From Alphaproteobacteria bacterium (GTDB lineage Bacteria; Pseudomonadota; Alphaproteobacteria; Rhodobacterales; Rhodobacteraceae): a stretch of DNA of 40,119 nt. Shown piece after piece: positions 1 through 40,119 of the stretch. The number at the start of each line of letters is the position of its first letter. Position 1 is the stretch's first letter. The stretch lies in assembly GCA_013151335.1 (NCBI GenBank), contig JAADIJ010000070.1, forward strand, positions 1 through 40,119. Reading direction: 5' to 3'. Both the position numbers and the translations under genes were made by a program. The notes beneath the pieces are model-generated. The model saw nothing but the letters and a program-made list of their open reading frames with translations. It ran no database searches and was not told the origin of the DNA.

Positions 1-282
1 ATCGCCGCCCATGCCGGCCGTGAGGTTCAAAATCACGTCGGTATCGGCGTTACGGATGCGGTCGGTGACCTCGCGATAATAGTCAAGCCGCCGACTGGGA
101 GCGCCAGTTTCAGGGTCGCGCACATGGCAATGCACCACGGCAGCCCCGGCCTTGGCGGCGGCGATTGCGCTGTCGGCGATCTGTTTTGGGCTGCGCGGAA
201 CATGGGGGCTGCGATCCTGCGTCGCCCCTGATCCGGTGACAGCGCAGGTGATGAAAACCTCTCGGTTCATTTCTAATGGCAT
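1..282 (-). CDS. BKACE family enzyme (DUF849), 3' part outside window
   Basis: N-terminal 94 residues of a beta-keto acid cleavage enzyme. The family condenses a beta-keto acid with acetyl-CoA to give acetoacetate plus a new CoA ester, using a metal-dependent TIM barrel. The sequence shows the family's opening strand (VFITCAVTG), the segment [16 protein letters not shown] carrying the conserved HxH metal ligands, and then [15 protein letters not shown] at 282 is chosen because GGAGG sits 5 nt upstream of it. An in-frame ATG at 270 (MNREVF) is also typical of the family but has no well-placed ribosome binding site. The substrate (dehydrocarnitine, 3-keto-5-aminohexanoate or other) cannot be read from this fragment. 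The gene continues off the left edge. Confidence 0.85.
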
Positions 283-436
283 TTGGCCCTCCGAATTTGC
301 TGACGAGTCGCTATTAAGCGCCATCATGCAGAAGTTTTGCCGGTTTGATTTGCGAAATACGAATTTTTCTGGCCGATTAGCGAAAGAAGCGTCGTTTTAG
401 GGGACATTTTGGGCGAGATATTTGGGCCAGCGTCCG

Positions 437-1384
437 TTACCCCGAGAACACCTTGGTAAGAAACTCGACCGCATCCCGACCCGCCTGACGGGCCAGTGGC
501 GTATCAAAATAGTCAAACGCATGGGTGCCGCCGGGGTACCAGATGGTCGTGGCCGCAGCCCCCGCTTGTGCCCAGCGCGCGGCCATAAAAGCGGTGTCGT
601 CCATCAGCGGATCAAACGTGCCGCACTGAAACAAGGCGGGTGGCATGTGGGCGAGAACGCCATAGAGCGGCGAGGCCAAAGGGGTGCACAACTGGTCGGC
701 AGGCACCCCGAGATTTTTGGTAAACCATGCGACTGTCGGGGTTGAGAGCACCAGATTGCGCGCTCCCCAATTGGCGACCGATGGGGTCATCGCCAGATCA
801 TACATGCCATAGGTCATCAACGCCCCGTGAAAGCGGTCAATCTTACCCTCTGATTTCATTGACAAAAGCGTGGTTGCGGCCAGATGAGCGCCTGCACTCT
901 CGCCGCCGATCACGATCTTGTCGGTGCCAAACCGCTCGGCAGCCACCTCGATTAACCAGCGAGCCGCCGCCGCGCAATCCTCCACACAAGCGGGCCACGC
1001 GTTCTCTGGCCCCAGCCGGTACTGGACGGATACGGTTGCGCATCCGGTCGCTTGCTGCAACGCCCTTAGCCGATGGTCCTGATGCCATGGGCGACCCAAG
1101 GTCCAACCACCGCCGTGAATGTGCAAAAATACTCCGGTCGGGGCCTTTTCGGGCATCATGATGCGCACGCGACCCGGCCCTCCCGGTGCTGGCGGAATAT
1201 CTACGTCGACCGCCTCTGCCAATGGCGGCAGAAACGGAAACGGGCCAAACCCCTCGTCGCGTGCACGACGGGTCAGCTCAATCGGCACTTCATGCGTTGC
1301 CGGCAGCTTGGCCAACTGGGCCTCAAGCTTTTTGACGAATGCAAGGGTTTCGGGCGAGATCGCGGCGGGATCAAACGGGGTCAT
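437..1384 (-). CDS. alpha/beta hydrolase, HSL-type esterase
   Basis: Probable carboxylesterase of the hormone-sensitive-lipase family, 315 residues. It has the oxyanion-hole motif HGGG at about 90-93 (HIHGGGW), the nucleophile elbow GESAG with Ser163, Asp258 in a DPLMDD context, and His288 in GGTHAF: a complete catalytic triad in the expected order. No signal peptide is visible, so it is probably cytoplasmic. ATG at 1384 is chosen because AAGGAGG lies 6 nt upstream. A longer frame reaches 1453, but its extra residues do not resemble the family. Transcribed away from the GNAT gene. The substrate is unknown; such enzymes usually cleave short acyl esters. Confidence 0.88.
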   Translation of the reverse strand: MTPFDPAAISPETLAFVKKLEAQLAKLPATHEVPIELTRRARDEGFGPFPFLPPLAEAVDVDIPPAPGGPGRVRIMMPEKAPTGVFLHIHGGGWTLGRPWHQDHRLRALQQATGCATVSVQYRLGPENAWPACVEDCAAAARWLIEVAAERFGTDKIVIGGESAGAHLAATTLLSMKSEGKIDRFHGALMTYGMYDLAMTPSVANWGARNLVLSTPTVAWFTKNLGVPADQLCTPLASPLYGVLAHMPPALFQCGTFDPLMDDTAFMAARWAQAGAAATTIWYPGGTHAFDYFDTPLARQAGRDAVEFLTKVFSG

Positions 1385-1531
1385 AAATCGCCTCCTTATT
1401 GGCTGCCTGATCTTGTCCGGCGTTGAATTAAGGTTCAACAGAAAACTCCGCATTGCTGGCAGAGAATTGTTGTGGTGTTCTGCGGCAAGTTTTAAAAACC
1501 TGCCATCAACCTACCTGACCGGTTTTGAAAT

Positions 1532-2020
1532 ATGCCCCTGCGCCCCGCGACAAATGCCGATCTTGGCCAAATTATCGACATTTGGAATCCGATCATTCGC
1601 GACACCGATGTCACCTTCAACAGCGTCGAGAAAACTCGGCAATCCCTGAAGTCCGAGCTGGACCGAAAGGCGGAACTCGGGCATCCATTCCTTGTGGCAG
1701 AGATCAAGGGCGCGGTTGTGGGATTTGCCACCTACGGGCAATTTCGAGCCTCAAACGGCTATGCCCGCTCGATGGAACACACGATCATTTTGGCTGATGA
1801 GGCGCGCGGATCAGGTCTTGGTCGCGCATTGATGAGCCAGATCGAGGCGCACGCCCGCGCCCGAAAAATCCATTCGATGTGGGCGGGAGTCAGTCATCGC
1901 AACCGCTGCGCCCTCGAATTTCACCGCGCGATCGGCTATGTTCAAATCGCGTGCCTGCCCGAAGTTGGCTGGAAATTTGATCGCTGGTATGATCTCGTCT
2001 TGATGCAAAAAATATTGTAA
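1532..2020 (+). CDS. GNAT family N-acetyltransferase (phosphinothricin/MnaT-like)
   Basis: Acetyl-CoA dependent N-acetyltransferase, 162 residues, about the size of the phosphinothricin acetyltransferase/YncA subgroup. The opening (LRPATNADLGQIIDIWNPII) and the acetyl-CoA pyrophosphate loop RGSGLG at about 92-97 are typical. A second conserved block (VSHRNRCALEFHRAIGYVQI) follows with the usual asparagine and GY turn. Family members acetylate amino acids such as methionine sulfoximine or phosphinothricin; the substrate here is inferred only at family level. No strong Shine-Dalgarno sequence precedes the ATG. The next gene starts 31 nt downstream on the same strand, so the two may be co-transcribed. 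Confidence 0.88.
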   Translation: MPLRPATNADLGQIIDIWNPIIRDTDVTFNSVEKTRQSLKSELDRKAELGHPFLVAEIKGAVVGFATYGQFRASNGYARSMEHTIILADEARGSGLGRALMSQIEAHARARKIHSMWAGVSHRNRCALEFHRAIGYVQIACLPEVGWKFDRWYDLVLMQKIL

Positions 2021-2051
2021 GATTTCGTTAACAACAAAATTCGAGCAAAAA

Positions 2052-2732
2052 ATGTCCCTTTGGTCCCGCATCGCCGACGCTGTTTCTGCCCTCGCACAAG
2101 GCGAGAGCCTGTCAAATGTGTTTAAAAAGCTGCGCACACCACCTGAGCGCCGCGTCGCTTTTGCCATCGCCGTTATCGCTTTGGGCGCGAAAATGGCCAA
2201 GGCGGACGGGCATGTGACGCGCGACGAGGTGACCGCTTTTCGCGAGGTTTTTTACATTCCCAAAGGCGAAGAGGCGCAGGCCGCGCGCGTTTTCAATCTG
2301 GCACGGCAAGACATTACCGGCTTTGAAATTTATGCTGCATCTATCGCGGCCATGTTTCGCGATAACGCGACCGTTCTCGAGGATCTGCTGGAGGGGCTGT
2401 TTTTTATCGCCATGGCTGACGGCGAGTATCATCCCAAGGAAGACGATTTCATCCACAAAGTCGCGGATATTTTTGGCGTATCAGAGCGCCGATTTCGCAC
2501 GCTTCGAACCCGGTTCGCGCCGGACGCCCCACCGGACGCATATGACGTTTTGGGGGTCGATCCGAGCAGCTCGCTTGAAGATATCCGCACGGCTTGGCGG
2601 CGGGCCGTGCGTGAAACCCATCCCGACCAGATGATGTCGCGCGGCGTTCCCGAAGAGGCCATTAACCTTGCGACAGCCAAACTGATCGCGGTCAATCGCG
2701 CATGGGAAGAAATCTCGGCGGGCTCGGGTTAA
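2052..2732 (+). CDS. TerB/J-domain co-chaperone, DjlA-like
   Basis: 226-residue protein with an N-terminal TerB/DjlA-type helical domain (about 30-150, with repeated acidic MAKADGHVTRDE and MADGEYHPKEDD motifs) and a C-terminal J domain (about 163-226). The J domain has the HPD tripeptide at 190-192, which in this family stimulates DnaK ATPase. Unlike Escherichia coli DjlA, no N-terminal membrane segment is apparent, so it is probably soluble. This two-domain form is common in alphaproteobacteria. Function inferred: DnaK co-chaperone of unknown client specificity. It lies between a GNAT gene and pepF on the same strand. Confidence 0.88.
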   Translation: MSLWSRIADAVSALAQGESLSNVFKKLRTPPERRVAFAIAVIALGAKMAKADGHVTRDEVTAFREVFYIPKGEEAQAARVFNLARQDITGFEIYAASIAAMFRDNATVLEDLLEGLFFIAMADGEYHPKEDDFIHKVADIFGVSERRFRTLRTRFAPDAPPDAYDVLGVDPSSSLEDIRTAWRRAVRETHPDQMMSRGVPEEAINLATAKLIAVNRAWEEISAGSG

Positions 2733-2822
2733 TGGCGAGCGGGCCTTGAAACTCCCACGAGGCTGCGCTTATGTCTGATCTCTAGCACCCCCGGCCCTGA
2801 CACCTCCTGCGAAGGCGATCCC

Positions 2823-4661
2823 ATGACATTTAACTTTTCGTTCACTCTCTCCGAAACTCTGCGCGACATGCGCGATAACGCCGGAGGAGACGATCTGGGG
2901 GATTTGCCAGAGTGGAACCTCGCCGACCTTTACCCCTCCACCGATGGGCCGGAAATACTGGCTGATCTGGCGTGGCTGAAAGATGAGTGCGCTGCTTTTG
3001 CCAAGGATTACGAAGGCAATCTGGCGACGCTTAACGCGACTGAAATGCTGCGCGTTATCACCAGATATGAGCGTATTCAGAACATTTCTGGCCGGATCAT
3101 GTCGTTTGCCGGTCTCAGCTATTATCAAAATACCACCGACGCGGATCGCGCGAAATTCATGTCCGACATGCAGGGTGCCATTACCGATATGTCAACGCCG
3201 CTGGTGTTTTTCTCGTTGGAAATGAACCGCATAGAGGACAGCATGCTTGACGGGCTTTTAGCCGATAACAGCGATTTGGCGCGGTTTAAACCGGTGCTGG
3301 ATCGCATGCGGGCGATGAAACCGCATCAGTTATCCGACGAGTTGGAGAAATTCCTGCATGATCAATCCGTGGTCGGGGAAACCGCTTGGAATCGCCTGTT
3401 TGATGAAACCACGGCCGCGCTTGAGTTCAGTGTTGATGGCGACAAGTTGAACCTTGAAAGCACGCTTAATCTGCTGACCGATCACAACCGCGACAGGCGC
3501 GAAAAAGGCGCGCGAGCCGTGGCCGAGGTGTTTGGCAAACGACTGCCGCTTTACGCGCGCATCACCAACACGCTGGCCAAGGAAAAAGAGATCGAGGATC
3601 GGTGGCGCAATCTACCGACCCCGCAGGCCAGTCGCCATCTGGCCAACGATGTCGAACCCGAAGTTGTCGAGGCCCTGCGCAACGCGGTGGTTGCGGCCTA
3701 TCCCAAGCTGTCGCATCGTTATTATAAGCTGAAAGCCAAGTGGTTGGGCCTTGAAAAGCTTGAGATTTGGGACCGAAACGCACCGTTGCCGCAAGAGGAA
3801 CAAAAGGTGGTGGGCTGGACCCAAGCGCGCAAAACCGTGCTGGAGGCTTATGGCGATTTTTCGCCTGAGATGGCTGAGATTGCAGCGCCGTTTTTTGACA
3901 AGGGCTGGATTGATGCGGCGACCAAACCCGGTAAGGCTCCGGGGGCGTTTGCCCATCCGACAGTAACCGACGTCCATCCCTATGTGATGCTGAACTACCT
4001 TGGAAAACCCCGCGATGTCATGACGTTAGCCCATGAACTTGGCCACGGCGTCCATCAGGTTCTGGCGGCAGATCAAGGCGAATTGCTGTCTTCAACCCCA
4101 CTTACTCTGGCGGAAACTGCCAGCGTATTTGGCGAGATGCTGACCTTTCGCAAGCTTCTGTCTGAGGCCCCGGATCAAGCCACGCGCAAGACCCTTTTGG
4201 CGGGCAAGGTCGAGGATATGATCAACACAGTCGTGCGCCAGATCGCGTTTTACGACTTTGAATGCAAGCTTCATGCCGCAAGGGCCGAGGGCGAGCTTAC
4301 GCCCGATCAGATCAACGCGCTCTGGATGTCGGTTCAGGGCGAAAGCCTTGGGCCGGTGTTTGATTTCATGGACGGCTACGAGACGTTCTGGGCCTATATT
4401 CCGCATTTCATCCACTCGCCATTTTACGTTTATGCCTACGCGTTTGGCGACGGTTTGGTGAACGCGCTTTATGCGGTTTACGAGGAAGGCGAGCCAGGGT
4501 TTCAGGAGAAATACTTTGAGATGTTGAAGGCTGGCGGCTCTAAACATCACAAGGAATTGCTGGCTCCCTTTGGTTTGGATGCCAGCGACCCGAAATTCTG
4601 GGACAAGGGATTGAGCATGATTTCCGGCATGATCGACGAGTTGGAGGCGATGGAGGGCTAA
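2823..4661 (+). CDS. pepF: oligoendopeptidase F, M3 metallopeptidase
   Basis: Zinc oligopeptidase of family M3B, 612 residues, normal length for PepF. The N-terminal part (DLGDLPEWNLADLYPS) is characteristic. The zinc site HELGH lies at about 404-408, with the third ligand glutamate at about 431 in LAETASVFGEM. A further conserved block near the C-terminus (HFIHSPFYVYAYAFG) supplies the substrate-binding His/Tyr of the family. It cleaves short peptides in the cytoplasm, serving peptide recycling. The ATG at 2823 has AAGG 8 nt upstream. The gene is convergent with rpoH, with 36 nt between the stops and no clear terminator. Confidence 0.95.
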   Translation: MTFNFSFTLSETLRDMRDNAGGDDLGDLPEWNLADLYPSTDGPEILADLAWLKDECAAFAKDYEGNLATLNATEMLRVITRYERIQNISGRIMSFAGLSYYQNTTDADRAKFMSDMQGAITDMSTPLVFFSLEMNRIEDSMLDGLLADNSDLARFKPVLDRMRAMKPHQLSDELEKFLHDQSVVGETAWNRLFDETTAALEFSVDGDKLNLESTLNLLTDHNRDRREKGARAVAEVFGKRLPLYARITNTLAKEKEIEDRWRNLPTPQASRHLANDVEPEVVEALRNAVVAAYPKLSHRYYKLKAKWLGLEKLEIWDRNAPLPQEEQKVVGWTQARKTVLEAYGDFSPEMAEIAAPFFDKGWIDAATKPGKAPGAFAHPTVTDVHPYVMLNYLGKPRDVMTLAHELGHGVHQVLAADQGELLSSTPLTLAETASVFGEMLTFRKLLSEAPDQATRKTLLAGKVEDMINTVVRQIAFYDFECKLHAARAEGELTPDQINALWMSVQGESLGPVFDFMDGYETFWAYIPHFIHSPFYVYAYAFGDGLVNALYAVYEEGEPGFQEKYFEMLKAGGSKHHKELLAPFGLDASDPKFWDKGLSMISGMIDELEAMEG

Positions 4662-4697
4662 GTCGCACCTTCACCGTCGCGTTGCAAAAATAGCCGA

Positions 4698-5594
4698 TCA
4701 GCCCATGCTGGGCATCATGCCTTTTTCAATTGCCAGGCTGCGCATTTTCTTTTGCAGTTTTTCAAATGCGCGGACCTCGATCTGGCGTATGCGCTCGCGA
4801 CTGACGTCATATACGCCGGAAAGTTCCTCCAGCGTCACGGGGCTATCCTCAAGTTTGCGCTTCATCAGGATGTCTTTTTCGCGATCATTCAGATCGGACA
4901 TAGCCTCGTTGAGCAACTCGCGGCGCGCCTCAAGCTCGTTCTTTTCGGCGTAATCTCCGGCCTGATCTGCATCTTCATCCTCAAGCCAATCCTGCCATTC
5001 AGAACTGCCTTCGCCCTCGACCCCGATCTGGGCGTTAAGCGACGCATCACCCCCGGCCATACGGCGGTTCATCGAGGTGACCTCTTTTTCCGTCACGTTT
5101 AAATCATTGGCGATGCGGGCCAGATTCTCTGGCCGCAAATCGCCCTCTTCAAGCGCGCCAATGCGGTTTTTGGCCTTGCGCAGGTTGAAAAATAGCTTTT
5201 TCTGCGCCGATGTCGTGCCCATTTTAACCAGCGACCAAGAGCGCAGGATATATTCCTGTATCGAGGCCCTGATCCACCACATAGCATAGGTCGACAGCCG
5301 GAAACCCTTGTCGGGATCAAACCGTTTCACCGCCTGCATCAGGCCAACATTGGCCTCTGACACCACCTCGGCGGTGGGCAGGCCATAGCCGCGATAGCCC
5401 ATGGCGATCTTGGCGGCGAGGCGCAAATGCGAGGTCACGAGTTGGTGCGCGGCCCCTGAATCCTCATGGTCAACCCAGCGTTTGGCCAGCATGAATTCCT
5501 GACCCGGTTCCAGCATTGGAAACTTGCGGATTTCCTGCATATAGCGGTTCAAACCCTGTTCCGGCGATGGGGCCGGGAGGTTGGCGTAGCTCAT
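4698..5594 (-). CDS. rpoH: RNA polymerase heat-shock sigma factor RpoH (sigma-32)
   Basis: Alternative sigma factor directing RNA polymerase to heat-shock promoters, 298 residues, full length. Region 2 contains VVSEANVGLMQAVKRFDPDKGFRLSTYAMWWIRASIQEYIL. The RpoH box follows with SLVKMGTTSAQKKLFFNLRK, the segment that in other species contacts core enzyme and controls stability. Region 4.2 has a helix-turn-helix ([21 protein letters not shown]). Rhodobacterales often carry two RpoH paralogues; this one looks like the canonical RpoH-I, but the assignment is not certain. Only 64 bp separate it from the upstream rluD stop, so its promoter must lie there or over the rluD end. A sigma-32-like promoter in front of the Hsp20 gene at about 30.5 kb is a candidate target. 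Confidence 0.96.
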   Translation of the reverse strand: MSYANLPAPSPEQGLNRYMQEIRKFPMLEPGQEFMLAKRWVDHEDSGAAHQLVTSHLRLAAKIAMGYRGYGLPTAEVVSEANVGLMQAVKRFDPDKGFRLSTYAMWWIRASIQEYILRSWSLVKMGTTSAQKKLFFNLRKAKNRIGALEEGDLRPENLARIANDLNVTEKEVTSMNRRMAGGDASLNAQIGVEGEGSSEWQDWLEDEDADQAGDYAEKNELEARRELLNEAMSDLNDREKDILMKRKLEDSPVTLEELSGVYDVSRERIRQIEVRAFEKLQKKMRSLAIEKGMMPSMG

Positions 5595-5633
5595 GGAGTG
5601 TCCTCACCTGATGTTAACGTGCGTTACATATGT

Positions 5634-5662
5634 GAAATAAGTGACCAAACGGTTAATTTCAA
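5634..5662 (-). promoter_or_regulatory. possible sigma-70 promoter of rpoH
   Basis: On the minus strand, TTGAAA (5662-5657, overlapping the rluD stop codon) is followed after 17 bp by TATTTC (5639-5634). This lies about 40 bp upstream of the rpoH start codon. The -35 is a good match to TTGACA; the -10 matches TATAAT in only 4 of 6 positions. The same stretch reads CTTGAA, which also resembles a sigma-32 -35 element, but no CCCCAT-like -10 follows. Assigned from position and motif only. Confidence 0.3.
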
Positions 5663-6690
5663 GTCACACCTTCGCGAAGAATTTCGACCAAGCCCCGCAT
5701 ATCGACCGGCATTTCGGCCTCAAAACGCAGAATTTCGCTGCTGGTTGGGTGAACAAACCCCAGCACGGCGGCGTGGAGCGCCTGACGGGGGAAGTCCTTG
5801 ATCCGATCACGCGCAACCTCTGACAACGACTTGGCCGCAATCGCCCGCTTGCCACCGTAAGTTTGATCGCCGATCAGGCTGTGGCCCATATGGGTCAGAT
5901 GCACGCGAATTTGGTGGGTGCGCCCGGTTTCAAGCCAGCAATCGACCAGCGAGGCGACCTCGCCGAACTGCTCCAGCACCCGCGCGCGGGTTATGGCGTG
6001 CCTGCCGGTGTTGATCACCACCGCCATGCGCTTTCTATCGGTTTTATGGCGGGCGATATTGCCGGAAACCCGAATGATATTGCCGGTCTCAAACGCGATC
6101 CCTTTGACACCGGCCAGACGGGGATCTCCGCGTGAGGGCACGCCGTAAACTACGGCCCGATAATGCCGCTCCAGCGTGTGATCGGCGAATTGCTGCGCCA
6201 GCCCCTGATGCGCCTTATCGGTCTTGGCCACGACGATCAGGCCGGAGGTGTCCTTGTCGATCCGGTGCACAATTCCGGGCCGTTTCTCGCCGTTGATCCC
6301 CGAGAGACTGTCGCCGCAATGGTGCAGCAGCGCGTTAACCAGCGTTCCAGAGGGCGAGCCGGGCGCCGGGTGGACCACCATGCCGACAGGTTTGTTAACC
6401 ACGATCAAATCGCTATCCTCGAACACCACGTCAAGCGGGATATCCTCGGGCTGCGCAACGATTTCGCCAACCGGCGGGCGCTTGACGCACCAGACCTCGC
6501 CCTCGCGGGTTTTGGTCTTTAGATTGGTCACAACCTCGCCGTTCTCGCGCGAAACCGCCCCCTCGCCGATTAGCCGCACCAAATGAGAGCGGCTGATCGA
6601 GGCCGCCTCTGGCACAATCGCCGCCAAGGCTTTATCAAGCCGGGGAGCCGGGTTTTCCCCGATCACAAGACGCAGCACAGGATCAGACAT
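5659..6690 (-). CDS. rluD: 23S rRNA pseudouridine synthase, RluD/RluC family
   Basis: RluA-family pseudouridine synthase, 343 residues. An N-terminal S4 RNA-binding domain (about 17-75, RLDKALAAIVPEAASISRSHLVRLI) precedes the catalytic domain. That domain has the signature VHRIDKDTSGL, in which Asp145 is the expected catalytic aspartate, and the C-terminal motif GRTHQIRVHLTHMGHSLIGD. RluD modifies U1911, U1915 and U1917 in helix 69 of 23S rRNA in Escherichia coli; the same role is inferred but RluC-type specificity is not excluded. Its start codon overlaps, head to head, the ATG remnant of the divergent DUF6476-type gene. Confidence 0.93.
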   Translation of the reverse strand: MSDPVLRLVIGENPAPRLDKALAAIVPEAASISRSHLVRLIGEGAVSRENGEVVTNLKTKTREGEVWCVKRPPVGEIVAQPEDIPLDVVFEDSDLIVVNKPVGMVVHPAPGSPSGTLVNALLHHCGDSLSGINGEKRPGIVHRIDKDTSGLIVVAKTDKAHQGLAQQFADHTLERHYRAVVYGVPSRGDPRLAGVKGIAFETGNIIRVSGNIARHKTDRKRMAVVINTGRHAITRARVLEQFGEVASLVDCWLETGRTHQIRVHLTHMGHSLIGDQTYGGKRAIAAKSLSEVARDRIKDFPRQALHAAVLGFVHPTSSEILRFEAEMPVDMRGLVEILREGVT

Positions 6691-6735
6691 GAATGATATT
6701 CCCGATAATTCCGGCGAACCCGGTTTCTCAGGATT

Positions 6736-6999
6736 TTGGTAACGGTCCTGACCGCCTCAATGATATTAGGGCTTTTAACCATCGTTGTGCTGATTGTCAT
6801 CCGGGTGCCGAATGTTATTTCCACCAGCGTTGATCCAGTGCCGCTGCCTGCCAGCATCACCTTGCCCGACGGCAGCGAGGCCGACAGCTTTACCCAAGGG
6901 TCTGACTGGTACGCGGTCGTGACCAAAGAGGGTGTCATCTTGATTTTCAACCGCGACGACGGCAGCCTGCGCCAGTCAATCAAGATCAAATCGCGCTGA
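6736..6999 (+). CDS. small membrane protein, DUF6476-type, N-terminus apparently frameshifted
   Basis: 87-residue protein with one N-terminal membrane segment (about 5-24, LTASMILGLLTIVVLIVIRV) followed by a roughly 60-residue domain (VDPVPLPASITLPDGSEADSF...VILIFNRDDGSLRQSI) that is probably periplasmic. It resembles the short single-pass DUF6476 proteins of Rhodobacterales; function unknown. The only start in frame is TTG at 6736, without a clear ribosome binding site. The frame upstream stays open back to 6709 and reads FLRIL directly before the TTG. An ATG at 6689 in another frame reads MNDIPDNSGEP and would join it if one C were added at about 6719-6721. See findings. The family assignment is from memory and is moderate. 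Confidence 0.6.
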   Translation: MVTVLTASMILGLLTIVVLIVIRVPNVISTSVDPVPLPASITLPDGSEADSFTQGSDWYAVVTKEGVILIFNRDDGSLRQSIKIKSR

Positions 7000-7066
7000 G
7001 ATTTCGTTTGCGACATTGCGCACGAATCCTTGCAACCGACCGCCGCGCGACCGATATTGCCCCATC

Positions 7067-8998
7067 ATGAGCCTACCCCCCGGATTCCTTGACGAGCTTC
7101 GCACGCGGTCGTCCCTAGCTCAGGTTGTTGGGCGAAAACTGACGTGGGACGCCAAAAAATCCAACCCCGGCAAGGGCGATTATTGGGCTCCCTGCCCGTT
7201 CCATCAGGAGAAAACCGCGTCGTTTCATCTGGATGACCGCAAGGGGTTTTACTATTGTTTTGGCTGCCACGCCAAGGGAGACGCGCTTAGTTTTATCCGC
7301 GAGACCGAAAATGTCGGCTTCATGGAAGCGGTCGAGATTTTGGCGCGCGAGGCGGGAATGACCATGCCCGCACGCGACCCCCAAGCCCAACAAAAATCCG
7401 ACGAGCGCGCGCTGCTTATTGACGTGATGGAGCAAGCCGCGCAGTTTTTTGCCCTGCAGTTGAAAACCACCACCGCCAGCAAGGCGCGCGATTATTTGGC
7501 GGCGCGCGGCCTTAGCGAGGCGATGATAGCACAGTTTGGCATTGGGTTTGCGCCCGACAGTCGAACCTCGCTGTTTCAGCATTTATCCGGCAAAAGTGTG
7601 CCGGTTGAGCTGATTGTAAAGGCCGGATTGGCGATCAAGCCCGATGATGGCGGCGCGCCGTTTGATCGGTTTAGGGGCCGGATTATCTTTCCCATTCGCG
7701 ATCTGCGCGGACGCTGTATCGCCTTTGGGGGCCGCTCGATGGACCCGAATGCGCGCGCCAAGTATCTGAATTCGCCGGAAACTCCGCTGTTTGATAAGGG
7801 GCGAAGCCTTTATAATCATGCGCCCGCGCGCGAGGCTGCGGGCAAGGCAAACAGCCTGATCGTGGCCGAAGGTTACATGGATGTGATCGCGCTGGCGCAG
7901 GCCGGTTTTGCCCACGCGGTTGCCCCGCTTGGCACCGCGATCACCGAGGATCAGTTGCAGATGCTGTGGCGTTTGTCGCCTGAGCCGGTGATCTCGCTAG
8001 ACGGGGACACCGCCGGTTTGCGCGCGGCCATGCAGCTGATCGATCTGGCTTTGCCGTTGCTTCAGCCGGGCCGGAGCTTGCGGTTTTGCCTGCTGCCACA
8101 AGGGCTTGACCCCGATGATTTGATAAAATCCCAAGGCGCCGGGGCCATGCGCAAACTGCTGGAGGGTGCGCGCCCGATGGTTGATCTTTTGTGGCAGCGC
8201 GAGATCGAGGATAAGGTTTTTGACAGCCCCGAGCGACGCGCGGCCCTTGACGCCAGCCTCAAGGCAGCACTTGGCAAGATAAATGACAGCTCGATCCGCA
8301 ACCATTACGCGGCGGCTCTGCGCGAGCTTCGGGCGGAATTATTTAAGCCGAAAAACGCGCGAAAATCAGGTTTTACGCCTTGGAAGAAAAACGCACCCGA
8401 ACTGGCGACAGCCGGAGCCAAAGCCTCGCTGTTGGCCCAATCCGCAACTCCTGATCCAGAGGAGCGCATGCGCGAGGCGGTTATTCTGGCCATTTGCCTG
8501 CGCCATCCTGAAATTATTGCCGAATTTGAAACTGCGCTGGAAAAGCTGACCTTCCGAACGCCGGGATATGATAAATTACGCGATGCCGCCCTCAACGCCG
8601 CCGCGCAACAGGCGAGCGACACCCAAGCTGTTGCGAAAACACCGGAAATACCGCGCGATACGGTTGAAAAGCTGATGGCCCTTCGCCATGTGAAAATTGC
8701 GCCTGCATTACAGGCGGGAGCAGAGCGCGAAACCGTCGAGATGGCCTTGGCCGAGGAATTGGCCAAGCTGACGGCAAATCGGGGCGCGCGGGCAGAAATT
8801 GACGAAGCCATGCAGGATATGGCGGGTCTGGTGGACGAAGGGTTAACCTGGCGCTTGTCGCAAGCCGCCCAAGCGCGCCGAAAAGCCGCCCGCTCCAGCT
8901 TACCGGAGGACGGAAAAGACGGTGACGAGGGTGAAAACTTGTCAAAACACCTGCAAAACCTGATCGATGATCAGATTTGGGTAAAGAAAAAGCGATAA
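7067..8998 (+). CDS. dnaG: DNA primase DnaG
   Basis: Replicative primase, which synthesises RNA primers for Okazaki fragments in complex with DnaB; 643 residues. The N-terminal CHC2 zinc finger uses Cys43, His46, Cys64 and Cys67 (CPFHQEKTASF...YYCFGCHAKGD). The catalytic core includes the TOPRIM strand VAEGYMDVIAL at about 264 and a later SLDGDTAG metal-binding loop. The C-terminal region is helical and variable, as expected for the helicase-binding domain. The start at 7067 (MSLPPGFLDELRTRS) is chosen because it matches the family N-terminus; an open frame extends 17 codons further upstream. It is followed by rpoD, a widespread alphaproteobacterial arrangement. Confidence 0.97.
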   Translation: MSLPPGFLDELRTRSSLAQVVGRKLTWDAKKSNPGKGDYWAPCPFHQEKTASFHLDDRKGFYYCFGCHAKGDALSFIRETENVGFMEAVEILAREAGMTMPARDPQAQQKSDERALLIDVMEQAAQFFALQLKTTTASKARDYLAARGLSEAMIAQFGIGFAPDSRTSLFQHLSGKSVPVELIVKAGLAIKPDDGGAPFDRFRGRIIFPIRDLRGRCIAFGGRSMDPNARAKYLNSPETPLFDKGRSLYNHAPAREAAGKANSLIVAEGYMDVIALAQAGFAHAVAPLGTAITEDQLQMLWRLSPEPVISLDGDTAGLRAAMQLIDLALPLLQPGRSLRFCLLPQGLDPDDLIKSQGAGAMRKLLEGARPMVDLLWQREIEDKVFDSPERRAALDASLKAALGKINDSSIRNHYAAALRELRAELFKPKNARKSGFTPWKKNAPELATAGAKASLLAQSATPDPEERMREAVILAICLRHPEIIAEFETALEKLTFRTPGYDKLRDAALNAAAQQASDTQAVAKTPEIPRDTVEKLMALRHVKIAPALQAGAERETVEMALAEELAKLTANRGARAEIDEAMQDMAGLVDEGLTWRLSQAAQARRKAARSSLPEDGKDGDEGENLSKHLQNLIDDQIWVKKKR

Positions 8999-9006
8999 TG
9001 AGCATT

Positions 9007-9050
9007 GCGAATCAGTGATTCGCCGTGTTGATTCGCGCTAGTGATTCGCG
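9007..9050. promoter_or_regulatory. cluster of four GANTC (CcrM) sites upstream of rpoD
   Basis: Four GANTC sites lie within 39 bp: GAATC at 9009-9013 and GATTC at 9017-9021, 9030-9034 and 9043-9047. The three GATTC copies are embedded in TGATTCGC repeats spaced exactly 13 bp apart (9016, 9029, 9042). The first two sites also form an inverted repeat, GCGAAT-CAGTG-ATTCGC (9007-9023), that could fold as a 6-bp hairpin. GANTC is the target of the cell-cycle adenine methyltransferase CcrM in alphaproteobacteria and is expected by chance about once per 256 bp. Location between the dnaG stop and the rpoD start suggests control of rpoD transcription; this is inference. Confidence 0.6.
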
Positions 9051-9098
9051 AGCTGTGTGAAAACGCAGTTGTTCGCCTGTTTTGATATGGAGTGACCA

Positions 9099-11114
9099 AT
9101 GGCCGCCAAAGATACCGAAGCGACAAAGAACGATGACCAACCGAATTCGGCCGCTCTTGGCGACATGAGTCAGGCTGCGATCAAAAAGATGATCGCAGAG
9201 GCCCGCCAGCGGGGCTACATCACTTACGGCGAGCTTAACAAAGTATTGCCGCCCGATCATGTCTCGTCCGAGCAAATCGAAGACGTGATGTCGATGCTCA
9301 GCGAAATGGGCATCAATATTATCGAGGACGAAGAGGCCGAGGAAGAAGAGGCAAAATCAACCGACCTGGTCCAAACCTCGTCATCAAAAGACGTCACGAT
9401 CTCCACCGCGACCACCGAAGTTCTGGATCGCACCGACGACCCTGTGCGCATGTATCTGCGCGAAATGGGCTCGGTCGAGCTGTTGTCACGCGAAGGCGAA
9501 ATCGCGATCGCCAAACGTATTGAGGCCGGTCGCAAAACCATGATCGCCGGGCTGTGCGAAAGCCCGCTGACCTTTCAGGCGATCACCATCTGGCGCGACG
9601 AATTGCTGGAAGAGGAAATCCTTCTGCGTGATGTGATCGATCTGGAGACCACTTTTTCCGGCACACTTGAAACCGATGATGACGAGGAAGTGGGCGCGAC
9701 CGCTGGCGTGACCCCGGTTGCCACCACGACCACGACCACGACTACAGATGCCTCTAAAACCGAGACCCCGCCCGAGACCGATGCCGATGGCAACCAGATC
9801 ACCCGCGATGACGACGACGATGATGATGAGGATGATCAGGCCAATTTGTCGCTTGCGGCGATGGAGGCGGCGCTGAAGCCTCAGGTTCTGGAAACCCTTG
9901 ATCAGATCGCCTCGGATTTCGAAAAGCTTGCCGAAATGCAGGATAGCCGGATTTCGGCGACCTTGAACGAGGACAGCTCTTTTTCGGCCAAGCAGGAAAA
10001 GAAATATCAGGCTCTGCGCTCGGAGATCGTCGAGCTGGTGAACTCGCTGCATCTTCATAACAACCGCATCGACGCCCTGATTGACCAGCTTTACGGCATC
10101 AATCGCAAGATCATGTCGATTGACGGCGCGATGGTCAAACTCGCCGACCAATCGCGCATCAATCGCCGGGATTTTGTCGAGGCCTATCGCGGCTACGAGC
10201 TCGACCCCACATGGATCGACCGCATCGCCGAAAAACCCGGTCGCGGCTGGACCACTTTTCTAGAGCGTTTCCGTGCGAAAATCGATGATCTGCGCGGCGA
10301 GATGGCTGAAGTCGGTCAATATGTCGGCGTTGATATCTCGGAATATCGCCGCATCGTTAATCAGGTGCAAAAGGGCGAAAAAGAGGCACGGCTGGCCAAG
10401 AAAGAGATGGTCGAGGCCAATCTGCGGCTGGTGATCTCCATTGCCAAAAAATACACCAATCGCGGCCTGCAATTCCTCGATCTCATTCAGGAAGGCAATA
10501 TTGGCCTGATGAAAGCGGTCGATAAGTTCGAATATCGCCGTGGCTATAAATTCTCGACCTATGCCACTTGGTGGATCAGACAGGCCATCACCCGCTCGAT
10601 CGCCGATCAGGCGCGCACCATCCGTATACCGGTGCATATGATTGAAACCATTAACAAATTGGTGCGCACTGGGCGCCAGATGCTGCACGAAATCGGCCGC
10701 GAACCCACACCAGAGGAGCTGGCAGCCAAGCTGCAAATGCCGCTGGAAAAGGTCCGCAAGGTGATGAAAATCGCCAAAGAGCCGATCAGTCTGGAAACGC
10801 CGATTGGCGACGAGGAAGACAGCCAGCTTGGCGATTTCATCGAGGATAAAAACGCGGTTCTGCCGCTTGATAGCGCCATTCAGGGCAATCTCAAGGACAC
10901 GACAACACGCGTTCTGGCCAGTCTAACGCCGCGCGAGGAACGAGTTTTACGCATGCGTTTTGGCATCGGCATGAACACCGATCATACGCTGGAAGAGGTG
11001 GGCCAACAGTTCAGCGTGACCCGCGAGCGCATCCGGCAAATCGAGGCCAAAGCGCTGCGAAAACTGAAACATCCCAGCCGCAGCCGCAAATTACGCTCGT
11101 TTTTAGATCAATAG
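9099..11114 (+). CDS. rpoD: RNA polymerase primary sigma factor RpoD (sigma-70)
   Basis: Housekeeping sigma factor, 671 residues, full length. Region 1.1 occupies about 25-75 ([24 protein letters not shown]). Region 1.2 begins near [30 protein letters not shown] long non-conserved region follows with a run of eight threonines and an acidic aspartate run (about 205-250). Region 2 ([44 protein letters not shown]) and region 4.2 ([29 protein letters not shown]) are intact. The ATG at 9099 has GGAG upstream at a normal distance. Downstream of dnaG and behind the GANTC cluster. Residue ranges are approximate. Confidence 0.98.
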
Positions 11115-11168
11115 ATCGCCTGCAAATCTACAAGCCTGCGCGCGGCCTGAACCGCCGCCGCAGGCGAT
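11115..11168. terminator. inverted repeat between convergent rpoD and glycosyltransferase genes
   Basis: Perfect 9-bp arms ATCGCCTGC (11115-11123) and GCAGGCGAT (11160-11168) enclose a 36-nt GC-rich spacer. The repeat sits immediately after the rpoD stop and before the end of the convergent glycosyltransferase gene. It could act as a transcription stop in both directions, but no strong U-tract follows on either strand, so the terminator call is weak. Confidence 0.3.
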
Positions 11169-11184
11169 TTAGATACGCCGTGGC

Positions 11185-12036
11185 TCACCACATTTTCAGC
11201 CGCGCCCGAATAATTCTCGACGCGGAATCGCACCGTTTCAGCGTATAATAAGGCACGAACTTGCGCACAATTGCCTTTTGCCCCGAGGTCAGATCGGACT
11301 CAGCTATCAGGTCGTAACATACTGCGGAAAAACGAGAATTCCGCGCGGTCATCTCTTCATAAGTCGGCCTTATACGCGGAATATAGTCACGAGTTTCGAT
11401 TATTTTTCGCTGCCTGAACGAGGTCTCTTTGGTGCCTCTGATGCCGTCCCGCAATGCGCAGCCAAACAGGGTAAGCTGATCAAAGGCCCATTCATCGGGA
11501 AACCCCTGCCGCACCCTGTCGGTGATCTCAACCAGCGCATCATAGCGCCACAATCCATAATACCAACTCGCGGAATTGCGTAAAACTTGACGATAGAATC
11601 GCGGCAATCTCGGACCAGTCGTTTTTTCGGTATAGGGGTAGAAACGGGATTTTGTACCGGGAGAGGCCTCGCGCAGGATATCACAGGTCGCAAGCAAAGT
11701 TGTTCGGTCCCGCTCATGAACATCCACCAGTTTTTCGATGTAATTGTCGGCGGATAAATCATCAAACGCTCGCCACATGAACAGCGGCGAGCGGGCTAAA
11801 TTTCTGGCGGCGAGGAAATTCGGGAGCGCGCCGATATTTTCGCTCTGACGAATATGATGAAACCGGGTGTCGCGCTTGACGAATTTCTGGCAAATATCAG
11901 GCGTCGCGTCAGTCGAACAATTATCGGAGATGTAAACGTTGAAATCTCGGAACGACTGTTGCTCCAGATTTTCCAGCGTCTCTTCCAACAGCTTGGCGCC
12001 GTTGAAAACAGGGATACCAATTGATACGCGTGACAA
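11185..12036 (-). CDS. glycosyltransferase family 2
   Basis: GT-A fold glycosyltransferase, 283 residues. The N-terminus is the family's first strand (RVSIGIPVFNGAKLLEETLENLEQQ). It is followed by the nucleotide-binding motif SDNCSTDATPDI at about 37-48 and a DXD-like FDD at 91-93 (MWRAFDDLSADNY), the expected metal/UDP-sugar site. No membrane segment is visible. An open frame extends upstream to 12300 but overlaps the preceding gene. TTG at 12036 is chosen because GGAG lies 8 nt upstream and the family sequence begins exactly there. It is the last gene of a minus-strand glycan unit (15129-11185); its job is probably adding a sugar to a lipopolysaccharide or exopolysaccharide. Donor and acceptor are unknown. 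Confidence 0.85.
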   Translation of the reverse strand: MSRVSIGIPVFNGAKLLEETLENLEQQSFRDFNVYISDNCSTDATPDICQKFVKRDTRFHHIRQSENIGALPNFLAARNLARSPLFMWRAFDDLSADNYIEKLVDVHERDRTTLLATCDILREASPGTKSRFYPYTEKTTGPRLPRFYRQVLRNSASWYYGLWRYDALVEITDRVRQGFPDEWAFDQLTLFGCALRDGIRGTKETSFRQRKIIETRDYIPRIRPTYEEMTARNSRFSAVCYDLIAESDLTSGQKAIVRKFVPYYTLKRCDSASRIIRARLKMW

Positions 12037-12143
12037 CTTGCTCGCTCCGTTTTTGCCATGTGGCTGCAATCGCCATGAGAATACTTTGAAATCTCGCTTT
12101 TTCAGTCGGCACCTAACACGGGCGACGGAGATATTCAATTTTG

Positions 12144-13043
12144 TCAGGCTGAATTTGCGGGTTTTTTTGATTTGGCTTTCTTCAATAATCTTGCCAGAAA
12201 TTTGAATCGGAACCCGGAATAAAGATGTTTGTACCAAATCCTGAACGGGATCCAAGAGAGGAAAAATCCACCAGTCGCGCTCTTCTCCTCGCCCCAGCAC
12301 CTTCCCGATATATCTAGCCGACGCCGCCTTGTTAGATAGTGGAACCGAAAGGTTTTCAGATCACCTACCAGCAGGTTTTCCTGATTTGCCGACCTGTAGG
12401 TTTTTGATGTCGCCCAATCTTTAGGTTCGAACAGCTGCCCTTTATTGTCCAACACCAACACGGGGTCTCCACTGGCAAGATACATATTCGTCAGGCTGTC
12501 AGGCCCGGACTCCATCAAATAGCTGTCTCTCTTGGTGAAACGCTCGTCGCCATAGGCTTCAAGAAATCTCATGCGATCTACCAGAAATGCCGTGGTGCGA
12601 ATATGAGGATTGGGAAATGTGACGCCGATTGAGGTCATGGCCTCCCAACTTCCGGTGGCTCCGATCAGCGCGCGCCCCTGTGTCTCTAACAGCGCCCGCT
12701 GATATAGCTCGGCCCAGTTTTTGGAATGAATAATCGCGTTTGAGTTCATAATTAGCAGATGACTGAACCCGGTTATCTGACGGCAGGCTTTTGCGTAGGC
12801 CCGTTTGTCCATGCCAGTGTCATCTATCCACAAGTACCTGATCCGAGCGCGCTGATCCGGCGTGAGTTCATCCAGTGCGGCGTCATATTCTCCTTCATCA
12901 TACCCCTTATGAAGAAAATATAGCGGATAGGAATCCCCCGGGTCGTTCCCGAAAAAAGAGTGCAGAAACCCACGCGATTTCCAAATCGGGTTGGCCTTCC
13001 GACACAGGTATAACACGGCAAAACTTAGTTTATCTGTGTTCAT
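12144..13043 (-). CDS. unknown protein of a glycan operon, possibly GT-A-like transferase
   Basis: 299-residue protein I do not firmly recognise. It lacks a signal peptide and membrane segments. The middle part (YLWIDDTGMDKRAYAKACRQITGFSHLLIMNSNAIIHSKNW) has the look of a nucleotide-sugar-binding core: IDDTG could serve as an acidic motif and LLIMNSNAII as the strand before an active-site loop. The C-terminus is strongly basic (FLARLLKKAKSKK), which could bind membrane phospholipids. It lies between the epimerase gene (38 nt upstream) and the GT2 gene (107 nt downstream), so a role in surface polysaccharide assembly is inferred from context. The glycosyltransferase label is tentative. Confidence 0.7.
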   Translation of the reverse strand: MNTDKLSFAVLYLCRKANPIWKSRGFLHSFFGNDPGDSYPLYFLHKGYDEGEYDAALDELTPDQRARIRYLWIDDTGMDKRAYAKACRQITGFSHLLIMNSNAIIHSKNWAELYQRALLETQGRALIGATGSWEAMTSIGVTFPNPHIRTTAFLVDRMRFLEAYGDERFTKRDSYLMESGPDSLTNMYLASGDPVLVLDNKGQLFEPKDWATSKTYRSANQENLLVGDLKTFRFHYLTRRRRLDISGRCWGEEKSATGGFFLSWIPFRIWYKHLYSGFRFKFLARLLKKAKSKKPANSA

Positions 13044-13081
13044 TTAACACACAATCCTGTCGAACATTAAGCCGAGGACAT

Positions 13082-13909
13082 TCATTTCACGCCAACAATT
13101 CGCGGAGGATCAATCGGATTGGGCGCGCGACCGCCAAAGTTCAACAAGTCTCGGCGGCCATATTCATCTGCCAGTTTTTCTGCAAGCTGACGCACGGTCG
13201 GGGCGACACCGGAGCAAATATTTACCGGACCTTGCGTATCACCATCGGCAGTTAATACGATCATTCGCGCAGCCTCGACAACATCAAGATAGTCGCGCTG
13301 TTGCTCGCCACTGGTCAGATTTGCAACCTCTCCCTTGGAAAGCATGTCTCGGATATAAGACACCAACCGACGTGGATCCTCGTCCTGACCAAAAAGGAAA
13401 AATAAGCGGCACCAGGCGAGTTCGACGCCTAGACCGGGAAGGCTTGCATTCAAAGCAATAAATGCGGCCGCTTTGCTGGCGCCGTATGGCGAACCGGGCT
13501 TCAATTTTGTCTCGGTGGACAGCACACCACCTTTCAGATCATATTCAAAACACGTCCCAATACCAACGAAACGTCGCACACCCATCGCGGCAGCGGCTTT
13601 GGCGAAATTGATGGTTCCGATTAGGCAGTCCAGATTTTCAGGCGCGGTCAGGTATTTTTCGGGCTCCACATACCAAGCCACATGGATAATTGTATCAATG
13701 CCATCGCAGACGCTGTTCCAAAACGACGGCGGCTCCGCGAACAGATCATCGGTACTGACCACGCTTTCAATGTTCTTTTGACCCTCAAACATATGCTCTT
13801 TACCGCGGCGCACAATAACGCGAACCGATGCACCTTGGTCGAGCAATTGTTGCAAGACCTGACGGCCAACAAATCCGGTGGCCCCCGTCAGTAAATAGAG
13901 CTTGCTCAT
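13082..13909 (-). CDS. NAD-dependent sugar epimerase/dehydratase (extended SDR)
   Basis: Extended short-chain dehydrogenase/reductase acting on nucleotide sugars, 275 residues. The Rossmann motif TGATGFVG is at 8-15 and the catalytic YxxxK is Tyr142/Lys146 (SPYGASKAA). A QQRDYLDVVEAARMIV block near the C-terminus is typical of GalE/RfbB-like enzymes. Epimerase, dehydratase or reductase activity cannot be separated by eye. The ATG at 13909 overlaps the stop codon of the methyltransferase gene by 4 nt (ATGA), indicating translational coupling, so it is preferred over a longer frame reaching 14002. The two enzymes probably act on the same NDP-sugar. Confidence 0.9.
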   Translation of the reverse strand: MSKLYLLTGATGFVGRQVLQQLLDQGASVRVIVRRGKEHMFEGQKNIESVVSTDDLFAEPPSFWNSVCDGIDTIIHVAWYVEPEKYLTAPENLDCLIGTINFAKAAAAMGVRRFVGIGTCFEYDLKGGVLSTETKLKPGSPYGASKAAAFIALNASLPGLGVELAWCRLFFLFGQDEDPRRLVSYIRDMLSKGEVANLTSGEQQRDYLDVVEAARMIVLTADGDTQGPVNICSGVAPTVRQLAEKLADEYGRRDLLNFGGRAPNPIDPPRIVGVK

Positions 13910-15129
13910 CTGATCGTCAGCTCTGGTACGGCGGTCACGAACCGGGTGCCAAGCGCGTGCAGCGGGGCGAGTTGCTGCTCGACTTCGGCGAAAATGTTCC
14001 ACGGCAGCACGACGATATAGTCGGGCCGACTCGCAGGCAGTTCGCTTGGCGGGCGAATGGGGATATGGCTGGCGGGCATGAATTTATGCTGTTTGGCCTT
14101 CGCAGCATCATAAACCACCCCCAAGAGGTCAGGCTTGACCCCGGCATAGTTCAAAAGCGTGTTGCCCTTGGCCGCTGCGCCATAAGCGGAAACGGTCTTG
14201 CCCAGCTTCTTTTGCTCAAGCAGAAAGCCCAGCAAATCGTTTTTCACCCGATCAGCACTTTGCTGAAAAGAGCGATAGAACTCGTCGGTCTCCATCCCTC
14301 GTTCACACTCGGCAGACATCACGCGCGCGACATTCGGCAGCGTCGCAATCGTGGCACCCTCACGACAGCCATAGACCCGGAGGCTGCCTCCATGGGTCGA
14401 GATTTCCTCCACATCAAACACGCGCAATCCCGCCGCTGTGAAAATTTTACTGACGGCGATTAGCGAGAGATAGGAATAATGCTCGTGATAAACCGTATCA
14501 AACTGGCTGAATTCAACCAGCCGCATCAGATGGGGAAACTCCAGCGTGCAGATGCCTTCCGGTTTCAAAACCGCCGTGATCCCTTTGGTAAAGTCATTGA
14601 TATCAGGGACATGGGCGTAAACATTATTGCCAATGACCAGATCGGCCTGCTGCCCCTCGTCGGCCAGCTTGCGGCCAAGCGCCTCGCCGAAAAATTCGCG
14701 GATCACCGGAACGCCGAGGCTTTCAGCAAATGTCGCAGTGTCACCCGTAGGCTCGATCCCGACACAGGGGGTGCCGTCGGTCACAAAGTTTTTCAACAAA
14801 TAGCCGTCATTAGAGGCGATCTCGATGACAAAACTGTCCTTGCTCAGACCAAGCCGCTGCGAGATCATCGTGCAATACTCCGCCGCGTGCGAGAGCCAGC
14901 TTTTCGAGGTTGACGAAAAATAGGCATAATCGCTTTGAAACAGCATATCCGCGTCGGCATAATCCTCGGTCTGCACCAAACGGCATTGAGAACACACAAA
15001 CAGTTTCAGCGGAAAGGTCATTTCCGGCATGCGCAGGGTCTCTGCGGTCAGGTAAGCGTTTGACGGGGGCGCGTTGCCAAGGTCAAGAAAAACATCGCTC
15101 AGCGGGGCGCAGCAGTGGCGGCAATTCAT
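13906..15129 (-). CDS. sugar C-methyltransferase-like SAM-dependent enzyme
   Basis: 407-residue three-domain methyltransferase of the NDP-sugar C-3 methyltransferase type (TylC3/NovU-like architecture). The N-terminal zinc-binding domain has Cys3/Cys6 and Cys46/Cys49 (CRHC ... CSQC). The SAM-binding domain starts at about 101 (VIEIASNDGYLLKNF). A conserved VYHEHYSYLS block follows in which the Tyr/His residues are catalytic in the family. The C-terminal domain contains VSAYGAAAKGNTLLNYAG. It is the first gene of the minus-strand glycan unit and overlaps the epimerase gene by 4 nt. Likely role: making a branched, C-methylated deoxysugar for the cell surface; the exact sugar is unknown. Confidence 0.88.
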   Translation of the reverse strand: MNCRHCCAPLSDVFLDLGNAPPSNAYLTAETLRMPEMTFPLKLFVCSQCRLVQTEDYADADMLFQSDYAYFSSTSKSWLSHAAEYCTMISQRLGLSKDSFVIEIASNDGYLLKNFVTDGTPCVGIEPTGDTATFAESLGVPVIREFFGEALGRKLADEGQQADLVIGNNVYAHVPDINDFTKGITAVLKPEGICTLEFPHLMRLVEFSQFDTVYHEHYSYLSLIAVSKIFTAAGLRVFDVEEISTHGGSLRVYGCREGATIATLPNVARVMSAECERGMETDEFYRSFQQSADRVKNDLLGFLLEQKKLGKTVSAYGAAAKGNTLLNYAGVKPDLLGVVYDAAKAKQHKFMPASHIPIRPPSELPASRPDYIVVLPWNIFAEVEQQLAPLHALGTRFVTAVPELTIR

Positions 15130-15198
15130 GAAGGCTTCTTTTCGTTTACGGATGATCCTGAGTGCAATCTACAATATCCCAGCGCGCGACATCAAGGC

Positions 15199-15519
15199 GG
15201 ACATGATATCGCCCCAAATATTCATGGCTGCGCGCTTGTCGCAGAGCATCGGTCTATGCAAGGGTGATGATTACCCACGGCAAGCTACGTGATGAATGCC
15301 TGAACAAAACCCTATCTGACTCGCGGGCAGATGCTCGGGAGGCGTTGGAAAACTGGCTGCATGATTGCAACCACCAGCGCCCGCATTCAGCGCTGGGAAA
15401 TCTGACATCTCGGGAATTCGTCGCGAAAATAGACATGGACAAACTGGCAGCATGGCACCATCAACTTAACTCCATGGACTCTCTATAAACTGAAGGATAT
15501 TTGGGGCGCAGGTCAGGAC
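15199..15519. mobile_element. internally deleted IS3-type element remnant
   Basis: A 313-bp remnant (15203-15515). The 12-bp sequence CGCCCCAAATAT at 15210-15221 recurs inverted at 15497-15508, each copy 7 bp from the proposed element end. GGAC flanks both ends directly (15199-15202 and 15516-15519), consistent with a 4-bp target duplication, a length known for part of the IS3 family. The right outer end reads TGACCTG (on the minus strand); the left outer 7 bp do not match it, so the left boundary is less certain. Inside lies only the last part of an OrfB transposase. Confidence 0.55.
15264..15488 (+). pseudogene. IS3 family transposase OrfB, C-terminal fragment
   Basis: The frame reads GKLRDECLNKTLSDSRADAREALENWLHDCNHQRPHSALGNLTSREF, the highly conserved end of IS3-family integrase-core transposases, including the final glutamate region and the NHQRPHSALG signature. 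The DDE aspartates and all upstream parts are missing, so this is a non-functional fragment of 74 codons. It lies between the glycan operon and the nitronate-monooxygenase-like gene. Confidence 0.85.
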
Positions 15520-15562
15520 CTCACTGATCCCAATTTTAACCAGCGGAGTAACCGTTCTAATA

Positions 15563-17026
15563 ATGTCGCTCATTGAAAAACTCAGCCAGCCCGTGTTCAT
15601 AGATGGAGCGTGGATACGTCCCCTTATCCAGGGGGGTAAGGGGGTTGGCGCCACAAATGGTGTAAGCGCCGGGGCCTGGGCGGCAGAGAATGCAGCGGGG
15701 ACCATAGCGGCCATTGGTGCAGCCATCGGCTATGACAAAAATGGTCGCGAGGTGCCTTATTCTTACGAGGCAAAGACGCGTCATGGGCGCTTTGAAGAAA
15801 TGCTGTCAATGTCGGTAAAAGGCTGCCGATTACAGGTCGACATCGCCTATAGTGCCAGCAACGGTAAAGGGCGTATCCGAATAAACTTTCTCAAAATGGC
15901 CGGCGGCTCCATGCGTGTTATGCGCGAGGTTCTAGCGGCAACCCGTCTGGCCGGTGGCGGCAATAAAATTCACGCCGTAACTATGGGCGCGGGCCTGGCC
16001 TCTGAACAAGACGCCCGGATTTGCGCCAATGAAGGTATTTATCTGGATCCGATCATTTCCAGCGTTACCGCATTAAAGGTTTTGTTAAGCCGTACTTATA
16101 GAAACTGGGCAGGCCGACACAAGGACGTCATCGGGGCCGTGGTCTATGAAGACCCTTGGCTGGCCGGTGGACATAATGGCATCACCAGCCGGGAAAATCC
16201 TGACAAACCACAAGCGCCTTATGAACGCGTCAAGGCTTTGCGCAAAGTCATGAATGATAATGGCATGCAGGATATTGCCATCATCATGGCCGGAGGAGTT
16301 TGGTATTTACGCGATTGGCAAAACTGGCTGGATAATCCGGAAATTGGCCCGATAGCCTTCCAGATCGGTACGAGGGATCTGTTGACCAAAGAATGCCCCA
16401 TAGGCAAAGAGTGGAAAGATCTTTTATTCGGTATGAAAGAAGAGGATGTAGTTCTCAACAAGTTCAGCCCCACCGGGTTTTATTCATCGGCATACCGGAA
16501 TGGGATGATGCGCGAACTATATGAACGCTCCGATCGACAGGTACCTTTTGCGCAAAAAATTTCCAATAGCATGAACAAGCCCGTCGAGGGGCCCGGCGTG
16601 CCCTTCAACACTTATGGTGTTTCGCCAGAAGACAAAGGAAAGGTCGATTCCTGGATTGCGAATGGGTTTACAATCCCCTTGCGTACACCTGATGACACAC
16701 TGATTTTTGTAACCAAGGAAACGGCACTGGAGATCAAGTCTCACAGGGCCGAGTGTGTGGGTTGTATTTCCACTTGCAAACTTAGTACGTGGTGTGAGGA
16801 TGCCGATAAGAAATATTCAACGGGCAATCTCCCCGATCCGCGTGTTCATTGTATTCGCAAAGGGCTGCAAGAGGCTATTGCAGGAAAAGATCTGGATAAA
16901 TCCCTCATATTTTCTGGCCACAATGCATATAAAGCGGGTAATGATCCGTTCTATCGCGGTGAAAACGGCTGTGTTTTCATTCCCACGACAAAGCAACTTA
17001 TCGAACGCCTGACAACAGGCGATTAA
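15563..17026 (+). CDS. nitronate monooxygenase-like flavoprotein with C-terminal cysteine cluster
   Basis: 487-residue protein related to the 2-nitropropane dioxygenase/nitronate monooxygenase TIM-barrel family (FMN, oxidation of alkyl nitronates). The family features are an N-terminal GGKGVGATNGVSAGAWAAENAAGTIA segment and a barrel strand IAIIMAGGVWYLRDW followed by PIAFQIGTRDLLT, resembling the FMN phosphate-binding part. It is much longer than typical 310-380 residue members. Near the C-terminus it has Cys398, Cys401, Cys405 and Cys411 (CxxCxxxCxxxxxC) and Cys430, suggesting a metal or Fe-S site. No strong ribosome binding site precedes the ATG. Composition looks less GC-rich than its neighbours and an IS remnant lies just upstream, so acquisition by transfer is possible. 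The exact reaction is unknown. Confidence 0.65.
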   Translation: MSLIEKLSQPVFIDGAWIRPLIQGGKGVGATNGVSAGAWAAENAAGTIAAIGAAIGYDKNGREVPYSYEAKTRHGRFEEMLSMSVKGCRLQVDIAYSASNGKGRIRINFLKMAGGSMRVMREVLAATRLAGGGNKIHAVTMGAGLASEQDARICANEGIYLDPIISSVTALKVLLSRTYRNWAGRHKDVIGAVVYEDPWLAGGHNGITSRENPDKPQAPYERVKALRKVMNDNGMQDIAIIMAGGVWYLRDWQNWLDNPEIGPIAFQIGTRDLLTKECPIGKEWKDLLFGMKEEDVVLNKFSPTGFYSSAYRNGMMRELYERSDRQVPFAQKISNSMNKPVEGPGVPFNTYGVSPEDKGKVDSWIANGFTIPLRTPDDTLIFVTKETALEIKSHRAECVGCISTCKLSTWCEDADKKYSTGNLPDPRVHCIRKGLQEAIAGKDLDKSLIFSGHNAYKAGNDPFYRGENGCVFIPTTKQLIERLTTGD

Positions 17027-17032
17027 GAGCCG

Positions 17033-17059
17033 CCCCTATCGGTGTTGAGGTGATAGGGG
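17033..17059 (+). terminator. hairpin downstream of the nitronate monooxygenase-like gene
   Basis: CCCCTATC (17033-17040) and GATAGGGG (17052-17059) form a perfect 8-bp stem with an 11-nt loop, 7 nt after the stop codon. No U-tract follows (AACCTACC), so it may be a weak or Rho-assisted 3' end. Confidence 0.45.
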
Positions 17060-17164
17060 AACCTACCTAAAGTATATTGCATTCAAACAGAAAACTTGTT
17101 TGAAGACGACCAGTCACGTCCAAGGCTGCATAGTTGTGTAATTAACTGATATTAATGTATATTT

Positions 17165-17250
17165 TGGTGCGGGCGGCGGGACTCGAACCCGCACGGCACA
17201 AAGGCCCAGAGATTTTAAGTCTCTTATGTCTACCATTCCATCACGCCCGC
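17165..17250 (-). tRNA. tRNA-Leu(UAA)
   Basis: 86-nt tRNA on the minus strand, including an encoded 3' CCA. The acceptor arms GCGGGCG (from 17250) and CGCCCGC (ending before the discriminator A at 17168) pair fully. The anticodon arm is AGAGA-CTTAAAA-TCTCT with anticodon TAA at 17217-17215. A long variable arm (GGCCTTTGTGCC region) marks a class II tRNA, and the T arm GCGGGTTCGAGTCCCGC is canonical. The anticodon reads leucine UUA codons, and UUG if the wobble base is modified. Confidence 0.97.
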
Positions 17251-17402
17251 ATCCTGCGCATATCACCCAGATCGGGATGATCATGGTCGCAAAAATCTTG
17301 TCATTGCCACCGCTTGCACTGAGGATTTAGGAAAATATCCGGGGGGTGTCCATCAAATTCAACTGATTGGCAAAATTCAGCGCCCCGCACCATTAAAACC
17401 AA

Positions 17403-17432
17403 AGCGCCACCCGAAACGCTCCGGGAGGCGCT
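17403..17432 (-). terminator. Rho-independent terminator of the cytochrome P460 gene
   Basis: On the minus strand, AGCGCC-T-CCCG and CGGG-T-GGCGCT pair as an 11-position stem with one T-T mismatch and an 8-nt loop. The stem is followed by the T-rich run TTTGGTTTTAATGG. It lies 25 nt after the P460 stop codon, a typical intrinsic terminator position. Confidence 0.75.
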
Positions 17433-17456
17433 CTGAATATTCGTGCTGCAAAAGCA

Positions 17457-18014
17457 CTATTTCAGCGCGTTCGATCCAAAAATGAAATCCTCGCCATCGG
17501 CACCAGAATGGCAGGCGATGCACCCGACATCCATCCCCTTTGCGATCTGCCCCGCCAAGCGCATTCCCTTTGGGTTCTTGTCAACCGTACCGTCTGGCAG
17601 AAACTTCACCCAGAACCAGTTTTTCGTCTCCGGATCAAAGCCCTTGTCGCGCCGATACATGACCGTAATCGCGCCGAGATGCTTAGCCGGAGCCGCCAAG
17701 ACCTGCTCGGCGCTAACCCCCACCGGGCCGTAATTTCGCTTGACCACGAGATCCCCAGTGCTGCCATTGATGGTGGCTTTTGAATAGTATGTTTCCAACA
17801 TCATCCCATGCGGATCCGTGCCCTCATACGGCATCGAGTAGAGCGCGTCTGCACCCGCTAGTCGCTGCTCAGTCATTGCGCTCCAAATCTGGGCGGCAAA
17901 GCCCACATCTGTGTCCGAGCCAAATGGCGGCATTCCCTGCGCCTGCGCCGAAATCCCGTAGCCTGACGTCACGGCCATCGCCAGCGCCACAATTTTAAAG
18001 TTCAAAGTCGCCAT
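17457..18014 (-). CDS. cytochrome P460 family periplasmic haem protein
   Basis: 185-residue exported c-type haem protein of the cytochrome P460 family. A signal peptide (1-25, cleavage after AQA) precedes the mature domain. The single haem attachment site CIACH (Cys165, Cys168, His169) is near the C-terminus, as in P460 and the related cytochrome c'-beta proteins. Other family features are NWFWVKFLPDGTVDKNPKGM and the lysine-rich middle. P460 enzymes oxidise hydroxylamine to N-oxides, while cytochrome c'-beta binds NO; which activity applies depends on the haem-lysine crosslink and pocket residues and cannot be judged here. GGGAAG precedes the ATG. Divergent from a cytochrome c gene that could be its electron partner. 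Confidence 0.88.
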   Translation of the reverse strand: MATLNFKIVALAMAVTSGYGISAQAQGMPPFGSDTDVGFAAQIWSAMTEQRLAGADALYSMPYEGTDPHGMMLETYYSKATINGSTGDLVVKRNYGPVGVSAEQVLAAPAKHLGAITVMYRRDKGFDPETKNWFWVKFLPDGTVDKNPKGMRLAGQIAKGMDVGCIACHSGADGEDFIFGSNALK

Positions 18015-18317
18015 AGTCTATCTTCCCAATATTTTTTTCATTTAATATATTTGCCCAAATCAGCGATCACAGTCGTTAAACATAAACTCACATTGACGTC
18101 ATAAAGTGTCGCAGGATGTATTTGCACTGGTGCGTAAATTCAGATTTCCTGCTATGCGTGTCGAGTGTAGCCATTCGTTGTCGCGAATATGGGTCCGCCG
18201 GATACACTGTTATCCACGGGGCACAAGATGACTCGTCCTGTGGTCGACTGACCTTGTCATCGCACAAATCCGCCGCGATCCAATCCGGCAAATATCAGAG
18301 TGAAAGGAAATGTCAGA
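18015..18317. other. divergent intergenic region between P460 and cytochrome c genes
   Basis: About 300 bp without a credible gene, holding the promoters of two divergent haem-protein genes. The part next to the P460 start is AT-rich (AATATTTTTTTCATTTAATATATTTG). I saw no clear FNR, NsrR or NnrR-type palindrome. At the right end the 17-bp sequence TCAGAGTGAAAGGAAAT is repeated (see separate entry). Confidence 0.5.
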
Positions 18318-18329
18318 GTGAAAGGAAAT
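18295..18329 (+). repeat. 17-bp tandem duplication carrying the ribosome binding site of cytochrome c
   Basis: TCAGAGTGAAAGGAAAT occurs at 18295-18311 and again at 18313-18329, a period of 18 bp, so the reading frame is kept. Each copy carries a GTG codon and an AAAGGA Shine-Dalgarno-like sequence. The result is two ribosome binding sites and three candidate starts (GTG 18300, GTG 18318, TTG 18333). Confidence 0.85.
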
Positions 18330-18758
18330 ATTTTGCAGATTAGTTTGAAATCAGGGGTGTTGGCCGTCGCGATGCTCGGCTTGGCATCGGTTGCCATGGC
18401 CCAGGAAACATCGCTCGGCAATCCCGCGATCGGCTCAAAGGTGTTCAAGAAATGCAAGGCTTGCCATAAAATTGGTAACGGCGCGAAAAATGGTGTTGGG
18501 CCAGCACTTACCGGGGTTATCGGGCGCTTGGCTGGTAGCGCTCCCGGGTATAAATATGGCGCATCCATGAAGGCCGCAGGCGCGGACGGGATGGTCTGGA
18601 CGCAAGAATTAGTCTCGCAATACCTTGAAAATCCTACTAATTATTTGCGTGATTATCTCGGAGACCCCAAGGCGAAAGCCAAGATGAAGGTCAAGGTCAA
18701 GAAGGAATTCGATCGCGCAAACGTCGCCGCGTATCTGGCGACCTTCTCGACCAACTAG
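18318..18758 (+). CDS. class I cytochrome c, periplasmic
   Basis: Exported mono-haem cytochrome c of the c2/c-550 type, 146 residues from the start used. A signal peptide (cleavage after AMA, about residue 28) is followed by the haem motif CKACH (Cys46, Cys49, His50) and the NGVGPALTGVIGRLAGSAPGYKY segment. The distal methionine ligand is probably in the PKAKAKMK motif. It ends in the usual AYLATF helix. Function: electron carrier between a membrane complex and a periplasmic oxidase, possibly serving the divergent P460. The start is ambiguous: GTG 18318 has AAAGGA 9 nt upstream, TTG 18333 has AAAGGA 6 nt upstream, and GTG 18300 lacks a site. Confidence 0.9.
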   Translation: MKGNILQISLKSGVLAVAMLGLASVAMAQETSLGNPAIGSKVFKKCKACHKIGNGAKNGVGPALTGVIGRLAGSAPGYKYGASMKAAGADGMVWTQELVSQYLENPTNYLRDYLGDPKAKAKMKVKVKKEFDRANVAAYLATFSTN

Positions 18759-18778
18759 CCCCCATTTGAAACTTGTGA

Positions 18779-18801
18779 CGCGGGTTTGCTGAACACCCGC
18801 G
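18779..18801 (+). terminator. hairpin after the cytochrome c gene
   Basis: CGCGGGT (18779-18785) and ACCCGCG (18795-18801) form a 7-bp GC-rich stem with a 9-nt loop, 20 nt after the stop codon. No clear U-tract follows, so termination is plausible but not secure. Confidence 0.4.
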
Positions 18802-18881
18802 CGCAAGCCAAACAATTAACGGTGGCCCTGACGTAAGCCCGGGCTGCCGCCTTCACGCAACACCTAATTAGAGGTGCTGGT

Positions 18882-19235
18882 TTGAACCGCTTAACCGCAA
18901 TTCTCGTCATTATGCTGTTTGCAGCAAGCGGGCCTTTGTTTGCGGCACCTGTTTGCGTTCTCAACCAGTCCGGGCAGACATTGTTGCTGGTTGTTGACGA
19001 TTTAGGACAAAACCGCGTCGCTCGGAGCACCCCTAGCGGAGACAAACTCTGTCTAGACGTGGCTCAATCGATTAGCAAAGCCATGGTCGGGGTGTATGCA
19101 GATTCAGACGCGCAAGAAGGCTGCTCACGCCTCGCCAAACCCTCGCAAACGGAAACGCTGACTGATTTTGTAGAGTTTGATCGCTGCACATGGCTGGACA
19201 CGTCGCGCATATTTCCGCAAGCCGGATCGGATTGA
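18882..19235 (+). CDS. small exported protein of unknown function
   Basis: 117 residues with a clear signal peptide (about 1-21, hydrophobic TAILVIMLFAASGPLF, cleavage near FAA). The mature part is about 95 residues with four cysteines (25, 57, 81, 102), consistent with two disulfide bonds in the periplasm. I do not recognise the family. Start TTG at 18882 is supported by AGAGG 7 nt upstream; no ATG or GTG lies in frame before it. It follows the cytochrome c gene by 123 nt and is convergent with metG, 7 nt from its end. Confidence 0.7.
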   Translation: MNRLTAILVIMLFAASGPLFAAPVCVLNQSGQTLLLVVDDLGQNRVARSTPSGDKLCLDVAQSISKAMVGVYADSDAQEGCSRLAKPSQTETLTDFVEFDRCTWLDTSRIFPQAGSD

Positions 19236-19242
19236 ACCGGCC

Positions 19243-20955
19243 CTATGCTCCGGCGAAGCGCGCCTCCATTTGCGCGCGAGCGTCGTCGGTGATTTTAGCA
19301 AACAGAACCTCGGGGACGCTAAACCCGTGACCGGGCGCAAGGGCTGACAGCGCTGCGTCAAGATCGTTTGGCCAAGCGGCACCCTCATCGCCCATTGCCG
19401 ACAGAATCGTCGCGGTCGCATCGGGGATGAACGGCCCTGACAGAACCGCGTAAAGACGGATCAGATTAAGGGCAAATCTGATGGTTGCCGCCGCCTGCTC
19501 CGGGTCGGTTTTGAATTTGGCCCAAGGCTCTGCCGATTGCAGATATTCGTTGCCCGCAACCCAGATCGCACGCAGCTCTGACGTGGCTTTTCGCAGCTCA
19601 ATCGCCTCCATTTGGCCCTCAAACGCCTTGAGACGCGTGGCGATTTCGTCGGTCACCGCCGCCTCGGCATCGCCATATGCCCCGCCATCGGGAACTTGCT
19701 CGCCAAATTTTGCACGGCAAAACTTGGTCACGCGCGAGACGAAATTGCCCAGCACATCGGCCAAATCCTTGTTGATGCTGGCCTGAAAGTTCTCCCACGT
19801 AAACTCGCTGTCAGAGTTTTCGGGAACATGGCTCAGCAGCCACCAGCGCCAATAATCGCTGGGCAGAATTTCCAGCGCCTGATCCATAAACACGCCGCGC
19901 CCTTGCGAGGTGGAAAACTGCCCGCCATCATAGTTCAGATAGTTAAAGCTTTTGATGTAATCGACCAGCTTCCACGGCTCGTTTGAACCCATGATCGTGG
20001 CCGGAAAACTGAGGGTGTGAAACGGCACATTGTCCTTGCCCATGAACTGAACATAGCGCACATCATCAGCACCTTTATCGGTGCGCCACCAACGCTGCCA
20101 CGCGCTATCGTCCAGCCCCTGCGCGTCGGCCCACTCGGCGGTCGCCGCGATATATTCAATCGGCGCGTCAAACCAGACATAGAAAACCTTGCCCTCCATG
20201 CCGGGCCAATCCTCATCGCCACGCTTGACCGGAACGCCCCAGTCAAGATCGCGCGTGATGCCCCGGTCGCGCAGTCCGTCGCCATCATTGAGCCATTTCT
20301 TGGCAATCGAGGTGGTCAAAATCGGCCAGTCTTTCTTGCTGTCGATCCAGTCATTAAGCTTGGCGCGCATTTTTGACTGGCGCAAATAAAGATGCCGTGT
20401 TTCGCGAACCTCAAGGTCGGTCGAGCCTGAAACAGCCGAGCGCGGATTGATCAGATCGGTCGGGTCAAGCTGCTTGGTGCAGTTTTCGCACTGATCGCCG
20501 CGCGCCGCCTCATAGCCGCAATTCGGGCAAGTCCCCTCGATATAGCGATCCGGCAAAAACCGCCCGTCGGCCTTGGAGTAGATCTGTTTTTCGTCAACTT
20601 CCGCGATCAGATCATTATCCGCCAACTGCCCGGCAAAATGCTGGGTCAGCGCCCGATTTCGCTCTGATGACGAGCGCCCAAAATGGTCAAATGACAGGCG
20701 AAAACCGTCACTTAGACGCTTTTGTACCTCCCACATCTCGGCGCAAAACTCGGCCACGGGCTTGCCCGCCTTGGCCGCTGCCAACTCGGCGGGGGTGCCA
20801 TGCTCGTCGGTGGCGCAGATGAACATCACCTCACCGCCGCGCGCCCGTTTGTAGCGCGCAAAAGCGTCTGCGGGCAGTTGACTGCCGATCAGGTTTCCCA
20901 GATGCTTGATGCCGTTAATATAGGGGATTGCCGAGGTGATGAGTGTGCGTGTCAT
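19243..20955 (-). CDS. metG: methionyl-tRNA synthetase
   Basis: Class I aminoacyl-tRNA synthetase charging tRNA-Met, 570 residues. The HIGH-type motif is KHLGN at 17-21. A zinc knuckle uses Cys143, Cys146, Cys156 and Cys159 (CPNC...CENC). The KMSKS-type signature appears as FSTSQGRG, the usual variant in this single-zinc subgroup. No C-terminal tRNA-binding (EMAP-like) domain is present, and the length fits the short alphaproteobacterial form. It follows nusB on the same strand after 77 nt and may be read through from the riboflavin operon. Confidence 0.97.
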
Positions 20956-21032
20956 CTGTGGTCGTATCCATCCGATTGGGGAGCGTTTCAGGCGGTTCGT
21001 TTAACAAAGCTCGGGCCAAAGGGCCAGCGCGC

Positions 21033-21506
21033 TTAGGAAAATGCCTCGGGCCGGGCCTCGCGCGCCAGATGATCCAACACGGCGTTAACAAAACTCGCCT
21101 CTTTGCCGTCGGGGAAAAATGCTTTGGCCACGTCGACGAATTCGTTAATCACCACTTTTGGCGGGGTGGATTTGGCCAGAAACTCGGCTCCTGCAGCACG
21201 AAACAGCGCGCGCAGCGTCGGGTCAATCCGGTCAATCGGCCATTTTGCGACCAGCGCGCGGTCGGTCATCTGGTCGATTTGCGACTGGTTTTCCAAGGCG
21301 CCGTTGAGCAAGCTCCTAAACACCGTGATATTGCCCTCGGCATAAGTGTCGCCATCCAGCGTCGCGCCGAAACGGTGGCTCTCGAACTGTTCGCGCACCT
21401 CGTCAATCGAGGCGTCCGAGGCCTCCATCTGGAACAACGCCTGCACCGCATAAAGCCGCGCGGCCGATTTCATCTGGCGCTTTTGATCTGGGGTTGGTTT
21501 TGACAT
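21033..21506 (-). CDS. nusB: transcription antitermination factor NusB
   Basis: 157-residue all-helical NusB. With NusE (S10) it binds boxA RNA to support rRNA antitermination. Typical blocks are RLYAVQALFQMEASD near the N-terminus, DRALVAKWPIDRIDPTLRALFRAAGAEFL, and PPKVVINEFVDVAKAFFPDGKEASFVNAVLDHLA at the C-terminus. It lies 6 nt downstream of ribH, as in many alphaproteobacteria, so it is co-transcribed with the riboflavin genes. Confidence 0.96.
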   Translation of the reverse strand: MSKPTPDQKRQMKSAARLYAVQALFQMEASDASIDEVREQFESHRFGATLDGDTYAEGNITVFRSLLNGALENQSQIDQMTDRALVAKWPIDRIDPTLRALFRAAGAEFLAKSTPPKVVINEFVDVAKAFFPDGKEASFVNAVLDHLAREARPEAFS

Positions 21507-21512
21507 CTAAGG

Positions 21513-22046
21513 CTAGTCTTTCGCAGCAATTTGGATGAATTCAGAGGACGGCTTAAAACCGATCCCGCTGGTTTGGCGGCTGAATTTTCGCGCCAGCAAA
21601 ATCAGGTGCATCGCGGCATCCGCAGCCCCCCCGCCCTTGTTTTGCCCTTCGGCCTCGGCCCGCGCCACGGCCTGATCGCGGGTTTCGACGGTCAAAATTC
21701 CGTTGCCAATGCAAATCCCCGAAAGCCCCATCATTTGCAGCGCGCGCGAGCTGTCATTGCACACCGTATCATAGTGGGTGGTCTCGCCGCGAATGACGCA
21801 TCCCAGCGCCACGAAGCCGTCGTATTTGTCGCTGTTAACGGCCAGCCGAATGCCAGTTGGCACCTCCAAAGCGCCGGGAACCTCGATCAAATCGAACGAG
21901 GCACCGGCAGCGATGATCGCGGATTTTGCACCCGCAACCAATTGATCTGCAATGTCTTTATAATATGGGGCGACCATAATCAACAGCTTGGTCGGCTTGT
22001 CAAACTGTGGCGAAGGCAACGTGTAATGGGTTTCTGCTTGTGCCAT
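21513..22046 (-). CDS. ribH: 6,7-dimethyl-8-ribityllumazine synthase
   Basis: Lumazine synthase, 177 residues, condensing 5-amino-6-ribitylamino-uracil with 3,4-dihydroxy-2-butanone 4-phosphate. The core includes FDLIEVPGALEVPTGIRLAV, the motif FVALGCVIRGETTHYDTVCNDSSRALQ with the catalytic His, and GIGNGILTVET-like sequence. ATG at 22046 is chosen because it follows the ribBA stop by a few bases with AGGA in front. A longer frame to 22070 would overlap ribBA. The C-terminal extension with KGGGAADAAMHLI is usual for alphaproteobacteria. Confidence 0.96.
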   Translation of the reverse strand: MAQAETHYTLPSPQFDKPTKLLIMVAPYYKDIADQLVAGAKSAIIAAGASFDLIEVPGALEVPTGIRLAVNSDKYDGFVALGCVIRGETTHYDTVCNDSSRALQMMGLSGICIGNGILTVETRDQAVARAEAEGQNKGGGAADAAMHLILLARKFSRQTSGIGFKPSSEFIQIAAKD

Positions 22047-22050
22047 AATC

Positions 22051-23148
22051 CTAGCCTTTTGTAATCGCATGAGTGCCGGTAATTTTCAGATCATACGCGT
22101 CCAGCCCGATCACCTTGGGCATGGGATTGTCGGTCAAAAGGACCAACTCGTTGATCCCCAGCGCCGAGAGAATTTGCGCGCCAATCCCGGTTTGGCGCAG
22201 AGTTTGCGGCGAGACCTCATCCAAGAGCGCCAGTTTCTTATCCGGTTCGCGAAACAAAATGACAGCACCGCGCCCCGCTTCGGCGATAATCTCCATCGCG
22301 CGGGGCAGAATATCCGTCCCCTTGGCGCCAATGCCAAGCACATCGTCAAGCACGTTAAGCGCGTGGGTGCGCACCAGCACCGGCTCAGGCGTGGTGATGT
22401 CGCCCTTGGTCAGCACCACATGCTCGCCGCCATCGGTCTGATCGGTGAATATCCGCAAGCACCAAGTGCCGCCATGGGTCGACGTGACCTGCCGCGTTTC
22501 GGTCTCATGCACCAGATTGTCGTGGCGGTGACGATAGGCGATGAGATCGCTGATTGTGCCGATCTTCAGGCCGTGACGCTGGGCAAACTCGATCAGATCA
22601 GGCAGGCGCGCCATGGTGCCGTCGTCCTTCATGATCTCGCAAATCACCCCGGCAGGGTTCAGCCCCGCCAGCCGCGCAATATCGGTCGCCGCCTCGGTAT
22701 GGCCGGCGCGCACCAGCACACCACCCTCGCGCGCGCGCAATGGAAACACATGGCCCGGCGTGGCGATTTCGCTGGGCCGCACCTGCGGGTTAATCGCAAC
22801 CGAGACCGTGTGCGCGCGATCATGCGCCGAAATCCCAGTGGTCACCCCCTCGCGCGCCTCAATCGAGACAGTAAACGGGGTCTCGTGGCGCGAAGTATTG
22901 GAGCTGGCCATCATGGGAACGCCCAACCGCTCCACCTGTTCGCCGCTCAACGTCAGGCAGATCAGCCCGCGCCCGTGGGTCGCCATGAAATTGATCGCAT
23001 CCGGTGTTGCCAGCTGCGCAGGGATCACCAGATCGCCCTCGTTTTCGCGATCCTCATGGTCAACCAGAATGAACATCCGCCCGTTGCGCGCGTCCTCGAT
23101 AATATCCTCGACCGGCGAGATAACGTCGCGGTAATCCTCATTTGCCAT
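22051..23148 (-). CDS. ribB: 3,4-dihydroxy-2-butanone-4-phosphate synthase with degenerate GTP cyclohydrolase II domain (RibBX type)
   Basis: 365 residues. The N-terminal RibB domain (about 1-210) is intact: DHEDRENEGDLVIPA and FMATHGRGLICLTL, then GHTEAATDIARLAGL. It converts ribulose 5-phosphate to the butanone phosphate used by RibH. The C-terminal domain aligns with GTP cyclohydrolase II, but the region that normally holds the zinc cysteines (CLTGDVFGSLRCDC type) reads LVRTHALNVLDDVLGIGAKG, without cysteines. It is therefore probably not a cyclohydrolase, and a separate RibA is expected elsewhere. The stop codon is 4 nt from the ribH start, so tight coupling is likely. Confidence 0.93.
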   Translation of the reverse strand: MANEDYRDVISPVEDIIEDARNGRMFILVDHEDRENEGDLVIPAQLATPDAINFMATHGRGLICLTLSGEQVERLGVPMMASSNTSRHETPFTVSIEAREGVTTGISAHDRAHTVSVAINPQVRPSEIATPGHVFPLRAREGGVLVRAGHTEAATDIARLAGLNPAGVICEIMKDDGTMARLPDLIEFAQRHGLKIGTISDLIAYRHRHDNLVHETETRQVTSTHGGTWCLRIFTDQTDGGEHVVLTKGDITTPEPVLVRTHALNVLDDVLGIGAKGTDILPRAMEIIAEAGRGAVILFREPDKKLALLDEVSPQTLRQTGIGAQILSALGINELVLLTDNPMPKVIGLDAYDLKITGTHAITKG

Positions 23149-23151
23149 AGT

Positions 23152-23757
23152 CTAGCCCTTTGTTTCAGCTTCGGCCAAGCGCGCCACATAGCGTGCCAGT
23201 GTATCGATTTCGAGGTTGATATGCGCGCCGACGCTCACGTCTCCCCAGTTGGTGACCGACTTGGTGTGGGGGATGAAATTAATCCCGAACTCGGCCCCGT
23301 TCACCTCGTTAACCGTCAAGGATGTCCCGTTGAGGGCGACTGAACCCTTAGGCGCGATGAACTTCGCCAGCGCCACCGGAGCGCGCAAAACCACGCATGT
23401 ACTATCGCCAATCTCGGTCATCGAGACCACCTCGGCAACCCCGTCCACATGGCCGGACACGATATGGCCGCCAAGCTCGTCCCCAACTTTTAGCGCGCGC
23501 TCCAAGTTGATTTTATGGCCCGTTTTCCAGCTCTGCAGATTGGTTTTAGAGAGACTTTCCGCCGAAATTTCCACGTCAAACCAGTTTTGCGGCTCAGCGC
23601 CGAGCGCAATCACCGTCAGACAAACGCCGTCACAGGCAATCGAGGCACCCAGATCAATGCTCACGATGTTGTAATTGGTGCCAATTCGCGCGCGCAAATC
23701 GCCGCGCTGTTCCGTCTCCAGAACCGTTCCAACATCGGTGATGATCCCTGTGAACAT
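23152..23757 (-). CDS. ribE: riboflavin synthase alpha subunit
   Basis: 201-residue riboflavin synthase that dismutates two lumazine molecules to riboflavin. It consists of two tandem lumazine-binding domains: MFTGIITDVGTV with VSIDLGASIACDGVCLTVI in the first, and GHIVSGHVDGVAEV with GSVALNGTSLTVNEV in the second. The start at 23757 is fixed by the invariant MFTGII N-terminus; the longer frame to 23817 adds unrelated residues. It ends 3 nt before the ribBA start. ribD, often just upstream in relatives, is absent here, and I see no FMN riboswitch in front of the gene. Confidence 0.96.
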   Translation of the reverse strand: MFTGIITDVGTVLETEQRGDLRARIGTNYNIVSIDLGASIACDGVCLTVIALGAEPQNWFDVEISAESLSKTNLQSWKTGHKINLERALKVGDELGGHIVSGHVDGVAEVVSMTEIGDSTCVVLRAPVALAKFIAPKGSVALNGTSLTVNEVNGAEFGINFIPHTKSVTNWGDVSVGAHINLEIDTLARYVARLAEAETKG

Positions 23758-23998
23758 GGCCGTCTGCCCCAATTTCCAGCAAATCAAATCCCTAAACTGC
23801 GAGAAGCCGCAGGGCAAGAGCGGTTCGTCTTGTGCAGGAAGTGCAAATGGCTATCAAACCTGACGAAATTAAGAGATATTCAACAGAACTTGGCCACTAT
23901 TGCACACTATTAATCGTGGTGTAATACAGAGAGAACATGGCCAGATTGGGTAGTTTCGTGACGCAGGTTTGTGATTTATTAATACTTTCATGTTTAGG

Positions 23999-24016
23999 GG
24001 CCTCTGACCTGAGGCC
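23999..24016 (+). promoter_or_regulatory. hairpin immediately upstream of the kpsS-like start
   Basis: GGCCTC (23999-24004) and GAGGCC (24011-24016) form a perfect 6-bp stem with loop TGACCT, 8 nt before the ATG. The right arm holds GAGG, the only Shine-Dalgarno-like sequence for the gene, so folding could limit translation. A role in regulation is inference. Confidence 0.4.
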
Positions 24017-24024
24017 AAGCTCAC

Positions 24025-25317
24025 ATGGGTAAAGCGTCCGGCAAAGGCAAGGTTTTCTTGTTCCTACAAGGCCCGCACGGCCCGTTTTTCTATCAGTTAT
24101 CGCGAATATTGGCGGTCTCCGGGGCCAAGGTCTTTAAAGTTGGTTTCAACCAGGGCGATAGGTCGTTTTGGCACAACGACCAGACCTACCTGCCCTATTT
24201 TGGAAAGCTCGACGATTGGGAAGGTGAAATTCGCAAGATTTTGCGCTCCCACAATGTCACGGATATCGTTCTTTACGGTGACACAAGACATGTTAACGCC
24301 GAGGGCGTTCGCGCGGCAAAAGAGCAAGGCATTACCGTCCATTGTTTTGAAGAAGGCTATCTGCGCCCCTATTGGGTCACCTATGAGCGCGGCGGCGTTA
24401 ACGGTTTTTCGCGCCTTGTCGATATGAGCGTTGACGACATGCGGGCAGAGATACAAGACCACAATGTCGACCTGCCCGAGGCCCCGGCAAGATGGGGCGA
24501 TATGCGACATCACGCGTTTTACGGCGCAGTTTATCACGGGCAGATTTTGTTTCGAAACCGGGCTTACCAAAACTACCGCACCCATCGCGACATTAGTGTG
24601 TTGCAAGAATTCAGGCTTCATTTCAGGAAGTTACTGGCATTTCCGCTTCATGCTGCGCAGGGTCGTGCCGCCGCATTAAGAATACGGCGCGACGGGTATG
24701 TGTACCATCTGGCGTTGCTGCAACTCAGCCATGACAGCTCGATCCAGCACCACAGCCCGCTGAACTCCATGCCTGAATTTATTCGGCTGACCATCGAAGG
24801 TTTTGCTCAAGGGGCGCCCAATCACCACCACCTGATTATTAAGACCCATCCACTGGAAGACGGGCGTTATCCATTGCGCAAGATAACGATGGAAACAGCG
24901 CGGGCTCTTAATATTCAAAACCGGGTTCACTTCGTTCGCGGCGGAAAGCTCGCCGGATTGTTGAATTTTGCGCGCTCGGTCGTCACCGTGAACTCGACAG
25001 CCGGACAACAGGCGCTTGGGCATGGGCTGCCAGTGAAAGTGTTCGGCAATTCGGTTTACCACAAGCCGGAGTTCACGTCCGAACAACCTCTGGGTGAGTT
25101 TTTCGCCGACCCGTGGAAGCCGGACCCGCGCGCGTATCGCGATTATCGCCACTACTTGCTCAAGACCTCACAAGTCATGGGCGGGTTTTATTCGGCCAAG
25201 AGCAGACGCCGATTGATTCGCAGCGTGGTCGACCGGGTTTTGGCCAATCAAGACCCGTATGATTCGCTGAAATCCGAAAATGCGACGCCCCGGCAACAGT
25301 TGCGCGTGGTGAAATAG
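24025..25317 (+). CDS. kpsS: capsule polysaccharide biosynthesis protein, KpsS-like
   Basis: 430-residue protein of the capsule Kdo-transferase family (KpsS), which adds the first beta-Kdo to lyso-phosphatidylglycerol to begin the capsule lipid anchor. Family blocks include FLFLQGPHGPFFYQLSRIL, DIVLYGDTRHVNAEGVRAAKEQGITVHCFEEGYLRPYWVT, a central SSIQHHSPLNSMPEFI segment, HHLIIKTHPLEDGRYP and VVTVNSTAGQQALGHGLPVKV. It is cytoplasmic, acting at the inner membrane. It starts a plus-strand unit with the export lipoprotein and the KpsC-like gene. The gene symbol is by family. Confidence 0.88.
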   Translation: MGKASGKGKVFLFLQGPHGPFFYQLSRILAVSGAKVFKVGFNQGDRSFWHNDQTYLPYFGKLDDWEGEIRKILRSHNVTDIVLYGDTRHVNAEGVRAAKEQGITVHCFEEGYLRPYWVTYERGGVNGFSRLVDMSVDDMRAEIQDHNVDLPEAPARWGDMRHHAFYGAVYHGQILFRNRAYQNYRTHRDISVLQEFRLHFRKLLAFPLHAAQGRAAALRIRRDGYVYHLALLQLSHDSSIQHHSPLNSMPEFIRLTIEGFAQGAPNHHHLIIKTHPLEDGRYPLRKITMETARALNIQNRVHFVRGGKLAGLLNFARSVVTVNSTAGQQALGHGLPVKVFGNSVYHKPEFTSEQPLGEFFADPWKPDPRAYRDYRHYLLKTSQVMGGFYSAKSRRRLIRSVVDRVLANQDPYDSLKSENATPRQQLRVVK

Positions 25318-25408
25318 CAAACGGAAAAGCTTTTCTTGGCAAATTTGTCTTTTATTGTGTACAGTTAACAAAAAACTAGAGGCAGTTTGGCAACAAGGGG
25401 CAGTACCC

Positions 25409-26542
25409 GTGTCAGTTAATATTTCAAACAGGGTCCGTCTGGTGGCCCTTTTCGTGGTTGTTACTTTGGTGGCGTCGTGCGGCTTGCCGCGCTCCGGACC
25501 CAATAAGCGCGAGATTTATTCAAGCTCGGTTCAGCGTCAGGGAGACGCCTTCATCGTCACTGTCAATGACCGCGTGGTGAAATATACCAGCGTTGCTCCC
25601 GTGATTGATTTCAGCGCCAAGTTCAAACGCGCCGGCAAAATCGGCTCCGACATCATCCGCCCCGGCGACGTTCTTGGCCTGACCATTTGGGAGAATGTTT
25701 CCGACGGACTATTGGCAGGTGTCGGCCAGAGCGCCTCGTCTTTGCAGCAAATTCAGGTCGATGCGACCGGCAGTATCTTCGTTCCTTACGCGGGCCGAAT
25801 TAAGGCTGCTGGCAACACGCCTGACCAGTTGCGCGTGATCATCACCAAAAAACTCGACGCCCAAACGCCCGATCCTCAAGTGATCGTTAAAAGGCTCGCA
25901 GGCGACGGCTCCTCCGTCAGCGTGATGGGCGGGGTCGGCATGCAAGGCGTTTACCCGATCCAAGCGGCAACCCGAACATTAACCGCGATGCTGGCCAAGG
26001 CCGGAGGTGTCACCATCGAGCCGGAGGTCGCCCAGATCAAGGTTACACGCGGCAATCAAGCCGGCAAAGCATGGCTCGCGGACCTCTATTCAAACCCGAA
26101 ATCCGATATCGCGCTGCGCCCCGGCGACAAGATTTTCGTACAACAAGACCGGCGCGCCTTTACCGCTCTTGGGGCGACGGGCACGCAAAGAAGGGTGCCG
26201 TTCACCAGCCAAAAACTCAGCGCAATTGAGGCAATTGCCCAAGTTGGCGGGCTGAACAGCAATCTGGCCGACCCGACCGGCGTGTTCATTTTTCGCGACG
26301 AGCCCGCAGAAATCGCCAATGGGTTGCTGGGCCGAACCGACCTGAAAGGCAGCCAGCGGTTTGCCTATGTTCTCGATCTGACAGAGCCGAACGGGATGTT
26401 TCTGGGTCGCGATTTCATGATCCGCGACGGCGACACGGTCTATGTCACCGAGGCACCATTTGTGCAGTGGAACAAGACGTTGGGCGTCCTAAATAGGGGA
26501 ATTGCGACCGGCAGTAGTGTCAAGACCGTCACCGGATTGTGA
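25409..26542 (+). CDS. outer-membrane polysaccharide export lipoprotein (OPX, Wza/KpsD-like)
   Basis: 377-residue lipoprotein. The signal sequence ends in lipobox VASC, with the acylated Cys at residue 24. The polysaccharide biosynthesis/export domain begins at IRPGDVLGLTIWENV and VDATGSIFVPYAGRIKAAG. Two SLBB-type repeats follow (VMGGVGMQGVYPIQAATRTLTAMLAKAGGV and later LSAIEAIAQVGGLNS). OPX proteins form the outer-membrane exit channel for capsule or exopolysaccharide. GTG at 25409 is chosen because AAGGGG lies 8 nt upstream and the lipoprotein signal starts there; an upstream in-frame GTG at 25355 lacks support. It lies between the kpsS- and kpsC-like genes. Confidence 0.9.
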   Translation: MSVNISNRVRLVALFVVVTLVASCGLPRSGPNKREIYSSSVQRQGDAFIVTVNDRVVKYTSVAPVIDFSAKFKRAGKIGSDIIRPGDVLGLTIWENVSDGLLAGVGQSASSLQQIQVDATGSIFVPYAGRIKAAGNTPDQLRVIITKKLDAQTPDPQVIVKRLAGDGSSVSVMGGVGMQGVYPIQAATRTLTAMLAKAGGVTIEPEVAQIKVTRGNQAGKAWLADLYSNPKSDIALRPGDKIFVQQDRRAFTALGATGTQRRVPFTSQKLSAIEAIAQVGGLNSNLADPTGVFIFRDEPAEIANGLLGRTDLKGSQRFAYVLDLTEPNGMFLGRDFMIRDGDTVYVTEAPFVQWNKTLGVLNRGIATGSSVKTVTGL

Positions 26543-26545
26543 CGC

Positions 26546-28533
26546 TTGCCTAAGCCAAGCGACTGCGGCGGCCATGCCACGGGGACCAAGGTTTTGCATG
26601 CGTTCCGCGGCGGAATTTCATTCAACAAACACACCCGACGCATCCTTGAACTAGCAGGATATGAAACCCAATTTGGCCTGCTAAAACCTGTCGGCGCGAC
26701 AGTTATCCGCGTTGAAGACGCGCTTATACATCCACTCAAACCCAGTCGATCCAGCGCGCCGCCACTAGGGCTGCTTATTGATCGCAAGGGGGCCTATTTT
26801 GATAACACCCAAGCCAGCGAGCTTGAAGATTTGCTCAATTATAGCGACCTTAGTTCGCCGGATTTGCGGACCCGTACCAAACGGGCGTTGCGGTTGTTTC
26901 AATCGGTTGGTCTGTCAAAATACAACGCATTTAACACAAATTCTACTTTAAAACAGGGCGGCTACATTCTGGTAGTTGACCAGACACGCAGCGATACCTC
27001 GATCAAATATGGAGGCGCAAATGCCGAAAGTTTTGCGCAAATGCTGGCGGCGGCAAAAGCTGAAAACCCGAGGGACAAAATCCTCGTCAAGACCACCCTT
27101 GGTCACCACGAGGGGCACTTTTCTCTCGCAGACACAACTACACAGACGCAGCTTATTTCGCCTTCAATACCTGCGAACTCACTGATAAAAAAAGCAAAAA
27201 TGATATATTGCGTAACTTCACCAATAGGGTTTAACGCAATAATTTCCGGCCATCGACCGCGCGTTTTCGGCGCACCATTTTACGGCGGATGGGGGCTTAG
27301 CGATGACGAAAAAACGTATAAGAGGCGTTCCAGAACGCTCAACATGCAGGAGCTTTTCACCGCAACAATGATGCTCTATCCAAGCTGGTTTGATCCCTAC
27401 CGCGACGAGTTGTGCGATTTCGAAACCGCGATCCTGTGCTTCAAATCTCAGACGGAGGCATGGCAACAAGATCAAAACGGATACACGCTCTTGGGGATGC
27501 GCAGGTGGAAACGCGGCCCGTTACGACGGTTTTTTCGCGACGCGGGGCGCAACCTGCAATTTGTAAAAGCGACCGCATTCAAAACGGCGAAAACTGATCG
27601 CGGACTAATTTGGGCAGGGAAGGAAACCCCGCAGATCCGCGAATATTTTACGACAAACCGACGAGCACTTTTGCGGCTCGAAGACGGGTTCCTGCGATCT
27701 CGCGGACTGGGTGCCTGGGTGCTGATCTCGTCCAGCCGATGTCGCTGGTCGTGGATGATTTGGGGATTTACTATGACCCCAACCGTGAAAGCCGTCTGGA
27801 AAATTTACTGAACTCCTCGAAAAACCTTGATGAAAATGTACTCGTACGCGCCAAAGCATTGCAAAAACTGCTGATCAGTTCGGAAGTCAGCAAGTACAAC
27901 ACCGGGACCTCAATCCTCGCCGATAGCTGGCCCTCCCATCGGCAAAAAATCTTGGTGCCAGGTCAGGTCGAGGATGACGCCTCCATCAGGTTTGGTGCAG
28001 GAAACATCCGGCGCAATATCGAGTTGCTGACCGCCACCCGGCAACAAAACCCCGACGCGTTCATCATTTATAAACCACATCCCGACGTCGAGGCGGGTCT
28101 GCGTCCGGGCAAAATTCCCGACAAACTCGCGCTGCAATTTACCGATTTGGTTTTGAACGACGCCGACGCAATCTCCGCCATAAATGCGTGCGATAATGTG
28201 AGCACCATCACGTCCCTTTTGGGGTTTGAGGCGCTCATTCGCGGCAAGCACGTTACCTGTCATGGCCTGCCGTTTTACGCGGGTTGGGGGCTGACAACTG
28301 ATCTCGGGCCGTCGACGGTGCGCCGGACCGCACGCCCCACAATCACCGCGATGATCCATTGCGCGCTGATCGCCTATCCCCGGTATTTTGACCCGAAAAC
28401 AGGACTGGCTTGTCCGGTCGAAGTGGTCGTCGAGCGGTTGCGCTCGGGCGAACAGCACAGGGGCGGTCCCGCCAACAGGCTGCTGTCGAAACTTCAAACT
28501 ATGCTCGCGTCCGCCTCGCCAATTTGGCGGTAA
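26546..28533 (+). pseudogene. kpsC: KpsC-like capsule Kdo transferase, frameshifted by an 8-bp tandem duplication
   Basis: KpsC has two tandem Kdo-transferase domains that build the poly-Kdo linker of capsules. Here the first domain and the start of the second read in one frame (26546-27811), and the rest of the second domain in another (to 28533). The switch lies at 27707-27722, where CTGGGTGC is present twice in tandem. With one copy the frame reads LRSRGLGADLVQPMSL and runs on without a stop, giving 659 residues. Domain correspondence is clear: VEDALIHPL...GLLIDRKGAYFDN in domain 1 and LEDGFLRSR...LVVDDLGIYYDP in domain 2. TTG at 26546 is 4 nt after the preceding stop. The protein as written would end after 421 residues with a wrong tail. 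Confidence 0.85.
27707..27722 (+). repeat. perfect 8-bp tandem duplication causing the kpsC frameshift
   Basis: CTGGGTGC at 27707-27714 is directly repeated at 27715-27722. Adding 8 bp shifts the frame; removing either copy restores the conserved GLGADLVQP of the family. This fits strand slippage in replication, reversible in principle, or an assembly error. Confidence 0.9.
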
Positions 28534-28543
28534 CCACGCGGCT

Positions 28544-29623
28544 TCACGCCGAAGATTTTGCCGACACTTTATTGATATGTCCCATCTTCCTCCCGGCGCG
28601 AATCGCCGCTTTACCGTAATGGTGCAGGCAATTTTCGGGATCAGCCGCGTGGTTGGAAAACTGTGATATCTCATCGCCAATCAAATTGGTCATCACAACG
28701 TCAGCGAGCCGTTGCCCATCGCCCAGCGGCCATCCTGCAATCGCGCGAATATGTTGCTCGAATTGATCAGTTGCACAACCGTTTTGCGTCCAGTGACCGG
28801 AATTATGCACCCTCGGCGCAAACTCATTCACCACCAAACCGGCCGGAGTCACAAACAACTCAACCGCCAAAACGCCCACATAATTCAGCGCGTTCAAAAC
28901 ATGCCCGGCTAGAATGACCGCGTCAGTTCGCTGTTGAAAACTCAAATCGGCGGGAACCGTTGTTGTGTGGAGGATGCCAGCCTTATGGACGTTTTCGCCC
29001 GGATCGAAGCACACGACCTGACCATCAATTGCGCGCGCGCCTATCACCGATATTTCGGCGCTAAAGTCCACGAACCCTTCTAAGATCGCGGGCGCACCCT
29101 CCAATGAAGCCATCAAGGTCGCTAGATTTTCCGCCCCGGTAATTCTGATCTGGCCTTTACCATCATACCCAAAACGCCGCGTTTTCAAAATCGCGGGAGT
29201 ACCTATTTGTTGCAAGGCAGCCTCAAGATCAGCCTCGGTATCAACGGCAAGATACGGCGCGGTTTTCAGTCCAAGCCCGTTCAGAAAGTCCTTTTCAAGC
29301 ACCCGATCCTGCGAGGCGGCAAGTGCCGCGCCGCCGGGATGGACCGGGCAAATCGTTTCCGCCGCATCAATCGCGCTTGCGGGAATATTTTCAAATTCGA
29401 ACGTGACGACATCAACCGATTGCGCGAATTTCTTAATCGCTGAAATATCCGAAAACGACGCCTGAGTGGTTTTATAGGCGACCTGCCCTGCAGGCGGCGC
29501 CTCATCCGGATCATAAATATGGGTGAGAAACCCCAACCTGGCGGCAGCCAGCGCCAGCATCCGACCCAGTTGGCCTCCTCCAAAAATCCCGATAATGGAG
29601 CCGGGTTTCAGCGATTCAGTCAT
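28544..29623 (-). CDS. purK: 5-(carboxyamino)imidazole ribonucleotide synthase
   Basis: ATP-grasp enzyme of purine synthesis, 359 residues, making N5-CAIR from AIR, bicarbonate and ATP for PurE. The N-terminal domain begins [24 protein letters not shown]. The ATP-grasp core includes [17 protein letters not shown] and [16 protein letters not shown]. The C-terminal active-site block is [18 protein letters not shown] followed by [17 protein letters not shown] at 29623 overlaps the end of purE by 8 nt and matches the family start; the longer frame to 29821 is inside purE and rejected. Convergent with kpsC, with only 10 nt between the stops. Confidence 0.96.
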
Positions 29624-30104
29624 CGCTCGGCTCCTCCGCGATTGATGCGGAAAGAGCGGCCCGCCACAGATCAAGCCGCGTGGCCAGAGCTTCATCGCAA
29701 TTCGCCAAGATCGCAGCAGCCAACAGCCCTGCGTTGGCCGCCCCCGCTGCGCCGATTGCCAATGTGCCGACCGGAAATCCGCGTGGCATTTGCACGATGG
29801 AATAAAGACTGTCGAGGCCACTGAGCGAGCGGGTATGAACGGGAACGCCCAGCACCGGAATGCGGGTTTTTGACGCCATCATTCCCGGTAAATGCGCCGC
29901 CCCGCCAGCCCCGGCGATAATCACTTTCAGCCCGCGCGCCACCGCCGAATTACCGTAGTCCCACAACCGATCAGGGGTCCGGTGCGCCGAGATTATTTTG
30001 GCCTCGAAAGGAACTTCCAGCTCGTCGAGGATATCAGCGGCTGACTTCAATGTAGGCCAGTCTGACTGGCTGCCCATGATGAGTCCGACTTCAACTTTTT
30101 TCAT
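29616..30104 (-). CDS. purE: N5-carboxyaminoimidazole ribonucleotide mutase
   Basis: Class I PurE, 162 residues, moving the carboxylate of N5-CAIR to C4 in de novo purine synthesis. The conserved loops are [29 protein letters not shown] (with the active-site His) and [25 protein letters not shown]. It overlaps purK by 8 nt on the same strand, so the two are translated together. The start at 30104 is 5 nt downstream of a stable hairpin whose arm contains the only Shine-Dalgarno sequence. Confidence 0.97.
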
Positions 30105-30109
30105 CAGAT

Positions 30110-30132
30110 GCCCTTAATAGTTAATTAAGGGC
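30110..30132 (-). promoter_or_regulatory. hairpin sequestering the purE ribosome binding site
   Basis: GCCCTTAAT (30110-30118) and ATTAAGGGC (30124-30132) are perfect 9-bp inverted arms around a 5-nt loop. In the purE transcript the 3' arm contains AAGGG, which lies 6 nt before the ATG and is the only candidate Shine-Dalgarno site. When folded, the site would be paired. The geometry suggests translational or attenuation-like control of purEK, which is inference; the palindrome could instead be a protein-binding operator. Confidence 0.55.
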
Positions 30133-30154
30133 GCATTATCACAATGCCCGAGGT

Positions 30155-30373
30155 CTACGCAATAATATCCGGGGTCAATTCGTCCTCGATCCTTGCGATC
30201 TGGTCTTTAAGCGCCAGTTTTTGCTTCTTTAACCTGCGCGCTGTCAACGGATCAGCACGCCCCGCACTGTCAAGCGCCGCAATCGCGTCATCCAGATCGC
30301 GATGCTCCATGATCAAAGTCTTCAATTCAACGCGCAAAACTTCGTTGCGCAGCATTTTTGGCGAGGAGGTCAT
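30155..30373 (-). CDS. YdcH family small coiled-coil protein (DUF465)
   Basis: 72-residue protein of the DUF465/YdcH family, function unknown. It is a helical hairpin: VLRVELKTLIMEHRDLDDAIAALDSAG, then LTARRLKKQKLALKDQIARIEDEL, with the conserved HRDLD and KKQKLALKDQI motifs. ATG at 30373 is chosen. TTG at 30403 would extend it by 10 residues, and ATG at 30355 would shorten it; neither has a good ribosome binding site. It lies upstream of purEK on the same strand, as in other Rhodobacterales. Confidence 0.85.
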   Translation of the reverse strand: MTSSPKMLRNEVLRVELKTLIMEHRDLDDAIAALDSAGRADPLTARRLKKQKLALKDQIARIEDELTPDIIA

Positions 30374-30475
30374 ATATTCAGGCTGTCGATCATAGTTTTG
30401 CAAGCTCTATACCATTATACACGTCAATACCCAGCGACAACAGCACGAGTTTGCAGCACCCCGTGTCGCCCAAAG

Positions 30476-30505
30476 CTTGAGTTTTGCACGTACCCTCCCC
30501 ATATT
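30476..30505 (+). promoter_or_regulatory. sigma-32 (RpoH)-type promoter of the Hsp20 gene
   Basis: CTTGAG (30476-30481), a 15-bp spacer, and CCCCATATT (30497-30505) closely match the heat-shock consensus CTTGAA-N13-17-CCCCATNT. The elements are oriented toward the Hsp20 gene, which starts 78 nt further on. RpoH itself is encoded at 4698-5594. Confidence 0.7.
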
Positions 30506-30583
30506 CCAGACAGGTTGCAGTTCATGGACCGGAAACGAACAAAGCAATGTTTGAAAGTCGCTTAAGCATAAGGGCTTGATATT

Positions 30584-30997
30584 ATGACAAAAATGACGTT
30601 TTCAGCACATCCTTTCCTATTGGGGTTTGAGCAGTTGGATCAATTGGTTGAACGCACCATCAAAACCGGCAATGATGGTTATCCCCCCTATAATATCGAG
30701 CAATCTGCCAAGGACAAATACCAGATAACTCTTGCTGTAGCGGGCTTTGGTGAAGAAGACCTTAATATCACCGTAGAAAACAAGCAATTAACCATTCGTG
30801 GCCGTCAAAATGATGACAGTGCCGAGAGGGTTTTCTTGCACAGAGGAATTGCAGCGCGCCAATTCAAGCGCACATTCGTGCTGGCCGAAGGGGTCGAAGT
30901 TTCAGGCGCACATATGGAAAACGGGTTGCTGTTAATTGATCTTGTGCAGGCGCAACGTCAATCAGTGGTTCAGACCATTCAAATTTCGGGCTCCTGA
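30584..30997 (+). CDS. small heat-shock protein, Hsp20/IbpA family
   Basis: 137-residue ATP-independent chaperone that holds unfolded proteins for DnaK/ClpB. The N-terminal FSAHPFLLGFEQLDQLVERT resembles the IbpA start. An alpha-crystallin domain (about 33-125) follows: PPYNIEQSAKDKYQITLAVAGFGEEDLNITVENKQLTIRGR, then RGIAARQFKRTFVLAEGVEV. The C-terminal IxI-type anchor may be IQI in TIQISGS. A sigma-32-like promoter lies upstream, supporting heat induction. Convergent with the crotonase gene, 10 nt between the stops. Confidence 0.94.
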   Translation: MTKMTFSAHPFLLGFEQLDQLVERTIKTGNDGYPPYNIEQSAKDKYQITLAVAGFGEEDLNITVENKQLTIRGRQNDDSAERVFLHRGIAARQFKRTFVLAEGVEVSGAHMENGLLLIDLVQAQRQSVVQTIQISGS

Positions 30998-31007
30998 CGC
31001 TCCCGAC

Positions 31008-31805
31008 TTATTTGAATTTCGGGGCGCGCTTTTGCACATTTGCCATCACCGCTTCGATCTGGTTTTCACTGGCGATGATCTCCGCCTGAAGCGTGGCTTC
31101 CAGTTTTAACGAGCGCGCGGGCGTTGCCGTCCATGCGTCTTCCACCAACCGCTTGACGCCCTGCATCGCCTCAGGCGAGCGCGCCGCAAGTTCGGCGGCA
31201 AACCGGCGCGCCTCGGCCATCGGATCATCACATATGCGCGAAATAAGCCCCATCGACAATGCCTCGTCGCTGTTCAAAATCCGCGCCGTCATCATCAATT
31301 CCTTGGCCTGATCTGCGCGCACCAGCTTGGGCAGATTTTGCGTGATCCCCATGTCAGGGATCAGCCCCCATTTGCTCTCCATAATCGAAATCTTGGTGTC
31401 AGCAGAGGCAAATCTGAAATCAGCGCCCAGCGCGATCTGCGCCCCGCCACCAAAAACCGCGCCGTTCAGAGCCGCAATTACCGGCATCTCCAATTCTTGC
31501 CAAACATGGGCAGGCTTTTGGAAAATATTGGCGACGTTCCCCTCACCGGGCGCAAGCATTTCGGCGCGAACCTCGTTGATACGCGCAATCATATCGCCAA
31601 AGACAGCGGTATCAATTCCGGCGCAAAAATTCTCGCCCTGCCCGTACAGAATGACCACCCGCACGTCCTTGCGACCCTTAAGCGCCTCCCCAGCCTCGCT
31701 GATTGCGGCGAACATTTTCAGATCAAGCGCATTCATCTTGTCCGGGCGCGACAACGCCACCTCGGCAATGAAATCCTTAACGTTAACGTTTACACGCTCA
31801 ACCAT
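31008..31805 (-). CDS. enoyl-CoA hydratase/isomerase (crotonase) family protein
   Basis: 265-residue crotonase acting on acyl-CoA thioesters. It has the CoA-binding and oxyanion segments NFCAGID and ALNGAVFGGGAQIALGADFRFA, then IMESKWGLIPDMG. Compared with rat enoyl-CoA hydratase, the first catalytic glutamate (GGGCE) is Gln here, while the second (Glu in MESKWG) and a following Asp (PDMG) are kept, as in dienoyl-CoA isomerases. The reaction may therefore be isomerisation and not hydration; this is inference. ATG at 31805 (MVERVNVNVKDFIAEVAL) with GGGGG upstream fits the family. ATG at 31835 with GAGGGG is an alternative. Confidence 0.88.
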   Translation of the reverse strand: MVERVNVNVKDFIAEVALSRPDKMNALDLKMFAAISEAGEALKGRKDVRVVILYGQGENFCAGIDTAVFGDMIARINEVRAEMLAPGEGNVANIFQKPAHVWQELEMPVIAALNGAVFGGGAQIALGADFRFASADTKISIMESKWGLIPDMGITQNLPKLVRADQAKELMMTARILNSDEALSMGLISRICDDPMAEARRFAAELAARSPEAMQGVKRLVEDAWTATPARSLKLEATLQAEIIASENQIEAVMANVQKRAPKFK

Positions 31806-31944
31806 GTCCGTCCCCCACTTGTTTTCTGCCAACATGGTGACCCCTCGCGCGACGGCCTGCAAGCCCGAGATTGCATCGAACTTGTCCTAGCGCACGCAAT
31901 TGGGTAACGTTAATCTTAATTAACACAAACAATCGGGTGGGAGC

Positions 31945-33897
31945 ATGCGCTGGTTTTTGAGGCTGGCAAGCGTCTTCGTTCTGCTGGCCATTATCACGGT
32001 ATCGGTTTTCGCGCTCATTCCAACAGAGCGGATCGCCAATTTCACCGCGCGTGAAATATCGGCGCGCACAGGTCGTAAGGTCACGATTAGTGGCAAGATA
32101 AAGCCGGTGTTTTTCCCGGTTTTGGGCATCCGCGCCCGACAAATCAAGATCGCCAACGCGGATTGGAGCGACACGCCGGTCATGCTGAGCGCCAAAAGCC
32201 TGCTTGTCGGGGTTGATTTGGGGCCACTCTTGACCGGAACCGTGAAAATCCGCGATTTCCGGCTTGAGGATGTTGACCTGCGACTAGAACGTTCCGCAAG
32301 CGGGCAGCCAAATTGGCAGATGGACGGGGTCAACGCAGGCAATGGCGACACGACCGCGACCAGCGGGCTGACCCAAGCCATAACGCTTGATAACGGGCGG
32401 ATCAGCAACGCGACCATCAGCTATGTGGACCATCAAACCGGCACCCGCCTGCTGTTTGAGAACGTCGATATTAACCTCAATGCCCCCGATCTGGCGGCCA
32501 AGGCCAGCCTGACAGGCGCGGGCGAATTCAACGGCGAACGGGTTGAAATCAGCGCCAGCGTTGCCAAGCTCAACGCCTTTCTCAGCAGCGGGATTTCCCC
32601 TCTGGAGCTGACCGCAAAAGGTCAATTTGGCAAGGTTGAACTGAAAGGGCGGGCCGGACTAAGCCCCGCTCAAGCCGAAATCGAGATGACCACCGACCTG
32701 TCTGATATATCGTCGATAATGCGGCTGGTAGGGCTTGGCAACACTAGCAGCCCAGCACTTTTTAAGCGCGTTTCCGGCTCAGGCAAGCTGGTCTACACCG
32801 GCGGCGATGTGGTTTTTCTGCGCGGTGGAAATATCCAACTGGATGATAGCCAGATCACCGGAGAGATGGACCTCACCCTTGGTACCCGCCCAAAAATCAA
32901 AGGGAAACTTATCGCCCAATACCTTGATCTAAAACCGCTTTTTTCTACACCCGCTGGTATTACCGCCTCCGCCAGTTCGAACACGCGCCAAAAAGGATGG
33001 TCCAAAACACCCTTTGATCTGTCGGGGCTGGGCGCAGTTGACGCGGATATCGCCTTCATGGCGCCGTCGATATATCTGGGCTTTGCCAAGCTCGGCGCGA
33101 CCCAAATTCGCATGCGCCTGCAAGCCGGACGAATGGTCGTCAACATCACCAAAATAGAGGCCTATGACGGCGTGATTACTGGCAAATATGTGCTGAATAC
33201 GCGCAAAGCTCTGTCCATGAGCGCCGATATCAAGGCCAGCGGTGTCAAGCTTCAACCGCTCTTGGTCAATCTCACTGACTTTGATCGCCTGATCGCCACA
33301 GGAGACATGTCGCTCGGCGTTCTGACATCGGGCAACAGCATCGACGCAATGATGCAGCGGCTCTCTGGCAGCGGCAAGATCAACATCGGCGCGGGCGAGT
33401 TCGTTGGCCTTGATCTGGTGGGCATGCTGCGCAATCTGGACGCCTCATATCGCGGGGCTGGCAGCCGCACGATTTTCTCCTCGATCACTGGTAGTTTTAG
33501 TATTTCAGGCGGTGTGCTTAACAACAAGGACCTCAAATTCGTCAACCCGATCGTCACCGCCGCCGGGGACGGCCAGATCGGCCTTGGCACCCAAACCCTC
33601 ACCTATCGAATCACGCCGGTCGCGTTTCGTGACGGGGCCGGAAAGGGCGGGATCAGCGTGCCGGTGTTGCTGACCGGCCCTTGGTCAAAGATCAAATATG
33701 AACCGGACCTGAAGGGGCTGTTCAATGTCGAGTTGCAAAAGCAGCGCGACGAGGCGGTAAAAAAGCTCGGCAAAGATTTGAAACGCGCCCAAAACGCGGC
33801 CGAGAAGAAACTTCGCAATCAGGTCGATAGCGCGGTTAAAAAAGGGGCGGACAAGGTGATTGGCGACGCGATCAAACGACTGATGGGCGGAAATTAG
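31945..33897 (+). CDS. AsmA family inner-membrane-anchored protein
   Basis: 650-residue AsmA-like protein. One N-terminal membrane helix (about 5-25, LRLASVFVLLAIITVSVFALI) is followed by a long periplasmic part. The AsmA N-terminal domain includes RIANFTAREISARTGRKVTISGKIKPVFFPVLGIRARQIKIAN and the C-terminal domain FDRLIATGDMSLGVLTSGNSIDAMMQRLSGSGKINIGAGEFVGLDL. The tail is lysine-rich and helical (RDEAVKKLGKDLKRAQNAAEKKL). AsmA-type proteins form bridges thought to move phospholipids to the outer membrane; this role is from the family. Divergent from the crotonase gene. Confidence 0.92.
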   Translation: MRWFLRLASVFVLLAIITVSVFALIPTERIANFTAREISARTGRKVTISGKIKPVFFPVLGIRARQIKIANADWSDTPVMLSAKSLLVGVDLGPLLTGTVKIRDFRLEDVDLRLERSASGQPNWQMDGVNAGNGDTTATSGLTQAITLDNGRISNATISYVDHQTGTRLLFENVDINLNAPDLAAKASLTGAGEFNGERVEISASVAKLNAFLSSGISPLELTAKGQFGKVELKGRAGLSPAQAEIEMTTDLSDISSIMRLVGLGNTSSPALFKRVSGSGKLVYTGGDVVFLRGGNIQLDDSQITGEMDLTLGTRPKIKGKLIAQYLDLKPLFSTPAGITASASSNTRQKGWSKTPFDLSGLGAVDADIAFMAPSIYLGFAKLGATQIRMRLQAGRMVVNITKIEAYDGVITGKYVLNTRKALSMSADIKASGVKLQPLLVNLTDFDRLIATGDMSLGVLTSGNSIDAMMQRLSGSGKINIGAGEFVGLDLVGMLRNLDASYRGAGSRTIFSSITGSFSISGGVLNNKDLKFVNPIVTAAGDGQIGLGTQTLTYRITPVAFRDGAGKGGISVPVLLTGPWSKIKYEPDLKGLFNVELQKQRDEAVKKLGKDLKRAQNAAEKKLRNQVDSAVKKGADKVIGDAIKRLMGGN

Positions 33898-33945
33898 CGC
33901 GCACCTCATCGCCTGCCCCGTCCGGCATTCAATGGATAAAGCAGG

Positions 33946-35397
33946 CTAAATATCGCGCAAATCGCGACCGATCGCCACCACGTTTTGCACCAGAAACTCA
34001 AGATCGCTCAAGCGCGTGCGGTGATTGGTGATGTTAACCCTGATCGCCAATCGCTCGTTAATGCGGGTCGTCGAGGGCACCGCCAAACCTCGCTCTTGCA
34101 ACTCGATCACGATATCGCCGTTCAAACGATCCATTTCGGTCGCGCTCAACCCGTCGGTGTCAAAGCGAAAACACACGATATTGAGCGTGACCGGCGCCAT
34201 CAGGCAAAGATCGGGCTCGGCCTCGACCATTTGGCCCAACGCACTCGCCAGCGCACAGTTTTCGGCGATGTTCTCGCCGATCGCCCGCAGCCCGAAATGC
34301 GACATATGAAACCAGACTTTGAGCGCCCTGAAGCCGCGCGACAGTTCCGGCCCATATTCGCAAAACCACGGATTTCCCGCCGCCAAACCTCGGCTTGCGC
34401 CGGCAAGATAATCGGGCCGCTCCGAAAACGCACGGCGCTGATCCTCAGCCTCGCGCATCAAAACAAACCCGGCATCGTAATCGACATGCATCCATTTATG
34501 AAAGTCAAACGCCAGCGAGTTCGCGCGCTCAATCCCGTGCAGCGCGGGCTTTAAGGCGTCATTCAGAACAGTAAGCGCACCAAACGCTCCGTCAACATGC
34601 AGCCACAGCCCAAGCTCCTCGGCCATGTCCGCCAACTCGTCAAAAGGATCAATCGCCCCGACATTGACCGTCCCCGCCGAGCCGACGATCAAAAACGGCT
34701 GAAAACCCTCTCTCAGATCACGCGCAATTCTGGCACGCAACTCGTCGGTGTCCATACGAAAATTGCGATCCGTCCCGATTGAGCGCAGGGCATTTTTCCC
34801 AAGCCCCAAAATGTCAAACGAGCGCGCGATGCAGCTATGCGCCTGGCTCGACGCATAACCAACCAGCTGGCGCTTGGAATTTCTCAATCCTTGCTCGCGC
34901 AAATCCGCCCCGCCATGTCGCACGCACGCGGCCTTGAGCGCGATCAACGTGGCCATAGACGTGCCGGAAACAACCAGACCGCCAGCGGTGGCGGGAAAAT
35001 CGAACATCTGGCGGCACCATCTGATAACCTGCTTTTCCACCTCGATCGCCACATGATCACGCCCGCCTAAATTGGCGTTCATAGCCGCGGCCATTATCGC
35101 GGGAGCCATCGCCGAGGGGGTGCCCGCCCCGTGAACCCAACCAAAAAACCGCGCATGGGTGTTGCCAACATCATAGGGTAAAATATCGTCGGCGATACGA
35201 TCAACCACCTGCGACAACTCTTGACCGGAGCGCGGCAAAGGCTGATCAAAACGCGCCCGAACCGGGTCGGGAACGGGCCGCCAAACCGGCTTGTCGCCAC
35301 GGGATTTGATGTGATCGACCGCGAGATCAAGCGTTGCGTGAAGCTCGGCGCGAAACGCCTCCCAATCGTCGGGGTCAAGTGATGTATTTTTGACCAT
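33946..35397 (-). CDS. PLP-dependent amino-acid decarboxylase (group II)
   Basis: 483-residue pyridoxal-phosphate enzyme of the aromatic-L-amino-acid/glutamate decarboxylase family. The Schiff-base lysine is Lys301 in DFHKWMHVDYDAGF. Asp269 in LWLHVDGAFG binds the pyridine nitrogen, and His187 in SSQAHSC stacks on the cofactor. Length and architecture are normal. Substrate (tryptophan, tyrosine, phenylalanine, diaminobutyrate or other) cannot be decided by eye; the N-terminal block HARFFGWVHGAGTPSA resembles the aromatic decarboxylase side. Transcribed away from the hydantoinase-like gene, with 151 bp between. Confidence 0.9.
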   Translation of the reverse strand: MVKNTSLDPDDWEAFRAELHATLDLAVDHIKSRGDKPVWRPVPDPVRARFDQPLPRSGQELSQVVDRIADDILPYDVGNTHARFFGWVHGAGTPSAMAPAIMAAAMNANLGGRDHVAIEVEKQVIRWCRQMFDFPATAGGLVVSGTSMATLIALKAACVRHGGADLREQGLRNSKRQLVGYASSQAHSCIARSFDILGLGKNALRSIGTDRNFRMDTDELRARIARDLREGFQPFLIVGSAGTVNVGAIDPFDELADMAEELGLWLHVDGAFGALTVLNDALKPALHGIERANSLAFDFHKWMHVDYDAGFVLMREAEDQRRAFSERPDYLAGASRGLAAGNPWFCEYGPELSRGFRALKVWFHMSHFGLRAIGENIAENCALASALGQMVEAEPDLCLMAPVTLNIVCFRFDTDGLSATEMDRLNGDIVIELQERGLAVPSTTRINERLAIRVNITNHRTRLSDLEFLVQNVVAIGRDLRDI

Positions 35398-35548
35398 GCA
35401 GCCCTCCTGTCGCGCTCATGCGCAAGTCTTGCCACCGCATGTCGGGCCTCGCAAGCGCCAAAGGAAACAATCGCCATGTCGTTTTGTAGGCTGACGACAG
35501 GTTTCGCGCAGGGTAATAAGCGCCGACAAACCAGTATAAGGGGCCGAA

Positions 35549-37435
35549 ATGGCGATTTTTCTTGGGGTGGACACCGGCGGCACCTACACGGATGCTGTGC
35601 TTTTGCAAGATCAAGAGCGGGTGCTGGCGACCAATGCGCTGGTCGAGGGGCATGGCGGGCGGATCGCGCTGGTTTCGGTTGGGTTTTCTGAGGCAGATAT
35701 GAGGCGGCAAAATCTGGGCGAAAGCCTTAACGGCGACCCCCTGATATGCCTTGATGGCGGTCATGACCACTCCGGCACCGAGATCCTACCACTTGATCTT
35801 GCGACATTGAAAACCGAGCTTGAAACCATCGCTAGAGGCGTCTCCGCTATCGCCATCGTCAGTCGGTTCGCCACTCGAAATCCGGCCCATGAGATCAAAG
35901 TCAGGGATATGATTTTGGCTCATTGGGAAATCCCGGTCAGTTGCTCGCACGAGCTCAGCGCCAAGCTTAACGGGCCAAAACGCGCCATGACGGCGGTGCT
36001 GAACGCGCGCCTGATCGGCCTGATCGACCACCTCATATTGGCCGCCGAGGGGTTGTTGAAATCGCGCGGGATCAAGGCCCCTTTGATGGTGGTGCGCGGC
36101 GACGGCGCGTTGGTTTCGGCTGAAATGGCGCGCCTCAAACCGATCGAAACCATCCTCTCCGGCCCGGCGGCATCACTTGTTGGCGCTCGCTGGTTGACCA
36201 GGGCCAAGAACGCCATCGTCGCCGATATAGGCGGAACCACCACAGATATAGCGGTTTTGCACGATGGCCACCCCAAGATAGACCCACTTGGGGCGCGCGT
36301 GGGCCCGTTTCGAACCATGGTCGAGGCGGTGGCGATGCGCACCCACGGCCTTGGTGGCGACAGTCAGGTCAGCAAAAGTGGTCAGAGACTTGGCGCGCAA
36401 ATCACCCTTGGACCAAAGCGCCTGCTGCCGGTGTCATTATGCGCAATAGACTGGCCCGAGCTTGTCCACGGCGCGTTAGATAGACAGCTTGGCCGTGATC
36501 GCGCTGGCGAATTTGACGCCATGTTTGTCGTACCACTACACAGGGACGATTTGGCCGCGCAAACGCTTGAGGCGCGCCAATCCTGCTTGCTTGAAACCAT
36601 CGGCGATCAGGCCCGTGAAATGGGTCAGATCATATCCGGGCGACTTGATTTTAGCGCAATCGAAGATCTCGTCGCGCGCGGGCTAATCGCCCTATCGGGG
36701 GTCACGCCAACGGATGCGGCGCATGTGCTTGATCGGCAAAATGACTGGGATAAACTGGCGGCCCAAAAGGCACTAACGTTGTTTTCGCGCCAACGAACCA
36801 GCACTGGAAATCTGCTGGCGCAAGACGGTAAAAAGATGGCGGAAACGATCATCAGGCAATTGACCAACCAAACCGTTCAGGCCCTGATGACCACCGGATT
36901 TGCCGAGGATCAGAGCGACTGGCAGGGCCTTGATCCCGAGCATCTGGCCCAGCATGTTTTGACCTCATCGGGCCTTGACGGGCATCGCGGGTTGCTGGCG
37001 CTCGATGTGGGTCTCAATCTGCCGGTTATCGGCCTTGGCGCGGCGGCGTCAACCTATTACCCAACCGTCGGCAAACGCCTGAATACCACGATGATCCTGC
37101 CCGAACATGCTGCGGTTGCCAATGCATTGGGGGCGGTGGTTGGACAGGTTTCAGTCAAGGCAGCAGGCACGATAAGCTGCCCGAATGACGGAATATTCCG
37201 CGTCCATTTCCCCCAAGGCCCGGCGGATTTTACAAGTGAGCACGCCGCTTTCGCCGCACTTGAGGACCAGCTTGAAGCACGCGCGCGCGCGTTGGCAAAA
37301 GAGGCCGGTGCTGAGGACATTCATCTGGCCACCGCCCGTGAAATCCGCCGCTCCAGAGTTGGTGATCGGGAAATATTTGTCGAGGCCGAACTGGTGACTA
37401 CCGCCTCTGGTCGCCCAAGAATTGTCAAGCCATAG
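35549..37435 (+). CDS. hydantoinase/oxoprolinase family protein (HyuA-like), N-terminal segment missing
   Basis: 628-residue ASKHA-fold ATPase related to N-methylhydantoinase subunit A, 5-oxoprolinase and acetone carboxylase subunits, which use ATP to activate a cyclic amide or a carboxylation substrate. The first phosphate motif GVDTGGTYTDAVLL (6-19) and the second VADIGGTTTDIAVL are intact. In family members about 50-60 residues lie between the first motif and LATNALVEG; here RVLATNALVEGHGG follows almost directly (residues 24-37). This looks like an in-frame deletion. Activity is doubtful. No small-subunit partner (HyuB) is adjacent. A strong terminator follows. Confidence 0.85.
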   Translation: MAIFLGVDTGGTYTDAVLLQDQERVLATNALVEGHGGRIALVSVGFSEADMRRQNLGESLNGDPLICLDGGHDHSGTEILPLDLATLKTELETIARGVSAIAIVSRFATRNPAHEIKVRDMILAHWEIPVSCSHELSAKLNGPKRAMTAVLNARLIGLIDHLILAAEGLLKSRGIKAPLMVVRGDGALVSAEMARLKPIETILSGPAASLVGARWLTRAKNAIVADIGGTTTDIAVLHDGHPKIDPLGARVGPFRTMVEAVAMRTHGLGGDSQVSKSGQRLGAQITLGPKRLLPVSLCAIDWPELVHGALDRQLGRDRAGEFDAMFVVPLHRDDLAAQTLEARQSCLLETIGDQAREMGQIISGRLDFSAIEDLVARGLIALSGVTPTDAAHVLDRQNDWDKLAAQKALTLFSRQRTSTGNLLAQDGKKMAETIIRQLTNQTVQALMTTGFAEDQSDWQGLDPEHLAQHVLTSSGLDGHRGLLALDVGLNLPVIGLGAAASTYYPTVGKRLNTTMILPEHAAVANALGAVVGQVSVKAAGTISCPNDGIFRVHFPQGPADFTSEHAAFAALEDQLEARARALAKEAGAEDIHLATAREIRRSRVGDREIFVEAELVTTASGRPRIVKP

Positions 37436-37461
37436 CGCGAAAAATCCGTGCGTTTTGGTCA

Positions 37462-37496
37462 AACCGGGTCGAGACACAGACAGCTCCGACCCGGTT
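37462..37496 (+). terminator. Rho-independent terminator after the hydantoinase-like gene
   Basis: AACCGGGTCG (37462-37471) and CGACCCGGTT (37487-37496) form a perfect 10-bp stem with a 15-nt loop, followed by CATTTTCTT. It is 26 nt beyond the stop codon. The convergent gene ends at 37522, so it may serve both directions. Confidence 0.85.
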
Positions 37497-37521
37497 CATT
37501 TTCTTATGACAGCGCTTGAAA

Positions 37522-37956
37522 TCAAGCGGTTTTCGGCTCGCCTTCACTAAGATATGCGGCAACAAAACCTAGCACTGCGCCAAAAATAAGGTGCAAAACC
37601 AACGGCATAGCAAAACCTATCATACCGAAATTCGAACCAAAGAAGCCGCCGCCAGCCATGGGCATAACCACAACCATCATCATCAACCACGCGACAATTC
37701 CAAGCACCACGCCCTTGCCGGTCTGGCTGCCGCCGGGGATCACGCCGTTTGCCAGCGCAAAAATTCCACCCCAAACCACTGTTCCGATCACAAAGTGAGC
37801 GACCCAGCCCATGGCGGCACTGGTGCCCATCATATCGCTAAGCATATTGATAATGTCCATCTCTGGAACAATCCCCATCATGCCTTTTAAAACAAACATC
37901 ACTGCCAATACGGCAGAGCCGACAAAACCGCCAATCAGGCCATTTTTAAGTGTCAT
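37522..37956 (-). CDS. small four-helix membrane protein of unknown function (DUF6789-like)
   Basis: 144-residue, very hydrophobic protein with about four membrane segments: GLIGGFVGSAVLAVMFVLKG, AMGWVAHFVIGTVVWGGIFAL, GVVLGIVAWLMMMVVVMPMAG and AMPLVLHLIFGAVLGFVAAYL. It resembles the DUF6789 type, a tentative call. Methionine- and glycine-rich loops are notable. ATG at 37956 is chosen, with GAAGGAG 7 nt upstream; GTG lies one codon earlier. It is the last gene of the minus-strand unit with the zinc anti-sigma and ECF sigma genes, so it may be a target or sensor of that stress response (inference). Confidence 0.75.
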   Translation of the reverse strand: MTLKNGLIGGFVGSAVLAVMFVLKGMMGIVPEMDIINMLSDMMGTSAAMGWVAHFVIGTVVWGGIFALANGVIPGGSQTGKGVVLGIVAWLMMMVVVMPMAGGGFFGSNFGMIGFAMPLVLHLIFGAVLGFVAAYLSEGEPKTA

Positions 37957-38017
37957 CACTATTCTCCTTCTTCCCCCGCACGCATTTACCTGTTGTACGG
38001 ATTTGAGAGGACATCAT

Positions 38018-38248
38018 TCACTCGCTTCGCTTTTTGAACTCTGCCATCAGTTTGGGATCAACCACCGTGTCGCTGTTTTTATTCAGGCTTTGACGGGCAA
38101 GCTGCCCGGTCTGGCGCGTCTGATCGACGAAACTCGTACAGTTTCGACAGAACAGCATGTGCAACCTAATTTTAACGCGCGACGCATTGCTGCCATGCCC
38201 ATCGGCGTAATCTTGCGCTTGAGCGCAAACTTCCCGGCATGACATCAT
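38018..38248 (-). CDS. zinc-binding anti-sigma factor-like protein (ZAS)
   Basis: 76-residue protein with the ZAS zinc signature HxxxCxxC (HMLFCRNC), preceded by a MSCREVC motif. ZAS proteins hold ECF sigma factors inactive and release them on oxidative or other stress. Here only the zinc domain is present, with no membrane helix or C-terminal sensor domain, so it would be cytoplasmic and redox-responsive. ATG at 38248 has AGGA about 9 nt upstream. It follows the ECF sigma gene by 101 nt, the usual sigma/anti-sigma order. Confidence 0.8.
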   Translation of the reverse strand: MMSCREVCAQAQDYADGHGSNASRVKIRLHMLFCRNCTSFVDQTRQTGQLARQSLNKNSDTVVDPKLMAEFKKRSE

Positions 38249-38303
38249 TGTGGTTTTTCCTATCGTTCCGACCGGCATCATTGCCCGCCAGTCATGTAAA
38301 GAC

Positions 38304-38324
38304 TAACGAAGCTGGCTTTCGTTA
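38304..38324. promoter_or_regulatory. inverted repeat between the ECF sigma and anti-sigma genes
   Basis: TAACGAA (38304-38310) and TTCGTTA (38318-38324) are perfect 7-bp arms around a 7-nt spacer, located 25 nt after the sigma gene stop. It could be a partial terminator, an RNA hairpin that lowers anti-sigma expression, or a protein site. No U-tract follows. Confidence 0.35.
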
Positions 38325-38349
38325 CACATTTATCCAGATTTTTGCGAAT

Positions 38350-38964
38350 TTATTTTTTGGAGGCGGCAATTTCGCGCTCAAGCGTCTGGCGAATACGTTC
38401 GCGCGCCCGGTGTAAATGGACCCGCACATTGCCCTGACTGAGGCCAAGCATCGAGGCGATTTCGCCAGCCGACAGTTTCTCACCCTCAAGCAAGCTCAAA
38501 ATAGCCTGTTGCGCAGGGGGCAGCTTATCAATGATCCCGCGCACAATCTGCCAGGTTTGCCGCCCGGCCAGAATACGTTCGGGGGTAATTTCTTCCCACA
38601 AGGCGGGGGGATCTGACCATGTTCCATCGGCATTGAACCGCGCGTTGAGGGTATTTTGCGCGCTGTCGTCCTCGTCCGGTTCCAGCACCAACGCCACATT
38701 GCGACCGTCTCTTTTGGCGCGGGTTCGGGCCTTGTTTGACAGGATCGCGAACACCCAGTTCTTGAACGAGGATTTTCCCTCAAACTTGGTCAAGCCGCCG
38801 ATTACCGCCAGCCAGGTTTCTTGCGCGACTTCTTCGGCGGTGGCGTTACTGCCGACGATCGCTCCGGCCACGCGCACCATCGAGGGGTTGAGCGACGCGT
38901 AAGCCTCGGTAAACGCCGTCTCGTCCCCGCCAAGCAATCGCGTGTGAAGATCGCAGTCCGCCAT
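38350..38964 (-). CDS. ECF-type RNA polymerase sigma factor
   Basis: 204-residue extracytoplasmic-function sigma factor. Region 2 runs from about 18 to 85 (FTEAYASLNPSMVRVAGAIVG, AEEVAQETWLAVIGGLTKFEGKSSFKNWVFAILSNKARTRAKR). Region 4 is about 140-200 (LPPAQQAILSLLEGEKLSAGEIASMLGLSQGNVRVHLHRARERIRQTL). A rather long acidic linker (LVLEPDEDDSAQN) separates them. AAGGGG lies upstream of the ATG at 38964. It is followed by a ZAS anti-sigma gene and a small membrane protein gene. The regulon is unknown; I saw no clear self-promoter beyond a GGAACC close to the start. Confidence 0.92.
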   Translation of the reverse strand: MADCDLHTRLLGGDETAFTEAYASLNPSMVRVAGAIVGSNATAEEVAQETWLAVIGGLTKFEGKSSFKNWVFAILSNKARTRAKRDGRNVALVLEPDEDDSAQNTLNARFNADGTWSDPPALWEEITPERILAGRQTWQIVRGIIDKLPPAQQAILSLLEGEKLSAGEIASMLGLSQGNVRVHLHRARERIRQTLEREIAASKK

Positions 38965-39135
38965 TCCATCCCCCTTGCGCCGCAGACTAGGTTCCTATCA
39001 GTGGAAGTGCAAAGAAATCCCACATGAAACGCGACTAAAACACGAGGTTTTACCACCCTTGCTGTGCATCACGCTTGTCTGTTGGGGCAAATAGGTGAAC
39101 TCTACCGCCTGAACCCACCTGCCCGGAGGCCAGAC

Positions 39136-40029
39136 TTGCCCGCAAACCCCAAAAACATCCTGTTCATCATGTTTGACCAGCTTCGGTTTGATTATCTCAG
39201 CTGCGCAGGGCACAAAACCCTGAACACACCGCATATGGATCGTTTGGCCAGCGAGGGGGTGCGGTTCAGCCATGTTTACGTGCAATCGCCCATTTGCGGG
39301 GCCTCGCGCATGAGCTTTTACACCGGGCGCTATGTGCAAAGCCACGGCGCGGCGTGGAACAATTTCCCGCTGAAAGTGGGCGAGCAAACCCTTGGCGATC
39401 ACTTGCGCAAGATCGGGATGGAGGCGTGGTTGATCGGCAAAACCCACATGAAAGCCGGTCTCGAGGGCATGGTGCGGCTGGGCATCAGCCCCGACAGCAT
39501 CATCGGCGCGCGCCTGAGTGAATGCGGATTTGACACCTATATTCGCGATGATGGTCTGTGGGCCGAGGGGCCGGACGGCTATTACGACACGCGCCGCTCG
39601 CCTTATAACGAATACCTCGAAGCCAAGGGATATACCGGCGAGAACCCGTGGCAGGACTATGCCAACGCCGGGGTAGACGAGACCGGCGATATCGCGTCCG
39701 GCTGGCTGATGAAAAACGCCGATAAAGCGGCCAATATTCGCGAGCGAGACAGCGAAACCCCGTGGCTGACCTCCCGCGTCATCGACTTTATCGAGGCGCA
39801 GGGTGGCGCGGAACCTTGGCTCGCCCATGTCTCCTATATCAAGCCGCACTGGCCCTATATCGTGCCCGCCCCCTATCACAACATGTATGGCCACAATGAA
39901 ATCCAGCCGGTGATCAGATCAGAGGCCGAGCGCGCCGCTCCCCACCCGGTTTTCGCCGCCTACCAGCAACGCCGCATTGGCCGCGCCTTCCAACGAGAAG
40001 ACGTGCGCGCCGCCGTCATTCCCGCTTAA
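39136..40029 (+). pseudogene. sulfatase/phosphonate monoester hydrolase, 3' truncated
   Basis: N-terminal 297 residues of an alkaline-phosphatase-superfamily sulfatase. The metal motif NILFIMFDQLRFDYLS and the formylglycine signature PICGASRMSFYTGRY (CxAxR type) are present, then LIGKTHMKAGLEGM and HVSYIKPHWPYIVPAPYHNMYG. Family members continue for about 200 more residues, including a second metal site (DHG). Here the frame stops right after RAAVIPA, where relatives continue with a YMGLI-like sequence, and the next DNA is unlike the family. TTG at 39136 is the likely start, with GGAGG 6 nt upstream. It is probably interrupted by an insertion and inactive. Confidence 0.75.
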
Positions 40030-40119
40030 AGGCTTATCCCCTTTAGTCCGGTGTCTCCATATATTGTGTTGGCGAGGGTTGCCGACGCTGTTTTGTTCCT
40101 ATAATGTTCTCCTATGACA
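40027..40119 (+). mobile_element. probable left end of an inserted element
   Basis: The sequence after the broken sulfatase frame contains TAAAGG (40027-40032) and CCTTTA (40040-40045) as an inverted pair. A TTGCCG (40079-40084) to TATAAT (40100-40105) promoter-like pair follows, then an ATG at 40114 at the window edge. This fits an insertion sequence with its own promoter and transposase gene beyond the window. The family is not recognised. Confidence 0.35.
40079..40105 (+). promoter_or_regulatory. sigma-70-like promoter pointing out of the window
   Basis: TTGCCG (40079-40084) and a perfect TATAAT (40100-40105) are separated by 15 bp, slightly shorter than ideal. An ATG follows at 40114. 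It probably drives a gene of the element inserted in the sulfatase gene. Confidence 0.35.

Follow-up and report, generated by a model that had tools for sequence, protein, structure and literature searches.

The closest described counterparts of the locus reported here are the GcrA/CcrM sigma70 promoters of Caulobacter (ftsZ, mipZ and ctrA P1), which carry GANTC in the promoter region and, for the methylated promoters activated by GcrA, the extended motif YGAKTCG, as quoted in an excerpt of PMC7987155; as far as that excerpt goes, the GcrA targets of B. subvibrioides (Brevundimonas) have no such extended motif. In an excerpt of the review PMC7403470, GcrA is described as binding both domain 2 of the sigma factor and promoter DNA that is methylated, and as stimulating the formation of open complexes. 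More than one GANTC was counted at 11 of the 96 Caulobacter cell-cycle start sites that have GANTC within 50 bp upstream (excerpt of PMC4287350). Two other systems are related in part: the CtrA-bound rpoD promoters of Rhizobiales, with Brucella as the example, for which an excerpt of PMC2877005 cites CtrA of B. abortus as a protein bound at the rpoD promoter, and the repABC control regions, where GANTC clusters lie in the promoters of replication genes and affect promoter activity (excerpt of PMC11514494).

The array that we describe upstream of rpoD in Rhodobacteraceae shares with the Caulobacter promoters its GANTC sites in a presumed promoter region, the YGAKTCG motif, the presence of both CcrM and GcrA in the genome and a core cell gene as target. 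However, it mostly comprises three to five sites with conserved spacing where Caulobacter usually has one, its sites are GATTC or GAATC and not GACTC, and its target is the primary sigma factor itself. As in Brucella, a cell-cycle regulator would act at the rpoD promoter; in contrast to the repABC regions, the array sits at a chromosomal housekeeping sigma gene and not in a plasmid or chromid replication operon. This kind of GcrA/CcrM promoter is thus already known, whereas the architecture with several sites and the rpoD target appear to be new as far as the literature matches show: we met no report of a GANTC array at rpoD in the part of the open-licence PMC full texts that was covered, which is not proof of absence.

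The window, i.e. the whole stretch of 40,119 nucleotides that was analysed, contains the DNA primase gene dnaG (7016-8998, plus strand, ORF as listed and supported by NCBIfam and Pfam; translation may in fact begin with the ATG at 7067) followed by rpoD (9099-11114, plus strand), which encodes a primary sigma factor of 671 aa (NF004208, 909 bits against a cut-off of 555, and Pfam). Four GANTC sites, listed without strand, are packed into the 39 bp from 9009 to 9047 of the intergenic region between both genes: site A (GAATC, 9009-9013) inside GCGAATCA at 9007-9014, and sites B (GATTC, 9017-9021), C (GATTC, 9030-9034) and D (GATTC, 9043-9047), each inside a copy of TGATTCGC (9016-9023, 9029-9036 and 9042-9049, respectively). 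As GCGAATCA is the reverse complement of TGATTCGC, sites A and B together form GCGAATCA-G-TGATTCGC, a perfect inverted repeat with arms of 8 bp and a centre of 1 nt. The dnaG stop codon (8996-8998) is followed, after ten bases, by site A, and 51 bases lie between site D and the rpoD ATG (9099). A preliminary description of this DNA had reported four GANTC sites in 39 bp between dnaG and rpoD, three of them within repeats at exact 13-bp steps, and a small inverted repeat formed by the first pair; all of this agrees with our reading. Two side observations concern the surroundings: the RpoD protein encoded at 9099-11114 contains one threonine run (TTTTTTT) and one aspartate run, and the opposite strand carries, at a distance of 3.5 kb from rpoD, a sigma-32-like ORF (window 4698-5594) that its sequence marks as rpoH and that has no GANTC within the 166 bp upstream of its start.

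The background frequency of GANTC was estimated in 440 kb of the same genome (larger contigs, window included) and in 400 kb of a relative, G066. The preliminary description had expected a GANTC about once per 256 bp, which overstates the frequency in this genome. The pentamer is depleted: the window contains 34 sites where shuffled sequences average 169, and the 440-kb sample contains 388 (0.88 per kb), making GANTC the rarest of eight pentamers of equal composition (the others ranging from 642 to 2011). No GANTC cluster of this sample is denser than the rpoD array, the only one to hold four sites within about 40 bp; at the sampled rate, a whole genome is expected to hold about 0.013 groups of four sites in 39 bp. 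The mismatch-free 13-bp tandem of TGATTCGC is likewise unique to the rpoD array in the 3.29-Mb assembly, in which TGATTCGC occurs 54 times, the four copies of the array included; a further pair of TGATTCGC, at 25214 and 25260, was noticed in an apparently coding stretch of the window. In G066, two clusters of three GANTC within 60 bp were found, one sixth of their sites being of the YGATTCG type. The same 400 kb contain a single pair of YGATTCG within 30 bp, two intergenic CGAATCA (L288:2252-2270, at 2252 and 2266) that are 14 bp apart.

Conservation was assessed in the 300 bp upstream of rpoD by counting GANTC sites within 60 bp, in 118 Rhodobacteraceae and 34 other Alphaproteobacteria. The former comprise 10 members of the genus (our genome included), 88 genomes of other genera and 20 named records. 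The family draw contained 180 genomes, of which 173 had an RpoD at threshold, 171 of these outside the genus of the window; 88 of the 171 were used, namely 28 whose loci came with the draw and 60 taken by order of RpoD score, leaving out G158, G020 and G102 (in all three the RpoD match begins at residue 3) and G148. The named records come from the best 80 of 441 loci, with 20 of the 21 Rhodobacteraceae-like ones used (L197 is without its N-terminus) and 34 of the 59 from other Alphaproteobacteria, picked for spread; for these, the nearest ATG was taken as the start codon, which may be wrong by some codons.

At least two GANTC within 60 bp were found in all 118 Rhodobacteraceae but in only 2 of the 34 other Alphaproteobacteria, and at least three in 111 of the 118 (genus 10/10, other genera 82/88, named Rhodobacteraceae 19/20) against none of the 34. 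The best-matching named RpoD records are themselves Rhodobacteraceae that carry the same array, which is the ground for assigning the drawn genomes to that family here. Three loci (L147, which corresponds to G065, L179 and L193) had no array when only 150 bp were counted, but it is present further upstream within 300 bp. Dinucleotide shuffles of the rpoD upstream stretches reached three sites in 1.7 to 3.4% of cases. Four control pentamers of equal composition were also counted: three copies within 60 bp were seen for CANTG in three of the 10 genomes of the genus, two of the 20 named Rhodobacteraceae and one of the 34 other Alphaproteobacteria, and for TCNGA in 2 of the 88 genomes of other genera, the remaining control counts being zero. 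An array confined to this genome and absent from close relatives, which the preliminary description had named as the result that would speak against it, is therefore not what we see, since the sites are kept throughout the genus and beyond it. The array element at rpoD is a real feature, strongly conserved across the Rhodobacteraceae examined.

These counts also bear on the simplest alternative, a functionless, repeat-rich spacer produced by chance. Slippage could generate short repeats of this kind, but the spacer letters vary among relatives while the GANTC sites stay in every one of them, and the background rate makes even one such cluster per genome an exceptional event. We rejected chance on both grounds, cross-genus conservation and background rate, and regard it as extremely improbable.

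The spacing of the sites is conserved as well: a GANTC pair 21 or 22 bp apart (A to C in the window) occurs in 95 of the 118 Rhodobacteraceae and a pair 13 or 14 bp apart in 88. The exact 13-bp series of three GATTC seen in the window is found in only 8. The periodic array put forward in the preliminary description thus holds as an array, its exact 13-bp period being a local version. Sites 21 bp apart would stand two helical turns from each other.

The inverted pair GAATC-N3-GATTC (A and B in the window) is confined to part of the family and was found in 29 of the 118. The ability of these two sites to pair raises the alternative that the repeats act as a hairpin of RNA or DNA, either a terminator of dnaG or a structure in the rpoD leader. 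A terminator-like match at 9007-9023 (2 sites in the region, 0.7 expected) and a leader that folds somewhat better than its shuffles (z -2.2) agree with it, but the predicted stem is short and without a clean T run, Rfam gives no match, and the pairing half of the array is not conserved, although the relatives keep at least two sites without exception. We consider a hairpin role very improbable and rejected the terminator or RNA-leader reading, the fold, the terminator scan and the Rfam search giving weak hints at most.

A promoter may be placed at the array by aligning the family. Site C, defined as a GATTC that has a second GANTC 19-23 bp upstream of it, can be set in 94 of the 118 Rhodobacteraceae, and the hexamer that precedes it is GCTATT in 10, GCTAAT in 9 and GTTATT in 5 of them. 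Counted over the same 94 hexamers, the third letter is T in 50, the fourth A in 48, the fifth A or T in 85 and the sixth T in 87. The -10 box of Alphaproteobacteria is GCTANAWC, which this hexamer resembles, though the likeness is loose across the family, the commonest single hexamer accounting for 10 of 94. Such a -10-like hexamer often lies within the array in the family, which bears on the rpoD promoter elsewhere that the preliminary description had listed as a refuting result. In the window, the candidate -10 according to the family alignment is CGTGTT (9024-9029, plus strand), degenerate in this genus, and an alternative -10-like hexamer, GCTAGT (9037-9042, plus strand), lies directly before site D; either could be the -10 box. 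A scan of the region with the sigma70 consensus called no promoter, neither at CGTGTT nor at GCTAGT, and no clear -35 box appears in the aligned family upstream regions.

Considering 327 of the 329 GAWTC sites found in the 150 bp upstream of rpoD in the 88 genomes of other genera, the preceding letter is Y in 315 and the following letter is G in 297, which gives YGATTCG as the consensus at the rpoD sites of the family; in the window, all four sites conform to YGAKTCG. The flanks of the rpoD array therefore fit the motif published for Caulobacter GcrA. In the 440-kb sample as a whole, YGAKTCG accounts for 89 of the 388 GANTC, the four of the array included, and it is not significantly enriched in intergenic regions, neither in this genome (20/64 intergenic, with the four of the array, against 69/324 coding, p = 0.10) nor in G066 (6/56 against 42/497, p = 0.61), the ORFs used for this split having been called by a simple script. 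As no significant intergenic enrichment was found elsewhere, the motif may be peculiar to rpoD.

Both proteins needed for a methylation-dependent promoter of this kind are encoded in the genome. GcrA is present in one copy (PF07750, 165 bits against a cut-off of 26.9; NF050816, 160 bits, which is below the curated equivalog cut-off of 280), and its DNA-binding and sigma-binding parts align with the GcrA chains of PDB entries 5yiu (residues 1-45) and 5yix (135-187). A GcrA was found in 25 of the 25 family genomes checked, ours included. The CcrM orthologue has PF01555 and RAMA domains, matches NF050803 over its length with 631 bits, below the curated equivalog cut-off of 830, and aligns with PDB 6pbd (CcrMI) over residues 6-355, nearly its whole length. 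The absence of a CcrM gene, which the preliminary description had held to be fatal to a link with CcrM, can thus be dismissed on the evidence of the profiles and of the 6pbd alignment; this link gains further strength from GcrA, which is encoded too, and from the agreement of the flanks with the motif published for it. The interpretation given there, an array linked to CcrM that could tie rpoD to the cell cycle, is supported in part. That description had also proposed a repeat-recognising protein as an alternative reader of the array, for which GcrA itself is the best candidate.

A regulator of Rhodobacteraceae other than GcrA could nevertheless bind the YGATTCG repeats, the GANTC core being incidental or its methylation merely tuning the binding. 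Such a protein would suit three observations: a mere methylation site would not call for flanks nearly as uniform as these, YGATTCG is rare elsewhere (24 occurrences in the 400 kb of G066), and other intergenic GANTC show no significant preference for such flanks. However, these flanks are those reported for GcrA promoters in the PMC7987155 excerpt, GcrA is found in every family genome checked, and, within the 440-kb sample, the one further GANTC cluster with three sites adjoins ccrM.

That second cluster lies directly upstream of ccrM (L266:15173-15211, i.e. C64 from 35173 onward). We surveyed the ccrM upstream regions of 30 loci from the 174 of 180 family genomes in which a CcrM was found: a TTGAC box followed by GANTC-N6-GANTC (11 bp apart) is present in 29 of the 30, and at least three GANTC within 60 bp in 22. 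The rpoD and ccrM clusters, which are the strongest in the 440-kb sample, thus belong to the sigma factor on which GcrA works and to the methylase that marks its sites. The ORF that precedes ccrM is rnhB-like by eye.

GcrA has a match in all six family genomes that lack a strong one for CcrM, and four of these genomes could be compared at rpoD (G082 and G121 were left out for their partial RpoD matches). G053 has no CcrM orthologue and no GANTC in the 420 bp upstream of rpoD; G023 has no CcrM orthologue and no GANTC cluster in the stretch read, its rpoD start being uncertain; and G046 has a CcrM fragment together with an rpoD array. In G128, five clustered GANTC stand upstream of rpoD (L332) while no CcrM orthologue was found in an assembly that is 97% complete, which reflects either an assembly gap at ccrM or an array that works without CcrM. 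An array kept where CcrM was not found is a further point for a regulator other than GcrA, an explanation that, on the whole of this evidence, we judge unlikely.

Outside the family, the rpoD upstream regions were also read for the CtrA-type box, TTAA-N7-TTAA. Among the 34 other Alphaproteobacteria, 9 have this box in the 300 bp before rpoD, all nine of Rhizobiales type by their record names, whereas it occurs in none of the 118 Rhodobacteraceae upstream regions of the same length, which have the GANTC array instead; we consequently rejected CtrA control of rpoD for Rhodobacteraceae. This suggests that different orders may have different cell-cycle regulators controlling the sigma gene. As a separate observation, four Rhizobiaceae (L201, L205, L206 and L212) have TTAA-N7-TTAA some 127-133 bp ahead of the rpoD start as assigned and a TGATTCG 42 bp further downstream.

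Taking together the array, its conservation and spacing, the flanks of its motif, the genes for CcrM and GcrA and the ccrM array, we think it likely that the array senses methylation within a CcrM-methylated rpoD promoter of the GcrA/sigma70 type. In the mechanism that we propose from these sequences, a predicted sigma70-type promoter would drive rpoD separately from dnaG, and CcrM would methylate all four GANTC sites. GcrA, carried by the sigma70 holoenzyme, would then read the methylated YGATTCG around and just downstream of the -10 box and speed open-complex formation, the effect being presumably an activation. Passage of the replication fork would leave the sites hemimethylated until their later re-methylation, so that rpoD output could depend on replication and on how much CcrM and GcrA the cell contains, possibly as a rhythm of the cell cycle. 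As the gene of the sigma factor would be under the control of its own cofactor GcrA, a feedback loop would result. G053, in which neither a CcrM orthologue nor the sites were found, speaks for this reading. Counting against it are the array of G128, flanks that show no significant intergenic preference elsewhere, the lack of an extended motif at the B. subvibrioides targets, a loose -10-like hexamer with no clear -35 box and no sigma70 call, the CANTG counts in the genus, and CcrM and GcrA scores below the curated equivalog cut-offs.

The same sites could also serve as a timer that does without activation by GcrA, hemimethylated GANTC keeping the promoter off or delayed after replication, as in sequestration. 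Clustered sites might slow full re-methylation or make it more switch-like, and an excerpt of PMC11514494 proposes for Agrobacterium that full methylation lowers the activity of the gcrA promoter. Conserved spacing with a -10-like hexamer, however, suits better an activator that acts with sigma. We also know of no protein that reads clustered hemimethylated GANTC in the way such a timer needs, which counts against it, and we find this explanation improbable.

Returning to a promoter read by GcrA, we advance more speculatively a possibility that we ourselves hold with some doubt: the rpoD promoter may be a graded methylation counter, in which the number of methylated YGATTCG, as read by GcrA, would set the supply of sigma70 after each replication. 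The sister array at ccrM would do the same for the methylase, closing the loop, and this arrangement would replace in Rhodobacteraceae the CtrA control of rpoD that the boxes of Rhizobiales suggest.

How much housekeeping transcription a cell can carry out in all is set by its primary sigma factor. Since a dense GANTC cluster stands at the likely rpoD promoter and is kept in every relative examined, this factor is probably adjusted by the methylation system of the cell cycle; in other words, Rhodobacteraceae probably adjust their master transcription factor through cell-cycle DNA methylation. A family-wide array of methylation sites at the rpoD promoter would mean that the epigenetic system of the cell cycle acts on the supply of sigma70 itself.
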